NCBI GenBank assembly: GCA_024103385.1
Contig: JAGFIT010000093.1
Location: 1 to 51,994, forward strand
Origin: Vicingus serpentipes
GTDB taxonomy: Bacteria; Bacteroidota; Bacteroidia; Flavobacteriales_E; Vicingaceae
DNA length: 51,994 nucleotides
Direction of reading: 5' to 3'
Shown: positions 1 through 51,994 of the stretch, in pieces
Position numbering within the stretch: position 1 is the stretch's first letter
How the letters are laid out: every line of letters begins with the position of its first letter
Program-made: the position numbers and the translations under genes
The notes under the pieces: generated by a model
Database searches by the model: none
What the model saw: only the letters and a program-made list of their open reading frames with translations
Told to the model about the DNA's origin: nothing

Positions 1-126
1 AAAACTATGGAAGAATTATTATCAAAAAAAACCTATACTTGTAAACGAGTTTTAGGATTAGTTTTAAACTGTAAACTTATATCAGGATTATCTAACTAAA
101 CTGTAAACTTTTTTCAGGACGAGACA
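1..126 (+). mobile_element. Right end of an IS21-like insertion sequence (partial)
   Basis: Three imperfect tandem copies of a unit that begins TGTAAAC and carries AGGA about 14 bases later start at 40, 70 and 102. The last copy runs into GGACGAGACA, ending at 126. Read on the other strand the end begins TGTCTCGTCCTGAA, so the element obeys the 5'-TG...CA-3' rule, and repeated copies of the terminal sequence just inside the end are typical of the IS21 (istA/istB) family. Codons 1-99 form an open tail that stops inside the repeats and could be the end of istB, but I do not recognise its residues. The rest of the element lies outside the window. The IS21 assignment rests on end structure only; another family with TG/CA ends is possible. 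Confidence 0.6.
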
Positions 127-424
127 CTATGTAAGTCATCCCACAGAAAACACCATTTTTGAGCGCGAAATATTGAGCTCCTCCATTGAAAAAAACACCA
201 AGTTATCAGGCAATTTTATTACCGAAAACAGCTACGTTTTTAAAGTAAGCGCTAGCGGATTTTTACGTTATCAAGTCCGCCTAATGATGGGCGTTTTGGT
301 AGATATAGGAAGAGGAGATTGGACTATTGAACAACTAAAAGAATCGTTAGAAAATTTTGAAGGTCCACAATGCAAACATATCGTACCTTCTTCTGGGTTA
401 AATTTGCATAAAGTTAGTTTTTAA
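127..424 (+). pseudogene. C-terminal remnant of a truA-like tRNA pseudouridine synthase
   Basis: The open frame begins within the IS end and continues to the stop at 422-424. It encodes about 100 residues that fit the end of a TruA-family synthase: a beta-rich run, then GFLRYQVRLMMGVLVDIGRG (normally gFLrnmVR.mvG.l..vG.g) and a final PSSGLNLHKV block. A complete enzyme is about 240-270 residues with a catalytic Asp in the N-terminal half, which is absent here. The likeliest reading is that the insertion sequence ending at 126 split the gene. The first possible start codon (TTG at 173) would make an 83-residue protein without a catalytic site. The stop overlaps the stop of the convergent rluA-like gene. 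Whether a second intact TruA exists cannot be seen. Confidence 0.7.
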
Positions 425-1317
425 GAAGTCCTCTTATATTTCTCCCACCTTCTTTTTTCTCTTTCCATCAGGGATACAAATTTATGTGGCAAAGGTATTT
501 TAATATCCAATTTTTCATTGGTAACAGGGTGAGTAAACTTTAACCCTAAAGCACATAAAAATAAACCCTTCCCTTTTAATACGTTACCTTCTTCTCCATA
601 CAGCTTGTCCCCCATAATAGGATAGCCCAATTGAGCTAAATGGATTCTGATTTGATGAGTCCGCCCAGTTTTAGGATATAATTCAACCAAACTTAAGCAC
701 TCATTCTTTAATGATGGTATAGTCTTTTGTAACTGATAAATTGTTTCTGACGGTAGCCCTTCAATAGCATTATTGATCACCCCATTTGTAGGTAGTTGAC
801 CAATTACAATAGCTGCATATTTTTTTTGTATCGTTTTACGCTCAAATTGTTGTCCGAGTTGAACTAAAGCATTAGCAGTTTTCGCAATTAATAATAATCC
901 AGAGGTTGGATTATCCAGTCGATGAACAGGTTTAGGCCACCTTAACGCATCTTTTTCTTTTGAAACGGAAAGCTTTCCTATTATTGCATTTTGTATGGTT
1001 CTATACTGATTACCACTCACTGAAATACCCGATGGTTTATTGATGACTGCTAAAAACTCATCTTCAAAAACTACTTCTAAATCCATGTTATATCCTTTTG
1101 GAGGATTTACAGCAGATTCTAATAATTGAATTTTTTGACCTGGTTTTACCCAAGTACCCGTAGTTGCTTTTTCATTATTAATGATAATTTCTCCCCTTGA
1201 TATCGCTTTTTTTACCCCTTTACGGGATGGTATAATTGGAAAAATTTGTTGTGCATAATCATACAATCGAATCTCTTCAATATCTTTGGGTACAATATGT
1301 GTTTGGAGTACAGTCAT
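421..1317 (-). CDS. RluA-family rRNA/tRNA pseudouridine synthase
   Basis: This 298-residue protein isomerises specific uridines in rRNA or tRNA to pseudouridine in the cytoplasm. An S4-type RNA-binding domain covers roughly residues 15-75, with the ISRGEIIINN loop. The catalytic domain carries the HRLD motif at 132-135 (PVHRLDNPTSG; Asp135 is the nucleophile) and the late GRTHQIRIHL block. The ATG at 1317 is preferred; an upstream TTG at 1326 would add three residues. It is convergent with the truA remnant, with overlapping stops. Length and domain order fit RluA/RluC/RluD-like enzymes, but the target base cannot be told from sequence. No redundancy with the broken truA should be assumed, because the families modify different sites. 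Confidence 0.9.
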   Translation of the reverse strand: MTVLQTHIVPKDIEEIRLYDYAQQIFPIIPSRKGVKKAISRGEIIINNEKATTGTWVKPGQKIQLLESAVNPPKGYNMDLEVVFEDEFLAVINKPSGISVSGNQYRTIQNAIIGKLSVSKEKDALRWPKPVHRLDNPTSGLLLIAKTANALVQLGQQFERKTIQKKYAAIVIGQLPTNGVINNAIEGLPSETIYQLQKTIPSLKNECLSLVELYPKTGRTHQIRIHLAQLGYPIMGDKLYGEEGNVLKGKGLFLCALGLKFTHPVTNEKLDIKIPLPHKFVSLMEREKRRWEKYKRTS

Positions 1318-1340
1318 TTTATTCAAAGCTAATTATTTTA

Positions 1341-1438
1341 TATTGTCATACCGAGTGCAACCGAGGTATCTTGTTAGTTTTTAGTACTTCATCCAAAAGA
1401 TTCCTCTGTTCCGTTCCACTGCAATCGGAATGACAATA
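1341..1438. repeat. REP-like long imperfect hairpin
   Basis: The left arm ATTGTCATACCGAGTGCAA (1342-1360) pairs with the right arm GCAATCGGAATGACAAT (about 1421-1437). Further inside, CGAGGTATCTT pairs with AAGATTCCTCTG. The whole segment folds into one long hairpin. Elements of the form TGTCATTCCGA...TCGGAATGACA are dispersed intergenic palindromes found in many Bacteroidota genomes, probably moved by REP-associated tyrosine transposases. It fills the gap between the rluA-like and HD genes and overlaps the first possible codons of the latter, which argues for the downstream start at 1499. Confidence 0.75.
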
Positions 1439-1498
1439 ATGCTTAAAAAGAAGGTGCTATTTAATAAGCAATCTAAAAAAACTCCTTTTCTTTGTAAA

Positions 1499-2149
1499 AT
1501 GAATTCTCCACTCATTAACAACACCATTCAATTTGTAAAAACCGAATTACAAAATGCCGAAGGAGGTCATGACTGGTTTCATATTGAGCGAGTATGGAAA
1601 AATGCAAAATTGATTGCTCAATCAGAAGAGGTGAATCTTGAAATAGTCGAGCTCGGAGCTTTATTACATGATATAGCCGATTCTAAATTTAATGATGGAG
1701 ATGAAACGGTTGGTCCACAAAAAGCTCGTAACTTTTTGATAGGAGAACAAGTGGGTGAGGATATAATTCAACACGTAATTGCAATTATTGAGAACATTTC
1801 TTTTGGAGGTGGAAACCAAAAACAACAATTCACCTCTCCAGAATTAGATGTAGTACAAGATGCTGACCGACTAGACGCTATTGGGGCAATAGGTATTGCT
1901 AGATGTTTTAATTATGGAGGTTTTAAAAATAGAGCTATATATGATCCTGATGTTCTGCCTAATTTAAATATGAGCAAAGAGGAATACAAAAAAAGTAATG
2001 CGCCTAGCATCAATCACTTTTATGAGAAACTGCTGCTACTTAAAGACAGAATGAATACAGCTACAGGTAAAATAATTGCCAAACAGCGCCATCAATTCAT
2101 GGAAAAGTACCTCGAACAATTTTATGACGAATGGAGTGGAAATGTTTAA
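1499..2149 (+). CDS. HD-domain metal-dependent phosphohydrolase
   Basis: A 216-residue HD-superfamily hydrolase of the YedJ/YpgQ type. HD proteins use His/Asp residues to hold metal ions and usually hydrolyse phosphoesters of nucleotides. The visible metal ligands are an early His in GGHDWFHIERV, the defining HD pair in LLHDIADSKF, and a late Asp in VVQDADRLDAIGAIG. The ATG at 1499 is chosen because the longer frame from 1430 runs into the REP-like hairpin and its extra residues (lysine-rich) do not fit the family. It lies 54 bases before the ABC exporter on the same strand. The substrate is not known; relatives act on nucleotide di- or triphosphates. Confidence 0.82.
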   Translation: MNSPLINNTIQFVKTELQNAEGGHDWFHIERVWKNAKLIAQSEEVNLEIVELGALLHDIADSKFNDGDETVGPQKARNFLIGEQVGEDIIQHVIAIIENISFGGGNQKQQFTSPELDVVQDADRLDAIGAIGIARCFNYGGFKNRAIYDPDVLPNLNMSKEEYKKSNAPSINHFYEKLLLLKDRMNTATGKIIAKQRHQFMEKYLEQFYDEWSGNV

Positions 2150-2203
2150 AATATCTTCACTTTAAACGTAATTTCGCCTTTCATAACCAGACATTTTAGA
2201 TAA

Positions 2204-3940
2204 ATGAGCAAAAACAAAGTAAGCATTATACAAGCCTTTAAAGAATTTATTTGGCCACGAAAAGGAATTATCTTTATTGGTCTGATTTTAATTGTAATTA
2301 GCCGATTAGCAAGTCTAATTTTACCTCTTAAAAGTAAAGAATTGTTAGATGAAATTATCCCCAACAAGGACATTGATGCGTTGATTAGTTTAGTTTTGGT
2401 AGTTGTTGGTGCTATATTATTACAAGCACTTACTTCTTTTGCACTTACTCGTTTACTGAGTGTAGAAGCTCAATTGTTGATTTCTAAATTAAGAGCCAAA
2501 GTGCAAAAACAAGTTTTATCTCTACCGATTTCCTACTTTGACAACAACAAATCGGGCGCATTGGTTTCTCGTATTATGAGTGATGTAGAAGGGGTGAGGA
2601 ATTTAATTGGAACAGGACTGGTTCAACTTTTTGGAGGAACCATTACTGCCATCATTTCATTAGTGCTTTTAATTAACATCAGTCCAAAGATGACCTTATT
2701 TGTTTTAGTTCCTGTTGCAGTATTCGCAGTTATTGCGTTGAAGGCATTTGGTTACATCCGTCCTATTTTTAGAAAAAGAGGGGTAATTAATGCAGAAGTT
2801 ACAGGTAGGCTAACAGAAACACTTAACGGTGTTAGAGTAATAAAAGGATTTAATGCTGAAGCACAAGAAAATATTTCTTTTGAAAAAGGGGTTGATCGTT
2901 TGTTTCAAAATGTAAAAAAGAGCTTAACTGCCACAGCAATTATGACCAGTTCTTCCGCTTTTTTATTGGGATTGGCATCTGTAGGTATTATGGGAATTGG
3001 TGGTTCTATGATTATTGATGGTTCATTAACTACTGGTGATTTCCTATCCTTTACCCTTCTGTTAGGTTTTATGATTGCTCCAATTGTACAAATGAGCAAT
3101 ATTGGCAGCCAATTAACCGAAGCTTTTGCAGGATTAGACAGAACAGAAGAAATCATGAACATGGCACCCGAAGATGACAAAGAGGTACGAACAATTGAAT
3201 TAAAAGAGATTCATGGGGAAGTTAAATTCAATGATGTATCTTTTGCTTATGAGGAGGGAAAAGAAGTAATACACAACATCAGTTTTGATGCACCAAAAGG
3301 GAGTGTGACTGCTTTAGTAGGTTCTTCTGGTTCAGGAAAATCTACCATTGCCAGTTTAGTAGCTACCTTTATCAAACCTGATAGTGGTTTAATTACTGTT
3401 GATGGAAATGACCTCTCCAAAATAAGTCTTAACTCCTTCCGTAGTCAATTAGGAGTTGTATTACAAGACGACTTTTTATTTGAAGGAACGATCAGAGAAA
3501 ATATACTTTTTCCAAGACCCAACGCTACTGAAGAGCAGCTTCAAGAAGCCATAAAAGCTGCTTATGTGAATGAGTTTACAGACAGATTTGAAGACGGAAT
3601 AGATACTTTAATTGGAGAAAGAGGAGTGAAACTTTCCGGTGGTCAACGTCAACGAATCGCTATTGCTAGAGCAGTTTTAGCCAACCCTAGAATCTTAATT
3701 TTGGATGAAGCTACCTCTAACTTAGATACCGAAAGCGAAGCATTGATACAAAAAAGTTTAGGAGAATTAATGAAGGGAAGAACTACTTTTGTTATTGCTC
3801 ACCGATTAAGTACCATTCGTAAAGCAGACCAAATATTAGTGATTGAACATGGTAAAATAGCTGAACAAGGCAAACATGATGAGCTGATTGCTAAAGAAGG
3901 AAGGTATTACGAACTGTTTACATATCAAAGTAGAATTTAG
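2204..3940 (+). CDS. ABC exporter, fused membrane and ATPase domains (MsbA-like)
   Basis: A 578-residue half-transporter that would work as a homodimer in the inner membrane to export lipids, peptides or drugs using ATP. Six membrane segments occupy about residues 20-300. The nucleotide-binding domain follows with Walker A GSSGSGKST, the LSGGQRQRIAIARA signature, Walker B ILILDEATSNLD and the switch histidine in VIAHRLST. Length and order are those of MsbA/LmrA-type exporters. No peptidase domain or secretion partner is nearby, so it gives no clue to its cargo. The start is the ATG at 2204, the first in frame. Identity as MsbA itself is not claimed because many paralogues share this layout. 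Confidence 0.88.
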   Translation: MSKNKVSIIQAFKEFIWPRKGIIFIGLILIVISRLASLILPLKSKELLDEIIPNKDIDALISLVLVVVGAILLQALTSFALTRLLSVEAQLLISKLRAKVQKQVLSLPISYFDNNKSGALVSRIMSDVEGVRNLIGTGLVQLFGGTITAIISLVLLINISPKMTLFVLVPVAVFAVIALKAFGYIRPIFRKRGVINAEVTGRLTETLNGVRVIKGFNAEAQENISFEKGVDRLFQNVKKSLTATAIMTSSSAFLLGLASVGIMGIGGSMIIDGSLTTGDFLSFTLLLGFMIAPIVQMSNIGSQLTEAFAGLDRTEEIMNMAPEDDKEVRTIELKEIHGEVKFNDVSFAYEEGKEVIHNISFDAPKGSVTALVGSSGSGKSTIASLVATFIKPDSGLITVDGNDLSKISLNSFRSQLGVVLQDDFLFEGTIRENILFPRPNATEEQLQEAIKAAYVNEFTDRFEDGIDTLIGERGVKLSGGQRQRIAIARAVLANPRILILDEATSNLDTESEALIQKSLGELMKGRTTFVIAHRLSTIRKADQILVIEHGKIAEQGKHDELIAKEGRYYELFTYQSRI

Positions 3941-3993
3941 TAATTAGTATATAGTTGCTAGTAGTCAGTGAGCAGTTTGTTCCTGATTTTTTC

Positions 3994-4019
3994 GTTCTTT
4001 TTTATCGATAAAAAAGAAC
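3994..4019. repeat. Perfect 26-bp AT-rich palindrome
   Basis: Bases 3994-4019 read GTTCTTTTTTATC followed immediately by its exact reverse complement GATAAAAAAGAAC. It sits in the 101-base gap between the ABC exporter and ttcA, both on the plus strand. As RNA it forms a 13-pair hairpin without a proper loop and without a following T-run, so it is a poor intrinsic terminator. A binding site for a dimeric protein or a dispersed palindrome are alternatives. Confidence 0.7.
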
Positions 4020-4041
4020 AAGTAAGTTAATTAAACCAAAA

Positions 4042-4836
4042 ATGGAGACAACCATAGAGATTACCAAAATAACCAAACACCTTAGAAGAGATACCTGGAA
4101 CGCCATCGAAGAATTTAACATGCTCGAAAATGGTGACAAAGTAATGGTTTGTCTTTCTGGAGGAAAGGATAGTTACACCCTACTTGATGTTTTACTTCAC
4201 TTCCAAAATACGGCCGATATTCAATTTGAGATTGTAGCTGTTAACATGGATCAAAAACAACCAGGGTTTCCCGAAGAAGTACTTCCTAATTATTTAAAAG
4301 AAAATAATATTCCTTACTTAATTGTAGAACAAGACACCTACAGTGTTGTTAAAGAAAAAATACCTGAAGGAAAAACTACTTGTAGCCTATGTTCTAGAAT
4401 GCGTAGAGGTAAACTATATGCTACAGCCACAGAAATTGGTGCTACCAAAATAGCTTTAGGTCATCATCGAAATGATATTATAGAAACTTTCTTTTTAAAC
4501 CTTTTCTTTGGTGGAAAATTAGAAGCAATGCCTCCTAAATACAAAACCGACAATGGAGAACACATTGTTATTCGCCCCTTAGCCTATTGTAAAGAAGATG
4601 AAATCATTGCTTTTGCTGAAGCTAAACAATTTCCTATTATTCCTTGTAACTTATGTGGTTCTCAACCAAAACTACAACGGCAATTGGTAAAGCAAATGAT
4701 TGCGGAATGGGAGGCAACATACCCCGATCGCTCAGCTATTATTTTTAATGCTTTGAAAAATATTTCTCCTTCTCACCTATTGGATAGTAAGTTATTTGAT
4801 TTTCATGGGATAAAACCTACAGAGCAAAGTCATTAG
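4042..4836 (+). CDS. ttcA: tRNA 2-thiocytidine(32) synthetase TtcA
   Basis: A 264-residue PP-loop ATP pyrophosphatase that activates C32 of certain tRNAs by adenylation and installs sulfur with the help of an iron-sulfur cluster. The PP-loop SGGKDS is at 39-44, the family CxxC at Cys114/Cys117 ([11 protein letters not shown]), the [19 protein letters not shown] helix follows, and a third cluster cysteine lies in IPCNLCGSQ, which matches the TtcA-type Fe-S site. The length is slightly shorter than the E. coli enzyme (311 residues), with less at both ends. It is preceded by the perfect palindrome at 3994-4019. There is no obvious operon partner; the next gene is convergent. Confidence 0.92.
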
Positions 4837-4845
4837 AACTACTTT

Positions 4846-4985
4846 GTCATACGGAATGATGTTTTGTTGAAATTTTCGTTTTATTACAAAACAAAATGAA
4901 GTATCTATTTAGTTTTGAGGTTAACTCTTCCTCTAGATTCCTTATCTCCGCTATCGCTTCGTAAGGAATGAAGAGATTTTTTCCA
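4846..4985. repeat. Degenerate REP-like intergenic element
   Basis: The gap between ttcA and selO holds TTTGTCATACGGAATGA near 4848, an inner GTTTTGTT/ACAAAAC pair, and AGATTCC...GCTTCGTAAGGAATGA near 4936-4970. These are the hallmark words of the palindromic element at 1341-1438, but the arms no longer pair along their full length. I read it as a decayed copy of the same dispersed family. It lies between convergent genes and could also serve as a weak terminator. Confidence 0.5.
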
Positions 4986-5031
4986 TTTATTAGATCGTAA
5001 ACTATCTGATTTTACTGGAATAAAATAGCCT

Positions 5032-6612
5032 TTACGAACTGCAAGACAACATGGAACAACCTACTTTGGTTCTTGCCCATTCTGGTCGTTTGGCAAACCA
5101 TTTTTGAGCATCAGGCTGTTCATCGTATGGTTGTTTTAATAAATTAAACAGTTCCTCTACTACTGAGTAATCACCTTTATCCGCTGCATCAATGGCTACT
5201 TGAGCCATATAGTTCCTCAATACATATTTGGGGTTAACGGTATCCATTTTTAACTTTCGTTCGGCATCAGTTAGGGATTCTCTTTTTAAGCGTTCAACAT
5301 ATTTGCTCATCCATTCTCTCCAAAACCATAATACTTCTCCTTTTAATTCATCTGGTTTATAAAACGCTTCTTTTACTGCATCTAAAAACTGTAAATCATC
5401 TTTTTCGGGTAGTATAGTCTCTTTAGAAAAGTTTCCCAAGTTCCTAAAAAAGATGGTCATATCTGTTTCTGTTCTTCTCAGGTTTTCCTCTAATTGATTA
5501 ATCAATTGACTATCCTCCTCCTCTTTGAGTGTCAACCCTAATTTAGAACGCATCATTTGAGCATATTTCTTTTCAAAATCTACCTTGTATTCATTAAATA
5601 CTTGCTCTAATGGTTCAGCTTCTTCAATTAAAGGGTAGATAGCATTGGCTAATTTTAATAAATTCCATAAGGCAATATTAGGCTGCTGACCAAATTGATA
5701 CCTTTTGTGTTGTGCATCAGTAGTATTGGGAGTCCATTTTTTATCATAACCTTCTAACCAACCATAAGGACCGTAATCTATCGTTAACCCTAAAATGGAC
5801 ATATTATCCGTGTTCATTACGCCATGCACAAAACCCACCCGTTGCCACTCAATAACCATATCTAGTGTTCGAGCACTAACAGCGTTAAAGAATTGAATAT
5901 ATCCTTCTTTATCTCTTGCCGTTATTTCCGGATAAAAATGTTGGATAGTATAATCAACTAACTGCTTTAATGTTTTTTTATCTCCTCTTGACGAAAATAT
6001 TTCATAACTCCCAAATCGCAAAAAAGAAGGAGCAACTCTACAAACCACCGCTCCTTTTTCGTAAGCAGGATTCCCATCATACAACATGTCTCTCATTACC
6101 TTGTCACCAGTTAACATTAACGATAAAGCCCTAGTTGTTGGCACCCCCAAATGATGCATTGCCTCACTGCATAAATATTCTCTAATGGATGAACGCAATA
6201 CTGCTAATCCATCAGCAGTTCTGGAGTAAGGAGTCTCCCCTGCTCCTTTTAATTGAATTGCCCAACGTTGGTTATTATGTTCTACTTCTCCTAAGTTAAT
6301 TGCTCTTCCATCCCCTAATTGTCCAGCCCAATGACCAAATTGGTGACCACCGTAGCACATGGCATAAGGAGTAGAGTTAGGTAAGATTTCATTTCCAGAA
6401 AAGACCTTTAAAAACTCGTTAGATGTTGCTTCTTCTTCAGTGATTCCCAATAAATGAGCAACTTCTTTGGCATAATGAACCAATTGAGGTGCTTTTGTTT
6501 TGGTTGGCTTTACAAAAGAATAACAAGCTCTTACCACTTGTCTCCTCGTATTATCCATCACTTCATCTGCAGGAAGTTCATTAACAAATGTATCGTTGAG
6601 CTGTAGCTTCAT
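5032..6612 (-). CDS. selO: Protein adenylyltransferase SelO (YdiU family)
   Basis: A 526-residue pseudokinase-fold enzyme that transfers AMP from ATP to Ser, Thr or Tyr side chains of proteins and is linked to oxidative stress. Family blocks are clear: YGGHQFGHWAGQLGDGRA, QLKGAGETPYSRTADG, VLRSSIREYLCSEAMHHLGV, and the catalytic loop HGVMNTDNMSILG followed by TIDYGPYGW. The C-terminus ends CSMLSCSS, as in bacterial SelO proteins, where the two cysteines form a regulatory disulfide (the eukaryotic protein has selenocysteine there). Length is close to bacterial homologues (about 480-520). The gene is monocistronic, converging on ttcA and diverging from the cold-shock gene. Confidence 0.93.
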   Translation of the reverse strand: MKLQLNDTFVNELPADEVMDNTRRQVVRACYSFVKPTKTKAPQLVHYAKEVAHLLGITEEEATSNEFLKVFSGNEILPNSTPYAMCYGGHQFGHWAGQLGDGRAINLGEVEHNNQRWAIQLKGAGETPYSRTADGLAVLRSSIREYLCSEAMHHLGVPTTRALSLMLTGDKVMRDMLYDGNPAYEKGAVVCRVAPSFLRFGSYEIFSSRGDKKTLKQLVDYTIQHFYPEITARDKEGYIQFFNAVSARTLDMVIEWQRVGFVHGVMNTDNMSILGLTIDYGPYGWLEGYDKKWTPNTTDAQHKRYQFGQQPNIALWNLLKLANAIYPLIEEAEPLEQVFNEYKVDFEKKYAQMMRSKLGLTLKEEEDSQLINQLEENLRRTETDMTIFFRNLGNFSKETILPEKDDLQFLDAVKEAFYKPDELKGEVLWFWREWMSKYVERLKRESLTDAERKLKMDTVNPKYVLRNYMAQVAIDAADKGDYSVVEELFNLLKQPYDEQPDAQKWFAKRPEWARTKVGCSMLSCSS

Positions 6613-6722
6613 AGATAAAAGTTAGTGTTTAATTTTCAAAGTTAGTCATTTTGTGCCGCCTTAAGAATACTTCATTCATGTATCTTAATTACATCTATTT
6701 ACATCCTATTTGTTGTATTTTA

Positions 6723-6752
6723 TTGGATTAGAGTGATTTTATACTATATTTA
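6723..6752 (+). promoter_or_regulatory. Probable sigma-A promoter of the cold-shock gene
   Basis: TTG at 6723-6725 and TATATTTA at 6745-6752 are 19 bases apart. This matches the Bacteroidota arrangement (-33 TTTG, -7 TAnnTTTG, spacing about 19-21) with one mismatch in the -7 box. Transcription would begin near 6759, giving a short leader before the ATG at 6775. Confidence 0.5.
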
Positions 6753-6774
6753 CAATTCATTTAATAAAATAATT

Positions 6775-6966
6775 ATGAGTAACGGAACAGTAAAATTTTT
6801 TAACACTTCAAAAGGATTTGGATTCATCACCCCTGAAGAAGGAGACAGAGATGTATTTGTACATGTAAATGGTCTAATTGATGAAATTAACGAAGGTGAC
6901 CAAGTAAGCTTTGATGTAGAAGAAGGTCCTAAAGGATTAAACGCAACAAATGTTAAAGTAATTTAA
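6775..6966 (+). CDS. Cold-shock domain protein (CspA family)
   Basis: A 63-residue single-domain RNA/ssDNA chaperone. Both nucleic-acid motifs are present: RNP1-like KGFGFI and RNP2-like DVFVHVNGL, within a five-strand OB fold beginning MSNGTVKFFN. The ATG at 6775 is chosen because all Csp proteins begin at this point; 14 further in-frame codons upstream lie in the promoter region. A well-formed terminator follows at 6990-7023, so the gene is probably a short single transcript. Bacteroidota usually have several copies, and this one cannot be assigned to a particular Csp subtype. Cold induction is not testable from the short leader. Confidence 0.93.
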   Translation: MSNGTVKFFNTSKGFGFITPEEGDRDVFVHVNGLIDEINEGDQVSFDVEEGPKGLNATNVKVI

Positions 6967-6989
6967 ATTACTTCAATTTTATTTACGTT

Positions 6990-7023
6990 AAAAAAGCCTG
7001 TCAAAATTGATGGGTTTTTTTTT
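6990..7023 (+). terminator. Intrinsic terminator after the cold-shock gene
   Basis: AAAAAAGCCTGTCAA pairs with TTGATGGGTTTTTT with a two-base loop and two internal mismatches, followed by more T residues (to 7023). It lies 24 bases beyond the stop codon. Confidence 0.8.
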
Positions 7024-7061
7024 GATTAAGATTATCTTTAAATTTTAATAAAAGAAAAATT

Positions 7062-7640
7062 ATGAGTATCGAAAGTGAAATACATGAACGTGCTAACAAT
7101 CAATGTGAATTGTGCACTAATACAGACAACCTTTCTGTTTATGCCGTTCCTCCCGTAACTACGCAAAAAGTAGAGAGTAGCATTTTGGTTTGTGGAACGT
7201 GTGCTGACCAAATTGAAAATCCAGAAAATGTAAACCCTAACCATTGGCGCTGTTTAAATGACAGCATGTGGAGCGAAGTAAATGCTGTAAAAGTAGTGGC
7301 CTGGAGAATGCTATCTCGTTTAAAAGGAGAAGGATGGCCACAAGATTTATTGGACATGATGTACTTAGAGGATGACGTAAAAAAATGGGCTGAAGCTACT
7401 GGAGAAGGAGATGAAGACCATGTGAAGGTAGTACATAAAGATAGTAATGGCGCTATTTTAAGTCATGGCGATACAGTAGTGATTATTAAAGATTTAAATG
7501 TAAAAGGATCTAGCTTAGTAGCTAAAAGAGGTACCGCTGTTAGAAACATATCATTAGTGCATGACAATGCAGAGCAAATTGAAGGAAAAGTAGAAGGCCA
7601 ACAAATTGTTATTTTAACTCAATTTGTAAAAAAATCATAA
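7062..7640 (+). CDS. PhnA/YjdM zinc-ribbon protein
   Basis: A 192-residue member of the PhnA (alkylphosphonate utilisation operon protein A, now YjdM) family. The N-terminus holds a zinc-ribbon with CELC (about residues 15-18) and CGTC (about 45-48). The C-terminal 70 residues form the typical small barrel (SHGDTVVIIKDLNVKGSS...KRGT). Despite its name the family is not needed for phosphonate breakdown, and its function is unproven. At 192 residues it is longer than E. coli YjdM (111) because of a central insert rich in acidic and Trp residues, a form common in Bacteroidota. Its stop codon is followed directly by the ATG of the ywbE-like gene, so the two are probably co-translated. Confidence 0.85.
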   Translation: MSIESEIHERANNQCELCTNTDNLSVYAVPPVTTQKVESSILVCGTCADQIENPENVNPNHWRCLNDSMWSEVNAVKVVAWRMLSRLKGEGWPQDLLDMMYLEDDVKKWAEATGEGDEDHVKVVHKDSNGAILSHGDTVVIIKDLNVKGSSLVAKRGTAVRNISLVHDNAEQIEGKVEGQQIVILTQFVKKS

Positions 7641-7838
7641 ATGCCTGACGGAAGAAATAGAAAAGATATTGCCATAGGATTAGAGGTGAAAGTAGTACAA
7701 AAACACCACCAACGTTCTGGAGAATTAACAGAAGGAGTCGTAAAAAAAATATTGACTAAATCCCCTCACCATCCTCACGGCATTAAAGTAATGCTAGAAG
7801 ATGGAATTGTAGGCAGGGTAAAAAATATTATCGCGTAA
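7641..7838 (+). CDS. YwbE family protein (DUF2196)
   Basis: A 65-residue protein matching the YwbE family across its full length: GRNRKDIAIGLEVKVVQKHHQRSG-type start, then LTEGVVKKILT, SPHHPHGIKVMLEDG and GRVKNI. It is predicted to be a small beta-barrel protein of unknown function. It begins on the base after the phnA-like stop codon (TAAATG), a strong sign of coupling. The repeated association of the two small beta-barrel proteins suggests a shared nucleic-acid or ribosome-related role, but this is inference. Confidence 0.85.
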   Translation: MPDGRNRKDIAIGLEVKVVQKHHQRSGELTEGVVKKILTKSPHHPHGIKVMLEDGIVGRVKNIIA

Positions 7839-7864
7839 CACATTAATTTGCTGTTGCTGAAAAA

Positions 7865-9037
7865 ATGGTAACCTTTACAAATTATATGAGACATTTATTA
7901 GTCATATCTTCTGTTTTGAGTTTTGTTTTTATGAGTGGCACTACTTATTCTCAAGGGTGTAGTGATGCTGGTGTTTGTTCGGTAGGGTCATTGGGTTTAG
8001 CTCAATACAAATATGAAAAATTACCTTTTGATAAGGTAAAATTAGAAATGGTGGAAGCTGAGGATACTGAAATTTTTGGCGAAGACTTTAACCCAAGAAA
8101 AAAAAGTGATACTACAGAAATTATTATCAAACAAGAAGTTTTAACAACAGATACTCTTCTTAAGCAATTTAAGAACGAAAATTTAACTGCCTACAACATA
8201 GATTCAATAAAAGCAAACAGCAATTTAAGAAGGGAGATATTAGCTAAATCACCAAGATTGATTGTGAATAATTTAGTTTCTTATGGAGTAGGTGATAATC
8301 AAACTTCTATTATTACAAATAACTTAGAGGTGAATTATAGAATTTTAAGTAAGAAACTATATGCTCAAATAAAAATACCGTATATAGCTGTAAATGGAAA
8401 CCTTGCAAACACAAAAGGATTAGGTGATTTAACTCTAAGTATTAGTTACACAGCTGTCAATAAAAAGAAAAAGAAGTTAAATTTTGTAGCAGGGGTTAAA
8501 ATACCTACAAACGAGTCAAATTTTTCTGAGGGTAATGATCCTTTGCCAATGGTTTATCAAACAAGTTTAGGATCTAAAGATGCATTGGTTGGGTTTAATT
8601 ATAGATATAATAAATGGGATATAACTTTTGCTTACCAACATTCTTTTAATGCAACCAATAATAAGTATCTCCATAACCCATTAAAAAATGAAAAATATAA
8701 TGGTTATTTTGAATCCAATCAATTGAAAAGAGCTGATGATGGTGTATTTAGAATGAATAGAAGTTTTCTATTCAAAAAAGGAACATTAACATCAGGTTTA
8801 TTATTTATATATCACCTGCAAAATGATACTTATGTAGATGCAATTGGTAATAGAAAAACGGCAGAAGGTTCAAAAGGGTTGACATTGAATTTAAATTTTG
8901 CTGCAATCTACCCTATAGCCAAAAAAGTTGATTTCACCTTTATTTTTGCAACCCCTCTGATTGTTCGAGACGCAAGACCTGATGGTTTAACTCGTGAATA
9001 CATTGTAATGGGAGGATTAAGATTTAACATAGATTAA
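7865..9037 (+). CDS. Putative outer-membrane beta-barrel protein with N-terminal Cys pair
   Basis: A secreted 390-residue protein. A signal peptide covers about residues 8-30 (hydrophobic run ending in TTYSQ). The ATG at 7886 would give a more typical signal peptide than the ATG at 7865. The mature part opens with GCSDAGVCSVG, a conserved-looking pair of cysteines, then a charged linker. From about residue 130 it is a series of alternating-hydrophobicity strands (LSISYTAV, NFVAGVKIP, DALVGFNYRYNKWDITFAYQHSF) ending in YIVMGGLRFNID. This looks like a 12-16 strand barrel. No function is recognised; relatives I recall are annotated only as hypothetical. It is followed after two bases by a DUF1456 gene. 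Confidence 0.6.
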   Translation: MVTFTNYMRHLLVISSVLSFVFMSGTTYSQGCSDAGVCSVGSLGLAQYKYEKLPFDKVKLEMVEAEDTEIFGEDFNPRKKSDTTEIIIKQEVLTTDTLLKQFKNENLTAYNIDSIKANSNLRREILAKSPRLIVNNLVSYGVGDNQTSIITNNLEVNYRILSKKLYAQIKIPYIAVNGNLANTKGLGDLTLSISYTAVNKKKKKLNFVAGVKIPTNESNFSEGNDPLPMVYQTSLGSKDALVGFNYRYNKWDITFAYQHSFNATNNKYLHNPLKNEKYNGYFESNQLKRADDGVFRMNRSFLFKKGTLTSGLLFIYHLQNDTYVDAIGNRKTAEGSKGLTLNLNFAAIYPIAKKVDFTFIFATPLIVRDARPDGLTREYIVMGGLRFNID

Positions 9038-9039
9038 CT

Positions 9040-9285
9040 ATGGGGTTAACCAACAACGACATCTTTAAAAAACTACGTGTAGCACATCAATTACGTGATG
9101 ATGATATTGTAGCCATTTGTAAACTTGCCGATTTCAATATTTCTAAAAGTGAATTGGGCGCTTTTTTTAGAAACGAAAACCATCCTAAATACATGGAGTG
9201 TGGCGATCAAATTCTAAGAAATTTTTTAAACGGATTAATCATTCATGTAAGAGGCCCTCTACCTGAAAAGAAAAGCAACACTTAA
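9040..9285 (+). CDS. DUF1456 family protein (YehS-like)
   Basis: An 81-residue helical protein matching one DUF1456 repeat: NNDIFKKLRVAHQLRDDDIV at the start and a central FFRNENHPKYMECGDQIL block before FLNGLIIHVRGPL. Most YehS proteins are about 150 residues with two repeats, so this is a single-repeat form. The fold is unlike classical DNA-binding proteins and the function is unknown. The start codon lies two bases after the barrel gene stop, so it is probably translated from the same message. Confidence 0.75.
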   Translation: MGLTNNDIFKKLRVAHQLRDDDIVAICKLADFNISKSELGAFFRNENHPKYMECGDQILRNFLNGLIIHVRGPLPEKKSNT

Positions 9286-9368
9286 CAACTGCATTTTTTT
9301 ATGTAACTTGGCATGATTAATGAAAGTCTTTTACAAAAAATTATTCTATTAATTAAAACCACAAAAAA

Positions 9369-9989
9369 ATGAAAACCAACATTTGTACAGCAATCGGAAT
9401 ATGCTTTTTCCTTTTAATAGGAACAACTGTTCAAGCACAAGAAACAAAAGCGAAAGATACAACTACAAAAGCAAAACCTGCTGCCAGTTCAACCACAAAA
9501 GCTAATGTTACTACTCCCGCGGCAGATGCTGCAGTAACTCCTGTAAATAATACAACTGCCACTGGAAATATGTCAAATAAAGCTGTTGCTCCAGCAACTG
9601 CTCAACCTAGTAATGGCAAAGTTAACGGTGAAGCACTAGCTCCTCAACCAACGAAAAAAGTACACTCAGCAACTGCAGACCCTACAGCTAAAGAATTACC
9701 TAACGGTAACACTCCTGCTCCAAAAAATGGAAAAGCCAATGCTCCTGCTCAAAATGCTACAACATCCCCTGAAACAGCATCTCAAAAACAGGTTGATTCT
9801 CATAAAGGACATAACCATGCTGAACAAAGTCACCAAAGCCATAGCCATGAAGCACCAAATAAGACAAAAGAAAAAACCAATAATGGGAATGCTTACGGAA
9901 AAAACAAAGATGGTTTAAAAGGAAAAGATTTTGGTCAAGATAGAGCTAACCAAGCAAAATCAAAACAGAAAAAGAAAAAAAAGAATTAA
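9369..9989 (+). CDS. Secreted low-complexity protein, Ala/Thr/Pro-rich with His cluster and Lys tail
   Basis: 206 residues with a clear signal peptide (cleavage near VQAQ, residue 24). The mature chain has no recognisable fold. Residues about 25-135 are rich in Ala, Thr, Pro, Asn and Lys. A segment near 142-158 (DSHKGHNHAEQSHQSHSHEA) has seven His residues spaced as in metal-binding loops. The end is basic, finishing in KSKQKKKKKN. Such composition suggests a disordered periplasmic or surface protein, possibly binding Ni, Cu or Zn, or nucleic acid. None of this is proven. The gene is followed by a strong terminator and appears monocistronic. Confidence 0.7.
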   Translation: MKTNICTAIGICFFLLIGTTVQAQETKAKDTTTKAKPAASSTTKANVTTPAADAAVTPVNNTTATGNMSNKAVAPATAQPSNGKVNGEALAPQPTKKVHSATADPTAKELPNGNTPAPKNGKANAPAQNATTSPETASQKQVDSHKGHNHAEQSHQSHSHEAPNKTKEKTNNGNAYGKNKDGLKGKDFGQDRANQAKSKQKKKKKN

Positions 9990-10007
9990 TTATTTTTCTT
10001 TAACACC

Positions 10008-10047
10008 AACAAAAAAGCTTTACTGCATACAGTAAAGCTTTTTTTGT
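10008..10047 (+). terminator. Strong intrinsic terminator
   Basis: AACAAAAAAGCTTTACTG (10008-10025) and CAGTAAAGCTTTTTTTGTT pair almost perfectly around the loop CATA. With flanking A and T runs on either side it should work in both directions. Confidence 0.9.
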
Positions 10048-10093
10048 TGCTCTATTCTATCCTCCATCCATCTCTTTTAAATACTTTTACCCT

Positions 10094-10555
10094 ATGGGAT
10101 ATAACATTGTTTTAATTGAACCAGAAATACCTACCAACACAGGTAATATTGGCAGATTAAGTTTAGCCTCAGGTTCTAATCTACACCTAGTAAAACCATT
10201 TGGTTTTGAAATAAACGATACTCGCCTAAAACGAGCTGGTTTAGATTACTGGAAACACATCAATTTGTTTATCTACGAAGATATAGCTGATTTTTATGCC
10301 AAGAACAAAAATAAAAAGATGTTCTATTTTTCGAGTCATGGAGAAAAAACACATTGGGAAGCCAACTTTGAAGATGAACAATTTTTAATCTTTGGTAAAG
10401 AATCTACAGGGTTACCCCCTGAAATGATTGAAAACAACCTTGATAAAATCTATAAAATTCCTTTACACAGCGAAAAAGTACGAAGCCTCAACCTGGCTAA
10501 TGCAGTAAGCATTGTGATTTATGAAGGTTTAAGACAAATATCCCCTTCTATTTGA
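10094..10555 (+). CDS. trmL: tRNA (cytidine/uridine-34 2'-O)-methyltransferase TrmL
   Basis: A 153-residue SPOUT methyltransferase that methylates the ribose of the wobble base in tRNA-Leu isoacceptors. Family landmarks are IVLIEPEIPTNTGNIGR at the N-terminus, the RAGLDYW block, and the C-terminal trefoil knot with FGKESTGLPPE and PLHSEKVRSLNLANAVSIVIYE. It is a minimal SPOUT enzyme without an added RNA-binding domain, with the usual length (about 155). The next gene on this strand starts 29 bases later and may share its transcript. Confidence 0.92.
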   Translation: MGYNIVLIEPEIPTNTGNIGRLSLASGSNLHLVKPFGFEINDTRLKRAGLDYWKHINLFIYEDIADFYAKNKNKKMFYFSSHGEKTHWEANFEDEQFLIFGKESTGLPPEMIENNLDKIYKIPLHSEKVRSLNLANAVSIVIYEGLRQISPSI

Positions 10556-10584
10556 TTAAATTTAAATTGACGTAACTTTACAAC

Positions 10585-11529
10585 ATGACATCGTTAACGC
10601 AACTACTTAACATTAAACATCCTATCATTATGGCGCCTATGTTTTTGGTAACCAATACCAAAATGATGGTAGCAGCCAGTAAAGCTGGTATAACAGGTTG
10701 TATCCCTGCGTTGAACTTTCGTACAATAGAAGAGTTAAAAACTGCCATTACTACCCTCAAAGCACAATCTGAAGGTCCTTTTGGAATTAACTTGATTGTC
10801 AATAAATCTAACTTTCTGTACAAAGAGCAACTAAAAGTATGTCGCGATTTAAAAGTAAATTACATCATTACCTCATTGGGTTCTCCTAAAGAAACCATCC
10901 AACATGCACATCAAGCAGGCATTAAAGTATTTTGCGATGTAACCGATTTAGCTTACGCTAAGAAAGTGGAGGCTTTGGGTGCTGATGCGCTTATTGCAGT
11001 AAACAAAGAGGCAGGTGGTCATGCAGGCAATATTTCTTACAAAGAATTAATTCCTTTGTTAACTAAAGAATGTAACATTCCTGTAATTTCTGCAGGAGGT
11101 GTTGGTAATCACCAACAAATGCAAGAGGTATTAGCATTAGGTGCTATAGGTGTATCTGTAGGTAGCTTGTTTATTGCTTCTACCGAAAGTGATGTTTCCC
11201 AAGATTACAAAGAAGCCTGCGTTGACTATGGAGCAAAAGACATTGTGTTTACCACTAAAATATCTGGCTCGAAATGTACTGTTATCAATACTCCCTATGT
11301 AAAAGAGATAGGTACTGAACAGAACTTTTTAGAGAAAATCCTCAACAACAACAAGCGTTTAAAAAAATGGTTTAAAGCCTTTACTTTTTACCGAGGGATG
11401 AAAAAATTAAACCAAGCAGCTTTTGGTGCTACTTATAAAACCGTATGGTGTGCTGGTCCTACCATTGAATATGTAAAAGCTATTGAACCCATTTCAGAAA
11501 TCGTAAAAAAACTGACCAATACTAGGTAA
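10585..11529 (+). CDS. Nitronate monooxygenase-like FMN enzyme
   Basis: A 314-residue TIM-barrel flavoprotein of the NMO/2-nitropropane dioxygenase family, which oxidises alkyl nitronates with molecular oxygen. It shows HPIIMAPMFLVTN at the start, GHAGNISY (the His equivalent to the proposed catalytic His), and the FMN-phosphate loop PVISAGGVGNHQQMQEVLALGAIGVSVGS split over two strands. The length is normal for class I/II NMO. Bacterial relatives are often of unknown substrate, and some act as enoyl reductases (FabK-like); FabK cannot be excluded, though the C-terminal extension fits NMO better. Confidence 0.8.
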   Translation: MTSLTQLLNIKHPIIMAPMFLVTNTKMMVAASKAGITGCIPALNFRTIEELKTAITTLKAQSEGPFGINLIVNKSNFLYKEQLKVCRDLKVNYIITSLGSPKETIQHAHQAGIKVFCDVTDLAYAKKVEALGADALIAVNKEAGGHAGNISYKELIPLLTKECNIPVISAGGVGNHQQMQEVLALGAIGVSVGSLFIASTESDVSQDYKEACVDYGAKDIVFTTKISGSKCTVINTPYVKEIGTEQNFLEKILNNNKRLKKWFKAFTFYRGMKKLNQAAFGATYKTVWCAGPTIEYVKAIEPISEIVKKLTNTR

Positions 11530-11602
11530 TTTCACTTTCTTTTTTTTGAAAAACCCTTTGTTTACTCTACTTTAGCCCACTTATAAAAGCATCGTAAAAT
11601 AG

Positions 11603-12034
11603 AAACACTCATTAATTCCATTAAAACAACTGCTGCAACAAATTGAACAAGAATTCAAAAAAGAGCGAAATCTTATACTTTTTTCTGATTTCCGAAAAAA
11701 AGCCTATGCTAATTCTAGAGAAACACCTGAAAAAAAAGAAACTAATCCGTGTATCTCAATACAGCGTTCTGACATAATTAAAATCTATGCCATTTCAAGG
11801 TCAAGAGGTAAATGTGAAGGGTGCGACAATGATGCTCCATTTTTAAAAATGAATGGACAACCGTATTTAGAAGTTCATCATATTGTCGAACTAAGTAATA
11901 ATCGTAGCGACTCTCCAATCAATGTAATTGCTCTTTGTCCAAACTGTCATAGACGAGTTACACACGGTAAAGATGGACTTCAATACAACAATGAATTGAA
12001 AATTAAAAAATTAGAATCTTCAATGGATGAGTAA
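11603..12034 (+). pseudogene. HNH endonuclease lacking its N-terminus and a start codon
   Basis: The frame opens after the stop at 11600-11602 and encodes about 143 residues ending in a classical HNH/McrA-type nuclease domain: GKCEGCDNDAPF, then LEVHHIVELS and ALCPNCHRRVTHGKDG, which give the zinc cysteines and the catalytic His pair. No ATG, GTG or TTG occurs in frame between 11603 and 11848; the ATG at 11849 falls inside the nuclease domain and would drop the first CxxC. Related enzymes are longer, with 100-250 residues before this domain. I read it as a 5'-truncated remnant; an unusual start codon (ATT or ATA) is an alternative. It follows a 70-base AT-rich spacer after the NMO gene. Confidence 0.7.
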
Positions 12035-12070
12035 CTATATCTAGCATTTAAAATGAAATGAGACAAAATA

Positions 12071-12101
12071 CACCACAAATTTTCTATTTGGTGCTTTTTT
12101 T
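12071..12101 (+). terminator. Probable intrinsic terminator before the Fic gene
   Basis: CACCACAAAT and ATTTGGTG pair around TTTCT with one bulged base and are followed by a run of seven T. It separates the HNH remnant from the Fic gene. Confidence 0.6.
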
Positions 12102-12137
12102 ATATTTTTGGTACATATAAGAATAACATGAGACAAT

Positions 12138-13211
12138 ATGCACCCTATTAAAAAATTAGAAAAACTACCTCCAAAACGAGAAGAAGTAGAAACGCTTGAT
12201 GTTTTACGCCAATTGAGTAAAACATCAACAGCTTTAGGGGAGTTAAAAGGAATTGCAAAAACAATCCCTAATCAAGCAATGCTTATAAATGCAGTTGTAC
12301 TACAAGAAGCAAAAGACAGTTCTGAAATTGAAAATATTATTACCACTCAGGACGAATTATATGAAGCTCTTTCTACCTCAAAAAATCAACCATCACAAAT
12401 TAAAGAAGTAATTAATTACAGAAAAGCGATTTTTCTAGGTGCTGATATAATTAATAATCAAGGTTTTTTAAGGCAAAAAGACATCATTGAATTACAAAAA
12501 ACCATTATTGAAAATAATGCTGGAATTCGAAATATGGCAGGAACTGTTTTAAAGAATGATAAAACAGGAGAAATAGTTTACACTCCCCCACAAGAAAAAG
12601 ACGAAATATTAGATTTACTTTCAAACTTTCTTGACCATTTTAATATTACCGATACTAATTTATCCCCCTTAATCAATCTCGCTATATTACATTATCAATT
12701 CGAAAGCATTCACCCTTTTTATGATGGAAATGGAAGAACTGGGAGAATATTAAATATTTTATATTTAATCATAAACGGACTATTAGACATTCCTATTCTT
12801 TATCTCAGTTCATACATCAATGAAAATAAATCTGAATATTATAATTTATTAAACAAAGTCAATAGAAGTGGTGAATGGGAAAACTGGATTATATATATGC
12901 TTAAAGCGGTAGAAATAACATCTAATAAAACAGTTAAAAAAATCAATTCCATTAAAGATTTATTAGAAAAAACTATTCTTGTCACTCAAGAAAAGGCAAC
13001 TAAAGTTTACCGAAAAGAATTAATTGAACTGCTATTTGAACATCCTTATTCCAAAATAGAATATGTAGTCGACAGGCTTGGGGTTGAACGAAAAGCAGCA
13101 TCAAGGTACTTAAAACAATTAGAAGATATTGGTATATTAAAATCTCAAAAGATAGGAAGAGAAACTATATACATAAATACAAAATTGATAGAAATATTAA
13201 AAAGAAACTAA
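12138..13211 (+). CDS. Fic family protein, class II self-inhibited, with winged-helix end
   Basis: A 357-residue Fic/DOC protein. The catalytic motif HPFYDGNGRTGR is at 192-203; His192 is the base that enables transfer of AMP from ATP to a protein hydroxyl. The N-terminal Fic_N domain holds the inhibitory helix with S61-SEI-E65-N66, matching (S/T)xxxE(G/N); the Glu blocks productive ATP binding. Its place before the Fic core makes it class II. Residues about 285-350 form a winged-helix domain (VVDRLGVERKAASRYLKQLEDIGIL) that may bind DNA. This layout is common in standalone bacterial Fic proteins whose targets are unknown. The start is the ATG at 12138. It follows a headless HNH gene in an accessory-looking patch. 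Confidence 0.9.
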   Translation: MHPIKKLEKLPPKREEVETLDVLRQLSKTSTALGELKGIAKTIPNQAMLINAVVLQEAKDSSEIENIITTQDELYEALSTSKNQPSQIKEVINYRKAIFLGADIINNQGFLRQKDIIELQKTIIENNAGIRNMAGTVLKNDKTGEIVYTPPQEKDEILDLLSNFLDHFNITDTNLSPLINLAILHYQFESIHPFYDGNGRTGRILNILYLIINGLLDIPILYLSSYINENKSEYYNLLNKVNRSGEWENWIIYMLKAVEITSNKTVKKINSIKDLLEKTILVTQEKATKVYRKELIELLFEHPYSKIEYVVDRLGVERKAASRYLKQLEDIGILKSQKIGRETIYINTKLIEILKRN

Positions 13212-13215
13212 GCCC

Positions 13216-13270
13216 AACAATCTGTATATTGCATAGCACCCTTCGGGATGCTACGTAAACATACAGTTGT
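13216..13270. repeat. Cruciform-forming inverted repeat between convergent genes
   Basis: The inner hairpin TAGCACCC-TTCG-GGATGCTA is enclosed by a second pair, CTGTAT with ATACAG and then ACAA with TTGT, separated by short unpaired bulges. The stable TTCG loop suggests an RNA hairpin. There is no long T-run on either strand, so it may be a dispersed palindrome that incidentally ends transcription from the Fic gene and the convergent S46 peptidase gene. Confidence 0.6.
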
Positions 13271-13276
13271 CGTTAA

Positions 13277-15388
13277 CTATTTCCTCTTCGGATGCACCAA
13301 CTTCATTTCTTCAATCAGGTGAGTTGCTCCAGCATACTTATCAATAATAAAAAGTACGTAACGTAAGTCCACCATAATGTTTCTGCAAATTTCAGGGTCG
13401 TAATTCATATCACTCATGGTTCCTTCCCATACCCGATCAAAATTCAATCCCACTAAGTTACCATACGCATCAATAGTTGGGCTCCCCGAATTACCCCCTG
13501 TTGTATGGTTCGTTCCTAAAAAGCAGACAGGCACCTTTCCGTTAGCATCAGCATACTGACCGTAATCTTTATTTTTATATAGTTCTTGTAATTTTTGAGG
13601 TACATCAAACTCATAATCTTCTGGAATGTATTTTTCCATCACTCCTTCTAAATAACATACAGGGTTGTAATAAACCCCATCACGAGGTGAATAACCACGA
13701 ACTTGACCGTATGTAACCCGCAATGTACCATTAGCATCCGGGAAATAACGTGCTTGAGGCAACACTTCCATTAACGCTTGCATATACTCTTTTTCTAATG
13801 CTTCTATTTGCAGCTTTTTTTCTTGATAGAGCACATCAATCTCCTTATCATAAGCAACTATCATAGGCTTAGCGTAAGCATAAGCTACATCTTTGTTCAA
13901 CTTTTTAATAACCTGTTTAGCATCTCCTTCTAGCAACACTAAAGCTTTTTCTAAATCAGTAAAAGAGGTTTTCTTATAGATAGAGGCATTAACATTTTTA
14001 GTATAAAAAGGCATCACATTACTAAAAACAGCTTTATCTACATTTACATCATAATTTTTATGTACTCCTTCTAACTGATTTTTCATCCATTTGATATGCT
14101 TTTCAAATTCTTCAGGATTTTCGTTAATCATTTCTACAAGTTGATAAGCTCTATAAGTCATTTTCATCAGCTCATTTGTTATCAAAAACACTTCCACAAA
14201 ATTTCTTCGCTTAATATTTATTGCAGCAAAATCTTTGTACAAACTATCCAGTTGAGGTAGAATATGGCTATATTTTGCCTCTACTCTTTTTTCTTTTAAG
14301 GCCTTTGTAAATGTTGCTTCAAAAACTCTTCTATCGGCAATAGCATTGGTTTTTTCTATTCCTAAATTCTCGCCTATCCATTTTTTCCATGCATTAGCTA
14401 TTCGCGCTTGTTTTGAAGCATATTTAATTCTTACCTCATCATTCGCCTGCATTTGCGCATCAATTACTTTTAAAGCTGCATCACGAATAGCAATATTACT
14501 TGGATTGTATTCTTGCGTAATGTGCTCTATAGCAACTGCGGGAAGGTATTCATCGGTAGTACCAGGAAAACCAAAAACCAAGGTAAAATCGCCTTCAGCT
14601 ACTCCATCTAACGATATCGGTAAAAAATGTTTAGGTTGATAAGGCACATTAGCCTTACTATACTTTGCTGGTCTATTATTGGTATCAGCGTAAATTCTAA
14701 ACATCGAAAAATCTCCTGTATGCCTTGGAAACATCCAGTTATCTGTATCACTACCAAACTTACCAATACTCGTAGGTGGTGCTCCTACCAAACGTACATC
14801 CTCAAATCGCTCAGTAACGAATAAAAAATATTGATTTCCTTTATAAAACGCTTTCACTTTCGTGTTTTGCCATTCCTCTTTTTTAGCTGCTTCTTTAACT
14901 GCTTCTATATTTTTAGAAATCTGTACTTGCTTTTCTTCCTCTGTCATTGTATCTAACACACTATCCAACACATTAACGGTAACATCCTCAATGCGTACAA
15001 TAAAATCTACATAAAGACCTTCATTAGGCAATTCTTCTGCTAAACTCATTGCCCAAAAACCCTCTTTTAAATAATCATTTTCTAATGATGAGTGCGATTG
15101 TATTTGACCAAAACCACAGTGATGATTCGTTAATATTAAACCTTTAGGTGATATTATTTCACTAGTACAGCCCCCGTTAAAATGTCCGACAGCATCTTTT
15201 AAACTGGAACTATTAATATCGTAAATATCTTTTGCCGTAAGTTCACAACCCAAACTTTTCATTTCCGTCTCATTCATCCCCTCCAGTAAAGAAGGAATCC
15301 ACATCCCTCCTTGTTGTGCATTTCCCTGAGTGACTATTAACAATAATACAACAGGTATTAACTTGAGCAACTTTAACATTTTCTCCAT
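13277..15388 (-). CDS. S46 family dipeptidyl peptidase, DPP11-like (Asp/Glu-specific)
   Basis: A 703-residue exported serine peptidase that removes dipeptides from the N-terminus of peptides in the periplasm. A signal peptide ends near QGNAQ (residue 25). The chymotrypsin-like triad is visible: His in ILTNHHCG (89-90), Asp in the DVRLVGAPP...DTDNWMFPRHTGDFS region, and Ser634 in TTGGNSGSP. Eighteen residues after the Ser comes Arg652 (NFDRVWEG). In Porphyromonas gingivalis DPP11 the Ser and the specificity Arg are also 18 apart (655 and 673), while DPP7 has Gly there. This predicts preference for acidic P1 residues. The length is typical (about 700). A convincing promoter lies just upstream; the gene is monocistronic. 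Confidence 0.9.
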   Translation of the reverse strand: MEKMLKLLKLIPVVLLLIVTQGNAQQGGMWIPSLLEGMNETEMKSLGCELTAKDIYDINSSSLKDAVGHFNGGCTSEIISPKGLILTNHHCGFGQIQSHSSLENDYLKEGFWAMSLAEELPNEGLYVDFIVRIEDVTVNVLDSVLDTMTEEEKQVQISKNIEAVKEAAKKEEWQNTKVKAFYKGNQYFLFVTERFEDVRLVGAPPTSIGKFGSDTDNWMFPRHTGDFSMFRIYADTNNRPAKYSKANVPYQPKHFLPISLDGVAEGDFTLVFGFPGTTDEYLPAVAIEHITQEYNPSNIAIRDAALKVIDAQMQANDEVRIKYASKQARIANAWKKWIGENLGIEKTNAIADRRVFEATFTKALKEKRVEAKYSHILPQLDSLYKDFAAINIKRRNFVEVFLITNELMKMTYRAYQLVEMINENPEEFEKHIKWMKNQLEGVHKNYDVNVDKAVFSNVMPFYTKNVNASIYKKTSFTDLEKALVLLEGDAKQVIKKLNKDVAYAYAKPMIVAYDKEIDVLYQEKKLQIEALEKEYMQALMEVLPQARYFPDANGTLRVTYGQVRGYSPRDGVYYNPVCYLEGVMEKYIPEDYEFDVPQKLQELYKNKDYGQYADANGKVPVCFLGTNHTTGGNSGSPTIDAYGNLVGLNFDRVWEGTMSDMNYDPEICRNIMVDLRYVLFIIDKYAGATHLIEEMKLVHPKRK

Positions 15389-15411
15389 CTCTTATATTCT
15401 ATTTTTTGCAG

Positions 15412-15444
15412 CAAATGTACAAGAAAGGAAATCTTTACCCCAAA
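15412..15444 (-). promoter_or_regulatory. Bacteroidota-type promoter of the S46 peptidase
   Basis: On the minus strand TTTG (15444-15441) and TACATTTG (15419-15412) are 21 bases apart, an excellent match to the -33 TTTG / -7 TAnnTTTG consensus of the Bacteroidota housekeeping sigma factor. Transcription should start near 15405, about 17 bases before the ATG. Confidence 0.75.
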
Positions 15445-15551
15445 AATTATCAACAATAATTGTTCATACATAATACCTCCAACAACTATTTTATGGTTAA
15501 AAAGTAACATCAAAAATTGTATTTTGCATCTCTTAAAGCCAACTTATTAAT

Positions 15552-17876
15552 ATGAAAGTATGCATAGCCGAAAAACCAAGTGTAGCAAGGGAAATTGCTG
15601 CTGTTTTGGGAGCCAACACTAAACGTGATGGTTATTTTGAAGGCAATGGCTATGCAGTCACTTATACTTTTGGCCACCTCTGTACTCTACTAGAACCCAG
15701 CGATTACCATCCTTATTGGAAAAGTTGGCATTTAGATAATTTACCCATGTTGCCCGAAAAGTTCAAAACCAAAGTCACCAAGAATTCAGGCATTCAAAAG
15801 CAGTTTAAAATTGTAAAAAGTTTATTTGATAAAGCCAGTTTGGTTATTAATTGTGGGGATGCTGGACAAGAAGGAGAATTGATACAGCGCTGGGTTATCG
15901 ACCAAGCAGGTTACAAGGGAGAAGTACAACGTTTATGGATTTCTTCCTTAACCACCGAAGCCATTAAAGAAGGTTTTAAGAACTTAAAACCTGCTAAACA
16001 ATACGATAATTTGTATTATGCTGGTTTTTCTAGAGCTATTGGCGATTGGTTGTTAGGAATGAATGCTACCCGATTGTACACGCTAAAACATGGTGGATAC
16101 AAACAAGTATTGTCGGTAGGAAGAGTACAAACTCCCACCCTTGCTATGGTGGTAAACCGTTTTAAAGAAATTGAAAATTTTAAAACTACTCCTTACTGGG
16201 AACTGCAAACCCTTTACCGAGATACGCTCTTTAATTGTGAAGAAGGACGGTTTACCAATCAGGAAGAAGGGCAAACTTTAGCCAATCGAGTAAAAGCAGC
16301 AGCATTTGAAATTGTTTCCATCACCAAAAAGGCAGGAAAAGAATATGCCCCAAAATTATTCGATTTAACGGGATTACAGGTGTATTGCAATACCAAGTTC
16401 GGTTATTCTGCTGATGACACCTTAAAAACCGTGCAAGGACTTTATGAGCGAAAATTAGTAACCTACCCGAGAGTAGATACTACCTTTCTACCTAATGATG
16501 TATATCCTAAAGTACAAGGTATATTACAGCAACTCACCAATTACCAAGTGCTTATTGAACCTTTACTGGGGAAGAAAATTAAAAAACCAAGCAACGTTTT
16601 TAACGATAAAAAAGTAACCGATCACCATGCCATTATTCCTACCGGAGTACAAAACCACATGAACGACCACGAAGCTAAAGTGTATGACATCATTACCAGG
16701 CGTTTTATAGCCGTTTTTCATGATGATTGTGAAGTAGACAATACTGTAGTTATTGGTAAAGCCGATGAAATTACTTTTAAAACCACTGGAAAAGTAATTC
16801 AGAAAAAAGGATGGCGAATTGTTTTTGATAATTCAACTGAACTTAATACAGAAACTAATCCTCCAGAAAATAAGGAAGAAGACGTATTACCTGCTTTTGT
16901 AAAAGGAGAAAAAGGACCACATGAGCCTTCATTTTTAACTAAAGAAACCAAGCCTCCCAACATGTATACTGAAGCGACCTTACTAAGAGCCATGGAAACT
17001 GCAGGAAAGCAAGTAGATGATGAAGAGTTACGAGACCTCATGAAAGAAAATGGAATAGGTCGGCCTTCCACCAGAGCTAACATTATTGAGACCTTGTTTA
17101 GAAGAAAGTACATTGTAAGAAACAAGAAACAGCTCGTACCTACCTCAACAGGTATACAATTGATTGACACCATCCAAAACAAACTATTAACTTCTGCAGA
17201 GTTAACAGGAACTTGGGAGAAACACTTAAAGGAAATTGAGCAAGGAAACTACAATGCAGGCATCTTTATCCATGAAATGAAAAAGATGGTAAACGAGCTG
17301 GTTTATGAAGTAAAACAAGAACGAGAAGGACCTAAGATATCACATGCTACAGCTAAACCTAGTAAAAAAATTCCTGTTTCCACAGGAAAGGGATCCATTA
17401 CTAGTGAAAAGTGCCCTAAATGTAAAAAGGGAAACATCATTAAAGGAAAAACTGCTTATGGATGTAGTAATCATCAATCGGGTTGTGATTTTAGATTACC
17501 CTTTAGTTTTATGGGAAAAAAAATACCTGAAAAACAGTTCATTCGTCTCCTTCAAAAAGGAAGTACCGTCAATTTAAAAGGATTTAAAAGTGATTCTGAG
17601 AACATTAAAGGTCAGCTTGAGTTAAATAACTCTTATAATCTGGTTATCAAAGAAGAAGAACTAAAAAATAAAACAACAAAAGCCACCAATTCGTCTTCTA
17701 TGATTTGCCCTAAATGTAAAAAAGGAAACATCATCAAAGGAAAAACTGCTTATGGGTGTAGTGAGTACAAATCAGGTTGTAATTTTGTGTTCCCTTTTGA
17801 AAATATACGAACAAAAGCTGCTGGAAAACCCCTCACTAAAGAATTGGTGTATGAGATATTAGAAGGAGAGAGATAA
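15552..17876 (+). CDS. topB: DNA topoisomerase III (type IA) with two C-terminal zinc ribbons
   Basis: A 774-residue type IA topoisomerase that passes single strands to resolve recombination and replication intermediates. The TOPRIM domain begins at residue 1 (MKVCIAEKPSVAREIAAVLG, with DAGQEGELIQR supplying the acidic metal site). The active tyrosine is Y305 in LVTYPRVDTTFLP. DHHAIIPTG and the late GIGRPSTRANIIETL block are also present. The C-terminus carries two zinc-ribbon repeats near residues 621-650 and 719-748, each with CPKCKKGNIIKGKTAYGCS; they are 54/57 identical in DNA, so the duplication is recent or homogenised. The zinc modules distinguish it from E. coli TopB (653 residues). 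It has its own start and no evident operon partner. Confidence 0.93.
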   Translation: MKVCIAEKPSVAREIAAVLGANTKRDGYFEGNGYAVTYTFGHLCTLLEPSDYHPYWKSWHLDNLPMLPEKFKTKVTKNSGIQKQFKIVKSLFDKASLVINCGDAGQEGELIQRWVIDQAGYKGEVQRLWISSLTTEAIKEGFKNLKPAKQYDNLYYAGFSRAIGDWLLGMNATRLYTLKHGGYKQVLSVGRVQTPTLAMVVNRFKEIENFKTTPYWELQTLYRDTLFNCEEGRFTNQEEGQTLANRVKAAAFEIVSITKKAGKEYAPKLFDLTGLQVYCNTKFGYSADDTLKTVQGLYERKLVTYPRVDTTFLPNDVYPKVQGILQQLTNYQVLIEPLLGKKIKKPSNVFNDKKVTDHHAIIPTGVQNHMNDHEAKVYDIITRRFIAVFHDDCEVDNTVVIGKADEITFKTTGKVIQKKGWRIVFDNSTELNTETNPPENKEEDVLPAFVKGEKGPHEPSFLTKETKPPNMYTEATLLRAMETAGKQVDDEELRDLMKENGIGRPSTRANIIETLFRRKYIVRNKKQLVPTSTGIQLIDTIQNKLLTSAELTGTWEKHLKEIEQGNYNAGIFIHEMKKMVNELVYEVKQEREGPKISHATAKPSKKIPVSTGKGSITSEKCPKCKKGNIIKGKTAYGCSNHQSGCDFRLPFSFMGKKIPEKQFIRLLQKGSTVNLKGFKSDSENIKGQLELNNSYNLVIKEEELKNKTTKATNSSSMICPKCKKGNIIKGKTAYGCSEYKSGCNFVFPFENIRTKAAGKPLTKELVYEILEGER
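17412..17762 (+). repeat. Near-identical 57-bp direct repeat inside topB
   Basis: Copies at 17412-17468 and 17706-17762 differ at only three positions. They encode the first half of each zinc ribbon and are spaced by 294 bases (98 codons), keeping the frame. The sequence between is much less similar, so the repeats look like a recent duplication or gene-conversion tract. Confidence 0.85.
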
Positions 17877-17982
17877 AACGAATTTCGACCTCAATTCTCC
17901 CTCAAGGAAGGGTATTTCCAAAGCTAAGTATTAGACGACAAAAGACTACTCAAGTTTCTTAATAAAACATTATCTTTATCCA

Positions 17983-18774
17983 ATGATACATTCACTTTTA
18001 TTCATCACCTTTCGTTGGCTAGATTTAGTGGACATCTTATTTGTGTCCATTATTATTTATCAACTTTACAAGTTGGCTAAAGGAACCATAGCCATTCGAA
18101 TTTTCTTGGCTATTTTGGCGATTTACCTCTTTTGGAAAATAGTTTCTGCTTTTCAAATGAAGTTACTAAGTGAAATTTTAGGTCAATTTATTAGCATTGG
18201 AGTACTGGCATTAATCATTGTATTTCAACAAGAAATCAGGCGTTTTTTGTTGATGATTGGGAACAATAAGTTTTTTTCAAAAGGAAAAGGAAGTAAATTC
18301 TTAAGGCTCATGAATATAAATGAGAATAAAAAAGAACAACTCAACTTGGGGCAGATTATTATGGCTGTTCACAACCTATCAAAAACAAAAACTGGCGCTT
18401 TAATAATTCTTGATCTCCATTCAGAATTAAAATACTATACCAAATCCGGAGAATTTATTGATGCTAAAACTTCTTCTGCTTTATTAGAAAATATTTTCTT
18501 TAAAAATAGTCCAATGCATGATGGTGGTGTAATTATAGCAAACAATAGAATTATTGCGGCAAGATGTATCTTACCTATATCGGAAAATCAAAACTTTCCT
18601 GCGCACTTTGGATTACGACACCGAGCTGCCGCTGGAATTACCGAAACCTCTCAAGCTATAGCCATTATCACTTCAGAAGAAACAGGAAAAATATCCTACG
18701 CTGAAGAAGGAAATGTTAATTATAATGTGTCTATAGAGGAATTAAACGAAAAACTTAAAAAAGAAATAAGCTAG
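17983..18774 (+). CDS. cdaA: Membrane diadenylate cyclase CdaA (c-di-AMP synthase)
   Basis: A 263-residue enzyme making cyclic di-AMP from two ATP, the nucleotide that controls potassium and turgor. Three membrane helices lie at about 10-28, 36-56 and 66-90. The DAC domain covers 110-255, with RHR at 212-214 and the SEETG block near 227. The usual DGA motif reads DGG here (180-182, in PMHDGGVII), a single conservative change next to the adenine/metal site. Length and topology fit CdaA. It starts 42 bases before the PaaZ-like gene on the same strand and could share a transcript with it. No CdaR/GlmM partner is adjacent, unlike in Firmicutes. Confidence 0.92.
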   Translation: MIHSLLFITFRWLDLVDILFVSIIIYQLYKLAKGTIAIRIFLAILAIYLFWKIVSAFQMKLLSEILGQFISIGVLALIIVFQQEIRRFLLMIGNNKFFSKGKGSKFLRLMNINENKKEQLNLGQIIMAVHNLSKTKTGALIILDLHSELKYYTKSGEFIDAKTSSALLENIFFKNSPMHDGGVIIANNRIIAARCILPISENQNFPAHFGLRHRAAAGITETSQAIAIITSEETGKISYAEEGNVNYNVSIEELNEKLKKEIS

Positions 18775-18816
18775 CTAAAAAAACATCTATTTTAGAAGTC
18801 TTAAATAAAAATTCTT

Positions 18817-20862
18817 ATGAAGATAAAAAATTACGCACAAGGAAAATGGGTTGATGGTGATGGAGAAGGAAAACCGTTATTTAACGCCATTACAGGTGAA
18901 ACCGTTGGAACAGTCTCAAGTGAAGGGTTAGATTTTGCTGCAATGATGGATTACGCTAGAAAAACTGGTGGACCAGCTCTTCGAAAAATGACATTCCAAG
19001 AAAGAGGCTTAATGCTGAAATCTTTGGCTATGCATTTAATTGGTATTAAAAAGAAATTTTACGCAGTAAGTGCATACACTGGTGCTACTAAAGTAGATAG
19101 CTGGATAGATATTGAAGGAGGTATTGGAAACTTATTTGCCAATGCCAGCTTGAGAAGACAATTTGGTGATCAACCATTTTACGTAGAAGGTGAAATGGCT
19201 CCTCTATCTAAAGAAGGTACATTTATTGGTCATCACATTATGTTTCCTAAACAAGGTGTCGCTATTCATATCAACGCATTTAACTTTCCCATCTGGGGAA
19301 TGCTAGAGAAAATAGCGGTTAACTTTATGGCGGGTGTTCCAGCTATTGTTAAACCAGCTGCTTTAACCTCTTACTTAACTGAAGCAATGGTTCAAGAAAT
19401 TATTGATTCTAAAATTCTACCTGAAGGAGCATTACAGCTAATTTGCGGTTCTGCTAATGGCATTTTAGATCATGTTACTAATCAAGATGTGGTTACGTTT
19501 ACAGGTTCTGCATCGACAGGGAAAATGCTAAAAGCACATCCTCAACTTACTGAAGAGGCTGTACCTTTCAATATGGAAGCAGATTCTTTAAATGCTTCTG
19601 TATTAGGTGAGGATGCTGTTCCGGGAACTGAAGAGTTTGATCTTTTCATAAAAGAAGTTCAACGAGAAATGACCGTTAAAGCTGGTCAAAAATGTACTGC
19701 TGTTCGTAGAATTATTGTACCCGAAAAACTAGTTGAAGATGTACAGATAGCTTTAGGACAACGACTAAGTAAAACTGTTGTTGGAGATCCTGCCAACGAA
19801 GAAGTAAGAATGGGTGCCTTGGCTGGGAAATCTCAAGTAGAAGAAGTAAAAGAAAAAGTACAAAAGCTATCCAAATCGCAAGAAATGGTTTTCGGTGATT
19901 TAGAAAATTTTGAAGTTACTGGTGCGGATAAGAATAAAGGAGCTTTCCTATCTCCTATCTTATTCTTAAACAACGATCCTTTTAAAAATACTGACTGTCA
20001 CAACATTGAAGCTTTTGGTCCTGTATCTACTATTATTCCTTACAAAGACCTCAACGAAGCGATAGAATTGGCCAAAATGGGGAAAGGATCTTTAGTTTGC
20101 TCTATTGTAACCAATGATGATAAAATTGCTCAAGAATTTGTGTTAGGGGCAGCTTGTATGCATGGTAGAATATTGGTTTTAAATGCTGCTTGTGCTAAAG
20201 AAAGTACTGGGCACGGTTCTCCAATGCCACTATTAACACATGGTGGACCAGGACGAGCTGGAGGTGGTGAAGAAATGGGTGGAAAAAGAGGAATATTACA
20301 TTACATGCAACGAACAGCCATACAAGGGTCTCCAACAATGTTGACTAAAATCACTAACCAATATCAATATGGAGGTGAACAAATAGAGTACGATAAACAC
20401 GTTTTCCAAAAATATTTTGAAGAAATTGAAATAGGAGAAACGGTGATTACCCGAAAACATACGGTTTTAGAGGCTGACATTGTTAACTTCGCTAACGTAA
20501 GTGGAGACAACTTTTATGCTCATGTTGATGCTACTTCTTTAGAAGGAACCATTTTTGAAAGAAACGTAGCACACGGTTATTGGATATTATCTAAAGCTGC
20601 CGGATTATTCGTAGATGGTAAAAAGGGTCCCGTATTATTAAACTACGGATTGGATGAATGCCGTTTTACAAAACCTGTTTATCCAGGAATGACCATCGGT
20701 GTCCGTTTTACTGCTAAAGAGAAAATATCTCAAGAAAAGAAAGACGAAAACGATATTAAAAAAGGAATAGTAAAATTTTTGGTGGATGTGTACGATGAAA
20801 CAGGAGAAACTGTAGCTTTGGCGACCATATTAACTATGGTTAAATTTAAAAATCAGGATTGA
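18817..20862 (+). CDS. paaZ: PaaZ-like bifunctional aldehyde dehydrogenase / MaoC hydratase
   Basis: A 681-residue fusion. The N-terminal aldehyde dehydrogenase (about 1-525) has the general base Glu254 (FNMEADSLNA) and nucleophile Cys293 (GQKCTAVRR). The C-terminal MaoC-type hydratase (about 545-680) has VSGDNFYAHVD with its Asp/His pair. In phenylacetate breakdown PaaZ hydrolytically opens the oxepin-CoA ring and oxidises the resulting aldehyde. The match in length and layout is good (E. coli PaaZ: 681). None of the ring-epoxidising paaABCDE genes is in the window, so a broader role in aldehyde or acyl-CoA metabolism is possible. It precedes a VOC protein and an enoyl-CoA hydratase on the same strand. 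Confidence 0.9.
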   Translation: MKIKNYAQGKWVDGDGEGKPLFNAITGETVGTVSSEGLDFAAMMDYARKTGGPALRKMTFQERGLMLKSLAMHLIGIKKKFYAVSAYTGATKVDSWIDIEGGIGNLFANASLRRQFGDQPFYVEGEMAPLSKEGTFIGHHIMFPKQGVAIHINAFNFPIWGMLEKIAVNFMAGVPAIVKPAALTSYLTEAMVQEIIDSKILPEGALQLICGSANGILDHVTNQDVVTFTGSASTGKMLKAHPQLTEEAVPFNMEADSLNASVLGEDAVPGTEEFDLFIKEVQREMTVKAGQKCTAVRRIIVPEKLVEDVQIALGQRLSKTVVGDPANEEVRMGALAGKSQVEEVKEKVQKLSKSQEMVFGDLENFEVTGADKNKGAFLSPILFLNNDPFKNTDCHNIEAFGPVSTIIPYKDLNEAIELAKMGKGSLVCSIVTNDDKIAQEFVLGAACMHGRILVLNAACAKESTGHGSPMPLLTHGGPGRAGGGEEMGGKRGILHYMQRTAIQGSPTMLTKITNQYQYGGEQIEYDKHVFQKYFEEIEIGETVITRKHTVLEADIVNFANVSGDNFYAHVDATSLEGTIFERNVAHGYWILSKAAGLFVDGKKGPVLLNYGLDECRFTKPVYPGMTIGVRFTAKEKISQEKKDENDIKKGIVKFLVDVYDETGETVALATILTMVKFKNQD

Positions 20863-20950
20863 GTAACAAGTTATTAAGTGATGAGATAAAACGTATATTT
20901 TTTTACGAACTTTCAACTTTAAAAACTTTACCAACTTTTAACTAAAAGAA

Positions 20951-21343
20951 ATGAATCTAAATACAATCACCCCCAACTTAATGGTAAACGATGTAGAAGA
21001 AACCATCGAATACTATACAGATATTTTAGGCTTTACTTTATTAAGAACAGTTCCTGAAGAAGGAAAGTTAGACTGGGCAATGGTAAAGAGAAATGATGTG
21101 GTAATGATGTTTCAATCATCCAAAAGTTTAAAAACCAAAATGCCTCGTTTACAAGGTGAAAAACCTGGTGGCGGATTAACTTTTTACATTAAAGTGGATG
21201 GTATTGCAGAACTACACAATCAACTTTTTGATAATGAAGTAGAAATTATATCTGAATTAGAAAGCACCTTTTATGACACCATTGAATTCTCAATAATTGA
21301 CGTGAATGGATATGTGTTGACTTTTTCGGAGGAACAAAACTAA
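20951..21343 (+). CDS. VOC superfamily (glyoxalase-like) protein
   Basis: A 130-residue vicinal oxygen chelate protein built from two beta-alpha-beta-beta-beta modules: LNTITPNLMVNDVEETIEYY with LGFTLLRT at the start, and GGGLTFYIKVDGIAELHNQL with a closing VNGYVLTFSEE. The family includes glyoxalases, epimerases and antibiotic-binding proteins, and this short form resembles bleomycin-resistance-like proteins. The residues that would hold the metal (His/Glu at the usual three or four places) are not all evident, so activity is uncertain. It lies between PaaZ and an enoyl-CoA hydratase, which hints at a link to CoA-thioester metabolism such as methylmalonyl-CoA epimerisation, but this is speculation. 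Confidence 0.82.
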   Translation: MNLNTITPNLMVNDVEETIEYYTDILGFTLLRTVPEEGKLDWAMVKRNDVVMMFQSSKSLKTKMPRLQGEKPGGGLTFYIKVDGIAELHNQLFDNEVEIISELESTFYDTIEFSIIDVNGYVLTFSEEQN

Positions 21344-21410
21344 ACACCTCCCTACCCCTCCTTTCTAGGAGGGAACCTCCCCTCTAAAAAGAGGGGATTA
21401 AGGGGTGTGT
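21344..21410. repeat. Nested GC-rich palindromic element, copy 1 (compact)
   Basis: ACACCTCCCTACCCCTCC opens the element and GGGGATTAAGGGGTGTGT closes it; these outer arms pair. Inside are two small hairpins, CTCCTTTCTAGGAG and CCCCTCTAAAAAGAGGGG. The two halves can also pair with one another. Related copies with longer interiors flank parC at 46207-46322 and 49145-49274. It stands between the VOC and hydratase genes. Confidence 0.8.
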
Positions 21411-21423
21411 AAAATAATAAAAC

Positions 21424-22194
21424 ATGAACGCAGTAGAACAAGGAACAGTCGAATTTACAATTAACGAAAAAGGAATTGCTACCATTACCTTTTTTCATCC
21501 TTTAAGTAATTCATTACCAGGGAAAGTATTAAATCAATTAGCCAATACCATTACTGATGTAGGGAATAAAAATGAGGTTAAAGTGATTATATTAAAATCA
21601 GCTGGTGATAGAGCTTTTTGTGCTGGAGCAAGTTTTGATGAATTAATATCTATTAATGATTTAGAGACAGGAAAAGTATTTTTCTCAGGTTTTGCTAATG
21701 TAATTAACGCTGCTCGGAAATGCCCTAAACTAATAATTGGTCGGGTACAAGGAAAAGCTGTTGGAGGAGGAGTTGGAATGGCTAGTGCTGTAGATTTTTG
21801 CTATGCTACCAAATTTGCTTCCGTTAAATTAAGTGAATTAGCGGTAGGAATTGGTCCTTTTGTAGTTGGACCAGCAGTAGAACGTAAAGTAGGCACTTCT
21901 GCTATGAGCATGATGGCCATTAACGCCACCGAATGGTATTCGGCTGAGTGGGCCAAAGAAAAATCGTTGTATGCAGAAATTTTTGACTCTGTAGAGGAAA
22001 TGGATGAAGCTATTGAGAAGTTAGCCAATCAGCTAGCTGGTTCTAACCCTGAAGCAATGAGTATGCTCAAAAAAGTATTTTGGGAAGGAACAGAAAACTG
22101 GGATCAATTACTTTTAGAAAGAGCTGCTATGAGTGGGCAATTGGTGCTTTCTGATTTTACCAAAAATGCTATAAATTCTTTCAAAAAGAAATAA
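21424..22194 (+). CDS. Enoyl-CoA hydratase/isomerase family protein
   Basis: A 256-residue crotonase-fold enzyme. The oxyanion-hole segments are visible as RAFCAGASFDEL and GRVQGKAVGGGVGMAS. Of the two catalytic glutamates of classical hydratases, the first (in GGG.E.A) is replaced by glycine here, while the second is kept in LSELAVGIGP. Single-Glu members act as isomerases or as hydratases of special substrates, so the exact reaction is unclear. Its place after PaaZ suggests a PaaF/PaaG-like step in a CoA-ester pathway. The start ATG at 21424 lies 13 bases beyond the palindromic element. Confidence 0.85.
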   Translation: MNAVEQGTVEFTINEKGIATITFFHPLSNSLPGKVLNQLANTITDVGNKNEVKVIILKSAGDRAFCAGASFDELISINDLETGKVFFSGFANVINAARKCPKLIIGRVQGKAVGGGVGMASAVDFCYATKFASVKLSELAVGIGPFVVGPAVERKVGTSAMSMMAINATEWYSAEWAKEKSLYAEIFDSVEEMDEAIEKLANQLAGSNPEAMSMLKKVFWEGTENWDQLLLERAAMSGQLVLSDFTKNAINSFKKK

Positions 22195-22282
22195 TTTTTT
22201 ATGCAAAAGTGTGACTTATATCACTCTTTTTTTAATAACTGCTTTCTAACTTTGGCTAAATTATTAATTAATAATCTAGCAT

Positions 22283-22702
22283 ATGAGTCAAACAATAGAA
22301 TTAAATCAAGGAGAAATAAAAGTTAATTTTTCATCACCAACTTCAGGTAAAGTGTCCTTTTCAGATTTAGGTCTAAAAGATGAGGATTTAGTTTTTGAAA
22401 GCGGATTAGTACGATTAGTTTTCGATTTCGAAGGAATTGGAGAGCACCATTATTTTAAGATGCCCACCTTAGAAATTTCTTACCAAGAAGAAATGACTGA
22501 AACACATTGGCAATGTGACTTTAACAAAGAAACTATTTTGGATAAAACGGACCATCATGGCCATTCAACCATTATCTTATTAAATAGAAACAAGTTAAGT
22601 GAATTGGAGCATCACCACCAAAATAAATTAATTGTGCATGGTGAATTTCCACAAGCAGCTCACGTAATTGCTGATAAATCGTTCATCAATTTTTTCTTAT
22701 AA
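22283..22702 (+). CDS. Hypothetical protein, His-containing beta-rich
   Basis: A 139-residue soluble protein I do not recognise. It has no signal peptide or membrane helix. It is rich in alternating strands (KVSFSDLGL, GLVRLVFDFEGIGEHHYFKM) and contains two histidine clusters, TDHHGHSTII and SELEHHHQNK, suggesting bound metal. A -7-like TAACTTTG lies at 22247-22254, but its -33 partner is weak, so an independent transcript is likely though not certain. A bidirectional terminator follows. The gene is convergent with the M48 protease gene. Short length and lack of neighbours in a pathway leave its role open. Confidence 0.6.
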   Translation: MSQTIELNQGEIKVNFSSPTSGKVSFSDLGLKDEDLVFESGLVRLVFDFEGIGEHHYFKMPTLEISYQEEMTETHWQCDFNKETILDKTDHHGHSTIILLNRNKLSELEHHHQNKLIVHGEFPQAAHVIADKSFINFFL

Positions 22703-22727
22703 TATAAAAAGAACGCCTATCTATAAC

Positions 22728-22757
22728 AAAAAAGCTGCATAACTGCAGCTTTTTTTA
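22728..22757. terminator. Bidirectional intrinsic terminator
   Basis: AAAAAAGCTGCA, loop TAAC, then TGCAGCTTTTTTT form a short stem with A and T runs on both sides. It lies between the convergent hypothetical gene and the M48 protease gene, ending the long prmA-to-protease run. Confidence 0.88.
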
Positions 22758-22761
22758 TTTT

Positions 22762-23571
22762 TTAATTACTCTGGGGAGTATAATAAGATTCCGCATTAGG
22801 TAACCATTCTTTTATCCGTTCTATACGCGTATCGTGACCTGGATGAGTACTTAAAAATTCTGGAACACTTCCTCCTCCTCCAGCAGCACTCATTCTTTCC
22901 CAAAAAGGAATAGCTTCTTTTGGCTGATAACCAGCCATTGCCATAAACACCATCCCTAACTTATCTGCTTCACTCTCCTGATTTCTACTAAACGCTAATA
23001 TTCCTAACCCTGCTCCAACTCCGTAAGCTCCCAAAAATAAAGCTTGGGTTTCTTGAGGTTTATCTTTCATGTAAACAGCTATCGCTACACCTCCTGCAGC
23101 TGCTAATATTCCTTGACTCATTCTTTCATTACCATGTCTGGCAATTGCATGTGCTATTTCATGTCCCATCACTACGGCTAACCCTTCGTCTGACTGCGCC
23201 ACTGGTAATAATCCTTGATAAACGACAACCTTCCCACCAGGCATTGCCCAAGCATTAACCAAGTTTTGATTCACCAAATTAAATTCCCATTTGTAATTTT
23301 TAATTCTTTTTGATTGATTATTATCGTGCATATATTTTTCTACTGCATGAGCTATTCTAGCTCCTACTCTCTTAACTTGTTTTGTCTCAGCAATACCATC
23401 AGAAGAAGGAGGATTCTCCTGTAAAAATGTACGATATTGCACTAAACTCATACTCATCAATTCACTTTCTGGAATTAATGTTATTTGCTTCCTACCAGAT
23501 ATAGGTACCTTCGCACACGATAAAATACCAATTACAACAACTACGATTAAATAAATTTTAATTGATTTCAT
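22762..23571 (-). CDS. M48 family metalloprotease, lipoprotein (LoiP/BepA-like)
   Basis: A 269-residue zinc metalloprotease anchored by a lipid. The signal peptide ends in the lipobox ILSC with the lipidated Cys at 19. The zinc site HEIAH is at 137-141 and the third ligand is in ESEAD (199-203). A Gly/Ala-rich stretch at 154-195 could be a hydrophobic plug. Homologues degrade misfolded outer-membrane proteins. It is the last gene of a minus-strand run, ten bases after clpS, in which two giant envelope proteins are encoded, so a quality-control role for those proteins is attractive. No PDZ or TPR domain is seen, so LoiP-like fits better than BepA. Confidence 0.9.
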   Translation of the reverse strand: MKSIKIYLIVVVVIGILSCAKVPISGRKQITLIPESELMSMSLVQYRTFLQENPPSSDGIAETKQVKRVGARIAHAVEKYMHDNNQSKRIKNYKWEFNLVNQNLVNAWAMPGGKVVVYQGLLPVAQSDEGLAVVMGHEIAHAIARHGNERMSQGILAAAGGVAIAVYMKDKPQETQALFLGAYGVGAGLGILAFSRNQESEADKLGMVFMAMAGYQPKEAIPFWERMSAAGGGGSVPEFLSTHPGHDTRIERIKEWLPNAESYYTPQSN

Positions 23572-23581
23572 GATGACAATT

Positions 23582-23857
23582 TTATTCTACCTCTACAGTT
23601 AATCCTTTACTTGACAATGCTTCATGCATTGGTTTCAAATCCTCAAAGGCTCCCTTTTTCACTACACATTTCCCTTTATAATGAACTAAAAAGGCACATT
23701 GTTCCGCTTGGATTACATCATGACCACACACCTTAACCAATAAGTTAATTACGTAATCAAAAGTATTCACATCATCATTGTATAAAACAATTTGGTGTTC
23801 TTTAGAAATAATTTCTTCCAAATCAATTTCGAATGCTTCTTTTGTTTGATTAATCAT
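23582..23857 (-). CDS. clpS: ClpS adaptor protein
   Basis: A 91-residue adaptor that delivers proteins with bulky N-terminal residues (the N-degron pathway) to the ClpAP/ClpCP protease. The core matches well: HQIVLYNDDVNTFDYVINLL contains the ligand-binding NDD segment, followed by CGHDVIQAEQCAFLVHYKGKCVVKKG. N- and C-terminal extensions are short. It lies three bases after giant B and ten before the M48 protease gene, so it is very probably co-transcribed with both. The prmA-clpS association occurs in other Flavobacteriales genomes as far as I recall; here two giant genes sit between the pair. Confidence 0.93.
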   Translation of the reverse strand: MINQTKEAFEIDLEEIISKEHQIVLYNDDVNTFDYVINLLVKVCGHDVIQAEQCAFLVHYKGKCVVKKGAFEDLKPMHEALSSKGLTVEVE

Positions 23858-23860
23858 TTT

Positions 23861-26800
23861 TTAATTATTTTTTTGAATTTCTAATGCCTCTTCAACAGTA
23901 ATCTGAATATTATCTTTATAAGCAATTACTTTTGGGTTTTCCACCCCCATCTCTTTCATTTCTATTTGTGTATCAATAGCTGATTGATAATCCGGATAAG
24001 AACCTATCGTATAAATCGTCTTTCCATTTTCTTCATAGCTCTTTACCCCTCTTCCTGTTAACCTTAAAAATATTCCAGCAGCTTCTATAGGAACTTCTTC
24101 CTCATATTCTCCTAATTGTACTTTGTACCTCACATCAACTTCCTGATTAATCGATTCTGACTCCTCATTAGGCTCATTAATTTCTTCAACTAGCACCTCT
24201 TCATTTAATTTCTCCTTCGGTGCTTCTTGCTGAGGCTCTAGATTACTAATAATAGTATTTCCTAACAATTCATTCGCTTGTGCTACAGAAATTCTTGCAC
24301 CACCATTGTAAGCTATAATAAATGCATCGCTAATTCCTATACTTCTAATTCTCTCTTTCTCGGTATTAGCTGCATCCAAATTTTTATGAACTCCAGAAGT
24401 ATATCTAATTAATCCATTCTGAATTCGTTCACTATTGATAGGTGTTAAATTATTCAATTGATCAGCAGTTATAGGCTTGGAGTAAACACCTACTTGAATC
24501 GTATAGAAAACCCCATCAATATTTCTCACATCTGTAGAAACACCATCTTTTACTTCTTCTGTAACTGGGCTAATTTTGGGTGCAACTTCGGGTATTGTCG
24601 TATTCTCTTTTTCTGTTGAAGTATTGGTTTCTTGAGGTAAAGGTCGCTCCGGTGTGTTATTAGTCACCAGATCATCTCCTCCATCTTGCATCGCTCTTGC
24701 TTTACTAATATTGATTCGTTCTCCATTAAAAAATGCTACTACAAAAGCATCACTATACCCAATTGATTGTATATCGGATTTTGCTTCGTTGGCCGCATTA
24801 AATTTCTTAAAAAATCCTGCTGTATAACGTGTAATTCCATTACCAGCATCCTCCGCCATAATAGGAGCAAATCCTTTAAAATGACTCTGAGGAATAGGAT
24901 TTCTAAACGCTCCTATCTGTACTTTAAATACTAACCCTTCAGGTAATTTTGGAGATACTGGTATTGGCTTATTATCACTATACTCCGCCTGGTTATTATT
25001 CAAAACAAAAATTGATTCTTCCAATACTGTTGGTATTTCGTCAATATTAACTGGTGTTGAATTTATTGGCTTTTTTGTTACTACAGGCTCTGTTGCCTCT
25101 TTGTTTGTTACTTCCGTTTGTTCTTTTTGTACAGGCTTATTTACTGCAAAATTTTCTCTTTCCTCCTCTATTATTGGCTGTTCCTCCGCAACAAGATCTT
25201 CTTCAGTTACTTCATTAGTTACAGGAGTATTATCCACTATATCATCCGAAACAATAGTGGATTTATCCAATAAACTACTATTGTATGTTTCCACTTTTTC
25301 AATAGCTTTAATATTTTCAGCCACCTCCGAATTAGCTAAAATTTCATCATTCTTTTTATTATTTTCTAATGCTTGCTTCTCTTTTTCTGTAGCACTCTTT
25401 CTTAATTCAGCTGCTTTTATTTCATTCTCCTCAATCATTCCTTTTAATTTCTCAATCTGACTACGCTTTTTCGCTTTATCTTCTTCTGTTTGTGCTCCAG
25501 CAAGCATTGCATTTAAACTAATTTCCAATGTTTTTTGATCATCAGCTTCTTCCTGCACTTTATCAGCCTCTATATATTCTACCTGTGCCTCTTTAATCAA
25601 TCTTCTTGTTTCTTTTTTTGTATTCGAATACATTTGATAATCTTCCGATTCTCTAGTTTCTTTTATCTCAGCTGGAGAAAGGCTAGTAACCAAAGTCGTT
25701 TCTTCTGGAGTTAATTGCTCATTAGCAACAGCCGTTCTAGTCTCCGATAAATCTTTTAAAAGTGTTTCTTCTTCTGTTTTCATTTCTTCTGCTTGCGCAT
25801 ACAATACTTCCGCTTCTTTCATCTCCTTTTCTGCTGCTGCGGATAATTCATTAGCTTCTGCAATTAAAGGTTCTCTCTCTTTTTTCTTTTTTACCGTTTC
25901 CGCACTATCTGTTAATATTTTTGCTTCTGCTTTTAAAACTTCAGCCTCTGTTTCTAAACTTTTTGCTTCAGCTTCCACATCAGAAGAAGGTAAAGCAATA
26001 GCTAACGGTTCATATACTTCAAAAGGTTCTACATCACCCGTAGCACTTGTGGTGGTGTTGTCAATTAACTTGTTTTGAGATGTTGTAGGCTTAGTTTCAA
26101 CTACTTTTGGTAGTGAACTTGGTGTTTCATTTTCATTAGTTGGTTCCTCTTCTTCAACTGGAGGTAAATCATCTGCTGCTGTTAAATCATCAACAGGCTC
26201 TTTTTGGGTAGAAACTTCTGTATTAATTGGCGGAGTTTTGCTCGCCAAGCTTTCTGTTGGTCCTTCGTTCTCAAAAGTCTTTTCTGTTTCAACCAACGTG
26301 AGTACTTCATCACCACCTTGCTCAAGGTATAATGCAATGGCTTGATTTTGCTTTTCAATAGATTTCATTTCTAACTCATAAGCTTCTTGCAATACAATTT
26401 CTTTAGAAACAAAACTATTTGAAGCCTCCGCTTTTTTTCTTTTTTCTTTCGCTTGCTTATAAAAAATGTTCGATTCATCTGCTAATAACCCTGCCATAAC
26501 AGCTGCCTCTGAATCAGGGGTTTTATTTGATTTTTTTATGTTAGATAATGTAGCCTCATTATTATAAAACTCATTTCTGTTGGCATTTTCATAAATCGTA
26601 GCTACTTGATCTTGTTTTTCATATGACTGCTTTTTCAATTCATCTGCTTTAGAAGATGCCTCTCCTTTTTCTTCTATAGATGTCATATTATCCATAGAGT
26701 TAATTAATATCTCTGCTTCTTCATTTAATTGGGCTGCTTCACTTTTTAGTTGAGCAACCTTTTCCATTTCCTTTTTCGATTGTTGAGATTTATACTCGTA

Positions 26801-29800
26801 CTTATTATTGTACTTCAGATTAGAAAACTCATCTTCTTCTGCATTTAAATTATTAGCGGTTAAATTTTCTTCCTTAACTGCATATTGATTTAAACTAACT
26901 TTCTCTTGCTCTACAGGTTCTTTCTTCTTTTCTGGAGTTAATTGATTTACTGGTTCTTCTTTTTTTACCTCTACAACTTTTTCTTTCTCAACTGGTATTT
27001 TCTCTTCAACCCCATTCTCTTTTTCTGGTTCTTTCTCTTCTACCACGTCAGTCAAAACAGGATCTGTTTCTTCTTCAACTACCTCTGGCTGAACAGATTC
27101 TGCTTGCATTTCGTAAAGTGCAGCATATTCTTTTTGCTCTTGCAAACTATTCTCTAACATTGCTATTTCTATCTCTAAATCTTGCTTACTTGCTTCATCA
27201 ACAGTCGGTAATTCAGATTTCTTATTGGCTATGTCTTTTTCGATTGATTGTGCCCATTTCTTATGTAAATTAGATTTTTGTGTATAGGCTTCATAGCTAT
27301 CTTCATCTGCCAATTGACTCAATTCTTCAGTGTATTGGGCTTCATAATCCCCTACATTCTCATTTAGTCCAGCATTATTCTCGTCAATTTCTTTTTCTTC
27401 CTCTTTTAATCCATCAGTTTCATTGTTAGTATCTTCAGCAACAACACTTAGTAAATCAATCTCTTTTTGTTTCTCAGCCTTTAAATTCTTTAGTGATTTA
27501 ATCTTATTTTTCAGCTGGTCTTTCTCTCCCTCACTAGTTGATGCATCTAACTGATGATTTCTTATTTCAATTTCTTCATCAATAGAAGCAATCCACTCTT
27601 TATTCACTTTAGCGATTAACATTGATTTTTCTTCTTCATCGTCAACAACATCCACATCAGCAAGTGCAGCACCATATTGAGTATTATAATCAATTAATTT
27701 TCCTTCATCATCAATTATTTTATACTCTTCTTTATGGTCGTCTAATTTATATGAAAACACTTCCATGGCTGTCGTTTCTTCTTCTGGAGGATAAAAACCT
27801 AGTAACCCTTCATCCTCAAAATAGGAAATATTATTTTCTATTTTTAATTTTTCAATATCGTCTACTTTTGGTTTTGAAGTATTAACAGCTTCTAACTGTG
27901 CAACAACTTCTTTAGACACCTCATATTTGTTTTGAGCTGCTGCATAATCTTTATACAGATTGCCTGCTCGCTTTTTTGCTGCATCCAAATCAAACTCAAC
28001 ATCTTCCATATCAATTTCAAGTGTTTTCAACTGTAAATCAATCTCCTCTATTTCTTTTTTCTTCTTTGTTGAATTCTTTTTTTCTTCTAATTGATTAATC
28101 GATTTGATTAAATTGTTTTTTCTATTGTTTAACTCAGCAAGATTATTTACTTCATCTCTATAAGCCTCTTCAGTTTCTTGATAAGTAGTTTCTGCTATAT
28201 CTTTTTCTGATGATAAGGCGGATTCGGTTTGGTAAGTAGCTGAAGCAATTTCATCTAATTTTTCTTTTCCTTCTTCTACAGTTCCTCTATCTCCCGAAGC
28301 GGCTTTTTCTTGTATTGCTTTTATAGCCTTTGTATCTGATGCTCTTTCATTGGCTTCATTTTCTAGAGACCGAGCTATATTCATCACTGCTGCAGTTTCA
28401 TTAATTAAACGTGCTGCCTCTAGTTTCTTCTTGTCCGCTGTTGCTTGCTTTTCTTTTCTTTCTACATCATTTATAGCAACATCTGCCTCTTTATACAAAG
28501 CCTTTGCTTCTTCAAATAATTTTTTAGCTTTAGCACTTTTCTCTTGAGCTATTTGATAAGAATAATTAGCTTGATTTCTAGATGTTTCTGCCTGATTAAT
28601 TAGCTTCTGAGATTGTTCTTGAACTTGTTCAACCAATTCTTCATCAGATAAGTTAGCATAATTAGAATTCTCTTCATTGTTTTTCTCTTTCAATGCATTG
28701 TTCAAGCTAGTTTGTAGTGAAGTATTGAGCGCTTCTTCTTCAGTAGTATTTACATCAAGGTTTGCTCTGGCTTTAAGGATATTTTGAACCACTAGTGGAT
28801 CAGTTATATCAAATTCATCAGATTCATCAAATAGGTTTTTAACTACTAATTTTTCAGCATCTCCTTCCCCTACTAACCTCAATTCTTGTTTTAGAGCTCT
28901 GTATTTTTCTAGTACTGGAACATCGATAATGGCCGAATGAACTGGAGCATCACTAGTTGTTTCAACTAATATTTTATATTTCCCTCCATTGCTTGGAAGA
29001 AGCAACATATACTCTCCAGAAACATCATGCGTTTTATAAACTCCATACCTCTTATCTTGCTCAACATCCTTTATAGTTATTGTTGCAGACTTCATAGCAG
29101 GATTTGCTTCTGCCAGAAAAATTCCTTTGATAGCGGTGTTTTTAACTGGTTGCGGATCTACAGTTACACGATAAACCGTTAACTCTCCTTGTTTACTTGC
29201 TCTTGAAGAGGCAAAGTAAGCTAACTTATTGTCAATGTCCGATATATACAGTATATCATCTCCTGGTGTATTGATTGGAAAATCTAAATTTTCTGGTACT
29301 GACCATTTTCCTGTTGTTGAATTATATGTCGATTTAAAAACATCATACCCTCCCATACTATTATAACCTTTAGAACTAAAGTAGAGCGTTTTCCCATCAG
29401 GATGTAAAAAGGGATAATCTTCATCGTATTTCGTGTTGATACCTTCTCCTAAATTAATTGGTTTGCTCCATTCTGTTCCGCCAGTTTTTTCAACTCTAAA
29501 TAAATCTCTACCATTCTTTCCATCTGTTCCATAAGAAGAATAAATAACCACATCTTTAGTTTCCCCCAAATAAACTAAGGATGTTTCTTCTTTTTTAACA
29601 TCTAATTTAGATTTAAACTCATCTGGTTTAACAATTACCTTCCCTCCTATACCTTTTAAAGAGTAGGATCTAAAAAAATCTGCTTCTTTAATTTCTTTTT
29701 TATCTAACACTCCTATATCAACAATATTTTTAAGCAAACTCTTTCCATTCTCACACATCTCTACTTCTCTTTCTATATTGTACTTTTGAAGTTGTTTAGC

Positions 29801-30190
29801 GTCTGCTTTTCCTTTAAATTTGTTGTAATAAACAATTGCTGGATCAAACTCATAATTAAAATGATGCGCTTTGGCTAAAAAATAATATGCTTCTGGATCC
29901 ACCGTTGATTTGGAAACTGCAAATTTTAAATACTTCAACGATTTTTCTTTATCCCTCGTTGCGAAGAGCAAACATGCTCCATATTTATAGTTGTAATTAA
30001 GATCCTTAGGGTATAAACTCAATAATTGAGCAAACAATGGCAATGCCTCATTATATTGCTCTTTATCAAACAATTCATCCGAAGCTGTTTTCAACTCTTC
30101 CTCCGATGAGTATTGAGCGCAAACACTAAGTGTCAATGTCAAAAAAGCTATAAAAATAAATAGTTGTTTATGTAGCTGTTTTTTTATCAT
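23861..30190 (-). CDS. Giant PorE-like envelope protein: TPR, PD40, coiled coil, three SPOR domains
   Basis: A 2109-residue exported protein. Signal peptide 1-25 (VCAQ), TPR-like helices about 28-130, PD40 beta-propeller blades about 205-350 (EDYPFLHPDGKTLYFSSKG; YDVFKS), and a carboxypeptidase-regulatory-like sandwich about 355-440. Next comes a Glu/Lys/Ala-rich region about 480-1740, with heptad-like blocks broken by Glu/Pro/Thr linkers. Three C-terminal SPOR domains start near 1750, 1892 and 2017 (LVFKVQIGAF, FYTIQVGVYSK, VRYKVQLGEYEE). SPOR domains bind denuded septal peptidoglycan. The first three modules match PorE of the type IX system, which ends instead in an OmpA domain. I infer a periplasm-spanning tether. 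It lies three bases before clpS. Confidence 0.85.
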   Translation of the reverse strand: MIKKQLHKQLFIFIAFLTLTLSVCAQYSSEEELKTASDELFDKEQYNEALPLFAQLLSLYPKDLNYNYKYGACLLFATRDKEKSLKYLKFAVSKSTVDPEAYYFLAKAHHFNYEFDPAIVYYNKFKGKADAKQLQKYNIEREVEMCENGKSLLKNIVDIGVLDKKEIKEADFFRSYSLKGIGGKVIVKPDEFKSKLDVKKEETSLVYLGETKDVVIYSSYGTDGKNGRDLFRVEKTGGTEWSKPINLGEGINTKYDEDYPFLHPDGKTLYFSSKGYNSMGGYDVFKSTYNSTTGKWSVPENLDFPINTPGDDILYISDIDNKLAYFASSRASKQGELTVYRVTVDPQPVKNTAIKGIFLAEANPAMKSATITIKDVEQDKRYGVYKTHDVSGEYMLLLPSNGGKYKILVETTSDAPVHSAIIDVPVLEKYRALKQELRLVGEGDAEKLVVKNLFDESDEFDITDPLVVQNILKARANLDVNTTEEEALNTSLQTSLNNALKEKNNEENSNYANLSDEELVEQVQEQSQKLINQAETSRNQANYSYQIAQEKSAKAKKLFEEAKALYKEADVAINDVERKEKQATADKKKLEAARLINETAAVMNIARSLENEANERASDTKAIKAIQEKAASGDRGTVEEGKEKLDEIASATYQTESALSSEKDIAETTYQETEEAYRDEVNNLAELNNRKNNLIKSINQLEEKKNSTKKKKEIEEIDLQLKTLEIDMEDVEFDLDAAKKRAGNLYKDYAAAQNKYEVSKEVVAQLEAVNTSKPKVDDIEKLKIENNISYFEDEGLLGFYPPEEETTAMEVFSYKLDDHKEEYKIIDDEGKLIDYNTQYGAALADVDVVDDEEEKSMLIAKVNKEWIASIDEEIEIRNHQLDASTSEGEKDQLKNKIKSLKNLKAEKQKEIDLLSVVAEDTNNETDGLKEEEKEIDENNAGLNENVGDYEAQYTEELSQLADEDSYEAYTQKSNLHKKWAQSIEKDIANKKSELPTVDEASKQDLEIEIAMLENSLQEQKEYAALYEMQAESVQPEVVEEETDPVLTDVVEEKEPEKENGVEEKIPVEKEKVVEVKKEEPVNQLTPEKKKEPVEQEKVSLNQYAVKEENLTANNLNAEEDEFSNLKYNNKYEYKSQQSKKEMEKVAQLKSEAAQLNEEAEILINSMDNMTSIEEKGEASSKADELKKQSYEKQDQVATIYENANRNEFYNNEATLSNIKKSNKTPDSEAAVMAGLLADESNIFYKQAKEKRKKAEASNSFVSKEIVLQEAYELEMKSIEKQNQAIALYLEQGGDEVLTLVETEKTFENEGPTESLASKTPPINTEVSTQKEPVDDLTAADDLPPVEEEEPTNENETPSSLPKVVETKPTTSQNKLIDNTTTSATGDVEPFEVYEPLAIALPSSDVEAEAKSLETEAEVLKAEAKILTDSAETVKKKKEREPLIAEANELSAAAEKEMKEAEVLYAQAEEMKTEEETLLKDLSETRTAVANEQLTPEETTLVTSLSPAEIKETRESEDYQMYSNTKKETRRLIKEAQVEYIEADKVQEEADDQKTLEISLNAMLAGAQTEEDKAKKRSQIEKLKGMIEENEIKAAELRKSATEKEKQALENNKKNDEILANSEVAENIKAIEKVETYNSSLLDKSTIVSDDIVDNTPVTNEVTEEDLVAEEQPIIEEERENFAVNKPVQKEQTEVTNKEATEPVVTKKPINSTPVNIDEIPTVLEESIFVLNNNQAEYSDNKPIPVSPKLPEGLVFKVQIGAFRNPIPQSHFKGFAPIMAEDAGNGITRYTAGFFKKFNAANEAKSDIQSIGYSDAFVVAFFNGERINISKARAMQDGGDDLVTNNTPERPLPQETNTSTEKENTTIPEVAPKISPVTEEVKDGVSTDVRNIDGVFYTIQVGVYSKPITADQLNNLTPINSERIQNGLIRYTSGVHKNLDAANTEKERIRSIGISDAFIIAYNGGARISVAQANELLGNTIISNLEPQQEAPKEKLNEEVLVEEINEPNEESESINQEVDVRYKVQLGEYEEEVPIEAAGIFLRLTGRGVKSYEENGKTIYTIGSYPDYQSAIDTQIEMKEMGVENPKVIAYKDNIQITVEEALEIQKNN

Positions 30191-30210
30191 GAAGTCCTTA
30201 GGTCAAACGG

Positions 30211-30218
30211 CAAAAATA
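30211..30218 (-). promoter_or_regulatory. Possible internal -7 box before giant B
   Basis: On the minus strand TATTTTTG (30218-30211) matches TAnnTTTG exactly, 21 bases before the giant B start codon. The -33 region is only T-rich, without TTTG, so this is a weak candidate for an extra promoter inside the operon. Confidence 0.35.
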
Positions 30219-30260
30219 ACAATATATTAATGGATGTAAAAATCACAGTAATTTCCATAA

Positions 30261-33200
30261 TTAATCATCAAATTTTCTTAAAAAATCTTTCTTTTTAGTT
30301 TCTGTAGAATACATAAATTGATAAGGCTCCTCTCCTTTCTCTCCTTTTGATTTTCTCTTATCAGGTTTCACTTCTTGTATTGCTGTGTTAAAATCTGAAT
30401 CAGAAGATATAGCTTGCATAACCCCTCTTGTATAAGTAAAGAAGTACCAATTGTTTCTTTCTATCTCTAAATAAATCGTTAATAAATCTCCACTCCTCTT
30501 TTTTGTTAATTCCACCTTTCCTTCTACATATTTGTTAATTTGCTTATTATCGATATTTCCTATACCAATCTTTCCAAAAGACTTGTAAGATCTACTGGCA
30601 TCATTCCATTTTAATTTTAAATCATTAAAAACGAGTGTTTTTCGTAAAGATTCTGGTAGTTTTTTAAACTCTCCATATAAACTCGCTTCTCCTATCAATT
30701 TATCAGCATCCTTTTTACCAAGTACCTCTCTTAATCCTTTTTCAAAAGTTGGTCTATCCAATTTAGCGGGATCTAAAGAACTAGCTTCCTCTAGTTTTTT
30801 GACCATCTTTTTTAAGGCATCATCTGTAAAGAAAAAATCAACCAATGCTACCAAATCAAAAATAGCATCATTATCCAATTGATTATGTTGTACGACTCCT
30901 GCTGTAGTTATATTTACCTGGCCTGTTTTTCCTCCTAAATCAATAAGTCCTTCCCCATACACTTTACAGTTTTTAGTATTAAAACTCAGGTAATTTCCGC
31001 TAAAAGACATTTCTTGTATTTTATCTTTATTGGAAATTTTATATTCCTCTGCAACTCTATCATAAAAAAGGTAACCTTTAGCAGGTATCACTTCCACATG
31101 GCTGTACTTCTTTTTGTTATTTAAGAAGGAGCTATATATGCCTAATGAATCTGAACTCAACATAACACTAGCATAAAGTGGGTTTCCGGTTACATCTTTA
31201 GTTGTTGAATCTATGGGTATATAAATTTCATTCGGATTAATCTCTGCTTCAAAACTAAACCAATTTGTAGGCAACAAATCACAATCGTGATGAATCCTAG
31301 AAAACCCATCAAACCTTAAATGTTGATTGTTGGCAAACAATTTTACTTTTCCATAGAAATCATAATTTGGACTTAAAGTAAAATTAGTGTCTATTGGAAT
31401 GTTAGCTGTCGCGTAAGTCTGACCTGTTGAATCTACTGCTAGGTTCTGTAAAAATATAGTTTGTTTTTTTTCTATTTCATCCACATAATCTATATAACCC
31501 GACCCCGAATAATCTTTTCTTCCAAATACATTAATAGTTGAATTATAGATATCAAAATTTTGAGTAACATAACTTGCCACTACTCTTGCATTGTTTAATG
31601 TTCTCATTTTAGCCTTTTTATCTATAATTACTTCCCCACTATCTGGGTAAACCATTGCATCAGCAACGTTCATAAATTTAACTCCTTCTGCAGTAATAAC
31701 TTTTCTTCTTAAATCATATTTAGCTTTTCCAGAAAAGAAACTCAACGAATCTTGTTCTGGATGGACAGATATAAATTGTGCTCCTTCTAACTTAACATCT
31801 GCAGCATCAGCAGAACCTGCCTCTCCTGCAGATAGTTCAATTTCATCATTATCCATATACCATTTAAATTCATCCATGTAACAGATATATTGATTTTGAG
31901 GAAAATCAATAAATGAACCTCCTCCATTTGATTTAAAAGTTCCATTTCTATCTTTAAAAGAGACATATGCGTTTACGTTAACTGTTGAAAACGACAATTC
32001 ATTCGCTAGAGAATCATCTTTCAACCTAAAATCAGCCGTATCTGACTCAAAATCTTGAAACTTAAATCTTATGAGGTTGGCTTCTAACTCTGCTTTCTGG
32101 AACTCAAACATACCTTTTCCTGATAATCCTTCTGGCTGAATCATAGTTTGTCCATGCATAAATGACGCCATATCGTACATCGCTATCGGCTTGTCTATTT
32201 CTTTATGAATCATTATATCTCTCTTAGGATACCACCTTGTCATAATATTTTCGCCTTCAACAGGTGGAAATTCAACAGCTACAGGATTTTCTTTCACATT
32301 ATAGCTTTGGGCCACTGCGTGCATAGAATCGGGTAAAAACACAAAATCATTAGAATAAGTAGTTGATGCAATATACTTGAGGCTTCCATTTCCTTTGAGT
32401 CCTTCATGACTCATATTGATAGTGTCATTGAATGTTCCTTTTCCTCCATACATCGGATACCCTCCTGGAGGGGTTCCTCTAACAAACCCTAAAGAATGAT
32501 CTGGTTGTAAGGTCAACACCTCATCAAAATCAGGAAAAATACCTGCTGATAAAAATGTTCCTTTGAATTTTAAAGCGGAATTGTCAAAATTATCTAAACT
32601 ATCTATTGTAAAAGGCTCTACGTGAAAATAGAAGTCATCTTTTTTATACACTCCACCTTGAATAGACCCTCTATTATAAAAAACATAAGAATCTCTATAA
32701 CTATTTAAAATTGGGTATTCATGTGCCGATTTAACCCCTGATTTATTGTCTCCTCTATCTATTAATAAATCGCCATTAATCTTTTCAATTACTGTCTTAA
32801 CTGGTTTGATTATTGGTCTATTTTCTTGATCATACTGACCTGTTTCTGCATAAATCCTCAAAGAATCAACATTGGGCATATCCACCTTAAACTCGTCATA
32901 TTTAAACGCGAAATTACTCCCCATAATATCAAACCTTCCCGCTTGAACTACACCACTAAAATCAAAATCACGATTCTTTTTTAATATAATTTCTTGTTTC
33001 GCTGGATAAATAATAACTTCCTGAGAATCACTTACATTAATACTATTTACTCCCCTAATTTTTAAATCATAATTCAATAAACTCAACGTAGCATTACTTT
33101 CTCCTTTAATTTTTGAATAAAAACCTATTACATCATAGTCTACATTACCTCCACTTGCATTAACCCAGTCAATTAATCGATCTTTCACTTGAAACGTTTT

Positions 33201-34715
33201 GTCATCATAATTATACAACACAAACCCTTTATTAGAGAGGTCTAGCAACATAGATTCTAATTGTGTAAAAGAAAATCTAGTAGCTTCAGCCAATTCTTCC
33301 ATAGTAATAAAGTTGGTATCCAATTGATCAACTAATTTTTTAATTTGATAAAATGGATGCACATCATTCATTCCCATAATAGAAGCATATGCACGTAAAC
33401 TAAAATAATCAGAGGAGGTAAAAACAGCATCTATTTTAGTTCCTCCCTTCATGTTTTGAAATTCTATCATTGGAGAATCTATTTTCCAATTTAATGATTC
33501 AAAATCCATATCCACTTGATGATATGAATTGAAGTAAGGAGTTAATTTAATTCCTTGATGATCCCTAATTAAAACAATATTTCTATCTTGAATAAAAAAC
33601 TTAAAAGACAATCCTGGATGATAAATAGAATCTTCTTTAATATAAAATGTTGCCGAAGCAATTTCTGCAACAACACGTTCTGGTTTAATAATAAATGTTT
33701 TAGATGCCATTTTCAAAAAGGGCTTTTCATCTCTATAAAAAATCACATAAGCATCATCATCCCCCACACCCCTTCCCATTACTCTTCTACCATTTAAAGA
33801 AAAACCTCCTATGTAGTCAACTCCTTTAGAAATATCTTTTATTTCTAATTTAGAAGCATAAGAGGTAAAACGAGGATATGTTGCTTTATCTGGCTTAACA
33901 TTAGCCAACACCTTCTCTTCCAGTGTTCCTTTAAGTGCTTGATCAAAATAATAGTAATCGTAAAACATCACATCCTTAATACTGTAGGTTGGTGATTTTA
34001 CAGAGAACCTATACTCATCAATTTCGGCAAAAACAGAATCAGCAGGAAACCCAGCTCTTTCCCATGTTATTTTTCCTCCTTGACCTACCCACTTTTGTTC
34101 TGTAGGATAATAAATCCCTTTAGTATTGTTAATTACCGAGCTATCCCCTTTTGAATAACATTTTAACGTTAAAGCTTCAAATTCTATTGTTGGTAAACTA
34201 TCATAACCAAAAACATAATTATTATTACTAGCTGCCCATACATTTGCTGAAGATTTATAAAGTACATTTTCTGAAAATAAGGCATTACAGGCATCCAAAT
34301 AATCTGTAAACATTTTTTTACTTTTTCCATTAACTAACTTAATAACAATTTCTTGCCAAGCAAAGAAGCTTTTTTCTGTTTGGTACTTGCTATTAACAAA
34401 TTGAGAAATAGTAAACAAGTAATTTTTAAAATCCGGAAAAGCTTTTTTTCGTTTATTAAGCATCAAATTAGCCACTCTATAAACACTTTCTCGCTGTTTC
34501 TCGGAAAACTTACCTCCAAACCAGTCCCAAGAGAACTCATCCATTACCAGTTTTCCATCCAACTGCCTTGAATAAGTCATAAATGTTTCCATCTCCTCAA
34601 AAAACAAGGTAGAGTCTGATGAAAATTCCTTGACTTTTGTTTGAGAATTCGCCTGAATTGCAATAAAAATGAGTAGAAATCCAATAATATTTTTATACAT
34701 ATGCGTTATTTTCAT
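30261..34715 (-). CDS. Giant secreted beta-rich protein of unknown function
   Basis: A 1484-residue exported protein with no assignable family. The ATG at 34715 is chosen because it overlaps the prmA stop as ATGA; the longer frame begins with TTG inside prmA. Signal peptide about 1-25 (FLLIFIAIQANSQ). Residues about 30-200 are helical. Most of the rest is a long succession of amphipathic strands, with recurring phrases such as GGFSLNGRRVMGRG and EGLKGNGSLKYI. A helical patch near 470-530 resembles a winged-helix fold. The C-terminal 180 residues are mixed, ending in basic and acidic runs. The strand pattern recalls OstA/AsmA-like bridging proteins, but this is only an impression. Giant B starts 70 bases downstream. 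Confidence 0.75.
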   Translation of the reverse strand: MKITHMYKNIIGFLLIFIAIQANSQTKVKEFSSDSTLFFEEMETFMTYSRQLDGKLVMDEFSWDWFGGKFSEKQRESVYRVANLMLNKRKKAFPDFKNYLFTISQFVNSKYQTEKSFFAWQEIVIKLVNGKSKKMFTDYLDACNALFSENVLYKSSANVWAASNNNYVFGYDSLPTIEFEALTLKCYSKGDSSVINNTKGIYYPTEQKWVGQGGKITWERAGFPADSVFAEIDEYRFSVKSPTYSIKDVMFYDYYYFDQALKGTLEEKVLANVKPDKATYPRFTSYASKLEIKDISKGVDYIGGFSLNGRRVMGRGVGDDDAYVIFYRDEKPFLKMASKTFIIKPERVVAEIASATFYIKEDSIYHPGLSFKFFIQDRNIVLIRDHQGIKLTPYFNSYHQVDMDFESLNWKIDSPMIEFQNMKGGTKIDAVFTSSDYFSLRAYASIMGMNDVHPFYQIKKLVDQLDTNFITMEELAEATRFSFTQLESMLLDLSNKGFVLYNYDDKTFQVKDRLIDWVNASGGNVDYDVIGFYSKIKGESNATLSLLNYDLKIRGVNSINVSDSQEVIIYPAKQEIILKKNRDFDFSGVVQAGRFDIMGSNFAFKYDEFKVDMPNVDSLRIYAETGQYDQENRPIIKPVKTVIEKINGDLLIDRGDNKSGVKSAHEYPILNSYRDSYVFYNRGSIQGGVYKKDDFYFHVEPFTIDSLDNFDNSALKFKGTFLSAGIFPDFDEVLTLQPDHSLGFVRGTPPGGYPMYGGKGTFNDTINMSHEGLKGNGSLKYIASTTYSNDFVFLPDSMHAVAQSYNVKENPVAVEFPPVEGENIMTRWYPKRDIMIHKEIDKPIAMYDMASFMHGQTMIQPEGLSGKGMFEFQKAELEANLIRFKFQDFESDTADFRLKDDSLANELSFSTVNVNAYVSFKDRNGTFKSNGGGSFIDFPQNQYICYMDEFKWYMDNDEIELSAGEAGSADAADVKLEGAQFISVHPEQDSLSFFSGKAKYDLRRKVITAEGVKFMNVADAMVYPDSGEVIIDKKAKMRTLNNARVVASYVTQNFDIYNSTINVFGRKDYSGSGYIDYVDEIEKKQTIFLQNLAVDSTGQTYATANIPIDTNFTLSPNYDFYGKVKLFANNQHLRFDGFSRIHHDCDLLPTNWFSFEAEINPNEIYIPIDSTTKDVTGNPLYASVMLSSDSLGIYSSFLNNKKKYSHVEVIPAKGYLFYDRVAEEYKISNKDKIQEMSFSGNYLSFNTKNCKVYGEGLIDLGGKTGQVNITTAGVVQHNQLDNDAIFDLVALVDFFFTDDALKKMVKKLEEASSLDPAKLDRPTFEKGLREVLGKKDADKLIGEASLYGEFKKLPESLRKTLVFNDLKLKWNDASRSYKSFGKIGIGNIDNKQINKYVEGKVELTKKRSGDLLTIYLEIERNNWYFFTYTRGVMQAISSDSDFNTAIQEVKPDKRKSKGEKGEEPYQFMYSTETKKKDFLRKFDD

Positions 34716-35542
34716 AGTTTTATTAAATGCAAAAGAGCCCAATCATTATTAGTTGCTATTTCAATCATCCTTAATTGATACTTTTGAGCTTCTTCCAATA
34801 ACACTTCTTTATCTGCTAAAAAGAATCCACTCAATAAAATACTTCCTTCTTGTTGCAATGATTTAGAATAATTTTTTAAATCTTGTAACAATATATTTCT
34901 ATTAATATTAGCTATAATAAGATCAAACTGACGATTAGATATCACTTCTGCTCCTCCCTGTTTAACCTCGATAGATAAATTATTATTTTTCTCAATATTT
35001 TCAATAGTATTACGATATGCCCATTCATCTATATCAACCGCCATTACATCACTTGCCTTTTTTAATTTAGCTAAAATAGCTAACACTCCTGTTCCACACC
35101 CCATATCCAATACAGTTTTATTTTCAAGCTCTAAACTTAGTATTTTCTTCACCATCAATGCAGTAGTTTCATGATGTCCGGTACCGAACGACATTTTAGG
35201 TTCAATAATAATATCAAATTCAATACTGTCTTCTTTTTGATGAAACGGAGCTCTTATATAACAAATATTGTCAATATTAATTGGATCAAAACTTTTCTCC
35301 CAAACTTCATTCCAATTTTGATCTTCAATTATCTTATAATCATAACTTGTTTCAAAATCAGTGTTCTTAAATATATTAACTTCATTTAAACTCCCCGCTT
35401 TAAAATCATTTTTTTGGATATAAGCTAAAAGCCCTTCAGGTGTATCAACAAAGCTTTCATATCCTAATTCAGCTAATTCAGCCATCAAGATATCCCTTCC
35501 TTCTAAAGGTGTTATTCGAGATGTTAATTCTATATAATCCAT
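34712..35542 (-). CDS. prmA: Ribosomal protein L11 methyltransferase PrmA
   Basis: A 276-residue SAM-dependent methyltransferase that trimethylates ribosomal protein L11. Motif I VLDMGCGTGVLAILAKL (about 143-159) and the acidic VMAVDIDEWA loop bind SAM. FDLIIANINRNILL supplies the NPPF-like active-site strand, and SFGTGHHETTALMV precedes the SAM site as in other PrmA proteins. The N-terminal L11-recognition domain (residues 1-110) is present, so the length is normal (E. coli 293). Its stop codon overlaps the start of giant A (ATGA), implying translational coupling. It is the first gene of the minus-strand run; a clear promoter was not found upstream. Confidence 0.92.
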   Translation of the reverse strand: MDYIELTSRITPLEGRDILMAELAELGYESFVDTPEGLLAYIQKNDFKAGSLNEVNIFKNTDFETSYDYKIIEDQNWNEVWEKSFDPINIDNICYIRAPFHQKEDSIEFDIIIEPKMSFGTGHHETTALMVKKILSLELENKTVLDMGCGTGVLAILAKLKKASDVMAVDIDEWAYRNTIENIEKNNNLSIEVKQGGAEVISNRQFDLIIANINRNILLQDLKNYSKSLQQEGSILLSGFFLADKEVLLEEAQKYQLRMIEIATNNDWALLHLIKL

Positions 35543-35856
35543 ACCTTTCCCAATCTCTTATAAAAAAACGAAAAAAAGTAATACATAACTAATAATTTCT
35601 AAAAATCGTTGAACAAAATTTAAGAATAATTTGTTTCATTTTGGGTTACTTTTATTAAATAAAATTTATAAGATGTTTTTATTTAGAATCAAAAGTACCA
35701 AAACCAATGGATGTGATAAATTAAAAGCAGGAAACTGAATAGAACCTTTTGTAAAAGGAATATTATCAATAAATTATAAAAAAAATAGATTTGTTAAATA
35801 TTTTAACTTATTGATATATTTATATAAATTTGCAGGAAAAATGTTAAATATAATAC
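35543..35856. other. AT-rich intergenic region between divergent genes
   Basis: This 314-base stretch lies between prmA (minus) and the ACT-domain gene (plus). I see no coding potential, RNA gene or long repeat. It holds a short inverted repeat TTTTATTAAATAAAA near 35648. Near the plus-strand gene a candidate -7 box TAAATTTG lies at 35825-35832, about 25 bases before the ATG, without a good -33 partner. Confidence 0.6.
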
Positions 35857-36525
35857 ATGAAAGCAACACATGTTATTGCAGAAGAAATTATTAAAAGGTC
35901 TCCTTTCTTAGAGGAAGCTCTTTCTGAAGGATTGATTAACCTATCATCCTTATCAAGACAAATTAAACCGGAAATTGATGAGAAATTACAAAAAGATGTC
36001 CAGGTTGGTGCAATTGTAATGGCCTTAAAAAGACTTTCGCCAAAATTTGACTCTAATTTGAAAATTAAAGTAAAAAAAGCCATTAATAATTTAGGTGATA
36101 TTACTGTTCGCTCTAGAATAAACCATTACACATTCGAAGTATCTCAATCCATAGCAGAAAGACAAGCGAATCTATTAAAAAAACTAGCTAATAAAAAAGA
36201 TATATTTTATGCTTTCTCCCAGAGTGTTTATGGAGCAAGTATTATTCTTAGTGAATCAGAATGCGAAACAGTGGATGAACTTTTTAAAGCTGAAAAATTA
36301 ATAGGAAAAATTGAGCAGTTATCTTCTATCACTATAAAATTACCTAGCGGCCACTCTAGTACTTCTGGTGTTTATTATTTTATCTTAAAAAAAATTGCTT
36401 GGGAAGGAATCAATATTTTAGATATGATTTCTAGCATACATGAATTTACTATAATTGTAGATGACGAAAGTGTAGATAGAGCATTCTCTATTTTAAAAGG
36501 ATTAAATAAAATTCAGATGAAGTAA
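35857..36525 (+). CDS. ACT-domain protein of unknown function (aspartokinase-type ACT)
   Basis: 222 residues, no kinase domain. Residues 1-70 form helices resembling a small DNA-binding or dimerisation module (ITERS-like AEEIIKRSPFLEEALSEGLI). The C-terminal half looks like a pair of ACT domains; the second is clear, with SGVYYFILKKIAWEGINILDMISS and FTIIVDDESVDRAFSIL, the pattern of the regulatory ACT domains of aspartate kinase. Such proteins are annotated as aspartate kinase-like in Bacteroidota and archaea. A role as an amino-acid-sensing regulator is reasonable but unproven. It converges on the flavoprotein gene with only four bases between stops. Confidence 0.65.
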   Translation: MKATHVIAEEIIKRSPFLEEALSEGLINLSSLSRQIKPEIDEKLQKDVQVGAIVMALKRLSPKFDSNLKIKVKKAINNLGDITVRSRINHYTFEVSQSIAERQANLLKKLANKKDIFYAFSQSVYGASIILSESECETVDELFKAEKLIGKIEQLSSITIKLPSGHSSTSGVYYFILKKIAWEGINILDMISSIHEFTIIVDDESVDRAFSILKGLNKIQMK

Positions 36526-36529
36526 AAGC

Positions 36530-38086
36530 TTAATCTTCGTACTCTTCATTAAATTTTCTAGCTACTTCTTCAAACTTGATTCGTCTCCCCTCCTCAATAA
36601 CATTTAATGGAGTCGTTACTCCATCCCTGTATTTGTAACATTTAAGCTTATCTTTAAATACAGCCGATTTGTAGATAGATTTACCCAATAACATTCGTGC
36701 AGCTTCTTGAACTCCCTCAACAATAGATGGATGTGGGTGAATCATATGCGCCAACTCATCTATGCCCTTATTCATGTACATTAATAGAGCAATAGATTGA
36801 ATAGCTGAAGAAGCATGATAACCAACTGCTCGCATTCCGAGCAATTTCATTTCATCGTCATCCGTAACTATTAATTTAAAAAACCCTTCCGGGCTACCCA
36901 TTGATATTGCTCTTGCTATTGTAGAATAATCAACTTTTGCCATCCGGTAAGGAATATTTTTTTCTCTTAGCATTTTTTCATTTGCACCAACCGCAGCAAC
37001 AACAGGCATCAAAAACATAATTGTAGATACATTCTCATAATTAATAGCCCGAACAGGAAAATCTGCAAACATTTTCACTACTGCATGTCGAGCCTCTCTC
37101 TCTCCAACATTTACCAACGGCATACGTCCAGACACATCTCCTACAGCAAAAATATGTGGAATATTAGTTTGGGTATCTTTATCTCCTATATGCACACCTC
37201 TCTTACTCATTTTAACTCCAGCATTTTCAATTTTTAAAGATTTAATATTAGGAACCCTACCCACTGATAAAAGGGCTTTCTCAACACGCAAAACTTCTGT
37301 TTCGCCATTTTCGTTCTCAATTTCATATTCCACCATTCCATCTTTCACCTCCATTCTCTTTAATATAGCTGTTCTATGAATAACCACTCCTCTTTTTTCC
37401 ATGTTTTTGGAAACTAAATCAGAAATGTCTTTATCTTCAAAAGGTAATATTCGTTTGGCCCTGTCTATTAGGTAGACCTTTGTTTTCCCAAAATTGGCAA
37501 ACATAGTAGCAAATTCACAACCTATAACACCAGCACCAACTACAACTAAACTTTTAGGAAATTCATCCAAATGCATAATACCATCGCTAGTCAATATGTT
37601 TTTTTCATCAACTTCAATATCTGGTAAGTGTCTAGGTCTACTTCCTGAAGCAATAATGGTATAATCTGCGTAAATAATCTGTTCAACACCTGAATCTTTA
37701 GTTATTTTAATTTCTTTGTCAGTTATAAAACTAGCTACTCCTTTTTCGTAAGTAATGAGGTTCGTTTCTGCATGGATAATTCTCAAATGGCAGGTTAATT
37801 GAAATTTTCGATCAAAAATAGCCGCCTCTATTGTCTTTTTTACTTTATCAAAAGTAATGTCCAACTTACTGCCCTCTAAGTCATCTCCTAACTCATCATA
37901 TAATTTTCTATAACGAGATGAAAGTTCCCACATTGTTTTAGAAGACAACGCTCCATCATAAATTCCAGCCCCTCCTAATTTTTCTTTTTCAATCAATAAT
38001 ACTTTTTTATCAAAATCTATCGCTCTCATAGCTGCTGCATACCCTGCAGGGCCTCCACCAATTACACATAAATCGTATTTATCCAT
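36530..38086 (-). CDS. Lpd/SthA-like FAD flavoprotein lacking the redox disulfide
   Basis: A 518-residue pyridine nucleotide-disulfide-oxidoreductase-fold protein. The FAD motif GGGPAG is at 10-15, the NAD(P) motif VVGAGVIGCEF is in the middle, and ATG-like VGDVSGRMPLVNV closes the FAD site. In dihydrolipoamide dehydrogenase the segment after LGG reads TCLNVGCIPSK; here it is AGIYDGALSSK, so both redox cysteines are replaced (Gly41, Ala46). The C-terminal His-Glu dyad is kept (IHPHPSIVEGVQEAA). Loss of the thiols rules out lipoamide chemistry. Transhydrogenases such as SthA keep only the first Cys. I infer an electron-transfer or transhydrogenase-like reaction. It is about 45 residues longer than Lpd, mostly at the C-terminal end. 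Confidence 0.8.
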   Translation of the reverse strand: MDKYDLCVIGGGPAGYAAAMRAIDFDKKVLLIEKEKLGGAGIYDGALSSKTMWELSSRYRKLYDELGDDLEGSKLDITFDKVKKTIEAAIFDRKFQLTCHLRIIHAETNLITYEKGVASFITDKEIKITKDSGVEQIIYADYTIIASGSRPRHLPDIEVDEKNILTSDGIMHLDEFPKSLVVVGAGVIGCEFATMFANFGKTKVYLIDRAKRILPFEDKDISDLVSKNMEKRGVVIHRTAILKRMEVKDGMVEYEIENENGETEVLRVEKALLSVGRVPNIKSLKIENAGVKMSKRGVHIGDKDTQTNIPHIFAVGDVSGRMPLVNVGEREARHAVVKMFADFPVRAINYENVSTIMFLMPVVAAVGANEKMLREKNIPYRMAKVDYSTIARAISMGSPEGFFKLIVTDDDEMKLLGMRAVGYHASSAIQSIALLMYMNKGIDELAHMIHPHPSIVEGVQEAARMLLGKSIYKSAVFKDKLKCYKYRDGVTTPLNVIEEGRRIKFEEVARKFNEEYED

Positions 38087-38189
38087 TACTATGTCCTCCT
38101 CTAAGTTTATATATCCTAAAATTATATAAATTCTGCATTAATCGTATAAATCCAGTGAAAATAATTGATTTTTAGACAAAAAAATAATT

Positions 38190-39155
38190 CTAATTTTTAA
38201 CTAATAGGAAACAAGATATATAATCACAATCATTGTAAATAATTCGATCTAACTCTAACATTGTTGCTAAAGCTAATTGAGAATAGTTTTGGGATGCATT
38301 TCTAAAACCTGCAGCTTCAGTTTGCCACAGCTGGGTTATCAGTTCCATATTCCCTACTGTAGGATTAATAGCAGCAATAGCATGTTTTACATTACCTGCC
38401 CCTGCGTGATAGACATGCAATACTAACAATCTATACCAAGTGTCTGATGAATTATATTCTATACAACGTTCATCTAATATTTTGTTTAATTCTGGAATAC
38501 ATATTGTTCTAATCAATTTAGCTGCTGCCCATGCTGATTTATCGAAATCCTTTCTTTCATCTACGTACTTATTTACCTTAAGCCCCATGTTAATAGCTAC
38601 TCTTCTCATAATTTGAAATGAACCATAAGCTCCTACGGAAGATTTTTGCAACTTGTTAGGACTCTCAATTAATAAAATAGCTTGAGCATAGAACGGATCA
38701 ACACCATTCTCATTAAACACTTGAATACCTTTTCCTATACTCGGCATAATCCGTTTAAAATCATAAAACGCTTTTTTACCCGTAGTGAGATAAATACGTT
38801 CATCCGATGGCAAGAAGTAATAATTTCTCACACTATCTCTTAAATTATCCTGTTGTTGTTCTCCTAGTTTTTTCCAATCTGAAACAGCTATTTTAGTAAT
38901 TATTTGACGTGTACTCCCAATATTAAGCAAAGCAGAATCATTTCCCATACCTATTAAGATCCGCCAAAAATTGGGTTGTGCTAATTTATCCCACCCTTCT
39001 TCATACAGCTGTTCGTTAGCAACAAAATGATAATTAATAGTATCATTAGCTCCCGCAACCTGAACAATCTCTACGTAATCATTATTGGGAGCAGAAAACG
39101 AAACCCAAAAAAATGAAAGAAACCCAATTAATATTATCGCTATTTTATATTTCAT
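38190..39155 (-). CDS. Periplasmic lytic transglycosylase (SLT/MltD-like, GH23)
   Basis: A 321-residue exported enzyme that cleaves peptidoglycan glycan strands, forming 1,6-anhydromuramyl ends. A signal peptide covers 1-22. The lysozyme-like domain begins about residue 145. The catalytic Glu is Glu164 in AILLIESPNKLQKSSVGAYG, followed by SFQIM and later the HVYHAGAGNV loop. No LysM domain is present. The gene is about 100 bases upstream (in transcription order) of the flavoprotein gene, but the gap shows no clear link. Glycan strands without stem peptides, made by enzymes of the amidase class, are what SPOR domains bind; the transglycosylase is a different activity, so a functional link with giant B is not implied. 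Confidence 0.85.
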   Translation of the reverse strand: MKYKIAIILIGFLSFFWVSFSAPNNDYVEIVQVAGANDTINYHFVANEQLYEEGWDKLAQPNFWRILIGMGNDSALLNIGSTRQIITKIAVSDWKKLGEQQQDNLRDSVRNYYFLPSDERIYLTTGKKAFYDFKRIMPSIGKGIQVFNENGVDPFYAQAILLIESPNKLQKSSVGAYGSFQIMRRVAINMGLKVNKYVDERKDFDKSAWAAAKLIRTICIPELNKILDERCIEYNSSDTWYRLLVLHVYHAGAGNVKHAIAAINPTVGNMELITQLWQTEAAGFRNASQNYSQLALATMLELDRIIYNDCDYISCFLLVKN

Positions 39156-39281
39156 AACACTAATTAAACGTTTTTTAAGGTTTTTTGTTACCGTATTGTC
39201 TCCTTAATTATTAACAACTTATCTTTAATTACGCTGTTTATTACAACTTGTTTTATCTCAAGAAAGACAAGTATCGCTCAT

Positions 39282-39632
39282 CTAATCTTTTTTAACTAAA
39301 GCATAAAAATCATTTTCTAAAGCCAAATAACCTTGGTTATAACAAAAATAATAGGTATTGCCTGTTTTAGTAACATAAACACTTGTATGGAAATTAAAAT
39401 CAAATCCTTTAGCATCTAAACGCTGTTTAGTGATTTTACATTTTCCATTAGGGTTCAATTCTTCCAGTATTCTCCAGTTTTTTCGTAACCGATTATTGGT
39501 GTTTCTAATCAAGTTTTTACTGTCTTTATTTATTTTATTATTATAAGCGTTTCTACAATAGTCAGAACAGAATTTTTTATCTGATCGCCCCATAAATAGC
39601 TCATCGCATTCTATACATTTCTTTTTTTCCAT
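39282..39632 (-). CDS. Small zinc-ribbon protein (DUF2116-like)
   Basis: A 116-residue protein with an N-terminal four-cysteine zinc site: C6-IE-C9 and C22-SDY-C26, followed by a Lys/Asn-rich helix. The remaining 75 residues form strands (KITKQRL, FHTSVYVTK, GNTYYFCYNQGYLAL) with no known family. Such CxxC-CSDYC modules occur in small proteins of Bacteroidota and are thought to bind nucleic acid. Its promoter region overlaps a set of 10-bp phased repeats (39654-39705), and ssb lies on the other side, so the pair may be co-regulated. Confidence 0.65.
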   Translation of the reverse strand: MEKKKCIECDELFMGRSDKKFCSDYCRNAYNNKINKDSKNLIRNTNNRLRKNWRILEELNPNGKCKITKQRLDAKGFDFNFHTSVYVTKTGNTYYFCYNQGYLALENDFYALVKKD

Positions 39633-39653
39633 GTGGTAAATATATGATTTATT

Positions 39654-39705
39654 CGTTTACAAACGACTACAAACGATTACAATCGACATTAAACGAAAAC
39701 AAATA
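39654..39705. repeat. 10-bp phased AAACGA repeats between the zinc-ribbon and ssb genes
   Basis: From 39659 the sequence is ACAAACGACT, ACAAACGATT, ACAATCGACA, TTAAACGAAA, then ACAAATA. A leading CGTTTAC (39654) makes CGTTTACAAACG a palindrome. One helical turn per unit places every CGA on the same DNA face. This could be a multi-site operator for one or both divergent genes, or a bend. Confidence 0.6.
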
Positions 39706-39810
39706 ATTAACAACCGAATAAGTTCATTCATCGCTCTTTACTTTGCCTCATCAAATCTGAACAAATCAGGTTGACATAAAAAAATAATTTATAAACCATT
39801 AAATTTTTAC

Positions 39811-40152
39811 ATGATGAACAATTTAAAAAACAAAGTACAGTTAATCGGGAACTTAGGAAACAACCCAGAAATCATCAATCTTGATTCAGGCAAAAAAATC
39901 GCTAAGTTTTCTGTTGCCACTAATGAATCTTATAAAAATGCAAAAGGAGAAAAAGTAGAAGATACGCAATGGCATAACTTAGTAGCTTGGGGAAAAACAG
40001 CTGAAATTATTGAAAACTACTTAAAAAAAGGGCAAGAAATTGCTGTAGAAGGCAGATTAACTCATCGTAGTTATGATGATAAAGATGGTAACAAACGTTA
40101 TGTTTCAGAAATTGTGGTGAATGAACTGTTAATGCTTGGAGGTAAAAATTAA
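39811..40152 (+). CDS. ssb: Single-stranded DNA-binding protein, short form
   Basis: A 113-residue OB-fold SSB. The core fits SSB well: NKVQLIGNLGNNPEI, KIAKFSVATNESY, DTQWHNLVAWGKTAEIIENYLKKGQEIAVEGRL. It ends with VNELLMLGGKN right after the fold, so it lacks the linker and acidic tip (usually DDDIPF-like) that recruits replication and repair proteins. Such tail-less copies are usually second SSBs used in stress or transformation. Two adjacent ATG codons (39811 and 39814) may serve as start. A strong terminator follows. Whether a full-length SSB exists elsewhere cannot be seen. Confidence 0.9.
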   Translation: MMNNLKNKVQLIGNLGNNPEIINLDSGKKIAKFSVATNESYKNAKGEKVEDTQWHNLVAWGKTAEIIENYLKKGQEIAVEGRLTHRSYDDKDGNKRYVSEIVVNELLMLGGKN

Positions 40153-40171
40153 TCCAGTATAGCTTGTCAAC

Positions 40172-40205
40172 AAAAAAAGCCGTTGAGAAATCTCAACGGC
40201 TTTTT
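40172..40205. terminator. Strong intrinsic terminator after ssb
   Basis: GCCGTTGAGA pairs perfectly with TCTCAACGGC around a two-base AA gap, with A7 before and T5 after. It lies between convergent genes and can act in both directions. Confidence 0.9.
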
Positions 40206-40222
40206 CCTATAATGAACCCATA

Positions 40223-40876
40223 TTATGCATTCTTTATCAAAACTACTAAAGCATGAATAAACGATACAAAAACAAGCAAGGATCCTATCCCTACCATAGC
40301 TCCACTAGTAGCAGAAACCCCAGCAATCCATAGTAATAAACCAGCAAGATAAAGAATTAGATTAAGAACAAACTTATCTGAATTAGATAACAAAACCGAG
40401 ATAGGAGGTATAAACAATAATAAAATAATAGCAAGAACTAATTGTAAATCAGTCATATTACCACTCTTTTTTAAGTTATTATACTTTACATTTTCCTTAG
40501 ACATAGGTAGTCTCGAAAAATCTCTATTGTAACTATTCCAATTTGAATAATCCACTGTTACCTTTTTAATTTCAGATGACATTTTATTCGTTTTAGTCGT
40601 ATATTTTATCTCTTCAATTTTCTCTACATCATAATCTATTTCTTGAAAAGTTAAATCTTCACCACTTGACACAGTAATAACCTCAGGCTTCCTTTGTTTA
40701 AACACTATATTATCTCTCTCCCCTATATTATCTTCATACCTAGCATTTTCACTTTTATATTTTTTTAAATACTTTCTCTTCGAAAATTGACTCAATATTT
40801 CATTATCAGCACTACATGAGACAAACAACTGAGATAATATAAGCACAGCACCCAAAACAAATAATATTTTTTTCAT
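40223..40876 (-). CDS. Lipoprotein with C-terminal YqaE/Pmp3 membrane domain (paralogue 1)
   Basis: A 217-residue protein. The N-terminus is a lipoprotein signal with VSC as the lipobox end (Cys21). Next comes a basic motif LSQFSKRKYLKKYK, a charged region, then DYSNWNSYNR. The end (about 145-210) has two hydrophobic helices with LLFIPPISVLLSN, the hallmark of Pmp3/YqaE small membrane proteins, which protect membrane potential under salt stress. A paralogue lies just upstream at 41062-41637, sharing the FSKRKYLKKYK and YNR blocks. A LytTR-like direct repeat sits 82-111 bases before the start codon. Topology of a lipidated N-terminus plus a membrane end is unclear. Confidence 0.78.
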   Translation of the reverse strand: MKKILFVLGAVLILSQLFVSCSADNEILSQFSKRKYLKKYKSENARYEDNIGERDNIVFKQRKPEVITVSSGEDLTFQEIDYDVEKIEEIKYTTKTNKMSSEIKKVTVDYSNWNSYNRDFSRLPMSKENVKYNNLKKSGNMTDLQLVLAIILLLFIPPISVLLSNSDKFVLNLILYLAGLLLWIAGVSATSGAMVGIGSLLVFVSFIHALVVLIKNA

Positions 40877-40908
40877 TCCTTTTATTTTTTTATTAATACA
40901 TTTTTTTG

Positions 40909-40916
40909 TGAATGTA
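40909..40916 (-). promoter_or_regulatory. Possible -7 box of the Pmp3 lipoprotein gene
   Basis: TACATTCA on the minus strand resembles TAnnTTTG with two mismatches. The paralogue has a TACATTTA in the corresponding place (near 41671-41678). It lies 42 bases downstream of the LytTR-like repeat. Confidence 0.35.
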
Positions 40917-40957
40917 GTTAATTTAGTTTTAAACTAAATAATAAGCTTATCTTTTTT

Positions 40958-40987
40958 GTAAACGGTCACTTTTTTCATTTTAACGGT
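40958..40987 (-). promoter_or_regulatory. LytTR-type direct-repeat operator candidate
   Basis: On the minus strand ACCGTTAAA (40987-40979) and ACCGTTTAC (40966-40958) are two 9-mers with a 12-base gap, a 21-base period. The published LytTR consensus is two copies of [TA][AC][CA]GTTN[AG][TG] about 12 bases apart; each copy here matches eight of nine positions. The site is upstream of the Pmp3 lipoprotein gene, in the right orientation and range for an activator. Confidence 0.6.
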
Positions 40988-41009
40988 CATTTTATAGCAA
41001 AAATGTTTT

Positions 41010-41050
41010 CCATAAAAAAGCCACTAGAAATTCTAGTGGCTTTTTTATGG
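41010..41050. terminator. Perfect 20-bp-arm bidirectional terminator
   Basis: CCATAAAAAAGCCACTAGAA and its exact reverse complement flank a single A at 41030. The GC-rich core GCCACTAGAA with T6 after it is a strong intrinsic terminator. It follows the stop of paralogue 2 by 11 bases and separates it from the promoter of paralogue 1. Confidence 0.92.
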
Positions 41051-41061
41051 AAACTCTATCA

Positions 41062-41637
41062 TCATAAAGAAACTCCTCCAAAACAAACTAAAAAAGCAAA
41101 AATTACTCCTGGCAACCAAAAAAGTAATGTAAATAGTATATCAAACCAAAAATTGTTAGTTATTGTATTTTCATACAAATAAACAGCTAATGGTGGTATA
41201 AATATGGATAAAATAATTAAGACAACATCATCAACCTTTTTACCTGTAATTTTTTGATACTTCTCGACCATTCTCAATTTAGTAAAATTCAAACTCGAGA
41301 AATCAACTTTTCTGTTGTAAGTGTTCCAAGAAGAATAATCTTTCGTTAAAATAGGTTTAAGTTGAATTTCTTTCTTTTCCGTTATTATTACTTCTGAATT
41401 ATCTACTTCAGGAACTTCTTCCATTAAAACCTCACTTATATTCAACTTCTCAGTATTTGAAGCTGTGTAGTAGTATTCATTAATACTATTTTCATCCTCT
41501 ACCTTTTCTTTTTTATATTTCTTTAAATATTTTCTTTTAGAAAACTGGCTAAGAACCGCACTTTCTGAACCACAAGAAACCAATAGTTGGCTTGCTATGA
41601 AAATTGTTGTTAACCCAAAAATTAATTTTTTCATCAT
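41062..41637 (-). CDS. Lipoprotein with C-terminal YqaE/Pmp3 membrane domain (paralogue 2)
   Basis: About 191 residues from the ATG at 41637 (the frame starts earlier, at 41691, but a signal peptide begins here; 41634 is an equal choice). The lipoprotein signal ends in LLVSC and is followed by VLSQFSKRKYLKKYKKE, a charged segment and DYSSWNTYNRKVDFSSLN. The end holds two membrane helices with LSIFIPPLAVYLYE, matching Pmp3. It differs from paralogue 1 mainly in the middle region. Both are on the minus strand but are separated by a strong terminator, so they form two units. Origin by duplication is plain from the shared blocks. Confidence 0.78.
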   Translation of the reverse strand: MMKKLIFGLTTIFIASQLLVSCGSESAVLSQFSKRKYLKKYKKEKVEDENSINEYYYTASNTEKLNISEVLMEEVPEVDNSEVIITEKKEIQLKPILTKDYSSWNTYNRKVDFSSLNFTKLRMVEKYQKITGKKVDDVVLIILSIFIPPLAVYLYENTITNNFWFDILFTLLFWLPGVIFAFLVCFGGVSL

Positions 41638-41757
41638 TTTAATTTTTAATTGATTAAAGATTTGAAGAATAAATGTAGTACTCCTATTCATACTTTAATA
41701 AATATTTGATAAACAGTTATCAACAAATAAAGTTTATTACAGTAACTTCGCAGTGTT

Positions 41758-43362
41758 ATGAGTTTAGAAAGAGAAATTAAAAAAAGAAGGACATTTGGGA
41801 TTATTAGTCACCCTGATGCCGGAAAAACCACTTTAACAGAAAAACTGTTGTTGTTTGGTGGTGCTATTCAAAGTGCTGGAGCAGTAAAGTCTAATAAGAT
41901 TAAAAAAACTGCCACCTCCGATTTTATGGAGATAGAAAAACAAAGAGGTATTTCCGTAGCTACCTCCGTAATGGCTTTTAATTATAAAAATGTTAAAATA
42001 AACATCCTTGATACTCCCGGTCATAAAGATTTTGCTGAAGATACTTACAGAACATTAACTGCTGTTGATAGCGTTATTTTGGTAATAGATTGTGCTAACG
42101 GTGTGGAAGCGCAAACCAAAAGATTGATGGAAGTTTGTAGAATGCGTAATACTCCCGTTATCGTTTTCATCAATAAAATGGATAGAGAAGGACAAGACCC
42201 TTTTGATTTGTTGGATGAAATTGAAAGCACTTTAGATATTAAGGTACGTCCATTAAGTTGGCCAATTGGCATTGGCAGTACTTTTAAAGGTGTATACAAC
42301 ATGTATGAAAGTCACCTTAACTTATTTAACAGTAACAAAACCAAAGTAGAAAGAGATATTGTTTCTATTGCAGATATTAATGACCCTAAGCTTGATGAAT
42401 GTATTGGTAATGATGCCGATATCCTAAGAGAAAATATTGAATTAATAGAAGGAGTTTATGATCAATTTGATGAAGAAAAGTACAAATCAGGAAAATTAGC
42501 TCCTGTATTTTTTGGTAGTGCATTAAATAATTTTGGAGTACAAGAGTTGCTAGATACTTTTATCAATATTGCCCCTTTCCCTAGAAGTAGAGAAACGAAC
42601 ATTAGAAATATTGAACCTACTGATCCTAAGTTCAGTGGTTTCATATTTAAAATACATGCCAATCTAGATCCTAAACATCGAGATAGAATTGCTTTTTTAA
42701 GAATATGTTCAGGGAAATTCGAGCGTAACAAATTTTATTACAATGTTACTAATGATAAAAAATTAAAATTTAGTAACCCAACTAGCTTTATGGCACAAGA
42801 CAAAAGTGTAATTGACGAAGCATTTCCTGGAGACGTTATAGGTTTATACGATTCTGGAAATTTCAAAATTGGAGATACACTTACTGAAGGTGAAAAGATC
42901 GAATTTCAAGGAATACCGAGTTTTTCTCCTGAAATATTTAAAGAACTCATCAATAAAGACCCGATGAAAACCAAGCAATTGGAAAAAGGAATTCAACAGT
43001 TAACAGATGAGGGGGTTGCTCAATTATTTATTCAACAACCAGGAAATAGAAAGATAGTTGGTACAGTTGGAGAACTTCAATTTGAAGTTATCCAATATCG
43101 TTTACAACATGAATACAGTGCTTCAGCTGAATTTCAAGCCAAAAATTTTCATAAAGCTTGTTGGATGACTTCAACAGATGAAAACAAATTGGAAGATTTT
43201 AAAAAACGTAAAGGACAATATATTGCTATTGATAAAGATGGCAACGATGTCTTTTTAGCGCAAACTGCATTTTTATTACAAAGTGCTAAAGATGATTATC
43301 CTGAAATTACTTTTCATACTACTTCAGAATTCAAAAGAAAACAAGAGCTTGTAGAAAAATGA
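41758..43362 (+). CDS. prfC: Peptide chain release factor 3
   Basis: A 534-residue translational GTPase that recycles RF1 and RF2 after peptide release. G1 is [14 protein letters not shown] (near residue 20), G2 follows with [11 protein letters not shown]3 is DTPGHKDF and G4 is FINKMDREG. The switch II and C-terminal domains II-III are complete, ending in [16 protein letters not shown]. Length is as in E. coli (529). The stop codon overlaps the start of the next gene (ATGA), so the barrel gene is probably translated by coupling. RF3 is dispensable and found unevenly among bacteria. Confidence 0.95.
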
Positions 43363-44144
43363 GTACTTTTTTTTACATAAAAGAACTGTTTTTTTGCTGC
43401 TTATTTACAATTACTTACACCAGTATCTTTGCTCAAGTTGATGAATATGTTATTGATGAACCAGAAAAGAAAGAAGCTAAAAATATACTCTTTAGCCAAA
43501 TACCCAATCCTGACTTTACCAATTATTTTCTTACTTCCTCTGCTTTCACGTTAAGAAGTAGAGATATTAGGCTCTCCAATACTGATATCCTTTTCTCAAA
43601 AGGAAGTTACGGTCTTACCAACAATACCACAGCCTCCATAAATGTATCCTTTTTAGGAACAACGGCTGGCGCCATTAAACATAAAATAGAACTGAACGAT
43701 GAATTAAACTTAGGTGTATCAGCAAGTCTAGGAAGCCTTGCCACTATCTCTGAAGACTCTTTAATTTATTTTATCGGAGGACAAAGTATGATTACTTATG
43801 GTGATCACCAAGACAACATCACTTTCGGGATTGGATACTATTACGTAATAAGTACCTTTGAATTATTAAGAAATGATGAGCAACTTCCTTTTTACAACAT
43901 CTATTTAGGTTTACAAAAACAAATTGGAAGAAGGACCTATTTTATGGGAGAAGCAATTTATTTTCCAGAATATAACGTGATAACAGGAAGTGCTGGAATT
44001 AAAGTGATCATAAAAAACAACATGTCATTATGTGGAGGACTAATGCCCATCTCTCACGAGTATCAATATGTAGGAAATCGAAACATTAGACAATCAATTA
44101 TAATCCCTTTACTGTCGTTTAGAATGTTGTTAGACAGACACTGA
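43359..44144 (+). CDS. Putative outer-membrane beta-barrel protein
   Basis: A 261-residue exported protein. The signal peptide ends near IFAQ (residue 26). After a short charged segment the chain alternates strands such as [38 protein letters not shown], and [12 protein letters not shown], ending in [14 protein letters not shown], which suggests an eight- to ten-stranded barrel. No family is recognised. It overlaps the prfC stop by four bases, so it may depend on prfC translation. Its stop overlaps the stop region of the convergent aminotransferase gene by 15 bases. Confidence 0.6.
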
Positions 44145-44978
44145 TTTGTTTAAATAATCCATTATCTCTTTAGTTGCTTTATTAAAATACCTTTTTTGAC
44201 GGTAAGACGCAACCCATTTAATCCCACTAATGGCATTGGTTAAAAACAATTCATCTGCCTGCAATAACATGCTCCCGTTAATTATCCCTTCAAAAACATT
44301 GATATTTAATTCTTTAGCTATTTTAATAATTTGTTTTCTCATTACTCCATCCATACAACCTTCATCTAAAGATGGAGTATAAAGATTGTTGTTTTTGTAT
44401 AAAAAAATATTTGAACTTATCGCTTCAACTATTCTTCCTTGTTCATTTAATACAATACAATCATCCAATTTATTTTCTTTTTTATAAATTGCTGAAAGTA
44501 CATGAGGAATATTATTGGTTGTTTTTATTTGTGACAATACATTTCGCCCCCTTCTTATTTCATTATACACGTCAATATTCAACCCTTTTTCATTCAAAGT
44601 AAATTTATTATTATTTAGCGGTTTTGCTTCAATAACATACGATTTTCCTTCGTTTTCAGGAGTATACAATCCATCACCTGAACGATAAACAGTTAACCGA
44701 ACTCTACCTCCTTTCGTTATTCTGTTTTTCTCTAATAACTTTAATATCTGATTTTTCAAATCATTAAACGACATTTTGGATGAATGCATTTTCATCACTT
44801 CTAAACCTTTTTTTAATCTCAAAAAATGATCTTCTATATGACAAGGCTGTCCATCAATTATTCGAATAGTTTCAAACAAACCATCACCATATCGCCAACC
44901 CCTATTTCTGATGGTAAATACTTTCTCTCTTTCCTCATAGAGAAACCCGTTAAAATTGATATATCTCTTAGTATCCAA
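44130..44978 (-). CDS. Class IV aminotransferase (branched-chain / ADC-lyase-like)
   Basis: A 282-residue fold-type IV PLP enzyme. The PLP lysine is Lys152 in LSQIKTTNNIPHVLS. The N-terminal RYGDGLFETIR and the later EAISSNIFLYKNN and MDGVMRKQII segments are typical. Relatives include branched-chain aminotransferases, D-amino-acid aminotransferase and 4-amino-4-deoxychorismate lyase (PabC); the sequence does not separate these, and a pab neighbour is absent. The start appears to be TTG at 44978, since no ATG is available near the conserved N-terminus. It overlaps the end of the HAD phosphatase gene by 11 bases. Confidence 0.75.
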   Translation of the reverse strand: MDTKRYINFNGFLYEEREKVFTIRNRGWRYGDGLFETIRIIDGQPCHIEDHFLRLKKGLEVMKMHSSKMSFNDLKNQILKLLEKNRITKGGRVRLTVYRSGDGLYTPENEGKSYVIEAKPLNNNKFTLNEKGLNIDVYNEIRRGRNVLSQIKTTNNIPHVLSAIYKKENKLDDCIVLNEQGRIVEAISSNIFLYKNNNLYTPSLDEGCMDGVMRKQIIKIAKELNINVFEGIINGSMLLQADELFLTNAISGIKWVASYRQKRYFNKATKEIMDYLNKSVSV

Positions 44979-45453
44979 TCTGATTAATATAGTTGTTTAA
45001 ATTGTCATTTTTAACTATTTCTAACCCCTTAATTCCTGCTTTTTGGGCTGCGTCCATGTCTCTAGGACTATCACCTATAAATAATGCTGATGATTTATCT
45101 ACACCATAGCGTGCTATCGCCTTCTCTAACATCAGTGAATCCGGTTTTCTACAAATACATTTCTCATTCACATCATGATGTGGGCAATAATAAATATCTA
45201 AAATAGTTATTCCTGCTTCATTCATTTTTTTAATCATATACTGGTGTACGGAATCTACATCTGCATGGTTATATATTCCCTTAGATATTCCTCCCTGATT
45301 GGTTATAATAATAAATTGACACCCTTTACTTTGAAGCGTTTTTAAAGCTTCAAGCAATCCATCTACAATGGTAAATTTTTCAACCTGATAAGTATAATCT
45401 CCAGGTTCAAAATTAATTACTCCATCTCTGTCTAAAAAAATTACTTTACGCAT
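44968..45453 (-). CDS. HAD-IIIA phosphatase, GmhB-like (heptose bisphosphatase)
   Basis: A 161-residue haloacid dehalogenase phosphatase of the histidinol-phosphate/heptose-bisphosphate group. Motif I is FLDRDGV with nucleophile Asp8 and acid Asp10. Motif II is ITNQGG, the zinc-binding loop has CPHHDVNEKCICRKP, and motif IV is IGDSPRDMDAA. GmhB removes the C7 phosphate in ADP-heptose synthesis for LPS; other members act on histidinol phosphate or glycero-manno sugars. Length is slightly below E. coli GmhB (191). No heptose genes are nearby. It overlaps the aminotransferase gene downstream; the rhomboid gene precedes it by 60 bases. Confidence 0.82.
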   Translation of the reverse strand: MRKVIFLDRDGVINFEPGDYTYQVEKFTIVDGLLEALKTLQSKGCQFIIITNQGGISKGIYNHADVDSVHQYMIKKMNEAGITILDIYYCPHHDVNEKCICRKPDSLMLEKAIARYGVDKSSALFIGDSPRDMDAAQKAGIKGLEIVKNDNLNNYINQIGY

Positions 45454-45512
45454 TTCTTATTTTAAAGTACGAATATATTGAAATTAAAATACAAAGGTAA
45501 GTTTAAGAACAA

Positions 45513-46148
45513 TCAACTAAAAACTGCTATTAATTGAGTTATAAAGTTAGAGAAAGCCCCAGGAACAAATAATAGGGTAAATACAAATCCGAATATGGCT
45601 CCCCAGATATGAGCATCATGTGCAATGTTAGTTCCTCCTCTTTTATTCATATACATTTCATAAGCTATATACAACACTCCAAATATCAAAGGAGGAATGC
45701 TAAATGGTAAAAACAAAATACCTATTCCTCCACTAAAAGGAACAAAAGCTATCGTTGAAAATAAAACAGCTGAAACTGCTCCAGAAGCACCTACTGAGTT
45801 ATATCCATAATTGTCCTTATGTTTCAGTAAAGCAGGTATTGTTGCAATAAAAACCCCTCCAATATAAATAAACAGATAGTAAAGTTCTCCTAAACTTCCT
45901 AAATTGTTTAACAACATATTCTCTACAGCATTCCCAAAAGAATACAATACATACATGTTAAAAAACAAATGAAAGATATTATGGTTATCATGTACTAGAG
46001 CATGCGTAAAAATACGATACCATTCTTTTCGATGAACTACTTGATAAGGGTTAAACAACAATTTTCCATACAACTCAGGCTTACTATTAGCTGATAAGGA
46101 AACAACAACTGTTATTATAATAATTATTAAAGTGATAGATAATTCCAT
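45513..46148 (-). CDS. Rhomboid family intramembrane serine protease
   Basis: About 211 residues from the ATG at 46148 (16 extra codons upstream are unlikely). Six membrane helices are predicted. The catalytic dyad is visible as Ser122 in YNSVGASGAVSA and His180 in AHDAHIWGAIFG. The HNIFHLFFNMYVLYSFG block of helix 2 is also typical of the GlpG type. Rhomboids cleave transmembrane segments in the bilayer; targets are unknown. The gene lies downstream of parC on the same strand, separated by a GC-rich palindromic element. A rhomboid-like pseudoprotease is excluded because both catalytic residues are present. Confidence 0.88.
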   Translation of the reverse strand: MELSITLIIIIITVVVSLSANSKPELYGKLLFNPYQVVHRKEWYRIFTHALVHDNHNIFHLFFNMYVLYSFGNAVENMLLNNLGSLGELYYLFIYIGGVFIATIPALLKHKDNYGYNSVGASGAVSAVLFSTIAFVPFSGGIGILFLPFSIPPLIFGVLYIAYEMYMNKRGGTNIAHDAHIWGAIFGFVFTLLFVPGAFSNFITQLIAVFS

Positions 46149-46206
46149 AGGTAAATTTCTAGTTTTATTCTCTCTAATAGGTAGCCTCCAAGGCAAACTC
46201 CAATTA

Positions 46207-46322
46207 ACACCTCCCTAACCCTCCTTTTTAGGAGGGAATCATTTTCTACTTTTTTTAATATTCTACTTTCTTTTTTTTACCAATTCCTTCCCCTCTAAAA
46301 AGAGGGGATTAAGGGGGTGTGT
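46207..46322. repeat. Nested GC-rich palindromic element, copy 2
   Basis: The element starts ACACCTCCCTAACCCTCC and ends GGGATTAAGGGGGTGTGT. Hairpins CTCCTTTTTAGGAG and CCCCTCTAAAAAGAGGGG occupy the interior, with about 49 AT-rich bases between them that are missing in the compact copy at 21344. It lies between parC and the rhomboid gene. Confidence 0.8.
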
Positions 46323-46352
46323 CTACTTTATAACAACTAACCCTCAAAACAT

Positions 46353-49091
46353 TTAAAACAAAGTTATTTGTCCTTGCGAACCTTTATCATCAACATTTTT
46401 AATTGGTCCTTTTTTTTGTGATGGAGCTTTTTCAATTATTTCTTCTTGTTCTTCCTTTTCAAACACTTCATCTTCTGCAATAATCTCTTCTTCTTTTTCT
46501 TCGTCTGTTATATGTTCTTCTTGCTCCTCATCCAATACTTCTTCCTCTTCAGGTTCTTCATAAGGCAATGGTTCCAACAAATCAATGTTTTTTACTTTGT
46601 AAGTCGTCAATCTATTGCCTATTGCTTTTAAGCCTTTTACAGCAATAAACTCTTCTAAATTAATTTGCTCAGGGTCGCGTTCATTGCCTTTTACTTTAGA
46701 AAAGTTAACCTGAATTTGAGGTAGCCAATCTGTTGAAACTACTTCTAAATAAGAATCCTCATGTTCTGTGATGAATGATGTTTTATTAGCTGTAGGTTCT
46801 ATTAGGAAGCGTTTTACATTAAATTGTTGTTTCTCTCCATCAAAATAAATAGCCGAAATTGGTTTTTTAGGATTCCATTTTTCAATCACAATCATATCAT
46901 CATCAAACTTAGTAAACAAATCAAACCCCGTGAGCTGGTATTCTCCACTTTGCATAATGGTTAGGATTTTATCTTCTGCTTTAAAAGCACCTAAATATTC
47001 TCCTCTTTCTTCAGAGTTTAAACGCTGTACGGTATCATCAAACCATATTTTACGAGCAGATAACGTTGATACTCCCTTCTCCTTTAATTCAATCTTAGCT
47101 ACAGGATATTTGGTAACCCTATTTCCTCCTGCAGCTCTTCCTTTAATGGCCAATTCTGAAAAATCCAATTCAAATTTTGTTTTCCTTAAATTCGCTTTAG
47201 GTTTCAATTTAATCAATAACACTTCTGCTTCGCCATTAGGGTTGGCAGAAAAATAAGTTACTTCAGAACCTGCTGTACCTTTTGTTAAATCATATTCTTT
47301 ATCTCTCGTAATAGAAGTTACAGAAAATCGCTTCATCATCGTAGCTCCATTTTTTCCATCTCTGTACAACATATTGTATACTGTTCTATTGTCTCCTTTT
47401 TTCCACACTCCAGCGTATAAAATACCTTTACCTACAAATGTTTTATTAGTTATTTTGGTCACTATCATTTTACCATCTTGTCTAAAGACAATAATATCAT
47501 CAATATCTGAACAATCGGCAACAAACTCAGACTCTGTACGCTTAAGTCCATGACCAATAAAGCCTTCCTCTTTGTTAACATATAATTTTGCGTTACTAAC
47601 GGCTACCTTGGCTGCATCTATATTCTCAAAAGAACGCAACTCTGTTTTTCTCTCCCTTCCTTCTCCGTATTTTTTCTTCAACTCTTTAAAATAATCTATC
47701 GCAAAATCAATCAAATTGGCTAGGTTGAATTTTACCTTTTCTATTTCATCTTCTAATTGCAATAGCTTTTCATCTGCCTTATCAGAATCGTGTCTCGTTA
47801 TTCTTCGCATTCTAATTTCAAGCAATCGCTTCACATCATCATCAGTTATCTCTCTAATCAACTTTTTGATGTGGGGCTTCAATAATTTATGTGTTAATTC
47901 AATCGCTTCATCATAGCCCAATCCATGCAATTCAACATAAATCTTTTTTTCTATAAATATTTTTTCCAACGTAGAAAAATGCCACTGTTCTTCTAACTCA
48001 TCCTTCTTTATTTCTAACTCCAGTTTCAACAATTCAACTGTCTGATCGGTAGAAATTTTAAGCATTTCTGATACACCAATAAACTTAGGCGTATCATTTT
48101 CAATAATACCTGCGTTAGGCGAAATAGAAATCTCACACTCCGTAAATGCATACAACGCATCTATTGTTTTATCTGGCGAAACTCCTGGAGGAAGATGAAT
48201 GAGAATTTCTACATGCTCTGCTGTATTGTCTTCGACCTTTCTTACTTTGATTTTTCCTTTAGAGTTAGCTTTAAGAATCGAGTCTATTAGTTTTTCTGTT
48301 GTTGTTCCAAATGGGATTTCCGTAATTTTTAATGTCTTTTTATCCTCTAAAACAATCCTTGCTCTAACTTTTATTCTACCTCCTCTTAATCCATCATTGT
48401 AACCTGAAACATCAGCCATTCCTCCAGTTATGAAATCTGGATAGATCGTTACTTTTTGTCCTTTTAAAATTTTTACCGACCCATCTATTAGCTCATTAAA
48501 ATTGTGCGGCAACATTTTACATGCTAATCCTACCGCAATCCCTTCTACTCCTTGTGCTAATAGTAATGGAAATTTAACTGGTAAAGTTTCTGGTTCTTTA
48601 TTTCTTCCATCGTAAGAAGATAACCACTTGGTAGTTTTTGGATTAAACGCTACTTCTAATGCAAATTTGGTTAACCTGGCCTCTATGTATCTTGGTGCAG
48701 CTGCCCTATCTCCTGTGTAAATATTCCCCCAGTTTCCCTGACAATCAATTAACAAATCTTTCTGCCCTATTTGTACCATGGCATCTCCAATTGATGCGTC
48801 TCCATGAGGGTGGTATTTCATGGTATTTCCGATAATATTCGCTACTTTGTTATAACGACCATCATCCATTTCTTTCATAGAATGTAATATTCTACGTTGT
48901 ACAGGTTTTAATCCATCATAAATATGGGGAACGGCTCTTTCTAAGATTACATATGAGGCATAATCCAAAAACCATTCCTGATACATTCCGGAAACTTGAA
49001 TTACATTTTCCAATGAACTCTCTTCTCCGTTTATTTCTTCCCCCTCAAACTCCTCGTCTCTTTCTATATTGTCTTCTTCGTTTTCTGCCAT
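46353..49091 (-). CDS. parC: DNA topoisomerase IV subunit A (ParC)
   Basis: A 912-residue type IIA topoisomerase subunit that decatenates daughter chromosomes. The N-terminal 30 residues are acidic, then the breakage-reunion domain has YASYVILERAVPHIYDGLKP, HPHGDASIGDAM (94-105) and catalytic Tyr135 in AAPRYIEARL. A coiled-coil tower follows, then the C-terminal pinwheel (about 520-830) without a GyrA box. The end is an acidic stretch of about 55 residues, closing with GSQGQITLF. Pairing with parE immediately upstream supports ParC over GyrA. At the quinolone site E. coli ParC has Ser80 and Glu84; here Ala99 and Asp103 stand there. Palindromic elements flank the gene on both sides. Confidence 0.93.
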   Translation of the reverse strand: MAENEEDNIERDEEFEGEEINGEESSLENVIQVSGMYQEWFLDYASYVILERAVPHIYDGLKPVQRRILHSMKEMDDGRYNKVANIIGNTMKYHPHGDASIGDAMVQIGQKDLLIDCQGNWGNIYTGDRAAAPRYIEARLTKFALEVAFNPKTTKWLSSYDGRNKEPETLPVKFPLLLAQGVEGIAVGLACKMLPHNFNELIDGSVKILKGQKVTIYPDFITGGMADVSGYNDGLRGGRIKVRARIVLEDKKTLKITEIPFGTTTEKLIDSILKANSKGKIKVRKVEDNTAEHVEILIHLPPGVSPDKTIDALYAFTECEISISPNAGIIENDTPKFIGVSEMLKISTDQTVELLKLELEIKKDELEEQWHFSTLEKIFIEKKIYVELHGLGYDEAIELTHKLLKPHIKKLIREITDDDVKRLLEIRMRRITRHDSDKADEKLLQLEDEIEKVKFNLANLIDFAIDYFKELKKKYGEGRERKTELRSFENIDAAKVAVSNAKLYVNKEEGFIGHGLKRTESEFVADCSDIDDIIVFRQDGKMIVTKITNKTFVGKGILYAGVWKKGDNRTVYNMLYRDGKNGATMMKRFSVTSITRDKEYDLTKGTAGSEVTYFSANPNGEAEVLLIKLKPKANLRKTKFELDFSELAIKGRAAGGNRVTKYPVAKIELKEKGVSTLSARKIWFDDTVQRLNSEERGEYLGAFKAEDKILTIMQSGEYQLTGFDLFTKFDDDMIVIEKWNPKKPISAIYFDGEKQQFNVKRFLIEPTANKTSFITEHEDSYLEVVSTDWLPQIQVNFSKVKGNERDPEQINLEEFIAVKGLKAIGNRLTTYKVKNIDLLEPLPYEEPEEEEVLDEEQEEHITDEEKEEEIIAEDEVFEKEEQEEIIEKAPSQKKGPIKNVDDKGSQGQITLF

Positions 49092-49144
49092 TACTTATTT
49101 TGTTGTTCTAATCTTTATTTTAATATTACTCTTTTTCTACTTTC

Positions 49145-49274
49145 ACACCTCCCTAGCCCTCCTTTTTAGGAGGGAATTAAACTGTACTCATATTTTACTT
49201 TTATCTTTCCTATTAGCCTAACCCCCTTCCCCCTCTAATCCCGATAGCTATCGGGAGGACTAAGGGGGGTGTGT
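49145..49274. repeat. Nested GC-rich palindromic element, copy 3 (with inserted palindrome)
   Basis: This copy has the same outer arms (ACACCTCCCTAGCCCTCC and TAAGGGGGGTGTGT) and the first hairpin CTCCTTTTTAGGAG. The second hairpin is opened and contains CCCGATAGCTATCGGG, a perfect 16-base palindrome common in Bacteroidota genomes. It lies between parE and parC. Confidence 0.78.
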
Positions 49275-49281
49275 CCTGATT

Positions 49282-51138
49282 TTAAACCTCCTCCTCAATT
49301 AAATCTTTTTCCACCTTCAAGTTTTCAATAATAAACTGTTGTCTTTCTGGGGTATTTTTTCCCATATAAAACTCCAATAAATTTTGAATTGGTGTATCTT
49401 TTCCTATTACTACTGGGTCTAAACGAATATCTTCCCCAATAAAATACTTAAACTCACCAGGTGATATTTCTCCTAATCCTTTAAATCGTGTAATCTCTGG
49501 TTTCCCTTTCAATTCCTCTATTGCATTTTGTCGTTCTTCTTCAGAGTAACAATAAATAGTTTTAGATTTATCCCTCACCCTAAAAAGTGGTGTATCTAAC
49601 ACATACAAATGCCCATTTTTAATCACATCAGGAAAAAACTGCAAGAAAAAGGTAATCAACAACAAGCGAATGTGCATCCCATCCACATCGGCATCTGTTG
49701 CAATAACAATGTTATTATACCTTAACCCTTCTATTCCTTCTTCAATATTTAATGCTGCTTGTAACAAATTAAACTCTTCGTTTTCGTACACCACCTTTTT
49801 GGTCATACCATAAGAATTTAACGGCTTTCCTTTTAAGCTAAAAACAGCTTGAGTATTTACATCTCTTGATTTGGTGATTGATCCAGAAGCGGAATCTCCC
49901 TCTGTAATGAATATAGTTGTATCTACTTTTTTATCATTGTCTTTCTCATCATTGTAATGTACTCTGCAATCTCTGAGTTTTTTATTGTGTAACGAAACTT
50001 CCTTTGCTCTTTTGTTGGCTAACTTTTTGATGCCAGCCATGTCTTTTCGCTCACGCTCCGATTGCAATATTTTTCGCTGTAGGGCTTCGGCTACTTCCGT
50101 ATTTTTATGTAAAAAATTGTCCAACTCCCTTTTTAAGAAATCTGTAATAAAAGCACGCATAGAAGGCCCATCTGGACCTACCTCAGTAGAACCTAATTTT
50201 GTTTTTGTTTGTGATTCAAAAACAGGCTCCATTACTTTTACACTAATTGCGGCTACAACAGAAGAACGAATATCTGTTGCATCATAATCTTTACCATAAA
50301 ACTCTCTAATTGTTTTTACCAACGCAGCACGAAACTCTCCTTGATGTGTTCCTCCTTGTGGAGTGTATTGCCCATTTACAAAAGAGTAATACTCCTCACC
50401 ATAAGCTTGTGTGTGAGTGATGGCTACCTCAATATCTTCTCCTTTTAAATGAATAATTGGATAAAGCGGTTCGTTAGAAAGGTTTTGGGTAAGGAGATCT
50501 TTTAAGCCATCTTCTGAATAAATTTTTTCTCCATTAAAATTAATCGTTAACCCTGTATTTAAAAAAGCATAGTTCCACAACAGTTTTTCTACGTGTTGTG
50601 TTCTAAAGTGGTAGTTCTTAAAAATGGTATCGTCCGGAACAAAAGTAGTTTTGGTACCCCTACGAAGCGATGTTTTTTCTACTGGAGCATCGTTGGTTAA
50701 GTTGCCTTGTTCAAATTCCGCAATCTTTATTTGGTCCTCTCTAACTGATTCTACCTTAAAATAACTAGAAAGTGCGTTTACTGCTTTTGTTCCAACCCCA
50801 TTTAAACCTACTGATTTTTTAAATGCCTTAGAATCATATTTTCCTCCTGTGTTCATTTTAGAAACACAATCCACTACTTTCCCTAAAGGGATTCCTCTCC
50901 CGTAGTCTCTAACTTTAACTACTTTTTCTTTTATTTTAACATCAATATTTTTCCCATTCCCCATCACATACTCATCGATGGAGTTATCTATTACCTCTTT
51001 GATTAAGATGTATATTCCATCATCGTACGCTGCTCCATCCCCTAACTTTCCGATATACATTCCTGGACGCATTCGGATGTGCTCTTTCCAGTCTAACGAA
51101 CGTATATTTTCTTCACTATATGTTACTTCTTCTGCCAT
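49282..51138 (-). CDS. parE: DNA topoisomerase IV subunit B (ParE)
   Basis: A 618-residue ATPase subunit. The GHKL ATPase domain has [15 protein letters not shown] (catalytic Glu), [11 protein letters not shown] and [14 protein letters not shown]. The TOPRIM domain has [25 protein letters not shown] and [10 protein letters not shown]. Length is as for E. coli ParE (630). It is the first gene of the minus-strand cluster parE, parC, rhomboid, HAD, aminotransferase; only GC-rich palindromic elements separate the first three. A terminator-like hairpin in its leader at 51192-51212 may attenuate transcription. Confidence 0.93.
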
Positions 51139-51191
51139 AACTAATTTACACTAATGCTTTATTTTGCAATAAGGCTAAAATTAAAAATAAA

Positions 51192-51212
51192 AAAGACGGA
51201 ATACCCGTCTTT
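51192..51212 (-). promoter_or_regulatory. Terminator-like hairpin in the parE leader
   Basis: On the minus strand AAAGACGG and CCGTCTTT pair around a five-base loop and are followed by TTTTTATTTTTAA. The stem is 54 bases before the parE start codon. Its T-run is on the minus strand only, the direction of parE, so it does not serve the divergent plus-strand gene. A leader attenuator, or an end for a short RNA, is possible. Confidence 0.55.
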
Positions 51213-51241
51213 AAACAAAAGGTTTTCAAGGGATTTATCAA

Positions 51242-51272
51242 CAGGTTAAAACAATTTTTAATTAACGTTAAT
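51242..51272 (+). promoter_or_regulatory. Weaker LytTR-like direct repeat
   Basis: AACGTTAAT at 51264-51272 is an exact match to the LytTR half-site pattern. CAGGTTAAA at 51242-51250 is a poorer partner (three mismatches), 13 bases away. The pair is about 58 bases upstream of the expected start site of the following gene, a usual place for an activator. Confidence 0.35.
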
Positions 51273-51300
51273 CAAAAATTCATTATTAAATAAAACAATA

Positions 51301-51308
51301 TATATTTG
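51301..51308 (+). promoter_or_regulatory. -7 promoter box of the terminal gene
   Basis: TATATTTG is an exact TAnnTTTG match, with transcription expected near 51315 and a leader of about 50 bases before the ATG at 51368. No clear -33 TTTG lies 19-21 bases upstream, which fits a promoter that needs an activator. Confidence 0.5.
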
Positions 51309-51367
51309 TAGTAGATTTTTAGAGGTATACTTTAATAATTAAATTAGTTACAAATTCAATATTTTTT

Positions 51368-51913
51368 ATGAAAAAAACGATTACATTAATAATACTACTT
51401 ATTTCGACACTACAAATTATATACTCTCAAGATAACTCCACTGATATACTTAAAGTAACTGTTTACAACACTTTTGAGGACTTCGTAAACCAAAAAGGGG
51501 AATATGTAGGTCATTATGATAACTTTTTAGTTTTAATTGGAGGAAGAACCACTCTTACGGTTAAGAACAATGGAAAAAAAAGCAGAGTTGCGGTATCTAA
51601 TAAATGGGGATATAAAATTGGGAACAATTATTACCGTTCTATGAAAAAGTATCCAATGCTAATTGCCCATGTAGGAAAAACGGTTTATTATGAGAATGGG
51701 AAACTTCATATGAGAACTATAAAAGATGGAAACGGTTGGTGTGATGCAAATGAAACCATACAATTATTCTCTGAAACTCTTACTTCAGAAGCTATTGAGT
51801 ATCGAAAATTCAAAAAAAAATATCAAGGAGACTCTAGCTTAAAAAAGTTATTTGATTGCTTGGAAGAAAAAAAAAGAAACAACAACTTTTCAAGAAAGAT
51901 TAAACGAAACTAG
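51368..51913 (+). CDS. Secreted hypothetical protein
   Basis: A 181-residue exported protein with a signal peptide (cleavage near IIYSQ, residue 20). The mature part has strands (LKVTVYNTFEDFVNQKGEYVG cut into two; VAVSNKWGYKIGNNYYR) and a basic C-terminal third with KFKKKYQG and a closing KIKRN. One Cys pair may form a disulfide (NGWCDANE, LFDCLEEK). I do not recognise a family with a known function; similar short proteins occur in Flavobacteriales. Upstream are a good -7 box and a weak LytTR-like repeat, so it may be inducible. The end of the gene is 81 bases before the window end. Confidence 0.6.
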   Translation: MKKTITLIILLISTLQIIYSQDNSTDILKVTVYNTFEDFVNQKGEYVGHYDNFLVLIGGRTTLTVKNNGKKSRVAVSNKWGYKIGNNYYRSMKKYPMLIAHVGKTVYYENGKLHMRTIKDGNGWCDANETIQLFSETLTSEAIEYRKFKKKYQGDSSLKKLFDCLEEKKRNNNFSRKIKRN

Positions 51914-51962
51914 AAAATGTTTTAACAATTACAACAGTAAATAACTTCAATTATGGTGTCAA

Positions 51963-51980
51963 TAAGTGCCATTGCACTTA
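51963..51980. repeat. Short hairpin near the window end
   Basis: TAAGTGC and GCACTTA pair with a CATT loop. No T-run follows, so it is not a typical terminator. It may be the start of a larger element cut by the window edge. Confidence 0.4.
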
Positions 51981-51994
51981 GCAAAAAATCACTC

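Follow-up and report, generated by a model that had tools for sequence, protein, structure and literature searches.

A giant PorE-like protein ending in SPOR domains in Vicingus serpentipes

The giant gene, its head domains and its neighbours

The window analysed here is a stretch of 51,994 nucleotides of Vicingus serpentipes (contig JAGFIT010000093.1, assembly GCA_024103385.1). Its minus strand, which carries all the features of the window described below, contains at 23861..30190 an ATG-started open reading frame encoding a protein of 2109 amino acids, exactly within the limits originally predicted. This giant protein is composed of TPR, PD40 and CRD-like domains, a long arm and a SPOR tail, and has orthologues across its GTDB family and class. 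It starts with a signal peptide (residues 1-25, 30116..30190), read from the sequence, with a cut after SVCA and before Q. The signal peptide has no lipobox, and no convincing lipobox is found in the 89 full-length members of the family, three of which fit a loose pattern at a chance-like frequency.

The head comprises three domains. The TPR domain (residues 30-153, 29732..30103) is recognised by its helices in the AlphaFold model and by PDB TPR matches, which reach Z 16.6 over 119 residues in a structure search with the N-terminal model. The PD40 propeller (residues 159-346, 29153..29716) is supported by Pfam PD40, by the strands of the AlphaFold model and by a match to NCBIfam T9SS_PorE at residues 215-373. 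The CRD-like beta-sandwich (residues 352-439, 28874..29137) has seven strands with a pLDDT of about 90 and aligns with the PorE CRD. The AlphaFold model of residues 1-440, built with 42 sequences, has a mean pLDDT of 91 and displays successively a signal helix, TPR hairpins, a beta region and the CRD-like sandwich. A Pfam scan of the whole protein returns PD40 at 251-285 (E 7e-6), SPOR at 1757-1818 (E 8e-5) and a weak TPR. The TPR, PD40 propeller and regulatory beta-sandwich first proposed from the sequence are thus borne out. The propeller is nevertheless short: some 190 residues separate TPR from CRD, and the model shows there three full blades of three strands each, as well as extra strands, compared to the five blades reported for PorE, and its PDB matches are generic, with high rmsd.

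The usual gene order around the giant is tpiA-prmA-P1493-(plsY)-giant-clpS-M48. In the window, the ClpS gene (23582..23857, Pfam) is the next gene, 3 bp downstream of the giant, and clpS lies directly 3' of it in 37 of 52 loci. It is followed by the gene of a BepA/LoiP-like M48 metallopeptidase (22762..23571, Pfam and NCBIfam), found at most 1.5 kb downstream of the giant in 31/52 loci. Upstream, P1493 (30261..34742), a conserved secreted protein of about 1490 residues, has no convincing match in Pfam, NCBIfam or PDB. It is directly 5' of the giant in 42 of the 62 loci with enough flank, and is itself preceded by the gene of PrmA, the ribosomal protein L11 methyltransferase (34712..35542, Pfam and conserved order). 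P1493 is strongly conserved and commoner than the giant (324/395 class genomes), and several of its loci in other families keep the tpiA-prmA or plsY neighbours with no giant alongside. P1493 is thus ruled out as an obligate partner, and its link to the giant is positional rather than proven functional. No type IX secretion system (T9SS) genes are present in the cluster, and tpiA, prmA, plsY, clpS and the M48 gene are not division genes.

The arm and the SPOR tail

Between head and tail extends a charged, cysteine-free arm of 1290 residues (456-1745, 24956..28825), 36% of which are charged, interrupted by proline-rich acidic linkers. A charged coiled coil of about 1300 residues had been predicted here; the long charged region is found. 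A continuous heptad coiled coil gets weak support from the heptad test, mostly in the first third of the arm: 4% of 56-residue segments exceed the 99th percentile of shuffled sequences, a proportion that reaches 12% in this first third. An iterated profile identifies instead a degenerate repeat of about 57 residues, which 76 of 90 members carry one to seven times and which is absent from locally shuffled sequence. From its consensus, this repeat is read as a putative helix hairpin, made of two helices and a loop. In the giant, the profile finds three copies, at residues 1146-1201 (26588..26755; 34.6 bits), 1233-1289 (26324..26494; 51.5 bits) and 1409-1465 (25796..25966; 39.5 bits). A more fitting description of the arm is a charged stretch prone to form helices, which contains helix-hairpin repeats and linkers rich in proline.

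The tail contains three SPOR domains, as had been proposed. SPOR1 (residues 1748-1834, 24689..24949) is found by Pfam and AlphaFold, SPOR2 (1889-1975, 24266..24526) by its 38% identity to SPOR1 and by AlphaFold, and the diverged SPOR3 (2015-2105, 23876..24148), variable in the family, by AlphaFold and PDB SPOR matches. In the AlphaFold model of residues 1746-2109, each of the three folds as a domain of its own, with pLDDT above 90, and disordered linkers connect them. When this model is compared to the PDB, CwlC, RlpA, DamX, DedD and FtsN are among the best matches (Z 4.7-7.5 with VIA-align, aligned mainly to SPOR3), and Foldseek retrieves SPOR structures at a probability of 0.93-1.00. The PF05036 gathering cut-off of 21 bits is passed by the whole protein (23.4 bits) and by its C-terminal part (38.6 bits).

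Identity between SPOR1 and SPOR2 amounts to 38% (z 34), against 23% when SPOR3 is compared with either of them (z about 12). Across the family, the copies of SPOR1 and SPOR2 group by position, positional orthologues together, and their duplication is therefore ancestral; the duplication put forward in the original prediction is thus supported and is an ancient one. Both domains carry a glycan-site Gln (Gln1758 and Gln1899) in 53/53 members, and a third-strand Arg (Arg1788 and Arg1929) in 52/53, replaced once by Lys. In RlpA, Q270 and R309 contact denuded glycan (PMC6895207). The conserved Gln of SPOR1 and SPOR2 matches Q270, and the conserved Arg probably corresponds to R309. In SPOR3, the Gln is present in 22 of the 38 members having a residue at that position; SPOR3 being variable, not every SPOR domain need bind.

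A family of SPOR-ended proteins beside PorE

Of the 45 other genomes of the same GTDB family, 43 encode an orthologue of residues 1-440, with 46-70% identity. All 89 full-length relatives, 34 from whole genomes and 55 closed members from named contigs, end in two to four SPOR repeats. Their length ranges from 1638 to 2649 residues (median 2114). Among 53 C-termini scanned with Pfam, 52 match SPOR (E <= 0.01) and none has OmpA listed. The TPR-PD40-CRD-arm-SPOR layout is a family trait and not a chance assembly. The named records are mostly metagenome-assembled genomes assigned to Flavobacteriales, Crocinitomicaceae, Vicingaceae or Bacteroidia, with one isolate, Brumimicrobium salinarum. A phylum search with the single sequence gave one relative outside the family, with four candidates scored per genome; because of this number, it was replaced by profile searches. 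Widening the search to the order gave back the 46 family genomes and no others. At class level, the SPOR1 profile matches 300/395 genomes at E <= 1e-8, a count that includes unrelated SPOR proteins; open reading frames of 1500-2600 amino acids account for most of the strongest matches listed (above about 113 bits), and strong matches to the giant are confined to part of the sample.

The giant is homologous to PorE but is not PorE. With hhalign, the family profile aligns to the OmpA-ended PorE-like protein of the same genome at 99.8% probability (E 2.5e-28) over 389 columns, from TPR to CRD, the OmpA-ended protein having roughly 100 extra propeller residues. NCBIfam T9SS_PorE (NF052230) scores the giant at 82.7 bits, over residues 215-373, for a cut-off of 600, and CHU_0125_OmpA (NF053607) at 93.8 bits for a cut-off of 620. 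Both models match 42/42 family N-termini, far below these cut-offs. The best T9SS_PorE score of the genome belongs to a different gene, that of the OmpA-ended protein (G000:C48:26728-28656), which is full-length, has its OmpA domain recognised by Pfam and reaches 571.8 bits, just under the cut-off. As this protein and SprA are both present in the genome, the giant does not replace PorE. The proposal of a PorE-like protein in which SPOR replaces OmpA therefore stands for the domains, PorE-type head and SPOR tail, and fails if taken to mean the PorE of the cell.

The same genome (G000, 3.1 Mb) shows a striking expansion of about 20 TPR-PD40 paralogues, ending in OmpA, in SPOR or without any anchor. 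Proteins of about 985 residues (L073:4768-7737 and L074:5744-8698), made of a CRD and two tandem TPR-PD40 units with no SPOR or OmpA end, are sister to the giants in the tree of N-terminal regions. A helical protein of 388 residues (G000:C37:18127-19254; L185:4092-5258), with a single SPOR domain very like SPOR1, is found in 14 of the 46 family genomes.

A second SPOR-ended PorE-like protein, of 933 residues (G000:C48:20014-22812, equivalent to L184:4015-6816), is encoded on the same contig as the OmpA-ended PorE-like protein, at a distance of about 4 kb. With E <= 1e-100 as the limit, 33 of the 46 family genomes contain a homologue of it, some of the matches being OmpA-ended relatives. In the N-terminal tree, the giants make up a single clade; the 933-residue class is placed with L169, a paralogue ending in OmpA. 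That the SPOR ends of PorE-like proteins arose a single time is rejected, as the AU test refuses to join both SPOR-ended groups (p 1.4e-5). The exchange of OmpA and SPOR tails thus took place on at least two occasions.

Possible roles and comparison with known systems

We favour, with moderate confidence, the view that the giant, a periplasmic scaffold docking on an envelope complex and holding stem-stripped, probably septal, peptidoglycan, is the defining member of a conserved family in the PorE-like (TPR-PD40-CRD) superfamily. The protein would be exported by its ordinary signal peptide. Its TPR-propeller-CRD head, by analogy with PorE, probably docks on partners of an outer-membrane or trans-envelope complex, and its long, charged, partly repeat-built arm would space head from tail. 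OmpA_C domains bind the peptide stem, as seen in the structure of PorE (PMC7192894), whereas SPOR domains bind stem-less glycan, which is enriched at the septum (PMC6895207). Given their conserved binding residues and the biology of such domains, SPOR1 and SPOR2 could hold amidase-stripped glycan strands. Tethering of the giant to the septum, where stem-stripped glycan is enriched, is, as initially imagined, a reasonable inference from the same biology. Against this view, the neighbours of the giant are not division genes, P1493 is widespread at loci that lack the giant, and the septum is not the only place where SPOR domains work, since the FtsN-like protein RgsS of S. meliloti acts in polar growth (PMC7822825). 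Exchange of an OmpA for a SPOR tail would shift the scaffold from the wall at large to places where the wall is being remodelled, and the giant would work beside PorE, not in its place.

Alternatively, the giant could be a component of the T9SS or of the gliding machinery, a second PorE of longer reach anchoring secretion machines to remodelled septal or polar wall. The homology to PorE over the whole TPR-propeller-CRD head argues for this view, as does the presence of SprA in the genome and in 385/395 class genomes. However, a separate OmpA-ended PorE-like protein is already available, and the cluster of the giant is devoid of T9SS genes. Moreover, SprA is near-universal in the class and strong matches to the giant are found in only part of the sample, so that their co-occurrence is uninformative. 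We find a T9SS or gliding role unlikely.

A role in outer-membrane integrity or in division-coupled constriction, as for CHU_0125 or Tol-Pal, which associate a propeller and a wall-binding domain, here in one chain, appears doubtful as well. The CHU_0125 model matches every family N-terminus, loss of chu_0125 increases vesicle release and impairs outer-membrane integrity (PMC5891637), the TolB-Pal complex has served to model the propeller of PorE (PMC5053529), and a BepA/LoiP-like M48 peptidase is encoded nearby. Nevertheless, the score lies well under the curated cut-off, the giant has no OmpA domain, and the link to TolB comes from fold modelling of PorE, not of the giant. In a bolder form, which we hold to be quite improbable, the giant could be a dedicated division-site scaffold of Bacteroidota, a single chain taking on the tasks of both a wall anchor and a TolB-like propeller, whose paired SPOR domains would read stem-stripped septal glycan, that is a Tol-Pal-like constriction system made from PorE parts. 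Finally, it is very improbable that the SPOR domains have degenerated and that the giant serves purely as a structural or protein-binding scaffold of the periplasm, with no specificity for the wall: the Gln of SPOR3 is missing in many relatives and the Pfam scores are modest, but the Gln and Arg of SPOR1 and SPOR2 are kept across distant relatives, nearly all of whose C-termini match Pfam SPOR.

In a search of open-licence papers on SPOR domains together with type IX secretion, Flavobacterium, Bacteroidetes or gliding, this architecture was not found described. The closest known protein is the T9SS component PorE (PG1058/PGN_1296), whose TPR, PD40 propeller and CRD follow one another in the same order. 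The giant differs from it by its SPOR tail, with no OmpA_C-like domain, its arm of about 1290 residues, its shorter propeller, its threefold length and its other gene context. The OmpA domain of PorE, which grips peptide stems, is thought to secure the type IX machinery to the cell wall. P. gingivalis PorE is moreover N-terminally lipidated, whereas the giant has no lipobox; lipidation is, however, not universal among OmpA-ended PorE homologues (PMC7192894). The CHU_0125 family of OmpA-like outer membrane integrity proteins resembles all 42 giants in the propeller region, but these score under its cut-off and carry SPOR instead of OmpA. With FtsN, DamX, DedD, RlpA and CwlC, the giant shares the SPOR fold and the conserved Gln and Arg at the glycan site; it differs from them by its PorE-like head and by the two to four SPOR domains that terminate a very large, putatively periplasmic protein. 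The existence of a conserved sister family combining a PorE head with a SPOR tail suggests that interchangeable wall-binding ends could place similar Bacteroidota scaffolds on different peptidoglycan, and two separate exchanges between OmpA and SPOR in one superfamily make this idea testable.
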